A DNA stretch of 51,918 nt. Source: an uncultured Bacteroidota bacterium (GTDB lineage Bacteria; Bacteroidota; Bacteroidia; UKL13-3). Each line of letters opens with the position of its first letter. Within the stretch, counting starts at the first letter, position 1. The position numbers and the translations under genes were made by a program. The stretch spans positions 1 to 51,918 of the forward strand of contig CAIUQQ010000354.1 of assembly GCA_903901345.1 (NCBI GenBank). Reading direction: 5' to 3'. Positions 1 through 51,918 of this stretch are shown here, piece by piece. The notes under the pieces were generated by a model, which was given only the letters and a program-made list of their open reading frames with translations, had not been told where the DNA came from and made no database searches.

Positions 1-69
1 AATATTTTTTTTGCTTTCATTTATTATATTGGTTTAATAGTTGAAGGTTAGGCCACAAGTTTGGCAAAG

Positions 70-159
70 TGGGGAATTTTGGGAAACTGAGATGACTGCC
101 ACCAATGAACCGCAAATTTTTTATAGGTGCTGTTTTTCTATTCGGATTTTATTTTTATC
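70..159 (-). repeat. degraded palindromic element downstream of the SDR gene
   Basis: Read on the minus strand, the sequence after the SDR stop contains GCACCTATAA, then GCGGTTCA and TGGTGG. This matches the order of motifs in the better-preserved element at 871-925 (GCACCTACAA, GCGGTTCAGTGGTT). The outer stem is largely lost here. The two elements look like diverged copies of one repeat, each placed just after a gene on the same strand. Confidence 0.45.
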
Positions 160-792
160 CTATTTTTCAGATATACCAATGTACTTTTTTAATTCAGTTT
201 GATTTTCTGCTTGTTTTATTAAAAAGTCTGCTACGTCTGCTCTATTAATTCCGCCTATGTTTATTCCTTTGAATAATTTATTTTCAATGCGGTATTTTTC
301 TGTCAATTCTTTGTCTAATAACCTTCCTGGCCTTACAACTGTCCAATTCAAATCGGAATGAGTAATCATTTCTTCCATTTTGGTTTTATCAGCATAAACG
401 TCTTTTAACAAGTATTTTAAAAACATTTTTACCAACCAAGGAACATAATTTTCACTTTCTCCAGCTCCAAATCCGGTAACAAAAATAAACGGAATAGTTA
501 TTTTGTTTTCATTATGTATTTCCAAAATTAATTTTGCAAAATCTGAAAAAAGGGTGGTCGCTTTCATGTTCTTGCCAGTACCCAATGTTATAATTAAGGC
601 ATCTGCATTTTGGATAGATTTGAATAAGTCAGCTTTATTGGTGGCATCACCAAGTATCATATTTAACGATTGTTTCTCTTCAATATTAATTTCAGATCGA
701 GAAAGGGTTGTTATTGAATGATTTCTATTTAATCCTCTTTTTACTGTTTCTAATCCTATTCCAGCCGAGGCTCCTATGATGGTTATATTCAT
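160..792 (-). CDS. NAD(P)-binding SDR-like oxidoreductase
   Basis: This 210-residue protein begins with a Rossmann dinucleotide-binding loop, GASAGIG at residues 7-13, and carries VVRPGRLLD in its second half. Both are typical of the atypical short-chain dehydrogenase/NAD(P)H-binding (NmrA/YwnB-like) group. Substrate and reaction cannot be told. The length is normal for the group and there is no signal peptide, so it should be cytoplasmic. It is the second of two short minus-strand genes. A palindromic element like the one after the preceding gene follows its stop, so it may be a mobile cassette gene. The family call is fairly safe and the function is open. Confidence 0.8.
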   Translation of the reverse strand: MNITIIGASAGIGLETVKRGLNRNHSITTLSRSEINIEEKQSLNMILGDATNKADLFKSIQNADALIITLGTGKNMKATTLFSDFAKLILEIHNENKITIPFIFVTGFGAGESENYVPWLVKMFLKYLLKDVYADKTKMEEMITHSDLNWTVVRPGRLLDKELTEKYRIENKLFKGINIGGINRADVADFLIKQAENQTELKKYIGISEK

Positions 793-870
793 TTTTCTTT
801 TTTATTGATTTTGAGTTGATAACGTTTTTGGGCTTAAAGAAGTGGCGATTTCGAAGAACAAAACTTCATA

Positions 871-925
871 TAACCACTGAACCGCCTATTTCTTGTAGGT
901 GCTTTTAGCGGTTCGTGCTTCTTTT
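871..925 (-). repeat. imperfect palindrome, attC-like candidate
   Basis: GAACCGC at 879-885 pairs perfectly with GCGGTTC at 908-914. Inside it CGCCTA and TAGGTG can pair with one wobble. The element lies between the YfiT-like gene and the SDR gene, both on the minus strand. Its size and nested stems resemble an integron recombination site, but I could not find a convincing pair of RYYYAAC/GTTRRRY core sites. It is recorded as a structured repeat only. Confidence 0.5.
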
Positions 926-944
926 TCTGTGTTAGTTTTAATTT

Positions 945-1490
945 TTAGTTCCAATTGTTTCTTTTTATTGTTTGAGTTATATGAGCAAGATGGTGGTTAC
1001 AATGCCACGCATAAACTCCTATATTTTCGTCAACTCTAAAATTTTTTCTGTGTTCAGGATGGATAAAAATTCTTCCATATTGTTCGTCTGTCAAATTGTT
1101 TAATAACACTGTCCATCTTTCGTGAATCCCTTCTATCATTTTCATTGAAGGCTCAATAGGCATGCTTTTAGTGTCAAGAAGTTCTGCCCAAAGTTCTTCA
1201 AAATAGGGTTTTATAGTTGGCTGGTCTTCTGTCAATGCAAGTTTTAAACGAGTTAAACTGTTCATATGACTGTCAGCACAATGGTGAACTACTTGTCTAA
1301 TTGTCCAGCCATCAGGTCTATATTGAGTATCAAGTTGCATGTCAGTCAACTTATATACTTCAGCTCCTAACCTTGTTGGAAATATTGCAATATCTGAAAC
1401 CCATTTTAATAAAATGTCTTTCGTAATTATCTCAGGTTTCTCAAACTTTCCAATCGGATATTTCAATTGTTCTAAAGTCATAAAGTTCAA
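945..1490 (-). CDS. YfiT/BstA-like DinB-superfamily metal-dependent protein
   Basis: The 181-residue protein matches the YfiT family (putative metal hydrolase, bacillithiol transferase-like, DinB four-helix fold). The start LEQLKYPIGKFEKP is characteristic. The likely metal ligands are visible: His70 in VVHHCADSH, and His163 and His167 in AWHCNHHLAHI. These have the spacing of the three-histidine nickel/zinc site known in this family. Methionine 4 is an equally good start. A cytoplasmic thiol-S-transferase role is known for some members, but the substrate here is unknown. The gene is followed by the palindromic element at 871-925. Confidence 0.85.
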   Translation of the reverse strand: MNFMTLEQLKYPIGKFEKPEIITKDILLKWVSDIAIFPTRLGAEVYKLTDMQLDTQYRPDGWTIRQVVHHCADSHMNSLTRLKLALTEDQPTIKPYFEELWAELLDTKSMPIEPSMKMIEGIHERWTVLLNNLTDEQYGRIFIHPEHRKNFRVDENIGVYAWHCNHHLAHITQTIKRNNWN

Positions 1491-1566
1491 ATTTGTTTAT
1501 ATTCTAAGTGTCATCTTTTAGCCTAAACGCTAACTAGTTTATGTAGGAATAATCATCCAAAATCTT

Positions 1567-2289
1567 CTATCTCAACACAAAATTTTGTCCTAAATAAACC
1601 CTGCGAACCATTTCGTCATCGGCTAATTCTTGGCCTGTTCCGGCTTTCAAAATTTTTCCTTCAAAAAGTAAATAGGCTCTGTCAACAATAGAAAGTGTTT
1701 CGTGAACATTGTGATCGGTTACTAAAATACCAATATTTTTATGTTTTAATTTTGCCACAATTACTTGAATATCTTCCACCGCAATGGGGTCAATTCCTGC
1801 AAAAGGTTCATCTAATAAAATAAACTTAGGGTTTACTGCCAATGCTCGGGCTATTTCGGTTCTACGTCTTTCGCCACCACTCAATACATTTCCCATGCTT
1901 TTTCGCACTTTGTGCAAGGTAAATTCATCAATCAATGATTCCAATCTATCGCGCTGTTCTTCCTTACTCATGGGCGTAAGTTCCATCACTGCTTTGATGT
2001 TATCTTCTACACTTAAAGTTCTGAAAATACTGGCTTCTTGTGGCAAATAACCTAAACCTTTTTGCGCCCTTTTGTACATGGGCATGGCGGTTAAATCTTC
2101 GCCATCTAAAGTAACAGTTCCTTCATCGGGTTTTATTAGCCCAACTGTCATATAAAAAGTAGTGGTTTTTCCAGCACCATTAGGGCCTAATAACCCAACG
2201 CATTCGCCTTGTTCTACTTCAATCGACACATGGTCAACAACGGTTCTTTTCTTGTATCTTTTAACTAAATTATGGCTTTCTAATTTCAT
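1567..2289 (-). CDS. lptB: LPS export ABC transporter ATP-binding protein LptB
   Basis: This 240-residue ABC ATPase has Walker A GPNGAGKT (35-42), signature LSGGE (136-140), Walker B FILLDEP ending at Asp160-Glu161, and the switch histidine in VTDHNVHET (His193). Overall it matches LptB closely, including QEASIFR in the Q-loop and the C-terminal YLGQNFVLR-type tail. LptB powers the LptFG permease, which extracts lipopolysaccharide from the inner membrane and pushes it along the Lpt bridge. No other lpt gene is adjacent, which is common in Bacteroidota. The ATG start directly precedes the conserved N-terminal strand. Confidence 0.93.
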
Positions 2290-2371
2290 GTTTTTGTACT
2301 TAAATAGTAGCGGAAATTGGTTTGCAATTATAATGCCATTATTGCTATTTTTTTAGAATAGTTTATTGACA

Positions 2372-2410
2372 ATGGACGATAGTCGTTGGACGATAGACGA
2401 TAGTTGATAG
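2372..2410. repeat. GACGATAG-type simple repeats
   Basis: Short degenerate runs of GACGATAG occur here. The reverse complement CTATCGTC/GGTCTATC recurs at 2466-2479, 2806-2865 and 10336-10350. A clean tandem of the same motif lies at 4358-4385. It is a dispersed low-complexity repeat family restricted to gaps between genes. Confidence 0.6.
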
Positions 2411-2479
2411 AAGATAAAAAATTAAGATTAGCACTTTTAATAAAATAGGCTATTCCCAACAAATCAACTATGGTCTATC

Positions 2480-2800
2480 TTTTATAAAAATAAAACTTGT
2501 ACCGAAGTAAATTTAACCATTATTTTTTTTAACAACTCCGAAGAGGTGTTGAATTTGAATAACCCTGCATGAAATGCAGGGAAAATGACAATACACATCA
2601 AAACAACTCTGAAGGAGTTGAATATTTTACAAAAAATATTTAATATTATAACACAATTCTGAATAACATAGTCAAATTTAATTTCCATGTTTTTAGCTTT
2701 TCAACTCCTTCAGAGTTGTTTTTTTAAATTATTAATTTCATCACCGAGTTTCACTCGATGCTATTCAAATTCAACTCCTTCGGAGTTGCTAATTTTAAGA
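2480..2800. repeat. composite inverted repeat flanked by 19-bp direct repeats
   Basis: The roughly 570-bp gap between lptB and the next gene has no credible coding sequence. Its core holds four copies of a 17-19 bp palindromic motif of the type CAACTCC-n-GGAGTTG: 2533-2551, 2604-2620, 2702-2718 and 2772-2788. The last two are in the opposite orientation to the first two, and the middle pair are exact reverse complements. A hairpin CCCTGCAT/ATGCAGGG (2563-2581) lies between the first two copies and a second hairpin around 2745-2762 between the last two. The sequences beside them also match in mirror order (GTTGAATTTGAATA on both arms). AAATCAACTATGGTCTATC stands directly before (2461-2479) and after (2801-2819) the unit. 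Confidence 0.8.
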
Positions 2801-2924
2801 AAATCAACTATGGTCTATCGTCTATAAACCATGGTCTATCATCTATGGTCTATCGTCTATTAACTATTAACCGTTGTCAATTTTGTTCAATTCATGGCAA
2901 TTGTTATCTTCGCCAACCAAAATA

Positions 2925-3305
2925 ATGAACGAAGCATTTGAAATACAACTGAACGCCTTAAAAGCTGATATTGATTTTTATAGTTATTCAATAAAAGAAG
3001 TGGCGATTGAAATGGTAAAAGAAGGTTTTACCAAATATCCAATTTTTATTGCCAGCGAGCATGAAGTAAAAATTGGAGAACTCATTTTATCGAGAGGCGA
3101 TTATGCCCGCGATAACGATATTTATGCATCTACTTTGGAAGAAATGCTTGAAAAAAAAGTCATTGATTCAAAAAAACAAAATGATTTTACAGAAAACTAT
3201 AAAGGTTATAAAACCCATTGTTGCGTACTTTGGTTAACTCCTACTTCGGCTCAGTTTGTATACATTCCATATAATAAAAATGCAGAAAATTTAGCCGATG
3301 CATAA
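2925..3305 (+). CDS. conserved hypothetical protein, about 126 residues
   Basis: I do not recognise the family. The ATG at 2925 was chosen because the longer reading from 2874 begins in repeat-derived sequence with a non-protein-like start. The protein is soluble with no signal peptide. It begins MNEAFEIQLNALKADIDFYS and has a central IFIASEHEVKIGELILSRGDY and a C-terminal strand-like CCVLWLTPTSAQFVYIPY. Its end overlaps the start of the following glycosyltransferase by 8 bases (ATG at 3298 inside the last codons), so the two are probably co-translated. Function is unknown. Confidence 0.75.
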   Translation: MNEAFEIQLNALKADIDFYSYSIKEVAIEMVKEGFTKYPIFIASEHEVKIGELILSRGDYARDNDIYASTLEEMLEKKVIDSKKQNDFTENYKGYKTHCCVLWLTPTSAQFVYIPYNKNAENLADA

Positions 3306-4320
3306 TTTCCCAAAAGTAGCAGTCGTTATTATTCATTGGAATAAGGTAGAATATTTGCAAAAATTTTTGCCTTCGGTGCTTGCTAGCAATTATCCTAATT
3401 TGCAAATTGTATTAGCCGATAACCATTCGAGTGATGATTCTGTGAAATTTATTGAAGAAAATTATCCTCAAATTCAAATTGTACAAAACGGTTATAATTA
3501 TGGCTATGCTGGTGGTTATAACCATGCGCTTAAACACGTAGAAGCAGATTATTATGTGCTTTTAAATAACGATGTGGAAGTAGGCGAAAACTGGATTCTT
3601 CCGGTTATAGAAGCCATGGAAGCCGACTCAAGCATTGCGGCAGCACAACCCAAAATGTTACAATATACCAACCGTAATTTGTTTGAATATGCGGGTGCTG
3701 CAGGCGGACATATTGATAAATTTGGATATGTATTTTGCAGGGGAAGGATTTTTGAAAAATGTGAAGTTGACAGTGGCCAATACCAAAATATAGAAGAAGT
3801 TTTTTGGGCAACTGGTGCTTGTTTATTTATCAAATCAAAATTATTTCACGAGGCAGAAGGATTTGACGCTAACTTTTTTGCTCACATGGAAGAGGTTGAT
3901 TTATGTTGGCGATTGCAATTAATGGGTTACAAAATAATCAGTGTTCCAGAAAGTTATGTTTACCATTTGGGAGGTGGAACTTTAAGCAAGCAAAGTGATA
4001 AAAAAACCTATTTGAATTTCAGAAATTCATTGATCATGATGCTTAAAAACTTGCCTGCAAATCAGATTTGGTGGCTTATTCCGTTCAGGCATGCGCTTGA
4101 TTTATTAAGTTCGGGATTCTTTTTAATTAATGGTTTTCCTAAACACAGTTTGGCCATTCACAAAGCACATTATCATTTTGCAAAACATTTTTTCAAATGG
4201 TTAAAATTACGCAGAAAAGTGCAACAAAAAATTACTAATAATAGCATGAAAGGCATTTATAATAAGAGTGTTGTATGGAAACATTTTGTAGAACAAAAAC
4301 AATTTTACAGCGAGTTATAG
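3298..4320 (+). CDS. family 2 glycosyltransferase (rhamnosyltransferase-like)
   Basis: The 340-residue protein has a GT-A fold. The N-terminal nucleotide-sugar strand is VAVVIIHWNKVEYL (residues 7-20), followed by DNHSSDDS and the metal-binding DxD-type motif LNNDVEV (NND 90-92). A later HMEEVDLCWRL carries the probable catalytic acidic residues. It resembles WcaA/rhamnosyltransferase-type enzymes that extend cell-surface polysaccharide or O-antigen. The basic C-terminal tail after about residue 255 could rest on the membrane. It is translationally coupled to the short protein upstream. Donor and acceptor sugars cannot be read from the sequence. Confidence 0.88.
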   Translation: MHNFPKVAVVIIHWNKVEYLQKFLPSVLASNYPNLQIVLADNHSSDDSVKFIEENYPQIQIVQNGYNYGYAGGYNHALKHVEADYYVLLNNDVEVGENWILPVIEAMEADSSIAAAQPKMLQYTNRNLFEYAGAAGGHIDKFGYVFCRGRIFEKCEVDSGQYQNIEEVFWATGACLFIKSKLFHEAEGFDANFFAHMEEVDLCWRLQLMGYKIISVPESYVYHLGGGTLSKQSDKKTYLNFRNSLIMMLKNLPANQIWWLIPFRHALDLLSSGFFLINGFPKHSLAIHKAHYHFAKHFFKWLKLRRKVQQKITNNSMKGIYNKSVVWKHFVEQKQFYSEL

Positions 4321-4357
4321 TTCCTATTGAAAAAAATGTACTTTCGCACCTCGATTA

Positions 4358-4385
4358 GACGATAGACGATAGACGATAGACGATT
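4358..4385. repeat. tandem 7-bp repeat GACGATA x4
   Basis: Four units of GACGATA (the last ends in T) lie between the glycosyltransferase stop and efp. A second dispersed motif, CTGAGCGTAGTCGAAG, follows at 4424-4439. If transcription of efp starts near 4350, both elements would lie in its leader. Confidence 0.8.
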
Positions 4386-4490
4386 GGCAATAAGAACAAA
4401 AGATGAATTGCCGTTTGCGGATACTGAGCGTAGTCGAAGTATAGCCAACGGAAAAAGAAATAATAAAAAATAAAAAAACATATAAAAATT

Positions 4491-5051
4491 ATGGCAAATA
4501 CAGGTGATTTATTTAAAGGCTGTTTTATAAAATTTAATGGCGAATTATGCCAAGTAATGGAATACCAACACAGAACACCAGGAAACTTACGTGCGTTTTA
4601 CCAAGTAGTATTACGCAATGTAAAAAGTGGCAAACAAATAGAACACCGTTTGCGTGCTGGCGAAAGTGTGGAAATGTTAAGAGTAGAACACCGCGAAATG
4701 CAGTTTTTATATAAAGACGGTAGCAGTTTGGTGTTAATGGATCCTGAAAATTTTGAACAAATATTTGTAGATGGTTCTTCAATAGGCAGCACTGAAAAAT
4801 TCATTAAAGAAGAAATGATTTTGAAAGTAGCTTTTGAAAGCGATACAGTTATAGGAATTGAGCCACCTAATTTTGGTGTTTACGAAGTAACTTATACAGA
4901 ACCTGGCGTTAAAGGCGATACAGCAACGAATACTTTAAAACCTGCTACTTTAGATACTGGCGCAGAAATTATGGTTCCTTTATTCATAAATATTGGAGAA
5001 AAAATTAAAGTAGATTTGCGTACTGAATCTTACGCTGAAAGAGTAAAATAA
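4491..5051 (+). CDS. efp: elongation factor P
   Basis: The 186-residue protein has the three-domain EF-P layout. An N-terminal KOW-like domain (residues 1-63) is followed by two OB domains, with the family ending VPLFINIGEKIKVDLRT. EF-P binds between the P and E sites of the ribosome and relieves stalling at proline runs. The tip loop reads HRTPGNLRAF, so the residue matching Escherichia coli Lys34 or Pseudomonas Arg32 is Asn32. An arginine follows two positions later. The usual lysine or arginine modification target is therefore missing. The gene is monocistronic, with its own probable terminator at 5097-5134. Confidence 0.93.
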   Translation: MANTGDLFKGCFIKFNGELCQVMEYQHRTPGNLRAFYQVVLRNVKSGKQIEHRLRAGESVEMLRVEHREMQFLYKDGSSLVLMDPENFEQIFVDGSSIGSTEKFIKEEMILKVAFESDTVIGIEPPNFGVYEVTYTEPGVKGDTATNTLKPATLDTGAEIMVPLFINIGEKIKVDLRTESYAERVK

Positions 5052-5096
5052 TTAGTGTTTGTAAAAAACTCCAATTTCTTCGTTATGCTTGCTATT

Positions 5097-5134
5097 AAAA
5101 AGGTCATTTACGAATAAAAAAAAAGTACCTTTTT
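5097..5134 (+). terminator. probable efp terminator
   Basis: AAAAAGGT (5097-5104) pairs with ACCTTTTT (5127-5134) across a 22-base loop, about 45 bases after the efp stop. The stem ends in a T run. The stem is A/T-rich, so strength is uncertain. Confidence 0.5.
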
Positions 5135-5140
5135 ACAGTT

Positions 5141-5211
5141 TGTCATATTGAGCGTAGTCGAAATATATTGAAAACGAAAGTAATAAGTTCTCGACTCCGC
5201 TCGAACTGACA
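5141..5211. repeat. inverted pair of TGTCA-GAGCG-AGTCGA elements
   Basis: The left arm TGTCATATTGAGCGTAGTCG (from 5141) and the right arm at 5187-5211 are imperfect reverse complements; the right arm read backwards is TGTCAGTTCGAGCGGAGTCG. They are members of the dispersed 'GAGCGNAGTCGA' family also seen at 4424-4439. The unit sits in the convergent gap after efp. Confidence 0.7.
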
Positions 5212-5243
5212 TAAAAAAAAGCATCTTTTAAGGTGCTTTTTTT
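5212..5243. terminator. bidirectional terminator between efp and glycosyltransferase
   Basis: A run of A followed by GCATC pairs with GGTGC followed by a run of T (one T-G wobble, loop TTTTAA). The symmetric A/T tails suit termination of both the plus-strand efp side and the minus-strand gene ending at 5242. Confidence 0.75.
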
Positions 5244-6030
5244 ATGCTTCATTCATAAACTCATATTTGGGATTGTGGCTACTGTGCCAATGGTGCAGAA
5301 TTTTGGCTCTATTTCTAACTATGGTAAAACCATTTTTATGAAAGCGTTCCCAAAGTTCCGTATCTTCATTTCCCCAAGTGGTATACGTTTCATTCAATCC
5401 ACCAATTTTTTTCCAATCTTGTTTTAGGCAACTTAACATTCCTTTGCTACCATATTGTTCCCACTCGCCATTTTGCTTTGCAATAACAGCCGGTTTATTA
5501 TTATACAAAAAGAAAAAAATGGGATACCAAACTCGGTTTTTAGCTGTAAAAAAGTTAACTGATTCAACAATATTTTTTGGAAGCGATAAATCGGCATCAC
5601 AAATAAAAACAAGATTGGTTTCACTTTGGGCAACAGCTTTGTTAAAAGTGTAAGACCTACTGAATTTGATGGAATCAGAGTTAAAAATTAATTTCCCTTT
5701 CCACTGTTTTTGGATTTCAGTTTTTAAATCTTCCACATCATTCGAGTTACAATCAAAAACAGAAAGTTCTATTAAATGCTGGTGTTTTGCGGCTTTGATG
5801 CTTTGCAATAAATGATTCAAATAGTTATCGCTTCGGTTATAAATTCCAGTGCAAATGGTAATTTTTTCTAGCTTTTTAAATGAAAATATTGAATACCATA
5901 AATAAATGCCAATTCCTTTAAAATCGCGGTACAAACTGTTTGATGAAAAACTACGTTGAGGCGCTTTAAACACATAGTAAAATGGGTATTTATAGCTTTT
6001 TGGAATGATGTTTTTTAGTGCAGCAAACAT
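5242..6030 (-). CDS. family 2 glycosyltransferase with galactosyltransferase-like C-terminal domain
   Basis: The 262-residue protein has ITICTGIYNRSDNYLNHLL as first strand and helix (about residues 57-75). The nucleotide-sugar/metal motif is FICDADLSLP (Asp145, Asp147). TWGNEDTELWERF near residue 220 is typical of the chondroitin-polymerase/galactosyltransferase C-terminal (Glyco_transf_7C) group. It probably adds a sugar to a surface glycan. It starts 5 bases after the stop of the minus-strand glycosyltransferase upstream, so the two form an operon. The specific sugar is unknown. Confidence 0.82.
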   Translation of the reverse strand: MFAALKNIIPKSYKYPFYYVFKAPQRSFSSNSLYRDFKGIGIYLWYSIFSFKKLEKITICTGIYNRSDNYLNHLLQSIKAAKHQHLIELSVFDCNSNDVEDLKTEIQKQWKGKLIFNSDSIKFSRSYTFNKAVAQSETNLVFICDADLSLPKNIVESVNFFTAKNRVWYPIFFFLYNNKPAVIAKQNGEWEQYGSKGMLSCLKQDWKKIGGLNETYTTWGNEDTELWERFHKNGFTIVRNRAKILHHWHSSHNPKYEFMNEA

Positions 6031-6035
6031 GATAT

Positions 6036-6773
6036 TTATTTAGCAAAACTAGTCTTAAGTTTTCGGTAAATCCACCTTAAATTTAAACCTGACATGTACA
6101 TTTTTTGAACTTCCAATTTTTCCTTAAAAGCTTCATTTATATTTTGACTTTTAGCATTGGCATGAACTCGATAAGCAGCCATGTGAATGTTAACGTATAA
6201 ACATGAACGGTTTTTTAGTAAATGTAAAATCAGTTCATAATCAAAAGCATATTTAAAATGAGCATCTAAAAAGAAATCGCGCTTTAATTGACTCCTGTTA
6301 AAAAAGCAAGATGGTTGGTAAATATTTGGCAACATACCTACTTCTAAAACTTTTTCAAACCTTACAGGATTCCCTTTTACAGTTTCAATTTCTACTCCAA
6401 ATTCATTAATAGTTGAACAATTACCATGTACTAATGATGTTTCGCTATTTACCTCAAAACAAGAAACAGCTGTTTCCACTGCATTTGGCATTAACAAATC
6501 ATCCGAATTTATAAAAGCAATGATTTCACCTTTACACATTTTAAATGCCTGGTTTATAGCATCTGCCTGACCCAAATCGGCTTTACATTGCCAATAAGTA
6601 ATATTGGCATCGTACTTTTTAATTATTTCTAAACTTCCATCATTAGAACCACCATCCATTACAAAATATTCTATATTTTTATAAGTTTGGTTTAAAACAG
6701 AAAGTATGGTTTGCTCCAAAAATTGCGCTTGGTTATAACTAGGAGTAATTATGCTAACTAATGGATTATTCAT
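6036..6773 (-). CDS. family 2 glycosyltransferase (WcaA-like)
   Basis: The 245-residue protein begins with VSIITPSYNQAQFLEQTILS, then VMDGGSNDGS (39-47), and has the DxD-type motif FINSDDLLMPN (residues 88-97). This is the canonical GT-A core of family 2 enzymes. It is soluble or peripheral on the inner face of the membrane and likely acts in surface polysaccharide assembly. It is the first gene of a two-gene minus-strand operon with the glycosyltransferase at 5242-6030. Donor and acceptor are not predictable. Confidence 0.88.
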   Translation of the reverse strand: MNNPLVSIITPSYNQAQFLEQTILSVLNQTYKNIEYFVMDGGSNDGSLEIIKKYDANITYWQCKADLGQADAINQAFKMCKGEIIAFINSDDLLMPNAVETAVSCFEVNSETSLVHGNCSTINEFGVEIETVKGNPVRFEKVLEVGMLPNIYQPSCFFNRSQLKRDFFLDAHFKYAFDYELILHLLKNRSCLYVNIHMAAYRVHANAKSQNINEAFKEKLEVQKMYMSGLNLRWIYRKLKTSFAK

Positions 6774-6818
6774 TTTTTACAAATAACGCAAATATTTATT
6801 TAAAAATGTTACATAAAT

Positions 6819-8036
6819 CTAATCAAATCTGATTGATTTTACAGGACTAATTTTACTAACCACATTTGCTGGCAACAGCAATAAAACAAGGCAAATTGCA
6901 AAGCATGAAACATTTACCAAAACAAAATCGAAAGATTGGAACGAAACGGGAACCGCACTTACATAATAATCTTTTTCCGAAAGTTTGATAAAACTAAATT
7001 GCTGTTGTAAAAATCCTAATCCTATTGCCAAAGCATTGCCTAGCAATAAACCTCTGATAATAATAAAGGCTGCTAAATTCAAAAATATTTTTATAATATT
7101 CAAATTATTCAAGCCCAAAGCTTTTAGCATACCAATCATATTGCTACGCTCAACTATTAAAATTAACAAAGCTGTAACCATATTAATAATGGCAACTGCA
7201 GCCATCAAAATTAAAATAATCATTACATTTACATCCAACATATTTAGCCAATTAAAAAGATCGGGATAAACTAAATTAATGGGAGTAATTCCCATAGTGT
7301 AAGGCGTTACTGTAGCCAGCAAATCAACTTTAGACTCCAATGAATCAAAATTATTTACAAAAATTTCGTATCCTGTAAATAAATTATTAGACCAGCCATT
7401 TAATTTTTGAATTTGTTTGATATCAACCAAAGCATACAAATCGTCAATTTCCCCTAAATTAGTATCAAAAATACCAACAATATTGAACTTACGAACGCGA
7501 GGTGGATCTTGAATAAAATATACAAAAATTCCATCACCCACTTTAAACCCTAATTTTTGTGCTAACGAGGAAGAAAGTAAAATTTGATTAGAAAGTTTTA
7601 AAGTATCTAATTTAGGAATGTTGCCAGCTATTAAACTATTTTTCAAATACGTAAAATCAAAATGGGCGTCAACACCTTTTAAAACAATTCCTTGAAAATC
7701 GTTTTCAGTTTTAATAATACCCGCTTTAATTGCATATTTTTGGTAGTGCTTAAATCCATTTTTAGCATTAATAAATTGCTCTACATCAGCATTACCTTCA
7801 ATAGGCAAACTTTGGTAAGATTGGTTTTGGTCAAGATTATTAATTAAAATATGTGATTGAAAATTGGAAAGTTTTTTACTAACTTGCTGCTTGTAACCAC
7901 GCGAAATAGCAATTGCTAAAAGCATAACTGTAACACTAATGGCTACCGCCAAAGTAGCTATTCGAACGATAAGTTTAGAAAACGAAGTTTGTTTACTTTG
8001 GCTTAAACGTTTTGATATAAAAAAACTTAATTGCAA
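6819..8036 (-). CDS. LolC/E-type ABC transporter permease (FtsX-like)
   Basis: The 405-residue membrane protein has one N-terminal transmembrane segment (about 24-46, IVRIATLAVAISVTVMLLAI) and a periplasmic MacB-like domain of some 215 residues. Three C-terminal segments carry the FtsX-like region (MAAVAIINMVTALLILIVERSN... MLKALGL). This is the layout of LolC/LolE, which release lipoproteins from the inner membrane to LolA. The N-terminal FISKRLSQSKQ matches that group. The partner ATPase (LolD) is not in the window. The start lies 5 bases from the divergent ORF at 8042, so promoters for both must overlap coding ends or the next gene starts later. Confidence 0.85.
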   Translation of the reverse strand: MQLSFFISKRLSQSKQTSFSKLIVRIATLAVAISVTVMLLAIAISRGYKQQVSKKLSNFQSHILINNLDQNQSYQSLPIEGNADVEQFINAKNGFKHYQKYAIKAGIIKTENDFQGIVLKGVDAHFDFTYLKNSLIAGNIPKLDTLKLSNQILLSSSLAQKLGFKVGDGIFVYFIQDPPRVRKFNIVGIFDTNLGEIDDLYALVDIKQIQKLNGWSNNLFTGYEIFVNNFDSLESKVDLLATVTPYTMGITPINLVYPDLFNWLNMLDVNVMIILILMAAVAIINMVTALLILIVERSNMIGMLKALGLNNLNIIKIFLNLAAFIIIRGLLLGNALAIGLGFLQQQFSFIKLSEKDYYVSAVPVSFQSFDFVLVNVSCFAICLVLLLLPANVVSKISPVKSIRFD

Positions 8037-8075
8037 ATTGAATGAAAAAAATTGTCTTCAAATATATACCAAATC

Positions 8076-8115
8076 AACTTAGTTTTTTGCATCATATGCT
8101 TTTAAAAACTAAGTT
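8076..8115. promoter_or_regulatory. 12-bp perfect inverted repeat between divergent genes
   Basis: AACTTAGTTTTT (8076-8087) and AAAAACTAAGTT (8104-8115) are exact reverse complements. The loop contains a further GCAT/ATGC pair. The element lies in the likely leader of the NamZ-like gene, just upstream of the preferred ATG at 8126, and 40 bases from the start of the divergent permease. It could be an operator or an RNA hairpin. Confidence 0.6.
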
Positions 8116-8125
8116 GTATTTTAGA

Positions 8126-9304
8126 ATGCCGCAACTAAATAAAAAAAATTGGATGCAAAATATGAGCATTTGTTTGATAACGCTTTTGCTATTGAATGCT
8201 GAAATAAATGCACAAATTATATTGGGATCAGCCAGAATAAATGCTTATAAACCATTGCTAAAAAACAAAAAAATTGGTTTAGTAGTCAATCAAAGTAGTT
8301 TGATAAATAGCACTCATTTAATTGATACTTTGAAAAGTTTAAAGGTAAATATTACAACACTTTTTTCACCTGAACATGGCCTCCGTGGAAATTATTCTGC
8401 AGGAGAAAAAATAAAAAGTGGCATGGATGAAAAAACAGGTTTGCCCATTATTTCATTGTATGGAAACAATAAAAAACCAAGCGCGGAACAACTAAAAAAT
8501 GTTGATATTATTATCTTTGATTTACAAGATGTAGGCGCTCGTTTTTACACCTATATCAGCACTTTACATTATGTAATGGAAGCATTAGCCGAAACCAATA
8601 AAACGCTCATTGTTTTAGACAAACCAAATCCGAATGGAGATATCATAGATGGACCGGTTTTAGACACTAATTTTCATTCGTTTGTGGGCATGCATCCAAT
8701 TCCAATTTTACATGGAATGACCATGGGCGAATATGCGCAAATGATAAATGGAGAAAGCTGGTTGAAGCACAAATTAAAATGCAAATTAATAGTGATTCCA
8801 ATGAAAAACTATACGCATAAAACAGTTTATATGCCACCCATTTTCCCCTCACCTAATTTAAGAACTTATGCCGCCATTAGATTATACGCTAGCTTGTGTT
8901 TTTTTGAAGGAACAGAAATAAGTTTAGGGCGCGGAACCGATAAACCTTTTGAATGCATTGGCTTGCCAAATTCAAGTATTGGTAATTTCGAATTTACGCC
9001 AAAATCAATTCCTGGAGTGGCCGATAATCCTCCGCAAAAAGATAAATTATGTAAAGGTTTTTTATTAAGTTATGAAGCAAAAAACATCAATAAAATAAAC
9101 TTAAATTGGCTCATAGAATTTTATAAAACAAGCACAGATACCGCCCATTTTTTTAATTCATTTTTCGATAAATTAGCAGGTTCCAATATTTTGCGAAAGC
9201 AAATAATTAGTGGACTTACAGCCAAAGAAATTGAAAAAACTTGGCAGATAGATTTAGAAAAATTTAAGGTAATGCGTAAGAAATATGTTTTGTATAAAGA
9301 TTAA
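8126..9304 (+). CDS. DUF1343 protein, NamZ-like exo-N-acetylmuramidase
   Basis: The open frame runs from 8042, but I prefer the ATG at 8126, or 8151. Either yields a signal peptide (MQNMSICLITLLLLNAEINAQ), and the first 80 bases carry an inverted repeat. The mature part matches DUF1343: IGLVVNQSSL, FSPEHGLRG, IIFDLQDVGARFYTYI, LDKPNPNGD and EGTEISLGRGT. Members such as Bacillus subtilis NamZ release N-acetylmuramic acid from the non-reducing end of peptidoglycan fragments during wall recycling. Secretion to the periplasm fits that role. The next gene follows after 12 bases, so they are probably co-transcribed. Confidence 0.88.
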   Translation: MPQLNKKNWMQNMSICLITLLLLNAEINAQIILGSARINAYKPLLKNKKIGLVVNQSSLINSTHLIDTLKSLKVNITTLFSPEHGLRGNYSAGEKIKSGMDEKTGLPIISLYGNNKKPSAEQLKNVDIIIFDLQDVGARFYTYISTLHYVMEALAETNKTLIVLDKPNPNGDIIDGPVLDTNFHSFVGMHPIPILHGMTMGEYAQMINGESWLKHKLKCKLIVIPMKNYTHKTVYMPPIFPSPNLRTYAAIRLYASLCFFEGTEISLGRGTDKPFECIGLPNSSIGNFEFTPKSIPGVADNPPQKDKLCKGFLLSYEAKNINKINLNWLIEFYKTSTDTAHFFNSFFDKLAGSNILRKQIISGLTAKEIEKTWQIDLEKFKVMRKKYVLYKD

Positions 9305-9316
9305 TATTGCAGCAGC

Positions 9317-10297
9317 ATGAAAATATTAATTATCCGTTTTAGTTCCATTGGCGATGTAGTTTTAACAACACCAGTAATTAGGTGTTTAAAACAACAATTA
9401 AATGCAGAAATTCATTATTTAACAAAGCCTAATTTTGCCACTATTTTAAATACAAATCCATTTATCGATCAATTACATATTTTAGATAAAAGTTTGATTG
9501 CAAAAGCAAAGGAATTGCAATCAGAAAACTTTGATTTTGTAATTGATTTACACAATAATATTAGAACACTCATTTTCAAAAAAACTTTGGGCGTGGAATC
9601 TTATTCATTTCCAAAACTAAATTTTGAAAAGTGGTTATTGGTGAATTTCAAAACCAATAAAATGCCCAATATTCATATTGTAGATAGGTATTTTAAACCA
9701 GCCGAAAAAATTGGAATTGCCAATGATAACAAAGGATTGGATTATTTTTTACCAATAGATTTTTCGTTCAATTATCCTTTAGATTTAGACCAACCTTTTA
9801 TAGCTTGGGCAATTGGAGCGCAGCATTTTACCAAAAGATTTCCTGTTCATAAAATCATTGAAATTTGCAATAAAATAAACTTACCAATTTATTTGTTAGG
9901 AGGAAAAGAGGATACCACTAATGGCGATGAAATTGCAAAGCAAACCAATGGAAATGTAACGAATTTATGCGGTAAATTAAGTTTACATCAATCGGCTTAT
10001 GTTGTTAAAAACAGTTCACTGCTTATTACCAACGATACTGGTTTAATGCATATTGGCGCGGCTTTTCAAAAACGAATTATTTCACTTTGGGGAAATACCA
10101 CTCCATTGTTAGGCATGAATCCATATTATGGCAATAATGATGTGAAGCAAGCAATGTTTGAAAACAAGAATATAAGTTGCAGACCATGTAGTAAAATTGG
10201 TTTTCACAGTTGTCCAAAAAAACATTTTAAATGTATGGAAGATTTAAATGTACAAAGCATTGAAGAAGAAATAAGGTTGATGATTGGCGGGATTTGA
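9317..10297 (+). CDS. glycosyltransferase family 9 (heptosyltransferase-like)
   Basis: The 326-residue protein begins ILIIRFSSIGDVVLTTPVIR, the classic start of ADP-heptose:LPS heptosyltransferases. It carries the C-terminal nucleotide-sugar motif NDTGLMHIGAAF (about residues 238-249). The fold is GT-B. It probably adds a heptose-like sugar to the lipid A-core region on the cytoplasmic face. A cysteine-rich segment CRPCSKIGFHSC-n-CM near the C terminus is seen in some Bacteroidota members. It lies 12 bases after the NamZ-like gene. The exact sugar is not determinable. Confidence 0.88.
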   Translation: MKILIIRFSSIGDVVLTTPVIRCLKQQLNAEIHYLTKPNFATILNTNPFIDQLHILDKSLIAKAKELQSENFDFVIDLHNNIRTLIFKKTLGVESYSFPKLNFEKWLLVNFKTNKMPNIHIVDRYFKPAEKIGIANDNKGLDYFLPIDFSFNYPLDLDQPFIAWAIGAQHFTKRFPVHKIIEICNKINLPIYLLGGKEDTTNGDEIAKQTNGNVTNLCGKLSLHQSAYVVKNSSLLITNDTGLMHIGAAFQKRIISLWGNTTPLLGMNPYYGNNDVKQAMFENKNISCRPCSKIGFHSCPKKHFKCMEDLNVQSIEEEIRLMIGGI

Positions 10298-10454
10298 TAG
10301 TACATTTATTGAAATCTTAAAAGCAAAATAAGTCCATGGTCTATCGTTCATTCACCATTTACTTTTATTTTTTTTCTTCCATACAACTATCTTTTAAATG
10401 ACGTTGACTAGTTAATAATAGCGCGTTATTTCTAACCATTTAAAATTTACAGTT

Positions 10455-11033
10455 ATGAAAAATAAATACATTTTTTTGCTGATTTCTTTATCATTCAACC
10501 TCAATACTTTTGCTCAAAAGAACAATGATACATTGCAAAAATTACAAGGTGTAATTACCAACCATTATGGTTTCCCAGTTTTAAATGCAACTATTACTGT
10601 TTTGGGAAATGATAAATTATACCAAACCAATTCGGATTCAAATGGAAATTATTGTTTAGCTACGCTAAATAATGGACTGTATGAGATTATTGTTAAAGCA
10701 GAAAATTACGCTAGAACTGTTTCACAAGTTTTTTATGATAATGGTATTTTTAAAATTCAATTTAGAGATTTTAGATTATATGGCAATTTGAATAAAAATA
10801 TAAAACGGTTTGGTTCATGTTATTCAAGTTGGATCATGTCAAAACCATTAAATCCAATACTAAAAGCACCTAATCAAAACATCAATTCCATTGCTGCTTA
10901 TATGCGTGGGGTTGATTCCAGAAATGGAGAAATACCTAGCATTAATGGCGCAAGGCCAGAAAACACTGCCTATTATTTTGATGGAGTAAGAATAGTTGGA
11001 ATGGAAGAAAATTATGCTAGTTTTGTAAAATAA
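10455..11033 (+). CDS. secreted carboxypeptidase-regulatory-like protein with TonB-plug-like end
   Basis: The 192-residue protein has a signal peptide (first ~21 residues, ending NTFAQ) and a carboxypeptidase-D regulatory-like beta domain (about 30-90: LQGVITNHYGFPVLNATITV ... SDSNGNY). Its C-terminal MRGVDSRNGEIPSINGARP followed by YYFDGVRIVG resembles the plug of SusC-type TonB receptors. No beta-barrel follows. It is the first of three adjacent related genes and may be a cut-down receptor or a genuine small periplasmic protein. Function is unknown. Confidence 0.7.
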   Translation: MKNKYIFLLISLSFNLNTFAQKNNDTLQKLQGVITNHYGFPVLNATITVLGNDKLYQTNSDSNGNYCLATLNNGLYEIIVKAENYARTVSQVFYDNGIFKIQFRDFRLYGNLNKNIKRFGSCYSSWIMSKPLNPILKAPNQNINSIAAYMRGVDSRNGEIPSINGARPENTAYYFDGVRIVGMEENYASFVK

Positions 11034-11037
11034 TAAA

Positions 11038-11628
11038 ATGACTTTTTGTAAACACATATTGTTAGTTTCTTCTTTTTTTTTGAGTGTTATAATACTTAAC
11101 GCTCAAAATAAAACTGGTGCTTTAATTGGCAAAGTTAAAGATGCTTATAATGACAATGCAATCAAAAATGCTACCGTTACTTTACTAGGAAACAACAAAT
11201 TATTTCAAGCTATTTCTAATAAAAAAGGAATTTATGAATTTAGCCAATTACCGGTTGGAGTTTATACTGTAATTGTATCGAAAGATAATTTTAAAATCAA
11301 TGAACTAACTGATTATATAAGCGTTTCGGAAGATTCAATTGCTACAGTAACATTCAAACTCATACCGTTGTTTAAGTTAATAAAATCTGCAAATATTTTC
11401 TCAAATAATTTTATTGTTGAAGATACTAATGTACCATATTGGGTAAGGGGTGGCAAATCATATTCAATAATTAACTGGGTGAAACAACCTGAAACAACAT
11501 TGATATATTTTGATAACTATAAAAGAATTATTCCAACTATGCAATTTGATAATGATGAAATAAGTAATTCCGAGTATTTAAACAGAATAAGAATTGCAAG
11601 TGATTATTTTATCATCAAAACGAAATGA
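11038..11628 (+). CDS. secreted carboxypeptidase-regulatory-like protein
   Basis: This 196-residue protein is a paralogue of its neighbours. It has a signal peptide ending in ILNAQ, then GALIGKVKDAYNDNAIKNAT and KKGIYEFSQLPVGVYTVIV, the hallmark of the carboxypeptidase regulatory-like fold. The remaining ~90 residues show no plug motif and are not recognised. It starts 4 bases after the previous stop and overlaps the next gene by 4 bases (ATGA), which strongly suggests one transcript for the three. The role is unknown. It could be a surface or periplasmic binding module. Confidence 0.7.
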   Translation: MTFCKHILLVSSFFLSVIILNAQNKTGALIGKVKDAYNDNAIKNATVTLLGNNKLFQAISNKKGIYEFSQLPVGVYTVIVSKDNFKINELTDYISVSEDSIATVTFKLIPLFKLIKSANIFSNNFIVEDTNVPYWVRGGKSYSIINWVKQPETTLIYFDNYKRIIPTMQFDNDEISNSEYLNRIRIASDYFIIKTK

Positions 11629-12068
11629 TTCATTTAAAAAATATATTACTCGTTTCCTTCCTATCAATTGGACTGAATTCATTTGCCCAAATAGATTCTA
11701 TACAATTTGGAAAATTGGCAGGTAAAGTTATTGATGCTAAAACAAAAAAGCCAATTGAATATGCGGTAATAACTATAGAAAAAGATAGTTTTAAAAAATC
11801 GAAATATTCAGACAAAGAAGGTGATTTTGTTTTTTCAAATATTTCAGTTGGGAATTACAGTATTTATGTTTCATATACAGGCTACAGTAAAATGAAAACA
11901 GAAAATTTATATGTTTTAAAAGACTCAACTTCATATAATGTATTTGTTATGAGTGATCCTATTAAATTTATTGGTTGTAATTTTGGAAACAATCACAAAC
12001 TGATTGAAAAGGACGAACCAACCCAACAAAATTTAAATAAACAACAAATTATGCGAATGCCTTATTAG
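11625..12068 (+). CDS. short secreted carboxypeptidase-regulatory-like protein
   Basis: The 147-residue protein has a signal peptide ending NSFAQ, then the regulatory-like domain (GKLAGKVIDAKTKKPIEYAV, SDKEGDFVFSNISVGNYSIY). It stops shortly after NKQQIMRMPY. 'QIxRMP' is how the plug domain of TonB receptors often starts, so the protein ends exactly where a receptor would continue. It may be a truncated receptor or a natural short form. It is third in the tandem set, with a good terminator 20 bases downstream. Confidence 0.68.
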   Translation: MIHLKNILLVSFLSIGLNSFAQIDSIQFGKLAGKVIDAKTKKPIEYAVITIEKDSFKKSKYSDKEGDFVFSNISVGNYSIYVSYTGYSKMKTENLYVLKDSTSYNVFVMSDPIKFIGCNFGNNHKLIEKDEPTQQNLNKQQIMRMPY

Positions 12069-12087
12069 TTTTATTGATTGTATAAAT

Positions 12088-12121
12088 AAAAGCCGATTGT
12101 ATGCCTTACACTCGGCTTTTT
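12088..12121 (+). terminator. Rho-independent terminator of the three-gene set
   Basis: AAAAGCCGA (12088-12096) pairs with TCGGCTTTTT (12112-12121). Further TGT/ACA pairing inside the loop extends the stem, and a T run follows. It lies directly after the stop at 12068. Confidence 0.85.
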
Positions 12122-12159
12122 GCGTTAATATTGCAGCTTAATTTTTATACTAAAATATC

Positions 12160-13110
12160 ATGCTGAAACTTGGAGATAAAGTAAAATTTGTAAATGAAAA
12201 CATGGAAGGTATTGTTACCAGTTTTAAAGGAAAAAACATGGTGGGCGTAACCATTGAAGACGATTTTGAAATTCCTGTTTTGGCAAGTGAAGTACTAAAA
12301 ATAGATTTTGATGAAGTGAAACCTGATGCTGCAAAAAAAGAAGCTGACGACAAGCTAAAATCAAAGCTAAACACCAATCCGTTGGGAATATTTTGGGCAT
12401 ACAACCGAATGGGTGAAAATGATGTGGAAGGTGTGTTGCACAATAACAGTTGCGATATTTTATTATATGCCATTTACCAAAAAGAAAAAGACGTTTTTAG
12501 TTTATACAAAACCGGTAAATTAAACCGTGGAGAAGAGCTAAATATGTTGAAGTTAAATTTGGAAAACTACGATAAATGGAATCCACTTTTGTTCCAACTG
12601 ATATTGGCAGACGAAATAAACATGAAACCGTCAAAGCCTTTACATATAGAGTTTAAAACCAATCCAAAGGAATTCCATCAGTCGTTAAAGTTCTGTTTCT
12701 TTTTACAAAAACAAGCTTATATGTTTAAGTTAAATGAAGAGTTTACACAATTGAATTTAACGGCATTGAAACAAAAAGATTTTTCGGAAAAACCTAAAGT
12801 TGAAACCATTGATTTAAGCACCAAACCAGAACCAGTCATTGATTTACATTTTGAAAAATTATTAGAACGTGGTTACACTAAACAAACCAATGATATCATT
12901 GGTGTGCAAATGGATGTTTTTATAAAAACTTTAGAGGCCGCTTATATCAATCAAATGAAAAGTATTGTGTATGTTCATGGAATTGGCAACCAATATTTGA
13001 AAAATAAAATCCATACTTTTTTGACTAAAAACAAGCGTCTTGCCAAACATTTTGAAGAGGCTGATCCTTTAAAATTTGGTGGCGGTGCAACGTATATTGA
13101 AATTGGTTAG
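12160..13110 (+). CDS. DUF2027/Smr-domain protein
   Basis: The 316-residue protein has an N-terminal KOW-like barrel (LGDKVKFVNENMEGIVTSF), a central DUF2027 region and a C-terminal Smr domain. The Smr signatures are VIDLHFEKL (Asp228-Leu-His230) and YVHGIGNQYLKNKI (HGIG 273-276). Smr domains of MutS2 and SmrB cut nucleic acid or mRNA on stalled ribosomes. This Bacteroidota-specific architecture is widespread but its substrate is unknown to me. The protein is soluble. A nuclease role in ribosome or DNA quality control is an inference from the Smr domain. Confidence 0.85.
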   Translation: MLKLGDKVKFVNENMEGIVTSFKGKNMVGVTIEDDFEIPVLASEVLKIDFDEVKPDAAKKEADDKLKSKLNTNPLGIFWAYNRMGENDVEGVLHNNSCDILLYAIYQKEKDVFSLYKTGKLNRGEELNMLKLNLENYDKWNPLLFQLILADEINMKPSKPLHIEFKTNPKEFHQSLKFCFFLQKQAYMFKLNEEFTQLNLTALKQKDFSEKPKVETIDLSTKPEPVIDLHFEKLLERGYTKQTNDIIGVQMDVFIKTLEAAYINQMKSIVYVHGIGNQYLKNKIHTFLTKNKRLAKHFEEADPLKFGGGATYIEIG

Positions 13111-13170
13111 TATTAGAAAAGAAGCAATCTCAATAAAATAATTGCATTCGTGGACGATTGCAGTTGCTAA

Positions 13171-13602
13171 AAAAACCACATAGATACATAGATTACATAG
13201 TTTTAGGCTATGTTTACTATGTTCCTCCTATGTGGTTAAATTTTTTACAAGACAATTTTATCGTCCTTACAATATCAATAATTGATAATTGCAGTATGAA
13301 CATTCAAAACAAACAATGAGATTGCTTCGTGCCTCGCAATGACGACCAAATCCAACATTTATTTTTTAGCCGATGTTGGCGTCCTCGCCAACATCAATAA
13401 ACGACAATTGCAGGCGAAGACGCCTGCAATGGCTGAATAAAACCACATAGATACATAGTTTAAAGGCTATGTAATTTATGTGCCTATGTGGTTCAAGTTT
13501 TTATAAAACGATTTTATCGTCCTTAACATATCAATAATTGAGAACTGCAGTCTGAATATCCAAAACAAACAATGAGATTGCTTCGTACCTCGCAATGACG
13601 AC
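13171..13602. repeat. duplicated ~170-bp non-coding block
   Basis: The ~510 bp between the Smr gene and msrA has no credible gene. It holds two copies of one block in direct orientation, 13171-13346 and 13438-13602. Each consists of ACCACATAGATACATAG, a variable AT-rich part, CTATGTGGTT (pairing with the start), TTTTATCGTCCTTA, ATATCAATAATTGA, and finally GAGATTGCTTCGTRCCTCGC followed by AATGACGA. Between them lie a GCCGATGTTGGC/GTCCTCGCC palindrome and GCAGGCGAAGACGCCTGC, both hairpin-forming. Confidence 0.85.
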
Positions 13603-13624
13603 AAAATACAATATGAATAAAAAT

Positions 13625-14287
13625 TTACTTTTTACTGTATTTGTCACCAAAAACCTTTTTGAATTTTTCTAATTTTGGAGCAATTACATATTGGCAATAA
13701 GATTGTTGGCTATTTTGATTATAATAATTTTGATGGTAATCTTCGGCAGGAAAATAATTGTTCAAAGCGGCTATTTCAGTTACAATTGGATTGCTAAAAG
13801 CACCCGATTGATCTAAGTCTATTTTATATTTTTCAGCTGCTAATTTCTGCGAATCACTGTTATAATAAATAGCCGAACGGTATTGGGTTCCTCTATCATT
13901 TCCTTGTTGATTCAAGGTAGTTGGGTCGTGAGTTTGCCAAAAAATAGATAGCAAAGTTTCATAAGAAACAATGTTTGAATCAAACCAAATTTTACACACT
14001 TCAGCATGACCAGTTGTACCATCACAAACTTCTCTGTAAGTTGGATTTTTTACTGTTCCATTGCTATAACCACTTTCAATTTTTGTTATTCCATTTACTT
14101 GTTGAAAAACGGCTTCTACACACCAAAAACATCCTGCACCAAAAACTGCAGTTGATAGTGAATCATTGTTAACTGTATTCATAACTTTATTTGTCTCTTT
14201 TGTTTTTTTAGTTTTGTTTTGAGCACAACTTGTAGTGCTTATTATTAATAATGCTTGCAAGTAAAAAATAGTTTTTATAATTTTCAT
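13625..14287 (-). CDS. msrA: peptide methionine sulfoxide reductase MsrA, lipoprotein form
   Basis: The 220-residue protein has a lipoprotein signal peptide (LLIISTTSC, lipid-attached Cys21) and a complete MsrA domain. The catalytic site GCFWC has Cys53. GYSNG, HAEVCKIWFD, FWQTHDPTTLNQQGNDRG and TQYRSAIYY follow. It reduces methionine-S-sulfoxide in proteins. The lipobox places it in the periplasm or on the membrane, where it would repair envelope proteins. Its start is only 20 bases from the divergent porin gene. A cytoplasmic MsrA or MsrB may exist elsewhere. Confidence 0.93.
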   Translation of the reverse strand: MKIIKTIFYLQALLIISTTSCAQNKTKKTKETNKVMNTVNNDSLSTAVFGAGCFWCVEAVFQQVNGITKIESGYSNGTVKNPTYREVCDGTTGHAEVCKIWFDSNIVSYETLLSIFWQTHDPTTLNQQGNDRGTQYRSAIYYNSDSQKLAAEKYKIDLDQSGAFSNPIVTEIAALNNYFPAEDYHQNYYNQNSQQSYCQYVIAPKLEKFKKVFGDKYSKK

Positions 14288-14307
14288 TTATTTAAATAAT
14301 TTATTCA

Positions 14308-15456
14308 ATGGCAAATATGTATTCACTTAAACATAAACACATTTTATTATTAATAAGTTTTATAAGCTTGGGCACTTTTTTTGTAAAAGGACAGGTAGTA
14401 AACACCGCAACCCTTGACACCACTGACATTGAATCGAATGGGAAATTTAAAATAAATGGTTTTATTGACACTTATTATGCTTGGGATGACAATGAACCAA
14501 ACGAAAAAGACATTCCATATTTCAATTCTTCACAGCGACATAATGAGTTCAGTATTAACTTGGCTTATATTGATTTCAATTATTCGAGCAGTAAAATTAG
14601 GGCACGATTTGTTCCTTCATTTGGTAGTTTTATGAATGCTAATTACGCTACTGAAACGGGAACTTTAAAAGATTTGCTAGAAGCAAGAGTTGGATTAAAA
14701 CTTTCAGAAAAAAAAGAAATTTGGATAGATGCAGGTGTTTTAGGTTCACCTTTTACAAATGAAAATGCAGTAAGTAAAGACCAACTAATGTACACAAGAA
14801 GCTTGGCTTGCGAATTTGTACCCTATTACTTATCTGGTGTTAGGTTAAGCGTTCCTATATCAAAGAAAACAAATTTTTATGCTTATATAATCAATGGATG
14901 GCAACAAATAGTAGATTTAAACCATGATAAATCATTGGCCATTCAGTTTGAAACCCGCCCGAATAATAATTGGCTTTTGAATTGGAATGTATATGCCGGA
15001 AACCATCAAACTATTTATTATCCAAACCACCGCATGCGCTATTTTAGTGACGTATATGCCATTTATGCTCCCGCAAAAAGCAAACTGAACATGTCGGCTT
15101 GTTTGTACGCAGGCATGCAGGAAATAAAAGATTCGGTAACGGGTGTTTTGAAAAATGTTTTTTGGAGTCAAGCAAATATTACAGCACGTTATTTTGTGGC
15201 AAAAAACTGGAGTATTTCAGGACGAGTTGAAGCCTTTATTGACAATAATGAAGCAGAAGTTATCAGTATTACTTCCGAAAAAGGATTTAATACTTTTAGC
15301 CATACTTTAGGTTTAAATTACCATGTAAATAAAAATGCCATGTTTCGAATAGAACAACGCAGTATTTATGCAGACAAATACATTTTTGAAGCTACAAAAA
15401 ATCAAATAACCAATACTTCCAATTATATAGTTGGAAGCTTAGCTGTATGGTTTTAA
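14308..15456 (+). CDS. outer-membrane beta-barrel porin (BBP2-like)
   Basis: The 382-residue protein has a signal peptide ending VKGQ. The start KINGFIDTYYAWDDNEPNEK is typical of the putative beta-barrel porin-2 (OmpL-like) family. Alternating strands run through to a C-terminal YIVGSLAVWF ending in an aromatic residue. It should form a diffusion channel. It faces the DAB-SulP-porin operon convergently (22 bases between stops). Related porins often accompany anion or bicarbonate transporters, but the solute here is not shown by the sequence. Met4 (14317) is an alternative start. Confidence 0.75.
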   Translation: MANMYSLKHKHILLLISFISLGTFFVKGQVVNTATLDTTDIESNGKFKINGFIDTYYAWDDNEPNEKDIPYFNSSQRHNEFSINLAYIDFNYSSSKIRARFVPSFGSFMNANYATETGTLKDLLEARVGLKLSEKKEIWIDAGVLGSPFTNENAVSKDQLMYTRSLACEFVPYYLSGVRLSVPISKKTNFYAYIINGWQQIVDLNHDKSLAIQFETRPNNNWLLNWNVYAGNHQTIYYPNHRMRYFSDVYAIYAPAKSKLNMSACLYAGMQEIKDSVTGVLKNVFWSQANITARYFVAKNWSISGRVEAFIDNNEAEVISITSEKGFNTFSHTLGLNYHVNKNAMFRIEQRSIYADKYIFEATKNQITNTSNYIVGSLAVWF

Positions 15457-15478
15457 TGGTTACAAAAACTCTGATTTT

Positions 15479-16810
15479 TTAAAACTCAACATGTAGCCTC
15501 AATGCAAAGACATTTGCAGGTCCACGGTCAATGTTATATGCTGGGTTTATTACTATTTGATAATCGGGAGCTAGCCAAAAATGATCTTCATGTAACAGAA
15601 AATTATAGAACAATTCAAATATCATTTCGTTTCCATAGTTTAATTTCCCATCTCCAATCATAAAACCTTTTCCACCTGCTTTTAAATAATTAGCATGATT
15701 GGTTGAAATGCCATTGGCTACAAAAGCAATTCCTAGTAAATCTTCATGGCGATGCCACATTTTTCCATCCATTGAAATACCAGCACTTATACTTTGGTCT
15801 ATTTCGGTAAATGCCCATGTTTCATTGATCCCATCGTTCCAACTTAAGCGCGAAAACACACCAATATTATCGGTAATAGCTTGCTCATAATTTAACCCAA
15901 AACCATATTTATTTCTTACACCACCTGTTCTTGTCGTTGTAATATCAGGAATTGAACCAGGTAATAAATTTTTAATGGCATCGGCATAATTTCCCATATT
16001 TGCAAAATTTTCAAATAGAAGAACCTTTATGCTTCCTTTTCTTTTGTTTAAATGAATTGTTTTCTCCACTTCTACCACATGTGCATTGTATTTTTTAATA
16101 TTATATTCTAATGTTGGTCCGTTAGCATTTTCAGGAACCAAAGCAGCTGCATACCTAAAACTCCAAGTTTGACTAACATATTGCAATACAATTCCTAATG
16201 TATAACCACGCGTATTTGCAGCATAATCCCAAGCACCATTGCTCATTAACGACCAATTTAAAAACTGAGAACGGGGATCATGAGAATAAGAATTATTGTC
16301 GAAATAATCGTTTAAGCCAAATTTTCCAGCAGTAATTGAAATGTATTTTTCAGGTTGAAACGAAGCAATTTTATTCATACCATTGGGTTGCCAAATTTTA
16401 TTATTATTTAAAGCTAATTTCTGAGTAATAAATGCCCTTGCAACATAAGGTTGTGGAGAAGGATCACCAATTCTAAAGGTTTCACCATTAGTAAATCCTG
16501 CTATTCCTCTGGCTTTACTTAAGCCACTTCCGCCCGCCAATTCTGGATTAAAATATGCCTCTGCGCCTTTCCATAATTTTGTTCCTAAAAACAAAGTTGT
16601 TGTTAATGAAATGGCATCTTCTTCGTTTGGATTTAAACTAAACTCACTCCCTGGATATTTTCCTTTTACGCCAGGCTGCATTTGATAAACAGTAGTTTGT
16701 TGAAAATGAAAACTGATTTTGCTAGAAGAATCTTTTATGTCTTGACCAAAAATATTTAATAAAAACAGATTGAAAATAACAAATAATATGGGGCATTTAA
16801 TTTTAGTCAT
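15479..16810 (-). CDS. OprB-like carbohydrate-selective porin family protein
   Basis: The 443-residue protein has a signal peptide ending LNIFGQ, then ISFHFQQTTVYQMQPGVKGK and SLTTTLFLGTKLWKGAEAYFNPE. The core SGLSKARGIAGFTNGE is characteristic of OprB-family barrels. The final strand VFALRLHVEF ends in phenylalanine, as outer-membrane barrels do. Despite the family name it need not carry sugar. Here it is the last gene of the array with SulP and DabAB, 32 bases after the previous stop, so it may let bicarbonate or another anion into the periplasm. Confidence 0.8.
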   Translation of the reverse strand: MTKIKCPILFVIFNLFLLNIFGQDIKDSSSKISFHFQQTTVYQMQPGVKGKYPGSEFSLNPNEEDAISLTTTLFLGTKLWKGAEAYFNPELAGGSGLSKARGIAGFTNGETFRIGDPSPQPYVARAFITQKLALNNNKIWQPNGMNKIASFQPEKYISITAGKFGLNDYFDNNSYSHDPRSQFLNWSLMSNGAWDYAANTRGYTLGIVLQYVSQTWSFRYAAALVPENANGPTLEYNIKKYNAHVVEVEKTIHLNKRKGSIKVLLFENFANMGNYADAIKNLLPGSIPDITTTRTGGVRNKYGFGLNYEQAITDNIGVFSRLSWNDGINETWAFTEIDQSISAGISMDGKMWHRHEDLLGIAFVANGISTNHANYLKAGGKGFMIGDGKLNYGNEMIFELFYNFLLHEDHFWLAPDYQIVINPAYNIDRGPANVFALRLHVEF

Positions 16811-16842
16811 ATGTTATATAAAGGAATGTTTTTTTAAGTGAG

Positions 16843-18171
16843 TTATATAGCAATTTGAAATTGTAATATAACCATACTTTTTCTATCACTTTCTTTTAAA
16901 TCAGTACTGCTAAAAATTGGACGATTCTGATAATTTAAAGTTAGCTTACTTCTATAACCACTAATATACCAATTTAAACCAGCATCGTATTGAAACATGC
17001 CTTGTTGTAATCGATCAAAGTTACCATGTAAAACCATGACATATGGTTGTAATTGTCCATTTTTTTCACCTAAAATATTTTTAGGTAATAATAATCCAAC
17101 TTGCCCTGCTACGATATTTCCTGTTCCCATCATTGGAAATGCATTTCCCGCACCATTTATGGTAGCAGTTCCCGCCAAAACTCCATCAGCGGGATTCATA
17201 ACTCCTTGGTTACGGATATAATTTTTACCAAAACCTAAATGCATGGCAGTTACATAAGCACTAATGGCCATTCCTTTTGTTCCAATTGGCGCATCGTAAT
17301 AAGCATCAATAGCGTAATTAAACATTTGTTCTAGAATGGTATCTCTAGTATTAATATAACTATTTCTCCACATGGCATTGGATTGGTATTGAAAACCCGC
17401 ACCAATATTAAACACTTTCTTTTTACCCAAATAGGTACCTGTCATGTAAGGAGTCAAATTACTTTCTTCATCCAAAAATTGGTACATTACATAAGCACTG
17501 GTTTGAGGATGTGGTGGCATATAACTAAAATCGGAATTAACACTTAAAGGCTTAACAACCGTTGTAGTTGCTTTGCTAGCAAGCATCGGGTCAGATAAAA
17601 TGAAACGATAATCAAATTTCCCCAATTTGCCTTTGGCATAAATACTTAATTTACGTAAAAACTGATCGTTTGCATCATTCGTGTTTTGTTCAAATAAAGG
17701 TGCATCATAACCCATAATACTGGCCACAGCAGGCGAAGCAAAACGGGTAAAGCCTGTCCATGCAGTTAGCCCCATACCCACTTGAAGTGAACGTTTAGTT
17801 ACATAATATTCTGCCAATACATCATGAAAGAAAATGGGCATTTTCCTATCACTAATACTGCAAAAATTATTGATTCCTAATTGAGAATAGAAAAAAACTT
17901 TGTTGGTAACCATTCCAAAAATTTGTTGGCGCATGCGCCTGATTCCAATATCAAAATTATTAGGAATAGCAAATCCACCAATGGTACTTCCTGGATTCAT
18001 GTCAATGTATCTACCCCAAAGTTGAGCAGTAAAAGTAGTTTTTAAATAATGAGTTCCTTCATCATTTAAATTCATTCTAAGTTCCTTATCAGGTTTACTT
18101 TGAGAGAATGAGGGAAAATTAAAACCAAAAATTCCTAATATAATAAATGCAGATGTTTTGAGCTTTTTCAT
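16843..18171 (-). CDS. porin-like outer-membrane barrel protein
   Basis: I chose the ATG at 18171 because it gives a signal peptide (MKKLKTSAFIILGIFGFN, cleaved near SFSQ) and removes an overlap with sulP that the longer frame (to 18300) would need. The 442-residue product has many amphipathic strands, including FTAQLWGRYIDMNPGS and GLNWYISGYRSKLTLNYQNR. The C-terminal VILQFQIAI resembles phosphate/anion porins. It begins 19 bases after the sulP stop, so it should be co-transcribed. Solute specificity is unknown. The context suggests an anion such as bicarbonate. Confidence 0.78.
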   Translation of the reverse strand: MKKLKTSAFIILGIFGFNFPSFSQSKPDKELRMNLNDEGTHYLKTTFTAQLWGRYIDMNPGSTIGGFAIPNNFDIGIRRMRQQIFGMVTNKVFFYSQLGINNFCSISDRKMPIFFHDVLAEYYVTKRSLQVGMGLTAWTGFTRFASPAVASIMGYDAPLFEQNTNDANDQFLRKLSIYAKGKLGKFDYRFILSDPMLASKATTTVVKPLSVNSDFSYMPPHPQTSAYVMYQFLDEESNLTPYMTGTYLGKKKVFNIGAGFQYQSNAMWRNSYINTRDTILEQMFNYAIDAYYDAPIGTKGMAISAYVTAMHLGFGKNYIRNQGVMNPADGVLAGTATINGAGNAFPMMGTGNIVAGQVGLLLPKNILGEKNGQLQPYVMVLHGNFDRLQQGMFQYDAGLNWYISGYRSKLTLNYQNRPIFSSTDLKESDRKSMVILQFQIAI

Positions 18172-18190
18172 ATAATTTAAAATTACAATA

Positions 18191-19840
18191 TTACATTTTT
18201 TTTCTAGTGGAGTGAGGGTGTTCAGAAAATGATTTATGACCATGTAAACCTTTAATGGTAAAGTGTCCACCTTCATGATTATATTTTTCTGCCATTTCAT
18301 GAATATTTTCCATTACGCTATGATCTACTAATTTAGCATTGGTAAAATCAATGGTAATTTGTTTGTTTCTAGGCATAGCATCCAATTGTTTTTTTAAACC
18401 AATATAATTACTAAAAATAGCTGAATGTTCTACATCAATTACATAATGTTCATCGTCTATAATTTCAACATTTAAGAATGGTTTGAATAAACTTTTTAGA
18501 GGAACACCATTTATTAAATGAATAATAATTTTAACTAAAATACCTGCAGCAATTCCTACCAATAAATCGGTAGCTAAAGTAAATATAATAGTTGCAACAA
18601 AAATAAATAATTGTTCTTTTCCAGCTCTATGAGTTTTGGCAAATTCTTTTGGTGCTGCTAATCTATAACCTGTAACCATAAGCATAGCGGCTAAAGCTGA
18701 CAAAGGAATTTGATGAATGATTTGGCCTAAAAACAATACGAAAATCAATAAAAATGCACCATGGAAAAAGTTAGCCCAACGAGTTTTTGCACCATTGCTT
18801 ACATTAGCAGAACTACGAACTACTTCAGCAATAATTGGTAGGCCACCAATTAAACTTGAAACTATATTTCCAGAACCTTTTGCATATAATTCTTTATTAA
18901 AGTTTGACACACGTTTAAAAGGGTCTAATTTATCGATGGCAGCAGCAGTTAATAGCGACTCTAAACTTGCAACTAATGCATAAGTAACCATCATTTGAAT
19001 ACCAAAACCCGTTAATAAATAATCAAAACGAGGAAGTACAATTCCGTCTAAAATATTGGAAGGAAGATTAACTAAAAACTTAGGCCCAAGGCTGTATTCA
19101 TGTCCATTTAAAAACAAATATTTATGTACAGTTTCTAAATCAAAATAATGCCCTAATGGAATAGCAACCAAAATTACTATTAAAGGTGCAGGTAACATTT
19201 TAACATATTTGTTTTTTATCATTGGTAAACCAACAAGAATAACAATACTAATTAGTGCAATAACTGCCACATCAGGATTCATATTCATAATACTACTTGG
19301 TATAGCTGCTATGATACCAAGCATTTCTTTGCTTTCAGGTTTTATTCCGACAGCGGTATGAAATTGTTTTGCAAAAATCATTATTCCTATTGCTGCAAGC
19401 ATTCCATGAACAACTGACGATGGGAAGAAATTACTTAACATACCTGCTTTAACTTTTGCAAATAATAACTGTAAAACACCACAACCAACTCCAACTCCTA
19501 AAGTACATTGGTAAGCAAACATTTCAATTTGTTCTGGTGTATAATTAATAGGCGCCATTTTTTTAAAACCTTCCATGCTCATTAAAACTATAATGGCCAA
19601 GCCAGCTGCAGGCCCATTAATAGTTAAATGAGAACCACTGGTCATAGAGATAAAAAGTCCTCCGATAATTCCTGCTAAAATTCCTGCCATTGGCGGAACG
19701 CCACTAGCCATAGCAATTCCCAAACATAATGGCAATGCTACTAAAGATACTATAAATCCTGAAAGCAAATCAGCTTTCCAGTTCTGTTTTAAACCTGCAA
19801 AGAAGTCTTTTGGTATTACTAATTTTTCTGTTTTTTTCAT
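18191..19840 (-). CDS. SulP-family anion transporter with STAS domain
   Basis: The 549-residue inner-membrane protein has the SulP signature near the N terminus (DLLSGFIVSLVALPLCLGIAMASGVPP and GSHLTINGPAAGLA). About 12-14 hydrophobic segments follow. A C-terminal STAS domain (from about residue 445) includes ITIDFTNAKLVDHSVMENI. SulP members carry sulfate, bicarbonate (BicA) or other anions, often with sodium. The tail is histidine-rich (HGHKSFSEHPH). The position in the dabA-dabB-porin array points to bicarbonate. Sulfate uptake cannot be excluded from sequence. Confidence 0.9.
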   Translation of the reverse strand: MKKTEKLVIPKDFFAGLKQNWKADLLSGFIVSLVALPLCLGIAMASGVPPMAGILAGIIGGLFISMTSGSHLTINGPAAGLAIIVLMSMEGFKKMAPINYTPEQIEMFAYQCTLGVGVGCGVLQLLFAKVKAGMLSNFFPSSVVHGMLAAIGIMIFAKQFHTAVGIKPESKEMLGIIAAIPSSIMNMNPDVAVIALISIVILVGLPMIKNKYVKMLPAPLIVILVAIPLGHYFDLETVHKYLFLNGHEYSLGPKFLVNLPSNILDGIVLPRFDYLLTGFGIQMMVTYALVASLESLLTAAAIDKLDPFKRVSNFNKELYAKGSGNIVSSLIGGLPIIAEVVRSSANVSNGAKTRWANFFHGAFLLIFVLFLGQIIHQIPLSALAAMLMVTGYRLAAPKEFAKTHRAGKEQLFIFVATIIFTLATDLLVGIAAGILVKIIIHLINGVPLKSLFKPFLNVEIIDDEHYVIDVEHSAIFSNYIGLKKQLDAMPRNKQITIDFTNAKLVDHSVMENIHEMAEKYNHEGGHFTIKGLHGHKSFSEHPHSTRKKM

Positions 19841-19867
19841 TTTATAAATATTTTATTTGATTAATTG

Positions 19868-19905
19868 TTTTTGATAAATTGAAGTATTGATTTTTTGATA
19901 AATTG
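19868..19905. promoter_or_regulatory. direct repeat TTTTTGATAAATTG x2 upstream of sulP
   Basis: The same 14-mer occurs at 19868-19881 and 19892-19905, 24 bp apart, in the 109-bp gap between dabB and sulP. On the minus strand it lies 27-65 bases before the sulP ATG. It could be a regulator site for an internal promoter, though the A/T content makes chance likely too. Confidence 0.35.
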
Positions 19906-19928
19906 TTTTTTTTGTATTGCCCATTACT

Positions 19929-19948
19929 AGAAGCCTGCTGCCAGTAGC
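19929..19948. repeat. short GCAGGCTTCT-type repeat fragment after dabB
   Basis: AGAAGCCTGCTGCCAGTAGC abuts the dabB stop. A related arrangement (GCCAGCAGCTAGAAGCCAGT) occurs at 45931-45950. Both look like remnants of a simple AGCTAGAAGCC-type dispersed repeat. Confidence 0.45.
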
Positions 19949-19949
19949 T

Positions 19950-21818
19950 TTACGAAGACCTAAATCCAACATCATGGAAACGCTTAATATGTGGACCAAG
20001 AAATAATCGTGAATAGATTCTCATTAAAGCTAAGCCATCAATGATGAAACTAATGGAAACGATGAGTGCTAACCATGCTTGATTTTCTTGAATATGAGTA
20101 AAAATCAAATCTTCGCCAATAAAAGTTGGACTTATGGGAAAACCTGATAAACCAAGGCATGCCAATAAAAACAGGAATGCCAATCGAGGGTATTTATAAG
20201 AATGGCCGTAAAATTGGTTTAAATCTATTTGTTTTTCTCGTTTTTTAAGTTTTATAAAACAAAAATAGCCCAATGCTCCTGCAGCTGCAATGCCACTTAA
20301 ATACAATAAAGTATGAGTGTAAGCAAAATGTTCGTTGAACGAAACAGACAATGAAATCATTATATTATTCATTAAAACTAAAGTCCAACTTAGAAACACA
20401 TTTTTACGTTCGGTAAATGATTTTATAACAAATAGCAATCCAAATAAGCCAAACATTTCCGGTAAAAATCTATGTATTTTATAAGGAATATGAGATTCAT
20501 AATGCAATGCCAATAAACCACTAATAAGTATAACACCAAAAATAATTACTATAGCTTTAAAGTTTAAAAAATTCATTTTTCTTCCTACATTTTTAATTGG
20601 CATCCAAACAAATTGGAACATGAACCAATCTAAGTTCCATTCTTTTAAACTAAGCATGTAAATAGTATATTGAATACGTTTTGGAAGTGAGTCTTCGGCA
20701 ATATGTTTACGAGGAATAAAATTATAAAATTGCTCACGAATTAAATAACTTACAACTGATGGAGATACCAATAATTGGTAAGTTCTAAGAAATGCGTTCC
20801 CAGCAAAATGAAACAATGCTAAACTTTCAAAACCAAGAGAGATTTCTATAAAAATTAAACCAATTTGAGCAATTGATGCGTAAGCAATTTGGCTTTTTAC
20901 CGATGATTGAACTCTAGCGGTTAACGTACTAATAATAGCGGTTACAATTCCTAGCAAAGCTATAATTACTCTTACTGAATACTGATGTTCCCAAAACGGA
21001 AATGTACGAAGCAGTAAAAATACGCCCATATGTACTGAAAGAGAACCATAAAAAATAGCACTTGATGGAGTTGGACCTTCCATTGCCCTAGGCAACCAAG
21101 ATGAAAAAGGAAACTGCGCAGACTTGGCAGCTGCTGAAATCAAAATCATGATGGAAATAAACACACCTACCCAACTATGATTTTGCAAATGTTCATGCAC
21201 TAATTCATAATTATTAAGCTTTAAAAAAGTAATGTTTTCGTTCCATAAATGATGGCTCATCCACATGGCTAATAAAATACCTACATCACCTATTCTATAA
21301 ATACTAAAAACTTTGATTGCATTTTTTACAGGCAAGTACCTTTCACGGTAAAAACTAATGAGTAAAAACGAAGAGATTCCAAGAATTTCCCAGCCAATAA
21401 ATAAGGTTTCAAAATTCCCTGAAACTACTGTAATACAATAGCCAAGATAGAAAAACATTACAGTGTTAAAGAACCTCTTGTAACCTTGTTCACGGTGTAA
21501 ATAATACCTGCTATAAATGGTTACTAAAAAAGTCAAAAAAGCACCAACAAATAAGTAAATTGCTGTAATTTTATCAAAATAAAAATCAAGCAGAAACTCA
21601 TAATTTTTAGTATAAAAAATTACAATTTCTTTATGATTTAAAATTGGCGCTCCATTGAAAAACCAAAACAATACAAATCCTAAAAATAATGCCAATGAAA
21701 TACCAACAGATGTAAAGGAAACAAATGAAATAAGTTTTTCATTAAAGCGGGGAATAACCAACGTAATTAAAAATCCTAATAAAGGAATAAGTATGAATAA
21801 TTGAATAATTTTTTCCAT
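19950..21818 (-). CDS. dabB: DabB: ND5-like membrane subunit of DAB inorganic-carbon transporter
   Basis: The 622-residue protein has 13 or more transmembrane segments and the proton-translocating NADH-dehydrogenase-5/Mrp signature. FETLFIGWEILGISSFLLIS, AAKSAQFPFSSWLPRAMEGP and TPSSAIFYGSLSVHMG are visible. It lies directly downstream of dabA (8 bases) and not in a nuo or mrp cluster. That identifies it as DabB, thought to use a cation gradient to drive DabA-catalysed hydration of CO2 to bicarbonate. The two subunits form an inner-membrane complex. Confidence 0.9.
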   Translation of the reverse strand: MEKIIQLFILIPLLGFLITLVIPRFNEKLISFVSFTSVGISLALFLGFVLFWFFNGAPILNHKEIVIFYTKNYEFLLDFYFDKITAIYLFVGAFLTFLVTIYSRYYLHREQGYKRFFNTVMFFYLGYCITVVSGNFETLFIGWEILGISSFLLISFYRERYLPVKNAIKVFSIYRIGDVGILLAMWMSHHLWNENITFLKLNNYELVHEHLQNHSWVGVFISIMILISAAAKSAQFPFSSWLPRAMEGPTPSSAIFYGSLSVHMGVFLLLRTFPFWEHQYSVRVIIALLGIVTAIISTLTARVQSSVKSQIAYASIAQIGLIFIEISLGFESLALFHFAGNAFLRTYQLLVSPSVVSYLIREQFYNFIPRKHIAEDSLPKRIQYTIYMLSLKEWNLDWFMFQFVWMPIKNVGRKMNFLNFKAIVIIFGVILISGLLALHYESHIPYKIHRFLPEMFGLFGLLFVIKSFTERKNVFLSWTLVLMNNIMISLSVSFNEHFAYTHTLLYLSGIAAAGALGYFCFIKLKKREKQIDLNQFYGHSYKYPRLAFLFLLACLGLSGFPISPTFIGEDLIFTHIQENQAWLALIVSISFIIDGLALMRIYSRLFLGPHIKRFHDVGFRSS

Positions 21819-21826
21819 TTTTTAAA

Positions 21827-24325
21827 TTAGTTATTATAAAGGTAAACAGGGAAATTTTCTTCGTTTGATTCAATCAAAGTATTTAATTCAGAAATAGTTT
21901 TTAAATGTTCAGTTAGCGGTTTATAATTAACAAAAACACCTTCTTTAAATATTTGTAGTTTTCTATCAATAGGGTTTACCGACACTAAATGTATCCATTC
22001 GTTAATATACCATTGGTAAGTTTCCGGACTATCATTAATTGCTTTTAAAATTATTTCAGGAAAATGTTCTACAATTAACAATAACCTAATTGGATCGTGT
22101 ACTTCTATCATTTGACTTGGCAAACCCGGACGCAAATCGCCATCAATGCCATTTGCAACGCCTATTAAACCCATTACGTTATGTGGTAATTTTGTTCCAG
22201 CTCCTAGTTTTTGATTATCTACTCTTGAAAAATAATACTCTAAATTTATTCCACCGCAAACTGGACCAATTGGTTTTAAAATATTGGTTAAATACTTACC
22301 CTCTAAATCTATTTTATAGTCGTAAGAATTCATGAAAGAGCGCCTATCTAAAAACACATTTTTGGTTAAATCTCTTTGCCCAACAATGCAAAGTGCGTTG
22401 GTAGCATGGTTCAATTCAGGCCTTGGTTCAAATAAGGAAACCGAACGAAGTTTTACATCTTCATGTACTTTTTCAGCAGTTTGTTTTGTATTAGTTAAAA
22501 TAAATCTGCGAGATCTTTCTTTCGCATTTTCGTCTAATGCTTTGTTAAAGTTTAATTTATTTTGCGCATGCAATTCTTTGTTTTTTACTTGAAGTAAATC
22601 TTCATCGTAAAACTCCATTTCATCTCTAGTTGTATCATGTAAAGCGCCCATAAATTGGGTAGTTCCCGGAATAACAAGTCCTTTTAAAGCAAGTATTTCT
22701 CTTACCTTTTTATGGTTAGCCATAAAACTCATTACCCTAGCATTTACTGAGCCTGGCCTACCAGAACAAGCGCCACAATCATAACCTGCGTAATGCGTAT
22801 TATTTATACTACTAGCACCATGCCCAAATAAATATACCAAAGGAGCAAAATTTTCAACTAAACCAATGCTATGCAATAAAGCGTCTACCCTAACTACCAT
22901 TTCATCAATGGTAAAACCAACTTGCAAATCGCCTTCTTTTTGATTTACATTTTTGTTTTCAATAGTTAACTGCGAAAACTTGTCCATGTGCTTAAACGAT
23001 GAAGTAGTAGCAGGACTCATGGTGGGTTTGAAAATATTGATTGCTAATTTAAAAGCAGAAGAAAAACCTAATGTTTGGGAAATAATCCACCCTCTAAATA
23101 AGGAATGACTGTGCTTACTATAATGCGCATCATTGTCTTTATTTCCTTTGGTATTTATTTCTCTGATTAAATGTTTTGGATTAACAGGAGCTGGACAAAG
23201 TTTGGTGTGAAACTTCCCATTTTTAGGACTATAATAAAATTCTACACCAAAAAATCCTGGTGTTCCAAACGTTTCACAATTTCTGTCATTTTGCTCTACA
23301 TATCTTCTTATTGAACATTCCCTATCGTCAATGCAGAACATAGCTTGAAAACTCTTAGGAGTTTTATCTTCAATTTTACTTTTACTTAACTTAATACCAG
23401 CCAAAACTTGGTCGTAATAACTCCATTCAAAAGCATCTTGCCAAAGCATAATTACTTCCTTTAATTCAGTAGTTTTTACTTCTTCAAACAAAGGAGTTGG
23501 AACGGTTTTAATGGTTTCTTTTAATGGTTTCCAATGATTACCAAATTGATTATCCAAAGCATTTATTTCTAACAATAATTCGAACACAATAAAGTCGTGA
23601 AGTGAAATATCTTTTGGGTCTAATAGTGCTTTTGGATTATCCTCTACAAATGACACCATGCCTGACCAACCTTGATGTGCAAACTGTTGGTCGTACAAAT
23701 ATTGAGCAAATAAAGTTTCATCGCCAATTAAAATATTCAATAAATTAGCAATAGAATATTCGTTATTTAACAGTAAGCTTTTAACTCTTTTTGAATTAAA
23801 AATACTGCCATAACTCATTCTTTCCAACTCTAAAATAGAGGCTAAGAAGCCTTTGTGGTGAATAGGAAAATTCCAAATGGCAATTCCTTGATCCAAATAA
23901 CTTCCTACAGTTCTAAACAACATGGGATGAACCATGGCATCCATGTCAAATTTATAAAGATTTTTCCAGTTTGCTTTCAGCTTTCCAATCCTTGAATCTA
24001 AAGCATAATCATAATTTTGCTGAAGCAATTTTAACTTCCATTCTTCTAAATTATTGATTCCTTTTTTATCGGAAATTACTTTATCAAGTACTGTATTACT
24101 GATTCTACCATTTTTATATAAAACCCTATAATCGTTCAATGACAACGTAGTTTTATACCCAAAAATTTCAGAAGCATTTTTCAATGCATCGTAAAATTTT
24201 AAATGTTGAAATGCATGTAAAGTATTGTGATGAATAAAATCTTTTAATGGCGCTTGTGCTGGCAAGTAATGTTTTAGCTCATGCAAAACCTCGTGTTCAT
24301 GGAAGTTTGATTGATTGTTTTTCAT
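21827..24325 (-). CDS. dabA: DabA: zinc subunit of DAB inorganic-carbon accumulation complex (DUF2309)
   Basis: The 832-residue protein is a full-length DUF2309/UPF0753 member. The beta-carbonic-anhydrase-like zinc site is intact: MFCIDDREC gives Cys331 and Asp333, LFGHGAS gives His502, and GYDCGACSGRPG gives Cys517. The His-Cys spacing of 15 equals that of the characterised Halothiobacillus protein (Cys351, Asp353, His524, Cys539). The N-terminal FIHHNTLHAF motif is also present. With DabB it is believed to convert CO2 to bicarbonate vectorially in the cytoplasm. It is the first gene of the five-gene minus-strand array. No RuBisCO or carboxysome gene is nearby. Confidence 0.93.
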   Translation of the reverse strand: MKNNQSNFHEHEVLHELKHYLPAQAPLKDFIHHNTLHAFQHLKFYDALKNASEIFGYKTTLSLNDYRVLYKNGRISNTVLDKVISDKKGINNLEEWKLKLLQQNYDYALDSRIGKLKANWKNLYKFDMDAMVHPMLFRTVGSYLDQGIAIWNFPIHHKGFLASILELERMSYGSIFNSKRVKSLLLNNEYSIANLLNILIGDETLFAQYLYDQQFAHQGWSGMVSFVEDNPKALLDPKDISLHDFIVFELLLEINALDNQFGNHWKPLKETIKTVPTPLFEEVKTTELKEVIMLWQDAFEWSYYDQVLAGIKLSKSKIEDKTPKSFQAMFCIDDRECSIRRYVEQNDRNCETFGTPGFFGVEFYYSPKNGKFHTKLCPAPVNPKHLIREINTKGNKDNDAHYSKHSHSLFRGWIISQTLGFSSAFKLAINIFKPTMSPATTSSFKHMDKFSQLTIENKNVNQKEGDLQVGFTIDEMVVRVDALLHSIGLVENFAPLVYLFGHGASSINNTHYAGYDCGACSGRPGSVNARVMSFMANHKKVREILALKGLVIPGTTQFMGALHDTTRDEMEFYDEDLLQVKNKELHAQNKLNFNKALDENAKERSRRFILTNTKQTAEKVHEDVKLRSVSLFEPRPELNHATNALCIVGQRDLTKNVFLDRRSFMNSYDYKIDLEGKYLTNILKPIGPVCGGINLEYYFSRVDNQKLGAGTKLPHNVMGLIGVANGIDGDLRPGLPSQMIEVHDPIRLLLIVEHFPEIILKAINDSPETYQWYINEWIHLVSVNPIDRKLQIFKEGVFVNYKPLTEHLKTISELNTLIESNEENFPVYLYNN

Positions 24326-24504
24326 TTTTTATTGATACAATTCGAAATTTGAAATGTATTTAATTTTAAAAGTTAAACATTTAGAAGTAAAAACTACAGA
24401 TTGAACATTTTATTCAAAGCAAATAGTAATTAGCTAAAATGTGGATTTATAAAAAATAAATAGTGGATTTTGAGTAAATAATATTACTCTAATAGGAAAG
24501 AATT

Positions 24505-24852
24505 TTAAATTCTAAAGCAACTAATAGCCTTGTAAATGCTAATATTGTTGGTGTAATTGTGGTAATTATTTACTGATTCAATGCAAGTATTATCTATCTG
24601 AATAAATTGGAATAATGCAGTTAAATAATCTAGTTCAATGAAAAAATCTTTTGTGCCATTTTCTTCACTTTCATCTTCCTCCATTTCAGAATTTGTTACG
24701 TTTAGAACAATATCTTTTTGGGAATCAGCAGTATGAAAAGAAGATTTATTTTCAGTTTTGGAAATTGACACAAACGCACTTTGCCCTAAACAAATTTTAA
24801 GTATTAGCACTGAAGCTAGTAACATAAATAATCGTGCAGTTGTGTTTTTCAA
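24505..24852 (-). CDS. small secreted protein of unknown function
   Basis: The 115-residue frame uses a TTG start (24852), giving a normal signal peptide with basic residues before MLLASVLILKICLGQ. The ATG at residue 10 would lack the charged end. The mature part has an acidic stretch (NSEMEEDESEENGTKD), then a hydrophobic-aromatic FFIELDYLTALFQFIQ, and ends in SCFRI. I do not recognise it. It lies 179 bases upstream of dabA on the same strand, so it could precede dabA in a transcript, but no link is shown. Confidence 0.5.
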   Translation of the reverse strand: MKNTTARLFMLLASVLILKICLGQSAFVSISKTENKSSFHTADSQKDIVLNVTNSEMEEDESEENGTKDFFIELDYLTALFQFIQIDNTCIESVNNYHNYTNNISIYKAISCFRI

Positions 24853-25124
24853 GGCAACGAAGGAACATAAAAATATTTAAATTTCTTCCATAAAATTAAA
24901 TTCATTTGAAAATAAAATGACATCCCTTGTTTTTATTGTTGATTTTTACAATTGAGTTACAAAACTAAAATTACGTTTACACAATCCAATGACTACTCTC
25001 AATTTATACGCTGAAGTTGGAAACAACAAGCATTTGAACTTCTAAAACGATAACTTATGTGTTTTTTTTAAATCAAAATGTATAAATATAAAACAAAAAA
25101 TAATTTATTTGTTATATAAACAGT

Positions 25125-26615
25125 ATGGAAAAGAAAGCAATTAACATAGTTTGGTTTAAACGAGATTTACGACTTACCGACCATGAACCGCTATATTTTG
25201 CGTTAAAATCTAAGCTTCCCATTTTATTAATTTATATTTTTGAGCCTTCTGTTATGGCTTATCACGACAGTGATGTAAGGCATTGGCGTTTTGTATTTGA
25301 ATCATTAAAGGAAATGAATGAACGGCTAAAAAATACAAATACCGAAATTTATATATTTCACAATGAAACTAATATTGTTTTTGAAATGCTTGCGCATCAA
25401 TTTACAATTCACACCATTTTTTCATCGGAAGAAATAGGCAATGGCCTTACCTATGAGCGAGATAAAAGCATGAAAAAATTATTTGCAAACAATAACATTT
25501 CATGGAAAGAATACCAAACAAATGGAATAGTTAGGAGGTTAAAAACCCGCAATAACTGGGAAAAACTTTGGGAAAGTCAAATGACAAGTCAACCAAAATT
25601 AGTATCAGAAAACGATTGGAATATGGTTCAACTTGACCCATCAATTTTTAATAAAATAAAAGGTGAAGAATTAAACAGTGAAATCACTACTCGAAATAAA
25701 AACTTTCAAGAAGGTGGAGAATATTGGGCTTGGCGATATTTAGAAAATTTTTTAAAAGAACGACACATCAATTACAGTAAACATATAAGTAAGCCTTTAC
25801 TAAGCAGAAAAGGCTGTAGTCGTTTATCGCCTTATTTAGCTTATGGAAATATAAGTATGCGCATGGTTTTTCAATTTACAAAACAACATTACCCCACATC
25901 TCCAAATAAAAGAGCTTTGTCTAACTTCATTTCTCGATTGCATTGGCATTGCCATTTTATTCAAAAATTTGAAAGTGAAAGCAGGTATGAATTCGAAAAT
26001 ATAAACCGCGCTTATCATTCATTAATCAAACCAAAAAACGATGCATATATTATAGCTTGGCAAACTGGCAAAACAGGTATTCCAATTGTAGATGCATGCA
26101 TGCGATGCTTGGTAGCTACTGGTTATATTAATTTTAGAATGAGGGCTATGGTAGTTTCTTTTTTTGTATTTAACCTTTGGCAAGATTGGCGTGAACTACA
26201 TTTTTTAGCACGTCAGTTTTTAGATTATGAACCAGGAATTCATTACCCACAATTACAAATGCAAAGTGGCACAACGGGTATTAATACCATTAGAATATAT
26301 AATCCTATAAAAAATTCGGAAGAACACGATGAAGAAGGATTATTTATTAAACAATGGATTCCAGAACTTAAAAATATTCCTTCAAAACTAATTCACGAAC
26401 CATATAATCTAACATTAATAGAACAGCAATTATATGGTTGTGAAATTGGAAAACATTATCCAGCTCCTATTGTTGATTTAGAAGCAACCAGAAAAAAGGC
26501 AAGTGAAATAGTTTGGAGTTTCCGCAAAAGTGATGAAGTGAAATTAGAAGGAAAAAAAATAGTAGCAAAACATGTAAACTTGTCAAAATCTAATTTATCA
26601 AAAACAAAGAAATGA
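25125..26615 (+). CDS. cryptochrome/photolyase family protein
   Basis: The 496-residue protein has an N-terminal photolyase domain starting [18 protein letters not shown] (the antenna-binding Rossmann fold). The C-terminal FAD-binding helical domain includes [57 protein letters not shown] and a distinctive [19 protein letters not shown]. It probably repairs UV-induced pyrimidine dimers using blue light, or senses light. The exact branch is not certain. It is the first gene of a six-gene operon; the next ATG overlaps its stop (ATGA). Confidence 0.88.
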
Positions 26616-27073
26616 ACAAAACAATTAAGTTAATATTATGTATTTTATTGCCACTTATAGTAGGTGGCGTTTCTGGTTATTTTACATCGCAAAATATTCC
26701 TAATTGGTACGTATACTTGAACAAACCAACCTTTAATCCTCCAAATTATTTGTTTGGCCCAGTATGGACTTTATTATACATACTTATGGGAATATCATTA
26801 TACTTAGTAATAAATAAACCAAATGTAAATTGGTTATTAGTTGGTGTTTTTATAACACAATTAATATTAAACTTTTTTTGGAGTTTTATATTCTTTAATT
26901 ATCACAATTTGGGCTTTGCATTAATTGAAATAATAATACTTTGGGCTAGCATTTTAGCTATGATTATTTTGTTTTATAAAACAAATAAATGGGCTGCTAT
27001 TTTAAATATACCTTATATACTTTGGGTAAGTTTTGCTACAGTTTTAAACTATAGTATTTACAGTTTAAACTAA
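26612..27073 (+). CDS. tspO: TspO/MBR family tryptophan-rich sensory protein
   Basis: The 153-residue protein has five transmembrane helices and the family signature [20 protein letters not shown] followed by [10 protein letters not shown] and NFFWSFIFF. TspO binds porphyrins and other tetrapyrroles and, in Rhodobacter, affects light- and oxygen-controlled pigment genes. It probably lies in the inner or outer membrane. It overlaps the photolyase stop by 4 bases and is followed after 5 bases by the DUF2071 gene. Its place in a light-repair operon suggests handling of photosensitising porphyrins, which is an inference. Confidence 0.93.
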
Positions 27074-27078
27074 ATATT

Positions 27079-27792
27079 ATGAATACATTTTTAAAAGCCC
27101 AATGGCAAAACCTAATCATGGCTAACTATGAAATTGACCCATCAATTTTGTTGCCCTATTTACCAAAAGGTGTTGAGCTTGATTATTTTCATGATAAAAC
27201 CTATGTAAGCTTGGTTGGATTCTTATTTAAAGATACTTCTATATTCAATATTCCTATTCCTTTTATGGGTACTTTTGAAGAAGTGAATCTTCGTTTTTAT
27301 GTTTTGCGAAAAGAAGGAAATGAAATAAAAAGAGGAGTGGTTTTTATCAATGAAACTGTGCCAAATAAAATTGTAGCATATGTAGCTAATAAACTTTATA
27401 AAGAACATTATATTGCTATTCCAACCAAACATAGTTGGAAAATGACTAGCAATACTAAAGAAATAGGATATCAGTGGAAAGTAAAATCAAAATGGAACAG
27501 TATTCAAGTAAATGCATTGGCTACAAAGCAAAACATGGAAGCCGGAAGCATAGAGGAATTTATTTTTGAGCATTATTTTGGCTATACTAAGGTAAATACA
27601 AGTCATAGTATTGAATACAAAATCAATCATCCTAGTTGGCAAATAAATAGAATAAAAGACTATAAAATTGAATGTGATTTTGCATCGTTTTATGGTAACG
27701 ATTTTGAGATTTTAAATCACGTAAAACCTCATTCAGTAATGCTTGCAGAAGGTTCAGATATTAGTGTAGATTGGAAACGAGTAAGCTTTTAA
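27079..27792 (+). CDS. DUF2071/YqjF family protein
   Basis: The 237-residue soluble protein matches the YqjF-like DUF2071 family: [20 protein letters not shown] followed by LLPYLPKG at the N terminus, [11 protein letters not shown], and [20 protein letters not shown] in the centre. The fold is related to acetoacetate decarboxylase, but no catalytic lysine can be named here and no activity is known to me for this group. It lies in a tight operon between tspO and the DUF2256 gene (7 bases to the next ATG). DUF2071 proteins often accompany photolyase genes. Confidence 0.85.
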
Positions 27793-27799
27793 ACTACAC

Positions 27800-27940
27800 A
27801 TGCAAAAAGTAAAAAAAGAAAATTTGCCTTCTAAAATTTGCATTACCTGCAATAAACCATTTACATGGAGAAAAAAATGGGAGAAAAATTGGAACGAAGT
27901 TAAATATTGCAGCGATAGATGCAGAAACAATAAAAAGTAA
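27800..27940 (+). CDS. DUF2256 small zinc-finger-like protein
   Basis: A 46-residue protein starts [17 protein letters not shown] and ends [10 protein letters not shown]. It contains CxxC (residues 14 and 17) and CSDRC (38 and 42), with the conserved [13 protein letters not shown] between them. This is the DUF2256 family, a probable small zinc-binding protein commonly encoded next to FeS-type photolyases. Its stop overlaps the ATG of the FeS photolyase by one base (TAATG), so the two are translationally coupled. The gene falls below common length cut-offs. Function is unknown. Assistance to the neighbouring cofactor-rich enzyme is a guess. Confidence 0.9.
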
Positions 27941-29490
27941 TGGCCATTAAAACAAATAAAACTTTACGCTTAATTTTAGGTGATCAACTCAATATCAATC
28001 ATTCGTGGTATAATACTGTTGATGAATCGGTAACCTATGTGCTCATGGAAATTAGAAGCGAAACCGATTATGCTACCCACCATATTCAAAAGGTAATAGG
28101 TTTTTTTGCTGCCATGCAAAATTTTGCAAATGAATTAAAGCAAATGAATCATCACGTAATTTATTATTACTTAAATGATGAAAATAATTTACAATGTTTT
28201 GATAAAAACTGCATGGCATTAATTGCCAAATATCGATTTACAAATTTTGAATATCAATTACCAGACGAATATAGAATAGACGAACATTTAAAGCAGTTTA
28301 CTAGCAAGCTAAACATTTCATTTAATGTGGTTGATTCAGAACATTTTTATAGCACACGTCATGAATTAAAAGATTTATTTGAAGGTAAGAAAATGTATTT
28401 AATGGAAACGTTTTATCGCTACATGCGAAAAAAACATGATGTATTAATTGTAGATGGCGATAAACCTTTAAATGGTAAATGGAATTTTGATGAAGATAAT
28501 AGACAAAAACTACCAAAGAATCATCAACCTATAGCACCTTTTGTTTTTACAAACAATGTAAGCAAAATTGAAGAAGAGATAAAAAAAGGAAACATAAAAA
28601 CAATAGGAACTGTTGACAGCAAAAATTTTATATGGCCAATAAACAGAGCACAATCATTGCAATTACTCGATTTTTTTACAGAAAATTGTTTGCCTTTATT
28701 TGGAACTTTTCAAGATGCAATGGCACCAAACGAATGGTCTATTTATCATTCACGTTTATCATTTTCAATGAATATAAAATTACTTTCTCCCAAGGAAGTA
28801 GTTGATAAAGCCATTCAAGTTTATATCAATAATCCAAGTAAAATGGAGTTCCACCAATTAGAGGGTTTTGTTCGACAAATAATTGGTTGGCGTGAATACA
28901 TGCGCGGTATTTATTGGTTAAAAATGCCTGAATATGCAATGCTTAATTATTTTGAAAATAATGAGCCTTTACCTACATGGTTTTGGACAGGAAAAACCAA
29001 GATGAATTGTTTAAAAAACGCAATACAACAATCGTTAGATTTTGCTTATGCCCACCATATTCAAAGGCTAATGATTACAGGGAATTTTGCTTTATTAGCA
29101 GGAGTGAATCCCAATGAAGTTGACGCTTGGTATTTGGGTATTTATATTGATGCCATTGAGTGGGTTGAAATTACCAATACAAGAGGGATGAGCCAATTTG
29201 CTGATGGTGGAATTGTTGGCACAAAACCTTATGTAAGTTCGGCTACATACATTAACAAAATGAGTTCTTATTGCACAGGATGTTATTACGACAAATCGAA
29301 AATAACGGGCGATAAAGCTTGTCCTTTCAATAGTTTATATTGGAATTTTTACGACAAACATGAAGCCAAACTTGCCAAAAATCCACGAATAGGAATGATG
29401 TATAATGTTTGGAGAAAAATGCAGCCAACATCAAAAGCTGAATTGTTAGAACAAGCCGATTTTCACCTAAAAAATATCAATGATTTATAA
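27940..29490 (+). CDS. iron-sulfur bacterial cryptochrome/photolyase (FeS-BCP, DPRP family)
   Basis: The 516-residue protein starts LRLILGDQLNINHSWY, the mark of the deoxyribodipyrimidine photolyase-related family. All four cysteines of the [4Fe-4S] cluster are present: Cys357 (KMNCLKN), Cys445 and Cys448 (SYCTGC), and Cys461 (KACPFN). The 445-448-461 spacing is identical to Agrobacterium PhrB (438-441-454). PhrB repairs (6-4) photoproducts, so this enzyme likely does the same with FAD and a lumazine-type antenna. It follows DUF2256 with a one-base overlap and touches the DASH gene (0 bases between). Confidence 0.93.
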   Translation: MAIKTNKTLRLILGDQLNINHSWYNTVDESVTYVLMEIRSETDYATHHIQKVIGFFAAMQNFANELKQMNHHVIYYYLNDENNLQCFDKNCMALIAKYRFTNFEYQLPDEYRIDEHLKQFTSKLNISFNVVDSEHFYSTRHELKDLFEGKKMYLMETFYRYMRKKHDVLIVDGDKPLNGKWNFDEDNRQKLPKNHQPIAPFVFTNNVSKIEEEIKKGNIKTIGTVDSKNFIWPINRAQSLQLLDFFTENCLPLFGTFQDAMAPNEWSIYHSRLSFSMNIKLLSPKEVVDKAIQVYINNPSKMEFHQLEGFVRQIIGWREYMRGIYWLKMPEYAMLNYFENNEPLPTWFWTGKTKMNCLKNAIQQSLDFAYAHHIQRLMITGNFALLAGVNPNEVDAWYLGIYIDAIEWVEITNTRGMSQFADGGIVGTKPYVSSATYINKMSSYCTGCYYDKSKITGDKACPFNSLYWNFYDKHEAKLAKNPRIGMMYNVWRKMQPTSKAELLEQADFHLKNINDL

Positions 29491-30780
29491 ATGAAAACAG
29501 GAATTTTTTGGTTTAAAAATGATTTGAGATTGCATGACAATGAAACTTTAGTGAAAGCTAAGGAACAATGTGATGAAATTATTCCAGTATATTGTTTTGA
29601 TGAAACGCATTTTAAAATTACCGAGTTTGGATTCAACAAAACAGGGAATTTTAGAGCGCAATTTTTATTGGAATCATTGATTGATTTAGATAAAAATTTA
29701 AGGTCAATTGGTTCCGGTTTGATCATTGTGAAAGGTAATCCAGCGTTTGAAATAAGTAAATTAGTTCAAGCATTTAAAGTGCAAAAAGTATTTGCAAAAA
29801 AAGAAATTGCTTATGAAGAATTATTTACTCAAAAAAAGGTAGAAATTGAATTACTAAAAGTAAATTGTTCATTTGAAACTTTTAGTACAAGCACCTTATA
29901 TGAGTTAAATGATTTGCCTTTTACCCTAAATAATATTCCTGATATTTTTACCAACTTTAGAAAATCAGTGGAAAAAGAATCACAGATTAAGGCAGTTATT
30001 GAGAAGCCAAATCACATCAAATCGCCTATCATTCCACCAATGAATTTGCCTACTTTACATGAACTTTCACTGACTGAAGTTGTGGTTGACAATAAAGCAG
30101 CCATTCAATTCAAAGGTGGAGAAACAGAAGCATGGAAACGCTTGGATGATTATTTTTTTAAAACAAATTCTTTATCAAAATATAAAGAAACCCGCAACGA
30201 ATTAATTGGCGCAAATTACTCTTCAAAGTTTTCTGCTTGGCTAGCTTTGGGATGTATTTCGGCTAGAAGTATTTATGCTCAAATAAAACAATATGAACAA
30301 GAAATTATTGCCAATGAATCTACTTATTGGCTTGTATTTGAATTGTTATGGAGAGATTATTTTTACTTTGTAATGGCAAAATATGGCAATCGTTTTTTTC
30401 AGAAAAATGGAATTAAGATTGGAGTAAATAGTTCGGCAAACCACAATCAAACACTTTTCAATAAATGGCAAAATGCTGAAACAAGTAACGATTTTATTGA
30501 TGCCAATATGTTAGAACTTAAATTGACTGGTTTTATGAGTAACCGAGGTAGGCAAAATGTGGCCAGTTATTTGTGCAACGATTTAAAACTAGACTGGCGT
30601 TATGGAGCGGCCTATTTTGAGCAACAATTAATAGATTATGATGTTAGTAGTAATTGGTGCAACTGGGCTTATTTGGCTGGAGTAGGCAATGACCCTCGAG
30701 GTAATAGGGCCTTTAATATTGACAAGCAGGCTAATGATTACGACAAAAATAAAAGCTATAGAAATTTGTGGTTAAAGTAA
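29491..30780 (+). CDS. DASH-family cryptochrome
   Basis: The 429-residue protein starts TGIFWFKNDLRLHDNETLVK and contains GNFRAQFLLESLIDLDKNLR. The DASH-specific FAD-domain stretch is MSNRGRQNVASYLCNDLKLD (about 345-364) then WRYGAAYFEQQLIDYDVSSN, WCNWAYLAG and GNDPRGNRAFN. DASH cryptochromes repair pyrimidine dimers mainly in single-stranded or looped DNA and may also signal light. It is the last gene of the operon. It starts on the base after the FeS-BCP stop. No strong terminator is seen in the 32-bp gap to the convergent gene. Confidence 0.93.
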   Translation: MKTGIFWFKNDLRLHDNETLVKAKEQCDEIIPVYCFDETHFKITEFGFNKTGNFRAQFLLESLIDLDKNLRSIGSGLIIVKGNPAFEISKLVQAFKVQKVFAKKEIAYEELFTQKKVEIELLKVNCSFETFSTSTLYELNDLPFTLNNIPDIFTNFRKSVEKESQIKAVIEKPNHIKSPIIPPMNLPTLHELSLTEVVVDNKAAIQFKGGETEAWKRLDDYFFKTNSLSKYKETRNELIGANYSSKFSAWLALGCISARSIYAQIKQYEQEIIANESTYWLVFELLWRDYFYFVMAKYGNRFFQKNGIKIGVNSSANHNQTLFNKWQNAETSNDFIDANMLELKLTGFMSNRGRQNVASYLCNDLKLDWRYGAAYFEQQLIDYDVSSNWCNWAYLAGVGNDPRGNRAFNIDKQANDYDKNKSYRNLWLK

Positions 30781-30812
30781 ATAGATTTAATTGAATCCTA
30801 CTTCAAAAAAAA

Positions 30813-31886
30813 CTAATTTTTCTGAAAATTAATGTTAGGAAACACTTTCATTTTATCAGTGTGTTTAGTAATTGATTTTGGTAAATTAAAGTGATAACCC
30901 AAATAAGCACTTGCACTTCCTACGCTGTAACTTATGTGTTCATTTTTTCCTAATGGTAAATTATAAACATCAAAAACACCATTTATTCCAGCAAAAAATC
31001 GAGGAGAATTATAGCCTACTCCTGCCCTAGCCATTGCCCTTGGAATAAATTCAAACTGATTATATACTTCGTTTCTATAATCTTTTAATTCACTGGTATA
31101 ATATTGCTGTTGAAAATTAATTCCAGCATAGACCGAAAGCGTTAAATACCAATGTTTAAAAGCCACAAACGTATGTCCGTAACCAGGCATAATGCTTAAA
31201 TTATAAAAATCGCCTTTTTTTATTTTAGCCTCAGGACTGAACTTCATAACATCAATTTCTTTAGGAACTATCGATGAATCTGCACTAATATTGAAGTAAT
31301 TCAATGAACCATTAATCATAAAACTACCAGCACTGTGTTTTTGAATTTCGTTTTGTATAAAAGTACTTCGGTATGAATAACGTTTATGGTTAAAAATATA
31401 ATAAAAATTAGTGCCAATTGTTAGGGTGTTTAAGTCTTGTCTGATATAATGTCGTAAAGGGAAATTACTTCCCAAAACTTCCTTTGAGTTATCTAAATAA
31501 AATCCTGAATAATCTAAATAATAAATATCAAAACCTAGTTTTTTTCCATAACTACTTATCTTTAAATTAGTATAAGTAGTAGTTCCTTTAAAGTTTTCTT
31601 GTAAATTTTTTGGTGCATAACCAAATGCAATTCCTAGCCAATTTAACCTAACACTTAACCCAATAGCACCATAATCGTTAGGGGAATAATTCAATTTTAT
31701 TGCTTTATTTCCTGCTAAGGAAAAGTCACTTTTATTGTTTAAAAAGTATAAACTCACATTTAATTTTTCAGAAATATCATATACAAAATACTCTCTCAAA
31801 TGTTGTTTTCGTTTGATAGAATCTTGTGCTTTAATAGTATTAAAACTAACAAAGATAAATAGTGTAAAGAATATTAATTTTTTCAA
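30813..31886 (-). CDS. DUF4421-like outer-membrane protein
   Basis: The 357-residue protein has a signal peptide (MKKLIFFTLFIFVSFNTIKAQ). Repeated short amphipathic strands include NYSPNDYGAIGLSVRLNWLGIAFGY-like and YSYRSTFIQNE segments, in the style of the DUF4421 barrel family of Bacteroidota. Near the C terminus YSVGSASAYLGYHFNLP resembles an outer-membrane beta hairpin. Function is unknown. It is transcribed convergently with the photolyase operon and shares its upstream gap with the divergent amidohydrolase. Confidence 0.65.
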   Translation of the reverse strand: MKKLIFFTLFIFVSFNTIKAQDSIKRKQHLREYFVYDISEKLNVSLYFLNNKSDFSLAGNKAIKLNYSPNDYGAIGLSVRLNWLGIAFGYAPKNLQENFKGTTTYTNLKISSYGKKLGFDIYYLDYSGFYLDNSKEVLGSNFPLRHYIRQDLNTLTIGTNFYYIFNHKRYSYRSTFIQNEIQKHSAGSFMINGSLNYFNISADSSIVPKEIDVMKFSPEAKIKKGDFYNLSIMPGYGHTFVAFKHWYLTLSVYAGINFQQQYYTSELKDYRNEVYNQFEFIPRAMARAGVGYNSPRFFAGINGVFDVYNLPLGKNEHISYSVGSASAYLGYHFNLPKSITKHTDKMKVFPNINFQKN

Positions 31887-31956
31887 GTTTGATTAGGAGT
31901 AGTAAAATAATAAAAAGTTTAAAGTAATTTTTGCATAAAAAATTTAGTTTCGCTGC

Positions 31957-33588
31957 ATGATTAATCAATTTACTTTTTTTGCAATAATAACATTTCTTTT
32001 TACAGCTTGTAGCACTAAACAAAAAGTGGATGCCATTTATTTTAATGGGCATGTGGTTTCAGTTGATTCAAATAACAATGAACATGAAGCATTTGCAATA
32101 AAAGATGGAAAGTTTTTGGCTGTTGGTAGTAACTCATTTATCAATGAAAATTTTGAATCTTTACAAAAAATAGACTTACAAAAGCAGTTTGTTTATCCTG
32201 GTTTAATTGATGCTCACAGTCATTTTTACGGTTTAGGGAATTTTCTTACAATGGTAGATTTAACAGGCGCAAAAAGTTGGGAAGAATGTTTGGAGCGTTG
32301 CAATAAATTTTATGCATTGAACAAACCTACAATACTTTTAGGAAGAGGCTGGGATCAAAATTTATGGACTAACAAACAATTTCCTACCAATGAAAAATTG
32401 AATGAATTATTTGGAAATATTCCAGTCATGCTAAAACGTATAGACGGACATGCAGCTATTGTAAATAATTTGGTTTTAAAATTAGCAAAAATTACAGAAA
32501 CAACATTAGTAAATGGTGGTTTGGTGCTTACTAGCAATAAAAAACCAACAGGCGTTTTAATTGACAATGCTGTTGATTTGGTGGAAGCGGTATTGCCATC
32601 AATTACATTGAATGATAAAATAAACGCATTAAAAATTGCAGAACAACAATGTTTTGATTACGGATTAACAAGTGTGTGTGATGCGGGTTTAGATTTAAGC
32701 ATTATTCATTTAATAGATAGTTTACAACAAAGTGGAACTTTAAAAATGCGCATTTATGCCATGATTAGTTTAAACGATGAAAACCTAAAAGAAGCATTGG
32801 AAATAGGCGTTTATAAAACTGAAAAATTAAATGTTTCAAGTTTTAAAATGTATGCCGATGGCGCATTAGGTTCACGAGGTGCTTGCCTAATAAAACCATA
32901 CAGTGACGATGTGCATCAACATGGGTTTTTACTCACTGATATTGGTAAAATGAAGCGTTACATTTACCAAATAGCTGCTAGTAAATTCCAACTAAACACC
33001 CATTGTATTGGCGATTCTACCAACAGATTGATATTAGAATTATACAGTAAAGCTTTACTAAAAAACAATGATAGACGCTGGAGAATTGAGCATGCGCAAG
33101 TAATAAATCCTGCTGACACTGCATTATTTAAAACCTATAACATTATTCCTTCGGTGCAGCCAACACATGCTACCAGCGATATGAACTGGGCCATTGACAG
33201 ATTAGGGGATGAAAGAATTAAACATGCTTATGCTTATCAAACTTTGTTACAACAAAACAATTGGCTGCCCCTTGGAACTGATTTTCCTGTAGAATATGTT
33301 TCTCCATTTTATACTTTTTATGCTGCAGTAGTAAGGCAAGATGCAAATGGAAAACCTGAAAATGCTTTCAATTTTGAAAATGCTTTAACCCGAGAACAAG
33401 CTTTAAAAGGAATAACTATTTGGGCAGCAAAAGCAGCATTTGAAGAAAACGAAAAAGGAAGTATTGAAACGAATAAAATGGCTGATTTCATTGTAACTGA
33501 TATTGATTTATTAAGCGAAAAAGATTTACTGAAAATAAGAAATACTAAACCAAAACAAGTTTTTGTAAATGGAGTTAAAGTTAAGTAA
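31957..33588 (+). CDS. amidohydrolase-family lipoprotein (YtcJ-like)
   Basis: The 543-residue protein starts with a lipoprotein signal (LFTAC, Cys18) and is an Amidohydro_3/YtcJ-like metal hydrolase. The metal-binding HxH is LIDAHSHFYG (His87, His89). A later NTHCIGDS, the RRWRIEHAQ motif and LPLGTDFPVE (probable metal-binding Asp) follow. The C-terminal KMADFIVTD closes the beta-sandwich domain. It would be anchored in the envelope, facing the periplasm. The substrate, probably an N-acyl or N-formyl compound, cannot be inferred. It is transcribed alone. Confidence 0.88.
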   Translation: MINQFTFFAIITFLFTACSTKQKVDAIYFNGHVVSVDSNNNEHEAFAIKDGKFLAVGSNSFINENFESLQKIDLQKQFVYPGLIDAHSHFYGLGNFLTMVDLTGAKSWEECLERCNKFYALNKPTILLGRGWDQNLWTNKQFPTNEKLNELFGNIPVMLKRIDGHAAIVNNLVLKLAKITETTLVNGGLVLTSNKKPTGVLIDNAVDLVEAVLPSITLNDKINALKIAEQQCFDYGLTSVCDAGLDLSIIHLIDSLQQSGTLKMRIYAMISLNDENLKEALEIGVYKTEKLNVSSFKMYADGALGSRGACLIKPYSDDVHQHGFLLTDIGKMKRYIYQIAASKFQLNTHCIGDSTNRLILELYSKALLKNNDRRWRIEHAQVINPADTALFKTYNIIPSVQPTHATSDMNWAIDRLGDERIKHAYAYQTLLQQNNWLPLGTDFPVEYVSPFYTFYAAVVRQDANGKPENAFNFENALTREQALKGITIWAAKAAFEENEKGSIETNKMADFIVTDIDLLSEKDLLKIRNTKPKQVFVNGVKVK

Positions 33589-33627
33589 AAAATATTGAAA
33601 ATATTGTTTATATATGATATTATTCAA

Positions 33628-33657
33628 TTTGATATATTTAATTATATATTAATTTTG
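33628..33657 (+). promoter_or_regulatory. Bacteroidota-type promoter for the small barrel gene
   Basis: TTTG (33628-33631), an 18-bp spacer and TAATTTTG (33650-33657) match the primary sigma consensus of Bacteroidota (TTTG, N19-21, TAnnTTTG). The gene start at 33679 lies 21 bases beyond. Confidence 0.65.
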
Positions 33658-33678
33658 CAATTAACTAATTGAATCATC

Positions 33679-34200
33679 ATGAAAATAAATCACATTTTTA
33701 ACAAAATTACCTTTTCATTTTCAATCATTTTTTTTCTAAGCTTTCATTTAAACGCACAAGAACAAAAACTAAAAGAAGAAAAGACAAAACATGCGGTAGG
33801 CGCTGGTGCTGGTTTTACCACTGGTTATGGACTTTCATACAGATATACGCCAAACAAATTGGGGGTACAAGTAAATTTTGCTCCTTACAAAAACGGTGCA
33901 GATTATCAATACAGTTTTGGATTAACAGCGTTATATTCATTAATGCAAAACGAAAAAACAACTTTGTATTTGTACCAAGCAAATCATTATTTAGCATCAT
34001 CGTTTATGGAATTTGACAATAGCATTCCTTCAGTTTTAAAAAGAAAAACAGAATCATATTTTAACCATGGAATTGGTTTTGGAGTTGAATTTATTGTTGC
34101 TTCAAAAATTGGATTTAATTTAATGACAGGTTATGCAACATATGATAACTTTAATAAATTAAATGTTACTGGAGAAGCAGCTTTATACTTTAAATTTTAA
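33679..34200 (+). CDS. small outer-membrane beta-barrel-like protein
   Basis: The 173-residue protein has a long signal peptide ending HLNAQ, then VGAGAGFTTGYGLSYRYTPN and LGVQVNFAPYKNGADYQYSF. It ends GEAALYFKF with a terminal phenylalanine. The alternating strands suggest a small eight-strand barrel of the outer membrane. I do not recognise a named family. A good promoter (33628-33657) lies directly upstream and it appears to be a single-gene unit. Function is unknown. Confidence 0.72.
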   Translation: MKINHIFNKITFSFSIIFFLSFHLNAQEQKLKEEKTKHAVGAGAGFTTGYGLSYRYTPNKLGVQVNFAPYKNGADYQYSFGLTALYSLMQNEKTTLYLYQANHYLASSFMEFDNSIPSVLKRKTESYFNHGIGFGVEFIVASKIGFNLMTGYATYDNFNKLNVTGEAALYFKF

Positions 34201-34221
34201 AACGTTTAGTTTTAATATAAA

Positions 34222-35295
34222 CTAACTATTTGAGTTGTTTTTAATCAATTGAAGCAAGCAAGTTTTTAAAATTCCAGCCATGTTTTTAGCTTTTAAAAAA
34301 CGTGTGTTTTGATAATGAATACCTAATTCATGTTTTAAAACTTCAACTTTTTCAGGAGTAGAAATATTGTCTTTATTCATAGCATGTAGCAAGTTAAAAA
34401 CCATCCATTTTGCTGCTTTTAGTCTTGCTACCATTATCGACCGTTCTTCTAATTGATATTGATGAATACTTTCCTTACTCAAACATTCACGAACCAAGTT
34501 AACATACTCCACATTTTGTTTGTAAAACTGGGGCAAATAAACATTTTTTCTACCTTCATTACTTTGTTGGTCAAAATCAATGGCACGAATTCTATAGTGA
34601 ATTTCTTCAAAATCAGGAATAATTTGAATAACAAAATTGCTAGAATGCATGTCGCCTAAAAGCCGTACAAAACAACGTTCATTAAATTTAACAAAATCTT
34701 TTGCTAAACGAATGGCATTAAAATTTTCTTTTTTAAAGTAGGTTTTTAAAAATTCATCGCCAGGAACACCCATAATATGTTCCTCTATTAAAGTATCACC
34801 ACTTACCAAATAACCAATTCTATTTGGCGATAACAAATGTTCTAATTCCAAACCATAAATTCTGGAAGCATCCGCATTTTTTATATAAAAATAATCAAAA
34901 TTATCGTTTAGTTTATTGACTACCCTAATTCTAAATGGAAGTGAATTTCCATATAAACAATAATCAATTCTTTCAACAGCTAAATGCTCTAAAATATTAA
35001 CATCTCCGCCTGTTTTTAGTAAGGCATATATTTTCAATAAATCGTGGTGAATTTGCTTCATTTCACTTTGCGGGTAAATACAAGTTTCCCATAAAGTATC
35101 TTTGCCTTTTTTGTCGTAAAGAGCAATACTTTCTTTAAAGTTTTTAAGGTATAAATATTGAATTGGAATAGTTGTACTTCTTCCATACATATTTAAGTAT
35201 TTCCTTAAATGTTCATTTATTTTTACTGGTTGTTTACGTTTACTTATTTGTTGCAAAGCAATATATTTTACAAAACAAACATATAGAATAGCCAT
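34222..35295 (-). CDS. conserved hypothetical protein with kinase-like motifs
   Basis: The 357-residue soluble protein is not firmly recognised. Features that look like a protein-kinase/aminoglycoside-phosphotransferase fold are LIEEHIMGVPGDEFL, then LLGDMHSSNFVI (catalytic-loop-like Asp, with Asn a few residues on) and RIRAIDFDQQS (DFD in place of DFG). These motifs have the order and spacing of that fold, but the N-terminal lobe is unclear. The start at 35295 is used; Met36 (35190, MYGRSTTIPI) is a possible later start. It lies convergent to the barrel gene and divergent from gapA. Confidence 0.65.
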   Translation of the reverse strand: MAILYVCFVKYIALQQISKRKQPVKINEHLRKYLNMYGRSTTIPIQYLYLKNFKESIALYDKKGKDTLWETCIYPQSEMKQIHHDLLKIYALLKTGGDVNILEHLAVERIDYCLYGNSLPFRIRVVNKLNDNFDYFYIKNADASRIYGLELEHLLSPNRIGYLVSGDTLIEEHIMGVPGDEFLKTYFKKENFNAIRLAKDFVKFNERCFVRLLGDMHSSNFVIQIIPDFEEIHYRIRAIDFDQQSNEGRKNVYLPQFYKQNVEYVNLVRECLSKESIHQYQLEERSIMVARLKAAKWMVFNLLHAMNKDNISTPEKVEVLKHELGIHYQNTRFLKAKNMAGILKTCLLQLIKNNSNS

Positions 35296-35427
35296 GTAAA
35301 AAATTGAAATATTTTCAATGCATTTTATTAATGCAATATCAAATCTAATTTTCTTTAAAATAAAGTTTGAACAACATCATATTCCTTAAAACCTAATATT
35401 TATTTGTATTTTTTATTTCATAAATGG

Positions 35428-35459
35428 TTTGGTATTGGTTGAAATCAAGTTTATTTTCG
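35428..35459 (+). promoter_or_regulatory. gapA promoter
   Basis: TTTG (35428-35431), 20 bp and TATTTTCG (35452-35459) fit the Bacteroidota consensus, with TTCG in place of TTTG. A 5' leader of roughly 35 bases to the gapA ATG at 35503 would follow. Confidence 0.6.
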
Positions 35460-35499
35460 CAGCTGTTAAATTTATCATTCACAATATAATAAATTATAA

Positions 35500-36501
<1,002 letters not shown>

Positions 36502-36529
36502 CACTGAATTTAAAAAGCGTTATATAAAT

Positions 36530-36561
36530 AAAAGCCTCAACAAATAGTTGAGGCTTTTTTT
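36530..36561. terminator. gapA terminator, bidirectional
   Basis: AAAAGCCTCAAC (36530-36541) pairs with GTTGAGGCTTTT after a 5-base loop AAATA, followed by further T. The symmetric ends also serve the minus-strand gene that ends at 36568. Confidence 0.9.
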
Positions 36562-36567
36562 ATGTAG

Positions 36568-36969
36568 TTATTTGTGAAAAGTTGTTCTGTGTGGTGAAAA
36601 ATGATTTCTAACAAATGCATGCTGCTGGTTTTCACTCATTTTATCTGCTTGCTGTACTTCAATTTTAATATTTGAAAAAAGATGATTCTCTTTTAAAATA
36701 TTAAACAATTCATTTTTCGCATCAGTTGGACCAAATAGAATTACTTCTTTATAATTCCGAATTACTTCGCTAATTTTTTTATAAAAATCAGCTTGTTCAT
36801 GCTGCTCTTTATTATGCATTAACTTTTCGCTAAAATTAATTGCTTCTTCTTTTTCTTGATGATTAAATTTTGAATCTATGGTTTTAGTTTCCATTGGTTC
36901 TTTGGTAAATTCAATTAAATGTGCAGTTGAATGATCCATCCAAATGCCTAAACAATATTCATTTTTCAT
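36568..36969 (-). CDS. small hypothetical protein, possibly BaeRF/host-attachment-like
   Basis: The 133-residue soluble protein begins CLGIWMDHSTAHLIEF and has KEVILFGPTDAKNELFNIL followed by KIEVQQADKMSENQQHAFVR. The order resembles the bacterial archaeo-eukaryotic release-factor-like (BaeRF, 'host attachment') families: an N-terminal 'this is my ligand' strand, then a GP-containing strand and a helix with ADKM. The match is by eye only. No catalytic residues can be named. It is a single gene between gapA and comF. Confidence 0.55.
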   Translation of the reverse strand: MKNEYCLGIWMDHSTAHLIEFTKEPMETKTIDSKFNHQEKEEAINFSEKLMHNKEQHEQADFYKKISEVIRNYKEVILFGPTDAKNELFNILKENHLFSNIKIEVQQADKMSENQQHAFVRNHFSPHRTTFHK

Positions 36970-37173
36970 GGGGTTTTTTATTTAATTATTTTAACAATTT
37001 AATACTACTTTGTGTGCTTCAAAGATGTAATTATTTTTTGCAAAAATTATGCAATTACAAGGTATACTTTGTCTCATTCATTTATAATATAAATCATTAA
37101 TAATTAAGCTGCAACAATTATTTATTTAAAATATTATAACTACCAAAAACATATATTTGATTTTGCATTATTT

Positions 37174-37863
37174 ATGATTAAGTATTTACTCCAACTCATT
37201 TACCCAAACACTTGCATTTGCTGTCACAATCATTTGGTAGATACAGAAAATTTTGTTTGCACCCTTTGTTTATTAGAGTTGCCAGCCACCAATTTTCATT
37301 TAAAACCTAATAACGATTTAGAAAAAGTATTTTGGGGACGTATAAATATTGAACGTGCAATTGCTTTATTATTTTATAAAAAAGGTGGTAAAACTTCTAA
37401 AATATTACATGCTTTAAAATACCATGACACACCTGAAATAGCTGAGTTTTTGGGCCGATATTATGGAACATTTTTAAAAGATTTTGTAAAAGAAAATAAT
37501 ATTGACGCAGTTGTTGCTATTCCTTTACACAAAAACAAATTGCGTTTGCGTGGCTATAATCAAAGTGAAAAATTAGCCGCTGGTTTAGCTGATACATTGT
37601 CTATTGAAAACCTAAGTGTTTTTATGACTCGAAATAAATTTACCGAAACTCAAACCAAAAAATCGAGGTTAGAAAGAAGCGAAAATGTAAACAAAGTTTT
37701 TGAGGTTAATGATATAAAAATGTTTGAAAATAAACACGTTTTATTAATAGACGATGTAATAACCACAGGCGCTACCATTGATAGTTGTGCCAATGAAATA
37801 CTTCAAATCAGTAATTGTAAAGTGAGTGTTGCTGGATTGGCATTTGCTTATCATGGCGTATAA
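37174..37863 (+). CDS. comF: ComF-family phosphoribosyltransferase-like protein
   Basis: The 229-residue protein has an N-terminal zinc-finger-like pair, CICC (about 11-14) and CTLC (about 29-32). A phosphoribosyltransferase domain follows with VVAIPLHKNKLRLRGYNQSE and the PRPP-binding loop VLLIDDVITTGAT. ComF/GntX members act in DNA uptake in competent bacteria, but the biochemical role is not settled. Length is normal. It precedes the symporter gene by 72 bases, which carry a probable separate promoter. Confidence 0.9.
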   Translation: MIKYLLQLIYPNTCICCHNHLVDTENFVCTLCLLELPATNFHLKPNNDLEKVFWGRINIERAIALLFYKKGGKTSKILHALKYHDTPEIAEFLGRYYGTFLKDFVKENNIDAVVAIPLHKNKLRLRGYNQSEKLAAGLADTLSIENLSVFMTRNKFTETQTKKSRLERSENVNKVFEVNDIKMFENKHVLLIDDVITTGATIDSCANEILQISNCKVSVAGLAFAYHGV

Positions 37864-37868
37864 AAGTA

Positions 37869-37897
37869 TTGGCATTGCATAATTTTTACTATGTTCG
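37869..37897 (+). promoter_or_regulatory. probable promoter of the symporter gene
   Basis: TTG (37869-37871), 18 bp and TATGTTCG (37890-37897) resemble the Bacteroidota promoter with the TTCG variant also seen at gapA. The ATG at 37936 follows 38 bases later. Confidence 0.45.
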
Positions 37898-37935
37898 CCC
37901 TCATCAACATATTACTGATTTATAAACTATAAAAA

Positions 37936-39192
37936 ATGATTCAAACAGAAACGAAAAAAACTTCACTATTAGGAAATCTTACAGTACAAATAATAATAGC
38001 AATGCTGCTTGGCGCAATATTAGGAATTTTTGTTCATCAAAATTACGATGCTGATATTGCAAAAGCTTTTAGCGGATATGTAAAAATGTTAGCTACTGTT
38101 TTTATCAGGTTAGTACAAATGATTATTTCACCTTTAGTTTTTACCACTCTTGTAGTTGGAATAGCAAAATTAGGTGATGTAAAATCTGTGGGACGAATTG
38201 GAGGAAAAGCAATGGCTTGGTTTTTTTCTGCCTCATTTATTTCGCTATTAATAGGTATGTTTTGGGTCAATGTTTTGCATCCAGGAACTGGGCTTAATCT
38301 TTCCAATATTGATGTTACAGCGGCAAGTGACATTAACGAAAAATCACACAGTTTTTCTGCTCAAAACTTCATTGAACACATCATTCCTAAAAGCATTGTA
38401 GAAGCAATGGCAAATAATGAAATTTTACAGATTGTTATTTTCTCCATCTTTTTTGGATTGGCAGCAGCTGCCATTGGAGAACATGCAAAACCAGTAGTAA
38501 ATGCATTAGACAAAACTTCTCACATAATTTTAAAAATGGTAAACTATGTAATGAAATTTGCACCAGTTGGCGTTTTTGGCGCCATTGCAGGGGTTTTTGC
38601 CATCCGAGATTTAAACGATTTATTATTGACCTATGCAAAATTCTTCGGTTCGTTTTTAGTTGGTATTTCCACCCTTTGGGTTTTCTTGTTATTCATTGGT
38701 TTTGTGTTCTTAGGTCATCGATTAATTGCTTTACTAAAACACATTGTTTCGCCTTTAATCATTGCTTTTGGCACCACAAGTTCCGAAGCTGTTTTTCCTA
38801 AATTAACGGAAGAGTTAGAGCGTTTTGGAATAAAAGACAGAATCGTTTCATTCATGTTGCCATTAGGTTATTCGTTTAACCTTGATGGAAGCATGATGTA
38901 CATGACATTTGCAAGTATTTTTATAGCTCAAGCTTATGGAATTCCATTAGACATGCCAACACAATTAACCATGCTTTTTGTATTAATGCTTACTAGCAAG
39001 GGCATTGCGGGAGTGCCACGAGCAAGTTTGGTAGTGGTAGCGGCCACTTGTGGAATGTTCAAAATTCCTATTGAAGGAATTGCCCTTATTTTACCAATTG
39101 ACCATTTTTGCGATATGTTCAGAAGCGCTACAAATGTGTTAGGAAATGCATTGGCAACAAGTGTGGTTGCTAAATGGGAAAAAGACGTTTAG
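37936..39192 (+). CDS. dicarboxylate/amino acid:cation symporter (DAACS family)
   Basis: The 418-residue inner-membrane protein has eight predicted helices plus re-entrant loops. The family motifs are LVQMIISPLVFTTLVVGIAK, the serine-rich FGTTSSEAVFPKL (hairpin 1), LGYSFNLDGSMMYMTFASIF (sodium site) and SKGIAGVPRASLVVVA (hairpin 2). It imports glutamate, aspartate or C4-dicarboxylates with sodium or protons. Which substrate is used cannot be told. It is transcribed alone and is followed by the repeat region at 39208-39350. Confidence 0.93.
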   Translation: MIQTETKKTSLLGNLTVQIIIAMLLGAILGIFVHQNYDADIAKAFSGYVKMLATVFIRLVQMIISPLVFTTLVVGIAKLGDVKSVGRIGGKAMAWFFSASFISLLIGMFWVNVLHPGTGLNLSNIDVTAASDINEKSHSFSAQNFIEHIIPKSIVEAMANNEILQIVIFSIFFGLAAAAIGEHAKPVVNALDKTSHIILKMVNYVMKFAPVGVFGAIAGVFAIRDLNDLLLTYAKFFGSFLVGISTLWVFLLFIGFVFLGHRLIALLKHIVSPLIIAFGTTSSEAVFPKLTEELERFGIKDRIVSFMLPLGYSFNLDGSMMYMTFASIFIAQAYGIPLDMPTQLTMLFVLMLTSKGIAGVPRASLVVVAATCGMFKIPIEGIALILPIDHFCDMFRSATNVLGNALATSVVAKWEKDV

Positions 39193-39207
39193 ATAATTGT
39201 AACTTTT

Positions 39208-39350
39208 GCCACAGATTCACAGAATACACTGAATGCCAAACTGCCCGTTGTTGTGTCTTTTGACCAACAATTTTTAGCCACAGATTTCACAGAATATCTT
39301 GTAAATCATTCTAATCTTGATTCAGACAATATTCTGTGTAATCTGTGGCT
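39208..39350. repeat. GCCACAGATT repeat units (two direct, one inverted)
   Basis: A 69-bp unit (39208-39276) starts GCCACAGATTCACAGAATAC and contains CTGCCCGTTGTTGTGTC and GACCAACAA. A partial second unit starts at 39277. An inverted end, TTCTGTGTAATCTGTGGC, closes at 39332-39349. The same family forms the tandem array at 41589-42032, on the other side of the peptidase gene. Confidence 0.8.
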
Positions 39351-39407
39351 ATTTTACGTTAAAAAAATCCGGGTTGATTTTTCAGCGAAATCAGTGAATC
39401 CGCGTTT

Positions 39408-41543
39408 TTATTTCACCTTACTCACCCCTAAATTCCAAAGCACAAAGCTCCACATATCAGCTGCATCTTCTATTAATTTAGTAGTTGGTTTCCCCGCTCC
39501 ATGGCCGGCTTTACTATCTATTCTTATCAATATTGGATTCAATGTATCTGCTTTAACTTGCAGTTCAGCAGCAAACTTAAACGAATGTGCAGGCACTACC
39601 CTGTCATCATGGTCAGCTGTCATAATCATGGTAGCTGGATATTTTACACCTTGCTTTACATTGTGCAAAGGCGAATATTTTATTAACCAATCAAAGTCTT
39701 CTTTTTTATCGCTGCTACCATATTCTACTGCCCAACCCCAACCAATGGTAAATTTATGATAACGCAACATATCTAAAACTCCTACAGCAGGAATGGCCAC
39801 TTTGAATAATTCTGGTCTTTGAGTCATGCAGGCACCAACTAACAAACCACCATTTGAACCACCGTTAATTCCAAGTTTATTACTTGTTGTATATTTTTCA
39901 CTGATTAAATATTCGGCAGCAGCTATAAAGTCATCAAATACATTTTGTTTTTTTCCTAACATTCCCGCTTTGTGCCAATCTTCGCCATACTCACCACCGC
40001 CACGTAAACTTGCAATGGCATAAACTCCACCTTGCTCTAAAAACATGATACGGCTTACACTGAATGATGGTGTCAATGAAATATTAAATCCACCATAACC
40101 ATAAAGCATGGTTGGGTTATTTCCATCTAGTTTCAAACCTTTTTTATGCATAATAAACATTGGGATTTTTGTTCCATCTTTACTGGTATAGAAAACTTGT
40201 TTGGTTTCAAAATCATTGGCATCAAACTTCACTTCAGTTTTGCGGAATAATTCCGATTTTCCAGTTTTTAAATCGTACTTGTATATTTCGCCAGGATTGG
40301 TAAATGAAGTGTAAGTATAAAATGTTTCAGTATCCTCTTTTTTACCACCAATGCCACTTGCTGTTCCTATTCCAGGTAATTTAATTTCTTCTTTTCCAGT
40401 TCCATCAGCATTAAATTTATAAATTCTAGTGCTTGCATCTTTTAAATAAGTAGTAAATAATTTTCCACCCCAAAGGCTTGCTCCTTCTAGTAAATCATTG
40501 CTTTCAGCAATAATGGTTTTCCAGTTTTTTTCCTCAGCATTCATTGGATCCACTTCTATTAATTTATATTTAGCTGCACCTTTATCTGTAGTGGCTAATA
40601 TTTTATCACCTACATTATCAATAAAACTATAATTGTTCTCAAAACCCTTGAATAAAGTTTTAAAAATCTTATCGTTTTTACTCAAATCTTTTACCAATAT
40701 TTCGTTGCCATTTGTTCCTTCGCTGATATTAATAAACATAAAACGTTCGTCTTCCGATATGCCTGCGTTAAAATAACGCAATGGGTGTTTTTTGTCTTCA
40801 TAAATTAATTCATCTGCACTTTGAGCAGTTCCCATTTGATGGTAATAAATTTTCATGAATTCATTGGCATTGCTAAATGCTTTTCCTTTAGCTGGCGCAT
40901 CGTAACGGCTGTAATAAAAACCATTCCCTTTCCAAGTAGCACCGCTAAACTTCACCCATTCTATTTTATCAGCTAATTTTTGTTTGGAAGATACATCCAT
41001 TACAAATATTTCATTCCAATCGCTGCCGCTTTGGGCCACTCCTACTGCACAATATTTGTGGTCTTTGCTAAATGTAAAACTTCCTAACGAAGAAGTTCCA
41101 TCTTCACTTAATTGATTAGGGTCTAAAAACACTTCTGGCTCGCCTGATAAACCTTTCTGGCGGTATAAAATACTTTGATTTTGTAAGCCTTCATTTTTAA
41201 AGAAATAATACCAATCACCTTCTTTAAACGGACTTGAATATTTAGGGAAATTCCATATTTCAGTCAATCGGTTTTTTATTTGATTTCTATAAGGAATTTG
41301 ACCTAAATAATTTTGAGTTACTTCGTTCTCCTCTTTTACCCATTGAATTACATCAGTTGCGGTGTCGTTTTCTAACCAACGATATGGATCTACTATTTGA
41401 GTTCCAAAATAATCATCGGTTTGAGTTGCTATTTTAGTGATAGGGTATGGTAGTCGATTCAATTTTATTTGGTTTGTTTTTTGAGTTTGATTGCAAGCAA
41501 ATGTTGCAAATAATAATGCGGGTAAAATGTATTTTTTTATCAT
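39408..41543 (-). CDS. prolyl oligopeptidase family S9 serine peptidase, lipoprotein
   Basis: The ATG at 41543 is preferred because it gives a lipoprotein signal (MIKKYILPALLFATFAC), leaving a 711-residue protein. An N-terminal seven-blade propeller region is followed by the alpha/beta hydrolase domain. The catalytic triad is visible: Ser563 in GGSNGGLLVG, Asp647 in ADHDDRVVP and His681 in KAGHGAGKP. It cleaves proline-containing oligopeptides after proline, here probably on the periplasmic side of the envelope. Its last codons lie 58 bases from repeats at 39208-39350 and its start lies 45 bases from the array at 41589. Confidence 0.93.
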   Translation of the reverse strand: MIKKYILPALLFATFACNQTQKTNQIKLNRLPYPITKIATQTDDYFGTQIVDPYRWLENDTATDVIQWVKEENEVTQNYLGQIPYRNQIKNRLTEIWNFPKYSSPFKEGDWYYFFKNEGLQNQSILYRQKGLSGEPEVFLDPNQLSEDGTSSLGSFTFSKDHKYCAVGVAQSGSDWNEIFVMDVSSKQKLADKIEWVKFSGATWKGNGFYYSRYDAPAKGKAFSNANEFMKIYYHQMGTAQSADELIYEDKKHPLRYFNAGISEDERFMFINISEGTNGNEILVKDLSKNDKIFKTLFKGFENNYSFIDNVGDKILATTDKGAAKYKLIEVDPMNAEEKNWKTIIAESNDLLEGASLWGGKLFTTYLKDASTRIYKFNADGTGKEEIKLPGIGTASGIGGKKEDTETFYTYTSFTNPGEIYKYDLKTGKSELFRKTEVKFDANDFETKQVFYTSKDGTKIPMFIMHKKGLKLDGNNPTMLYGYGGFNISLTPSFSVSRIMFLEQGGVYAIASLRGGGEYGEDWHKAGMLGKKQNVFDDFIAAAEYLISEKYTTSNKLGINGGSNGGLLVGACMTQRPELFKVAIPAVGVLDMLRYHKFTIGWGWAVEYGSSDKKEDFDWLIKYSPLHNVKQGVKYPATMIMTADHDDRVVPAHSFKFAAELQVKADTLNPILIRIDSKAGHGAGKPTTKLIEDAADMWSFVLWNLGVSKVK

Positions 41544-41588
41544 AACAATATTTTTATGGAACAATGATAAACGATTTAAAGAAAAATA

Positions 41589-42032
41589 GCCACAGATTCA
41601 CAGATTATTTTTATCGGTCGCTGAGCTTGTCGAAGCGTTGCCAAAGATTACACAGATTTCACAGAATACCATACGGCCCGTTGTTGTGTCTCCTGATCAA
41701 CAACTTTTGCCACAGATTCACAGATTTCACAAAATACCAAACTGCCCGTTGTTGTGTCTCCTGACCAACAACTTTTGCCACAGATTTCGCAGAATATTTT
41801 TTTCGGTCGCTGAGCTTGTCGAAGCGTTGCCACAGATTCACAGATTTTACAAAATACCAAGCTGCCCGTTGTTGTGTCTCCTGACCAACAACTTTTGCCA
41901 CAGATTCACAGATTTTACAAAATACCTTACTGCCCGTTGTTGTGTCTCCTGATCAACAACTTTTGCCACAGATTCACAGATTTCACAAAATACCAAACTG
42001 CCCGTTGTTGTGTCTCCTGACCAACAACTTTT
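41589..42032. repeat. tandem array of seven GCCACAGATT units
   Basis: Units start at 41589, 41640, 41709, 41777, 41829, 41897 and 41965. Five are long (68-69 bp: GCCACAGATTCACAGATTTC, then ACAAAATACC, CTGCCCGTTGTTGTGTCTCC, GACCAACAACTTTT). Two (41589, 41777) are short (51-52 bp) and in place of the latter half carry CGGTCGCTGAGCTTGTCGAA followed by GCG, a separate dispersed repeat. Long units are nearly identical to one another. An inverted end TCTGTGTAATCTGTGGC follows at 42112-42128. The gap of about 600 bp between the peptidase and GT39 genes holds no credible gene; overlapping open frames only read through the repeats. Confidence 0.93.
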
Positions 42033-42147
42033 TTGTAACAAATTTCAACAAACATCTTTCAAATCCACCAATCATCCTTTCCGATTTATCGGAACTGATT
42101 CAGACAACTTTTCTGTGTAATCTGTGGCTATTTTTTGAAATCTGCAG

Positions 42148-43590
42148 CTATTTTTTTATCCAATAAGCAGTTAAATCCCAATCTCCAATTCTAAAATTTT
42201 TAGTAGAATCAGAAACAGTGTTTAAATCAATGTGATTATTTTTAAATAGTAAAGAACAATCTTCTTCATTTTTTTCAATAATAATAAGCCTCGGTTTCAA
42301 ATTAGTTAACGGACTTTTATAATTAAAATATTGATCCCAAATAGGCATAGTATTGTACTTAGAACTCCAGGTACATGTGGCAGCCCAAGCTCCTAATGCC
42401 AAATTGTTTTCCAGTTTTTCATTGGCAAAATACAAATTGATATCACGAATGGCATAAGTTCTTTCATTGATTAGTTTATTGTAATTAATCAATTGGCCAA
42501 AAAGCAATAACAATGAAACAATAATTGTAAATATTTTAAACTTTTTTGTTTCAAATAATATCATTAAAATCAAGCAAGCCAAATACCCTAATACAAAGAA
42601 AATAGCCACAAAATACCTTGAAGGAGCATAGTTTAAAACAAACTTATGACCTTCGAATAGTAACCAAATAAATAGCATAAAAATTAAGCCGAAAAATTTA
42701 GAATGAGTTAGTTTTTTCAAATTAAAAACACCCACAATTATTACAATAAAAACGATAGCACTCCAAATAATATGATAAGGATTTAAAAAATAATAAACTG
42801 CTAATTCGTATGCCCTATTTCCCCAATTATTAATGTCAATAAATTTGGCTTCACTTTGATTTTGCATTACAAAATTGAATAAATTATAATTTGGTACATA
42901 CCAAAACAGTAAATAAAAACTCAAATAAATAGCTGAAAACAGAAAACTTAAAATTAAGATTTTTCTGTTTTCTGTGCTGTTTTCTTTATTGAAAATCCAT
43001 AATAAAAACAAGTAAATAGGAGCAATAGCAAGCGTATAAATGAATTGAATTTTTAAAAAATAACTCACGCTTATGAATGTAATTCCAATAAATAATTGTT
43101 TGCTACTTTTGGTAATGATTGCATTATTGGCGAATACTAAACCTGCAAAAACACAAGGAATGGAAAGCATTTCGGCCATACAAAACTGACTGTATTCAAA
43201 AATATAATATTCAAAAAATACGAAAGGAATACTGAATAAAAGTATTTTAAAATTGACTTTTCGTCCAATAAAAAATATTAAAACAACAGTACTTAACAAC
43301 AAAACCCAAAGCCTTGCTATGGCTAAACTAATTCCCAAAAAAGTAAATGGAAAAACCAATGACAAGCCAAATAATGGTGTTTTGATTAAGGCATCTGAAC
43401 TCGATAATAGAAAGGAACCATTGTTTACAAAATTTCTACTTTGAGCAGCATATAAACCTTCATCGGTAAAAGCCGCCCTACCTGTAGAATGAAAATAATG
43501 AGGATCAGCATCTAAAAATGGTAAATGTACAACCACTATTAAAATGAACATAAACAGGTATTGGTAATTCTTATTTAAATTTATTCGCAT
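42148..43590 (-). CDS. membrane glycosyltransferase, GT39/ArnT-like
   Basis: The 480-residue protein has about 11-12 transmembrane helices. The first periplasmic loop carries FLDADPHYFHSTGRAAFTDE followed by GLYAAQSRNF; the acidic residues there are typical of the GT-C/PMT-like catalytic loop. A C-terminal soluble tail of about 80 residues includes NYKSPLTNLKPRLIIIE. It would transfer a sugar from a polyprenyl-phosphate donor to a lipid, glycan or protein on the outer face of the inner membrane. Donor and acceptor are unknown. Confidence 0.82.
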   Translation of the reverse strand: MRINLNKNYQYLFMFILIVVVHLPFLDADPHYFHSTGRAAFTDEGLYAAQSRNFVNNGSFLLSSSDALIKTPLFGLSLVFPFTFLGISLAIARLWVLLLSTVVLIFFIGRKVNFKILLFSIPFVFFEYYIFEYSQFCMAEMLSIPCVFAGLVFANNAIITKSSKQLFIGITFISVSYFLKIQFIYTLAIAPIYLFLLWIFNKENSTENRKILILSFLFSAIYLSFYLLFWYVPNYNLFNFVMQNQSEAKFIDINNWGNRAYELAVYYFLNPYHIIWSAIVFIVIIVGVFNLKKLTHSKFFGLIFMLFIWLLFEGHKFVLNYAPSRYFVAIFFVLGYLACLILMILFETKKFKIFTIIVSLLLLFGQLINYNKLINERTYAIRDINLYFANEKLENNLALGAWAATCTWSSKYNTMPIWDQYFNYKSPLTNLKPRLIIIEKNEEDCSLLFKNNHIDLNTVSDSTKNFRIGDWDLTAYWIKK

Positions 43591-43668
43591 GTATTATTCT
43601 TACTTTTTAATTCCCTAAACTTCCAAATAGTTGCATTTACTAACAAACGTCATTGCCATCAACCAATC

Positions 43669-45213
43669 TTACCTTTCCACCACAAACTTTTTCCCTGCCA
43701 TTTGTTGTTTATTGGTAGTAATAATTAATAAATAATTTCCATTGGCCAAGTCTTCTGTATTAATTTTTGTTATTTCCTTTTCTGGTAATTGAGCCTGTCG
43801 AAATTTTAGAACTTGCCCTTGCAAATTATACACAGCTAGGCTTTCAATTTTTATGTCTAAATTTTCAGTGCTTACATTTATTTCGTTTTGGGCAGGGTTA
43901 GGGTACACAGTAAATACTTTTTCGGGGTTTATTATTTGTACTATTCCATCTTTGGCATTGCAGTTGGGTATTATGCAGCCATTGCTGTCTGTTTTTATTA
44001 ACCAAGCATCAGAATCACCTTTAGCATGGGTGCTGTCTTTGCTATCGCCACAAATTAAAAAACCATCATCTATTGGTGTTAAGCTATATGCTCGGTTGCT
44101 TAAATACCAATTGCTAAAAAGGCGTTTCCAAATCAAATTGCCTTGTAAATCAAACTTTGCAAACATGACATAACGAGATAAATCATTGGGGTTTTCACGC
44201 TCAGAAACAAAATGGTCAACCAATGTGTAAAGATTCCCATTAAAATAATTTAGGGTTTTAATAATCGATAATAATCCTTGTATTTTTTGCCTTTCAGTAA
44301 AATATTGCTTATGCCAAATGATGTTTCCAGTTTTATCATCAATTTTTGCAATGGTACAATAAGAAGAATCCCTATGTAAATCAATAGGTGTATTGCCTTG
44401 AAATGCCAATAGAGACCCCGATAAGTATATATCGCCATTGGCATTACTAGCCCACAAATCATCACATAAAAAGGGACTACCTCTAATCAAATCTTTTTCC
44501 CAAAGTATATTCCCTAAGGTATCTACTTTAGCATACCAAGCAAAAGCAGAGTCTTGCGCACCAAGGCTTTCACCATAATATTTTAAACCTGCTAGTATAA
44601 AATTACCATCCTTGGTTTGCGCTGCATTAATGGTATAGCATCTTTTATTTTGAAATATCTTACCCCACAATAAATTGCCATTGGTATCCATACATTGCAT
44701 AGAAAGCTTTAGTTTGGAGGCTACATTATTTGTATAGTCGCTAGCCCAAAAGTATAGTTTATTATTTAAATTATTAATTGGAAAGCATGTTAATGATGTT
44801 TTATCTAAAAATTTAATAGGTTTATTATCTGAAAAATTTAATTCATTACTGACATTTATAATGAAGTATTTTACATTTTGATTAGTATCTATTAATCCAT
44901 AAACAAACTTGTTTTTAAAGCCATTAATAGGAATAAAAGTACTTAAATTCTGAAAGTTTTTGGCAATTTTAGTTTCTTTAATAATAGAAAAATTTTTGTT
45001 CAAACTTGTTAGGAATAAACTATTAAATCTAGAACTGTCTGCTACAAAAAAATTTCTAGAAATTCCAGCTAAGACTAAACCACTATCCATGGTTACAACA
45101 TTGGTAAAACTTTCCCAATGACCATAAATATCAAACATTTTAGAAAAATACTTTTGGGCATGTATATTTATATTAATACAAACACAAAATATTCCAAGTA
45201 CAACAATCTTCAT
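43669..45213 (-). CDS. T9SS-secreted protein with type A sorting domain (paralogue 1)
   Basis: The ATG at 45213 gives a signal peptide (MKIVVLGIFCVCININIHAQ), shorter than the open frame. The 514-residue protein has a beta-propeller-like middle with repeated phrases such as KVDTLGNILWEKDL, NGDIYLSGSLLA and SLTPIDDGFLICGDSKDS. It ends in a type A T9SS sorting domain beginning VYPNPAQNEINV and closing AGKKFVVER, so it is exported and probably attached to the cell surface or released. It is a tandem paralogue of 45967-47472. Its sorting domain carries an extra RQAQLPEKE segment. Confidence 0.88.
   Translation of the reverse strand: MKIVVLGIFCVCININIHAQKYFSKMFDIYGHWESFTNVVTMDSGLVLAGISRNFFVADSSRFNSLFLTSLNKNFSIIKETKIAKNFQNLSTFIPINGFKNKFVYGLIDTNQNVKYFIINVSNELNFSDNKPIKFLDKTSLTCFPINNLNNKLYFWASDYTNNVASKLKLSMQCMDTNGNLLWGKIFQNKRCYTINAAQTKDGNFILAGLKYYGESLGAQDSAFAWYAKVDTLGNILWEKDLIRGSPFLCDDLWASNANGDIYLSGSLLAFQGNTPIDLHRDSSYCTIAKIDDKTGNIIWHKQYFTERQKIQGLLSIIKTLNYFNGNLYTLVDHFVSERENPNDLSRYVMFAKFDLQGNLIWKRLFSNWYLSNRAYSLTPIDDGFLICGDSKDSTHAKGDSDAWLIKTDSNGCIIPNCNAKDGIVQIINPEKVFTVYPNPAQNEINVSTENLDIKIESLAVYNLQGQVLKFRQAQLPEKEITKINTEDLANGNYLLIITTNKQQMAGKKFVVER
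43778..43807 (-). repeat. dispersed repeat apparently inserted inside a sorting domain
   Basis: GGTAATTGAGCCTGTCGAAA lies inside the coding sequence and resembles the intergenic repeat GGTCGCTGAGCTTGTCGAAG found in the array at 41589-41828. Read in frame on the minus strand it gives FRQAQLPEKE. The paralogue at 45967 has only TVSKT at this place, so 6 residues (18 bp) were added or lost. Confidence 0.65.
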
Positions 45214-45229
45214 ATCAATTATATTATAA

Positions 45230-45261
45230 AAAAGGTAGTTCAATTAATTGAACTACCTTTT
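45230..45261 (-). terminator. 32-bp perfect palindrome, terminator of the 45268 gene
   Basis: AAAAGGTAGTTCAATT is exactly mirrored by AATTGAACTACCTTTT. On the minus strand a run of six T follows. It lies just after the stop of the short T9SS protein (45268) and just before the start of the next minus-strand gene, so it should separate the two transcripts. Confidence 0.85.
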
Positions 45262-45267
45262 ATTTTG

Positions 45268-45717
45268 TTAATGGGTTATTACTATTTTAGATACCATGTT
45301 TAATTCAACATTGGTTAGATGTACAAAATAAACACCATTGCTTAAATTTTGAGTATCTATTTCAATTGTACCATTATTATTGGTCTTTTTTGTAAGTACA
45401 ATTTTACCTGTTACATCTATTAATGAAATAACATTTTCTTCGGTTGTGTTTATAATGTTTAACCTCACAAAAATACTATTATTAGCAGGATTTGGATAAA
45501 CTGTTAAAGTATTATTGGTATTTTGTTTAGCATTTTCGGGGGCAGTAGCAGTAATTTTACCTGCTTTGCCTAATCCTCCTGTGCTTGCAGCACGTTCTAT
45601 ATATACATCGTAGTAATTGCCTTTTACCAAGGTTAATATACCTTTAGCGCTTTCGGCTGCACAGCTATTACTAGCTGCTATGGTTAATAAAATCAAATAA
45701 ATAAAATATTTTTTCAT
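45268..45717 (-). CDS. very short T9SS cargo protein
   Basis: The 149-residue protein has a signal peptide (MKKYFIYLILLTIAASNSCA), a middle of only about 50 residues (GILTLVKGNYYDVYIERAAS followed by a Gly/Ala-rich stretch) and a type A sorting domain. The sorting domain starts TVYPNPANNSIFVRL and ends MVSKIVITH. The cargo part is not recognised. The small size is unusual for this secretion route, whose cargos usually carry large domains. It lies between the two larger paralogous T9SS proteins but resembles them only in the sorting domain. A strong terminator follows. Confidence 0.8.
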   Translation of the reverse strand: MKKYFIYLILLTIAASNSCAAESAKGILTLVKGNYYDVYIERAASTGGLGKAGKITATAPENAKQNTNNTLTVYPNPANNSIFVRLNIINTTEENVISLIDVTGKIVLTKKTNNNGTIEIDTQNLSNGVYFVHLTNVELNMVSKIVITH

Positions 45718-45930
45718 TGTTTTTGTGTTTTTTCAAATATAAAATTTTTGTTATTAGAAATTTTCGTTTTTCAACAGTACTTTTAATTTGTTTTTTAACG
45801 TTTACCCATAAGCCTAAATAAACAATCAGTTATGCAGTGCATCTCCTTTGTTCGGCAACCAAGTTAGCTTACGGCAAGTAATCATTTACAGCCAAGAAGA
45901 TGCTTCCAGCATGACGTTTGTTGTTATTTT

Positions 45931-45961
45931 GCCAGCAGCTAGAAGCCAGTGGCCTGTTGCC
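45931..45961. repeat. AGCTAGAAGCC-type repeat fragment
   Basis: GCCAGCAGCTAGAAGCCAGT followed by GGCCTGTTGCC lies in the 250-bp gap between two T9SS genes. It resembles the fragment after dabB at 19929-19948. The rest of the gap (45718-45930) is AT-rich, with GATGCTTCCAGCATGACG but no gene. Confidence 0.5.
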
Positions 45962-45966
45962 AACCC

Positions 45967-47472
45967 TTACCTTTCCACCACAAACTTCTTCCCAGCCATT
46001 TGTTGTTTATTGGTAGTAATAATTAATAAATAATTGCCATTGGCTAAGTCTTCGGTATTAATTTTTGTTGTTTTACTTACCGTTTTTAGAGCTTGCCCTT
46101 GCATATTGTATATAGCTAGGCTTTCAATTTTTATGTCCAAATTTTCAGTGTTTACATTTATTTCATTCTGCGCAGGGTTAGGGTAAACAGTAAACACTTT
46201 TTCAGGGTTTATAATTTGTACCACATTGTCTTTGGCATTGCAGCCCGGTATTATGCAGCCATTGCTGTCTGTTTTTATTAACCAAGCATCAGAGTCACCT
46301 TTAGCATGGGTGCTGTCTTTGCTATCGCCACAAATTAAAAAGCCATCTTCGGTTGGCGTAAGGCTATAAGCACGGTTACTGTAATTTGCCTGCTGAAAAA
46401 GGCGTTTCCAAAGTATATTGCCTTGTAAATCAAACTTAGCAAACATAATATATTCTTGATTTGGAAGATACACATTGTGTGAAATTAATGCGTATAAATT
46501 ACTATTGTAATAAGTCATTCCTCCGATAGAGGATAACAAACCACTAGTTTTATTAATACTATATAAAAATCGTTTCTGCCATTCTACTTCTCCTGTGTTA
46601 TCATTAATTTTTAGGATATAACTAAATGAGGTATCACCATAAATAGAAGAATACCATGAAGAAGGATAGTTTGCGTAATTGGTTCCTGTTAAATAAATTG
46701 TACCGTTGGCATTTGTAGCCCACACATATTCACACATTATTTTACTTCCTCTTTTTAGCACTTGCTCCCAAAGTATATTTCCAAGTGTATCTACTTTGGC
46801 ATACCAAGCAAATGCAGAATCTGAAGAACCAGTGCTTTCCCCAAAGTATTTAAATCCTGCTAGTATAAAATTACCGTCTTTGGTTTGTACCACATTATTG
46901 GTATAGCATCTTTTATCTTGAAATACTTTACCCCAAAGTAAATTTCCGTTGGTATCTATGCATTGAATTGATAGTTTAACTTTAGAGGCTACATTGTTGT
47001 TATAATCAAATCCAAATAAATAGATTTTATTATTTAAAAAAGAATTGCAAGTCATATCTAATTTAGAATTATAAGAAATACTTCTTTTATTACTTAAAAT
47101 TAAATTACTATCAGAGTTTATTAAATAATGTTTGATAATATTATTGGTGTCTATTAATCCGTAAATATAATTGTTTTTCAAGCCATTTATTGGGAATAGG
47201 CTTGAAGCTGATAAATAATTTTCTTGAATTTCATTTTTGTTCAAAATGGTTAAATTAGTATCAATTTTTACTATAAAAATTTTTCTATATTTAGTACTAT
47301 CTTTAACAAAAAAGTTAATGGATGTACCCGAAAGACAAATATTATTACCCACATTATTTACATACTTAAATGATTCCCACTCAATATACAAATCAAACAT
47401 TTTAGAATAATAAGTTTGCGACTTTACACTCAAGCAATTCAATATTAAGACTAGGATAATAATTTTTTTCAT
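45967..47472 (-). CDS. T9SS-secreted protein with type A sorting domain (paralogue 2)
   Basis: The ATG at 47472 (MKKIIILVLILNCLSVKSQ) gives a good signal peptide. The 501-residue protein has the same plan as the gene at 43669: YYSKMFDLYIEWESFKYV at the start, propeller-like repeats (WGKVFQDKRCYTNNVVQTKD, WYAKVDTLGNILWEQVL), and a sorting domain from VYPNPAQNEINVNTE to AGKKFVVER. The C-terminal third is nearly identical in DNA to its paralogue while the first 150 residues diverge much more. Its ligand is unknown; surface location is expected. Confidence 0.88.
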   Translation of the reverse strand: MKKIIILVLILNCLSVKSQTYYSKMFDLYIEWESFKYVNNVGNNICLSGTSINFFVKDSTKYRKIFIVKIDTNLTILNKNEIQENYLSASSLFPINGLKNNYIYGLIDTNNIIKHYLINSDSNLILSNKRSISYNSKLDMTCNSFLNNKIYLFGFDYNNNVASKVKLSIQCIDTNGNLLWGKVFQDKRCYTNNVVQTKDGNFILAGFKYFGESTGSSDSAFAWYAKVDTLGNILWEQVLKRGSKIMCEYVWATNANGTIYLTGTNYANYPSSWYSSIYGDTSFSYILKINDNTGEVEWQKRFLYSINKTSGLLSSIGGMTYYNSNLYALISHNVYLPNQEYIMFAKFDLQGNILWKRLFQQANYSNRAYSLTPTEDGFLICGDSKDSTHAKGDSDAWLIKTDSNGCIIPGCNAKDNVVQIINPEKVFTVYPNPAQNEINVNTENLDIKIESLAIYNMQGQALKTVSKTTKINTEDLANGNYLLIITTNKQQMAGKKFVVER

Positions 47473-47508
47473 ATTTATAAGCATGTATTATTGCTACTTA
47501 TTAATTTA

Positions 47509-48120
47509 TTATGCTTCCATGTGCGAAACATCATTTTCAATGACTAACTCAAATTTCTCCCCATCAAAATCTAATTGATACAAACAGGTGTTTTGGTGTT
47601 GATAGTTATCCATATTTAACAATGGAACGTTCAATAACAAACAAATAAAACTCTTCAAAGCTCTTCCATGCATACACACCAAAACAGTTTTTTCATGGTT
47701 ATTTTTTAGTATCAATTCCAATGCTTTTTTTTGTCTTTCTTGTAATTGATTAGGCGTTTCTCCATTGGCTACTGCCACATCATAATTCCCGCTATTCCAT
47801 GCATTCACAGCATATTGATAAAACTCTCGTTCTTTAAAATCTTGTACTTTTCCTTCAAAATCGCCCCAACTAATTTCATTTAATTCATGCAGTTTTTCAT
47901 AAGGAATTCCATCGTTTATAAAATGCTGAATGCTTTGTTGGGTTCGTGTTAATGCTGATACATAAATTTTATCAAAAGGAATGCTTTTATATTTACTGTA
48001 AAACAAAAAACCTTGATTCAAACCAGTTTCATTTAATTCGGTATCAACTCCATTTCCTTGAACTATGTTCATTTTATTGAAGTCAGTTTCGCCATGCCTG
48101 ATGATGTATATTTTTTTCAT
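47509..48120 (-). CDS. histidine phosphatase family protein (phosphoglycerate mutase-like)
   Basis: The 203-residue cytoplasmic protein has the RHG signature IYIIRHGETDFNKMNIVQG (His9 is the phospho-acceptor). ALTRTQQS follows, with the second catalytic histidine in VLVCMHGRALKSFICLLLN. It belongs to histidine phosphatase branch 1, which includes cofactor-dependent phosphoglycerate mutases, cobalamin phosphatases and broad phosphatases. The sequence does not identify the substrate. It starts upstream of the minus-strand T9SS paralogue (25 bases apart including its stop) and could share a transcript with it. Confidence 0.9.
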   Translation of the reverse strand: MKKIYIIRHGETDFNKMNIVQGNGVDTELNETGLNQGFLFYSKYKSIPFDKIYVSALTRTQQSIQHFINDGIPYEKLHELNEISWGDFEGKVQDFKEREFYQYAVNAWNSGNYDVAVANGETPNQLQERQKKALELILKNNHEKTVLVCMHGRALKSFICLLLNVPLLNMDNYQHQNTCLYQLDFDGEKFELVIENDVSHMEA

Positions 48121-48299
48121 TTTAATCCTTACAATGATAATTGATTTATTAAGCCAATGTATTTTTATAAATCATTTATTTTATTTTGGTAAAAATATTC
48201 ATTTATTTACTATTTAAAACGAGTTGCTAAATAAATTTTTATATTCGTAATCGAAATTCAATATAATGAATATTGAATTCCAGTTTTTCATATCAAAAA

Positions 48300-48809
48300 A
48301 TGAAACCATTTCAAGCAATAAAATATTTATTTTCATTCATCGTTTTGTTCTTGTTAACTCAAAATTGCAAAGCACAATTTATAGGTTGTAAAGACAGTAC
48401 AAGAATTAATTTAGCTTTCCCTTGTCCTGACCCAACATACAGGCCTGTTTGTGGCTGCGATGGCGTAACTTATAGAAATATTTGCGCAGCTGAAATACAA
48501 AATGGAATCAGCCCTGGCCAATGGCGAGATGGTTCTTGTACAGGTTTAGAATTTGACATTTTCCCAACTTATACTCCCAACAATTTGAACTTTTCATTTG
48601 TTCAACCGCAAAATGTTACAACAACTGCAAATTTGTATATCATAGACCAATATGGTGCCATGTTATTTTACAAAACTTTATATCCAGATTTAAGCGGCAG
48701 GGTTGATTTATTTATAACCGAAACTGCCAATTACAGGCCAGGTGTATATATTATGTTTTTATACAACGCAAGAGGCGATTACAGGTTTAAAAAATTTGTA
48801 AAATATTAG
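48300..48809 (+). CDS. secreted Kazal-domain protein with T9SS-like C terminus
   Basis: The ATG at 48300 gives a signal peptide (LFSFIVLFLLTQNCKAQ); the frame can extend to a TTG at 48273 but that adds a poor start. The 169-residue product has one Kazal domain, CPDPTYRPVCGCDGVTYRNI followed by CAAEIQNGIS and a final cysteine, a fold that inhibits serine proteases. The last ~85 residues (IFPTYTPNNLNFSF to FKKFVKY) look like a diverged type A sorting domain. It may protect the cell or its surface proteins from proteases, which is inferred from the domain. Confidence 0.83.
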   Translation: MKPFQAIKYLFSFIVLFLLTQNCKAQFIGCKDSTRINLAFPCPDPTYRPVCGCDGVTYRNICAAEIQNGISPGQWRDGSCTGLEFDIFPTYTPNNLNFSFVQPQNVTTTANLYIIDQYGAMLFYKTLYPDLSGRVDLFITETANYRPGVYIMFLYNARGDYRFKKFVKY

Positions 48810-48831
48810 TTTCAATACACAATTATTTACC

Positions 48832-50250
48832 ATGAAAAAGTCCGCTTTATTTATTCTTTTTTGTTTAATCATTTCATTTGCAAATGCACAAATTGCATAC
48901 AGAATGACACTGCTTAGCAATTGGAATAATCCCAATTTAAATAAAGTAGATTCTATCAATATTTGGAACGATTTGGTGGGTTATTACGATAGTTTAACAC
49001 ACAAAGAATACATCATTGCTGGAAGCACCGATAGCATTTATTTCTTTGATATTACCATTCCTACTCAAATAAAATTATTGGATGTAGAATATGGTTCAGT
49101 TAAAAATGTAATCAACAGGGATTACGAAATTTATCAGCATTATGTGTATTGCGTAGCTGACCAAAACAGGAGTTCTATGCAAATTTTTGATTTAAAATAT
49201 TTGCCAGATTCTGTTCACAAAGTATATGAAGACAGTAGCTTAGCCATTAACACGCACAGTATTTTTATAGAAGCAAAAAGTAAGCGTTTGTACATGTGTT
49301 CTAATAAATATGCAAATTGGGTAAATGGAAATTCAAAGGAATCGGCCATGGATATAATCTCATTGGAGAATCCTGAAAAACCAGTGTTTTTAGCCAAACT
49401 AATGGTTCCCAACAGGGCAAATAGAGAAGCTGCTTTTAGGTGGGTTCACGAAAGTCATGTTAGGAACGATACTGGCTATCTTTCATGCGGTACAAGTGGA
49501 TTGTATATTTATGATTTGCGCGATTTAAATAATCAGCAAATAATTGGTAGCATCGTTAATTATGCGGGAAGTGGATATAACCATTCATCATGGTTAAATA
49601 AAAATGGAAAGTACATTATGTTTACTGATGAAAACATGAATTTACCAGTAAAAATATTTGACATCAGTATCATTCAAGCACCACGTTTAGAAAGTACTTT
49701 TATTTCAAATACTTGGGCCACACCTCACAACGCTTATTGGTATGGCGATTTTGCGGTGGTTTCTCATTATCAAGACGGTGTTTTTATTTGGAATATTGCC
49801 GATACTAAAAAACCATTTTTAGCTGCTTATTACGATACTTACCCTCAAAATGCGGTGAACGATTACAACAAAAACTTTGCTGGCTGTTGGGGTGTTTGGC
49901 CTTATTTGCCTAGCGGCAATATCATAGCAAGTGATAGAACCAATGGCATTTTTGTGTTAAAAGCCGATAGCGGTTTGTTAAACACAGCTGAAATTAAGCA
50001 AAATATAAAGGCCAATATTTACCCGAACCCAAGTAATGAAGAAATAAATATAGCCATTGAAACCAATTATAATGATGCATTTAAAATTCAAATTTTAAAT
50101 TTACAAGGACAAATAGTAAAAGAATTTACTCCTGAATTTAAAAGCAATTATTTATATACCGAAAACATCAGTGATTTAAAAAATGGATTATATATTATAG
50201 CAATTATAGGCAGTAAAAACATTTTAAAACAAAAATTTTGGAAACAATAA
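48832..50250 (+). CDS. choice-of-anchor B/LVIVD-repeat protein with T9SS sorting domain
   Basis: The 472-residue protein has a signal peptide ending SFANAQ, and LVIVD-type propeller repeats of the choice-of-anchor B family. Visible parts are IYFFDITIPTQIKLL, DYEIYQHYVYCVAD, THSIFIEAKSKRLYM, HESHVRNDTGYLSC, NHSSWLNKNGKYIMFTDE and TPHNAYWYGDFAVVSHYQDG. It ends in a type A sorting domain (IYPNPSNEEINIAIE to LKQKFWKQ). Conserved histidines suggest metal or ligand binding on the cell surface. It is followed 24 bases later by a paralogue. Confidence 0.88.
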   Translation: MKKSALFILFCLIISFANAQIAYRMTLLSNWNNPNLNKVDSINIWNDLVGYYDSLTHKEYIIAGSTDSIYFFDITIPTQIKLLDVEYGSVKNVINRDYEIYQHYVYCVADQNRSSMQIFDLKYLPDSVHKVYEDSSLAINTHSIFIEAKSKRLYMCSNKYANWVNGNSKESAMDIISLENPEKPVFLAKLMVPNRANREAAFRWVHESHVRNDTGYLSCGTSGLYIYDLRDLNNQQIIGSIVNYAGSGYNHSSWLNKNGKYIMFTDENMNLPVKIFDISIIQAPRLESTFISNTWATPHNAYWYGDFAVVSHYQDGVFIWNIADTKKPFLAAYYDTYPQNAVNDYNKNFAGCWGVWPYLPSGNIIASDRTNGIFVLKADSGLLNTAEIKQNIKANIYPNPSNEEINIAIETNYNDAFKIQILNLQGQIVKEFTPEFKSNYLYTENISDLKNGLYIIAIIGSKNILKQKFWKQ

Positions 50251-50274
50251 TTATTTCCATTTAACTATTAAAAC

Positions 50275-51666
50275 ATGCGAAAAATATACATTTTACTCTT
50301 TATTTTATTCTCAGTAAATGGCTTAAAAGCCCAACAATCGTTGAACATGGAGCTGTTAGCTCAATGGAATAATACCACTTTACAACCAATAGATGGCGAC
50401 CAACTTTGGAGTGACATAATGGGTTACCACGATTCAACAAAAAACAAAGAATATGCCATCTTATTTGGAAATGATAGCTTTTACTTTTTTGATATTACAA
50501 ATCCAAAAACGACCAAATTAATTTTAGCTTTTGATGGATATTCAAAAAAATCAATCAATAGAGATGTAGAAATTTACCAGCATTATGCCTATTGTGTTTC
50601 AGAAAGGTCAGGCAGTTTGGGAGGATTACAAATATTAGATTTACAATATTTACCCGACTCGGTGCATGAAGTTTATAGAAGCGATGCATTAACCGTTCAA
50701 GCGCATACAGTGTTTATAGAAGCAGAAAGAAAGCGAATGTATATACCACAAAATTCCACAAAAGTTGGTTTTTCTGCTATGGATATTTTTTCGTTAAATA
50801 ATCCTGAAAACCCAACGAAATTGGCCAGTTTACAAGTTCCTTTAAATGGTTTGGGCGAAGCTCAATTTAGTAAGGTTCACGAAATGTATAGTAGAAATGA
50901 TACGGTATATTTATCGTGTTATGAAAACGGATTATACATGATGGATTTGACCAATTTAAACGCTCAAAAATTATTGGGCGTAATAGCAAATTATCCGCAG
51001 CGAGGAACTAACCATAGCAGTTGGTTAAATGCCAAAGGAAATATGATCATGTTTACCGATGAAAACCAAGGTTCACCCATAAAAATATTTGACATTAGTG
51101 ACATAGGAAATCCAAAACAAATAGTATATTTTAATTCGCACCCAAATGCATTGCCACATAATGCTTATTGGAAAGAAAATATGGCCGTGGTTTCCGCTTA
51201 TGAAGACGGTGTGTATATATTTGATATAACAAATTTGAACAATCCAAAAGTACATGCTTTTTACGATACCTATCCTTTAAATGCAGATGGCGTTTATTCG
51301 GGTTTTCATGGCTGTTGGGGTGTATGGCCTTATTTGCCAAGTGGCAATATAATAGCCAGTGATATTAGCGAAGGATTATTTGTTATGAAACCTAATTATG
51401 GCGTTGGAGAAAAGGAAATTATTTCGGAAAACGCTATTGTTGAAATATATCCTAATCCAGCAAAAAAATTGGTGAATTTTAAAATACCCAATCTAAATGA
51501 AAATTATGATTTAATTATAATGGATACGAAAGGATTAATAGTAAAAGAATCAGCAATTAACTCAACAAACTTAAAATTAAGTATAGATGGCTTAAATGCT
51601 GGATTTTATTTTTTCAAAATAAGCAATGCTAATTATTCAAAAACTTTTAAAATAATTATTGAATAA
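50275..51666 (+). CDS. choice-of-anchor B/LVIVD-repeat protein with T9SS sorting domain, paralogue
   Basis: The 463-residue protein repeats the plan of its neighbour: a signal peptide ending GLKAQ, FYFFDITNPKTTKLI, DVEIYQHYAYCVSE, AHTVFIEAERKRMYI, NHSSWLNAKGNMIMFTDE and LPHNAYWKENMAVVSAYEDG. The sorting domain is IYPNPAKKLVNFKIP to SKTFKIIIE. The shared block GCWGVWPYLPSGNIIASD is almost identical in both. The pair probably arose by tandem duplication and is likely co-transcribed. The biochemical role of the family is not known to me. Confidence 0.88.
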   Translation: MRKIYILLFILFSVNGLKAQQSLNMELLAQWNNTTLQPIDGDQLWSDIMGYHDSTKNKEYAILFGNDSFYFFDITNPKTTKLILAFDGYSKKSINRDVEIYQHYAYCVSERSGSLGGLQILDLQYLPDSVHEVYRSDALTVQAHTVFIEAERKRMYIPQNSTKVGFSAMDIFSLNNPENPTKLASLQVPLNGLGEAQFSKVHEMYSRNDTVYLSCYENGLYMMDLTNLNAQKLLGVIANYPQRGTNHSSWLNAKGNMIMFTDENQGSPIKIFDISDIGNPKQIVYFNSHPNALPHNAYWKENMAVVSAYEDGVYIFDITNLNNPKVHAFYDTYPLNADGVYSGFHGCWGVWPYLPSGNIIASDISEGLFVMKPNYGVGEKEIISENAIVEIYPNPAKKLVNFKIPNLNENYDLIIMDTKGLIVKESAINSTNLKLSIDGLNAGFYFFKISNANYSKTFKIIIE

Positions 51667-51667
51667 A

Positions 51668-51904
51668 TTAATAATTGGTATTCTTGTGATAAAAATTATT
51701 GCCACACTTACGGCACCAATATTTATATACATTTTTGGGAAGCATATATTTTTTCATCCAAGAATTTCTAGCAACACGCTCTGAATCGGGAGAATTACAT
51801 ACCCTACAAGTTTTATCTTTTTGCGTTTTAATAAAAATAAAAAACTTAAAAGAAAAATAAAATAATAAAACTAAGAGAAATAAAAATAATAAATATAATA
51901 TCAT
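51668..51904 (-). CDS. small membrane protein with zinc-ribbon-like tail
   Basis: The 78-residue protein has one N-terminal transmembrane helix (MILYLLFLFLLVLLFYFSFK) and a basic cytoplasmic tail with CRVC (about residues 34-37) and CRKC (about 61-64). This CxxC-n-CxxC arrangement fits a small zinc ribbon. No named family is recognised. The start at 51904 lies 14 bases from the window end, so its promoter is not visible. It is convergent with the LVIVD-repeat gene, one base apart. Confidence 0.6.
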   Translation of the reverse strand: MILYLLFLFLLVLLFYFSFKFFIFIKTQKDKTCRVCNSPDSERVARNSWMKKYMLPKNVYKYWCRKCGNNFYHKNTNY

Positions 51905-51918
51905 ACAATTTTGGGGTG

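Follow-up and report, generated by a model that had tools for sequence, protein, structure and literature searches.

Inverted pairs of triple-stem repeat modules in a Bacteroidota genome and their association with a subclass 1.2 Y1 transposase gene

An intergenic unit in the genome of an uncultured Bacteroidota bacterium is built from two REP-like modules in inverted orientation, an arrangement that also encloses a transposase gene on another contig of the same genome. Our preferred interpretation is that the unit is a non-autonomous element of REPIN-like type which a subclass 1.2 transposase processes, a reading to which we assign a probability of roughly 0.78.

Layout, folding and copies of the unit

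The host genome (G000) is a Bacteroidota-type assembly of 3.80 Mb in 414 contigs, one of which (C354) is the window, the whole 51,918-nt stretch of DNA that was analysed. The unit lies between divergent genes, with a minus-strand ABC-transporter gene (Pfam ABC_tran), which we take to be LptB-like, on one side and a plus-strand ORF from position 2925, which has no Pfam match, on the other. An earlier note on this DNA had described a mirror-symmetric repeat made of four CAACTCC...GGAGTTG palindromes, with a different hairpin in each arm and an exact 19-mer on either side. All four palindromes were confirmed, the leftmost being imperfect, as were the two different inner hairpins and both exact copies of the 19-mer. 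The features are as follows, where R1 is a covariance model made from modules of other genomes and C11 is the contig that carries the transposase gene.

2375..2416, minus strand: left heptad array, a separate repeat family
2461..2479, plus strand: exact 19-mer, left copy, heptad-related
2533..2551, minus strand: outer palindrome P2 of the left module, imperfect, with a 2-nt insertion relative to the consensus
2552..2562, minus strand: left-module linker, reverse complement TTATTCAAATT, with conserved TATTNA..TT columns
2563..2581, minus strand: left-module inner hairpin of CCCTGCAT type, CCCTGCATGAAATGCAGGG; R1 matches 2533-2581 on the minus strand at 50.2 bits
2604..2620, no strand assigned: inner palindrome P1 of the left module, CAACTCTGAAGGAGTTG
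2621..2701, no strand assigned: interior between the two P1 palindromes, its first half aligning to the 5' leader of the C11 tnpA gene
2702..2718, no strand assigned: inner palindrome P1 of the right module, CAACTCCTTCAGAGTTG
2742..2760, plus strand: right-module inner hairpin of CACCGAG type, CACCGAGTTTCACTCGATG; R1 matches 2742-2788 on the plus strand at 63.2 bits
2761..2771, plus strand: right-module linker, CTATTCAAATT
2772..2788, plus strand: outer palindrome P2 of the right module, CAACTCCTTCGGAGTTG
2801..2819, plus strand: exact 19-mer, right copy, heptad-related
2806..2871, plus strand: right heptad array, a separate repeat family

The arms form inverted repeats of 23 nt at 100% and 31 nt at 77% complementarity. 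The mirror symmetry is real, but it does not stop at the boundary that the earlier note had drawn, since positions 2365-2411 are 79% complementary to 2835-2881. Among ORFs with 60 aa or more, just one lies for the most part within the unit (68 aa, 2482-2688, minus strand), and it is without support, in agreement with the earlier note's impression that no ORF there looks real.

Comparison of copies showed that one arm is one module. Reading outward, it consists of P1 (CAACTCCTTCRGAGTTG, 17 nt in its palindrome form), a spacer of ~22 nt, the inner hairpin, an 11-nt linker (CTATTCANATT) and P2. The stem sequences vary freely while pairing is kept, and the linker core TATT.A..TT is invariant; the complement of the linker TATTNA places T-N-AATA at the foot of the hairpin on the other strand. 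Among 32 sequences 96.1% of cells were paired, compared with 28-44% in slid controls, a percentage that is partly circular because these sequences had been selected for perfect stems. The variety of pair types is not circular: double changes numbered 122 versus 34.9 in shuffled data and occurred in 13 of 15 pairs, and the covariation score was 0.649 versus 0.201 after shuffling. Nor is the test on sites picked by the linker and outer palindrome alone, where a perfect inner hairpin was present at 72 of 155 sites (shuffled mean 3.1, maximum 8).

As DNA, the 264-nt unit folded at -60.4 kcal/mol, against -20.5 +/- 3.3 for shuffled sequences (z -12.0), and as RNA, a check that the earlier note had proposed, at -90.2 (z -12.3); none of 200 shuffles did as well in either case. 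This strong RNA fold, along with four terminator-like sites in the unit versus 0.2 in shuffles, would suit modules that act at the RNA level, as bidirectional terminators or mRNA-stabilising stems, with their proximity to the transposase gene reflecting insulation of a mobile gene. However, a terminator in the window unit would end neither neighbour, because the unit is upstream of both divergent genes. Nothing favours an RNA role over processing as single-stranded DNA, and an RNA-level function fails to predict the opposed pairing of modules, their density beside tnpA or their gain and loss at orthologous sites, so we regard it as unlikely. No Rfam family matched above threshold; SpF56 and MIR8562 came up below it, as chance matches.

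A DNA search with the unit returned 30 matches in its own genome, the window unit included, and R1 at E 0.01 returned 31, of which 28 were full-length and lay in 19 places. Opposed modules occur in seven of these places, clusters that hold 16 of the 28 full-length modules, and inverted hairpin units dispersed in this way are the architecture of REPINs and BIMEs. P2 points outward in the window unit and at C107, and inward at C113, C174, C350 and C374. The earlier note had listed a double copy of a modular repeat among its possible readings, and the further module copies bear this out; together with relatives that lack the unit at this site and modules that flank a transposase gene, they also support its suggestion of a non-autonomous mobile element. 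We observed that contigs C27, C147, C178, C238 and C374 terminate in or near modules; the repeat has probably broken the assembly there, and the true copy number is thus likely to be higher than counted.

The transposase gene and its flanking modules

One cluster, on C11, contains three modules and a tnpA gene (G000:C11:15757-16200, 148 aa). Two of the modules enclose the gene in the same outward layout as that of the window unit, and we read the unit as a module pair like that around tnpA with the gene missing. The window interior aligns with the tnpA 5' leader, ungapped and at an equal distance from P1, with 25 of 33 positions identical, and only 3 of 500 shuffles scored as high. The right half of the interior weakly resembled the reversed tnpA 3' end, a match that was set aside, as 17 of 500 shuffles were as good.

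The C11 protein matched Pfam Y1_Tnp at 76.5 bits and the NCBIfam IS200/IS605 model NF033573 at 61.4 bits, above the cut-off of 55, and weakly matched the solved ISHp608 transposase (2a6m, E 9e-4). With the model of REP-associated tyrosine transposases, NF047646, it reached 28.2 bits versus a cut-off of 80, below the level for class 2 membership. The published signature of TnpA_Y1 subclass 1.2 consists of Y---Q--HH, WQ and DH[IV]H with a median length of 148 aa (Quentin et al. 2018, PMC6006769). The C11 protein carries YIKTQEEHH, WQ and DHLH (not DH[IV]H), and by these motifs it is assigned to subclass 1.2. Among 78 stop-free homologues, Y---Q--HH is present in 75, [WF]Q in 78 and DH[LIVF]H in 72.

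From 174 relatives we kept 80 homologue loci. An R1 match was found within 300 bp of the gene in 78 of the 80 loci, the exceptions being L167 and L180; at loci with both flanks available, at least one side had a match in 71 of 73 and both sides in 39 of 73. Match density was 3.9 per kb near the gene versus 0.10 per kb beyond 1 kb, and orientation was also constrained, with the nearest 5' match on the minus strand in 57 of 67 cases and the nearest 3' match on the plus strand in 44 of 49. R1 had been trained on 25 of the 80 loci; at the loci that contributed no training sequence, 53 of 55 had a match. A strict, model-free scan that accepted nothing but perfect stems placed 85 modules near the genes and 11 in far flanks (1.23 versus 0.07 per kb), with none in shuffled flanks; it scored no more than 35 of 76 flanks on the five-prime side and 25 of 77 on the three-prime side.

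We also compared 117 related genomes, calling a C11-type gene at E 1e-40. Modules were present in all 16 genomes with tnpA and in 29 of the 101 without it (Fisher p = 3e-8); the 117 genomes are not mutually independent. R1 and this set overlap, as L102, L103 and L109, at the least, come from G001, G003 and G109. Module-bearing genomes without a close tnpA match include G002 (22 modules), G009 (29) and G006 (12), whose modules may be relics or may reflect missing assembly or another enzyme.

Modules in relatives that lack a close C11-type gene, and the presence of 12 Y1_Tnp matches in the host genome, are what would be expected if another Y1 protein, such as a class 2 TnpA_REP of the same genome, mobilised the modules and the C11 gene were a passenger. 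However, C11 alone shares a contig with an R1 match, none being found on the contigs of the other 11 Y1 matches, and the linkage to flanks in 78 of 80 C11-type genes also speaks against a passenger; we consider this alternative very unlikely.

Processing by the C11 protein itself is the preferred reading. The unit would represent two inverted REP-like modules, P2 outward and P1 inward, in the tnpA-enclosing layout minus the gene. The C11 TnpA, a Y1 HUH enzyme putatively of subclass 1.2, would bind the modules while they are single-stranded at the replication fork; its tyrosine would nick near the hairpins and the strands would be joined elsewhere, and modules and module pairs would thereby spread through intergenic DNA. 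Mobilisation of the modules, in trans, is what we infer, as are recognition of the hairpin with its T-N-AATA foot tag and the site of cleavage.

Sister genomes and the flanking 19-mer

The window site varies among sister genomes. The unit is present in G002 with its left module mostly deleted; G001 has heptads and one near-identical copy of the 19-mer (AAATCAACTATGGTCTATT) with no unit, an outcome of the search for empty sites that the earlier note had suggested; G003 has heptads and no unit; and G007 and G009 have neither. G000, G001 and G002 share the C174 pair, which G007, G008 and G009 lack; in G003 the match runs across the join. Three states were seen at the tnpA locus, with nothing in G008, a module pair without the gene in G007, and modules plus gene in G001 and G000; the difference between G001 and G007 is ~0.5 kb that carries tnpA, with a 17-bp overlap at the junction. 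Insertions extend past the outer palindromes by ~24 and 65 bp at C174 and by 53 and 12 bp in the window. Alignments at C107, C113 and C350 gave no clean empty sites. The changes may have run in either direction: some of the presence and absence patterns fit deletion between short direct repeats just as well, and the local tree does not separate G000, G001, G002 and G007. In G001, for example, the window state could have arisen secondarily, by a deletion from one 19-mer to the other.

A conventional MITE or composite transposon that inserted as one piece, with duplication of 19 bp of target DNA, could account for the exact 19-mer to the left and right of the unit and for the single near-identical copy at the G001 site, which lacks the unit. 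Insertions of such an element would repeatedly show the same ends and a brief target duplication. Here the ends differ, C174 has no comparable duplication, and the 53 bp that separate the left 19-mer from the unit gave no match elsewhere in the genome. The 19-mer also belongs to a family that occurs without the unit. Within 3 mismatches it was found at 14 genomic sites versus 4 for a reversed control, the exact form only at the two window places, and an exact copy of its 17-nt core (ATCAACTATGGTCTATC) is found on each of three other contigs (C231, C366 and C369), in no case with the unit; on C231 a single module lies ~8 kb from the core. To our knowledge, target duplication is not expected of single-strand Y1 transposition, which further counts against movement as a block, and we give that explanation very little weight. 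The 19-bp target duplication implied by the earlier note was accordingly dropped: as a boundary, the 19-mer is indeed exact on both sides, but it is part of a heptad array found on both sides, and its duplication may be pre-existing array sequence.

The heptad pattern occurred at 37 genomic places versus 0 for the reversed control. In the window, arrays of the type (TATSGTC)n are located at 2375-2416, 2806-2871 and 4356-4384; those at the unit stand in opposite orientation around a short core, which G001 and G003 keep without the unit. Heptad repeats of a different sequence, TAACTGA, are known in Beggiatoaceae and a few Bacteroidetes (PMC4679880).

Relation to known systems

The modules resemble the REP, BIME and REPIN sequences associated with TnpA_REP (RAYT) in being short, dispersed intergenic hairpins that often form inverted pairs, and the family is like a REPtron in its tie to one low-copy Y1 gene, which the repeats flank. 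They differ from TnpA_REP REPs in three respects: a module has two palindromes around one hairpin, making three stem-loops; the GTAG/GTGG tag 0-2 nt 5' of the hairpin is lacking and T-N-AATA stands at the foot instead; and the transposase is of class 1, whereas TnpA_REP is class 2. GTAG/GTGG tags define the REPs of subclasses 2.2, 2.4, 2.5, 2.7 and 2.8 (PMC6006769), and REP recognition by class 2 enzymes is described in PMC8266576. GTAG and CGTC repeats are described in PMC3733652 (Di Nocera et al. 2013), where CGTC-tagged REPs are palindromes that form dimers, also in Bacteroidetes, as the present modules do; the tag differs, and CGTC REPs are there without a dedicated transposase.

By profile, the closest named and curated family is IS200/IS605 (IS608) of subclass 1.1, which likewise has subterminal hairpins whose foot carries a short motif. 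In contrast to IS200/IS605 elements, of which several near-identical copies would be expected, the C11-type gene is single-copy in this genome and most module copies are geneless, and the ends of IS608 are not described as two opposed triple-stem modules. IS608 has the right guide GAAT and the right cleavage site TCAA (PMC5934647); the modules have similar sequences, TGAATA at the foot of the hairpin and TTCAA around the linker, a likeness that we offer as a lead only.

Subclass 1.2 was reported without REPs and generally without typical IS200 terminal structures (PMC6006769), unlike the homologues analysed here, which have conserved structured flanks. As that classification described an IS200-related group with neither IS properties nor REPs, its substrate was left open, and a covarying DNA module beside 78 of 80 homologues is a concrete candidate. 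No description of these modules was found in searches of an open-access library, and a repeat family tied to subclass 1.2 Y1 transposases is apparently undescribed there; the accessible portion of a Chryseobacterium RayT paper (PMC11194056) mentions neither palindromes nor hairpins.

More broadly, and with slightly better than even confidence, the T-N-AATA triple-stem module may be a widespread partner of subclass 1.2 and form an additional REP super-family next to those tagged GTAG and CGTC; it would coevolve with its transposase in Bacteroidota and would still be mobile in the form of geneless inverted pairs such as the window unit. This reading, held at that same strength, extends to homologues labelled Chlorobiota, Ignavibacteriae, Calditrichia, Marinimicrobia, Cloacimonadota and others. 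The module's presence beside 78 of 80 homologues suggests an origin of REP-type domestication in class 1 in addition to class 2, and part of the palindromic intergenic repeats of Bacteroidota may be explained by these modules.

Other repeats were seen in the same genomes. A second Y1 gene of the host genome (C357, L080; 150 aa, YINNQHKHH) has by eye a similar flank layout with other sequences, namely GCCCTTTCAGGGC palindromes, a GCGAGGGGCGTTACCGCCTCGC hairpin and a TATCATATT linker, and these flanks may represent a further module family of this kind. A further Y1 gene (C82, L079; YILNQEEHH) adjoins a tandem array of units that contain AGTCTCGTAGAGACG. The window itself holds tandem arrays of 68 and 188 bp with CCACAGATTACACAGATTTCACA and GTTGTTGTGTCTCCTGACCAACAAC at 41589-42032. 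Another repeat, with CAACGGGTTTTAACCCGTTG and GTTCCGCTGGAACTCC-like palindromes, adjoins modules at G000:C136 (L096), C350 (L003) and G002:C290 (L243), and is nested in the C174 insertion in G002.
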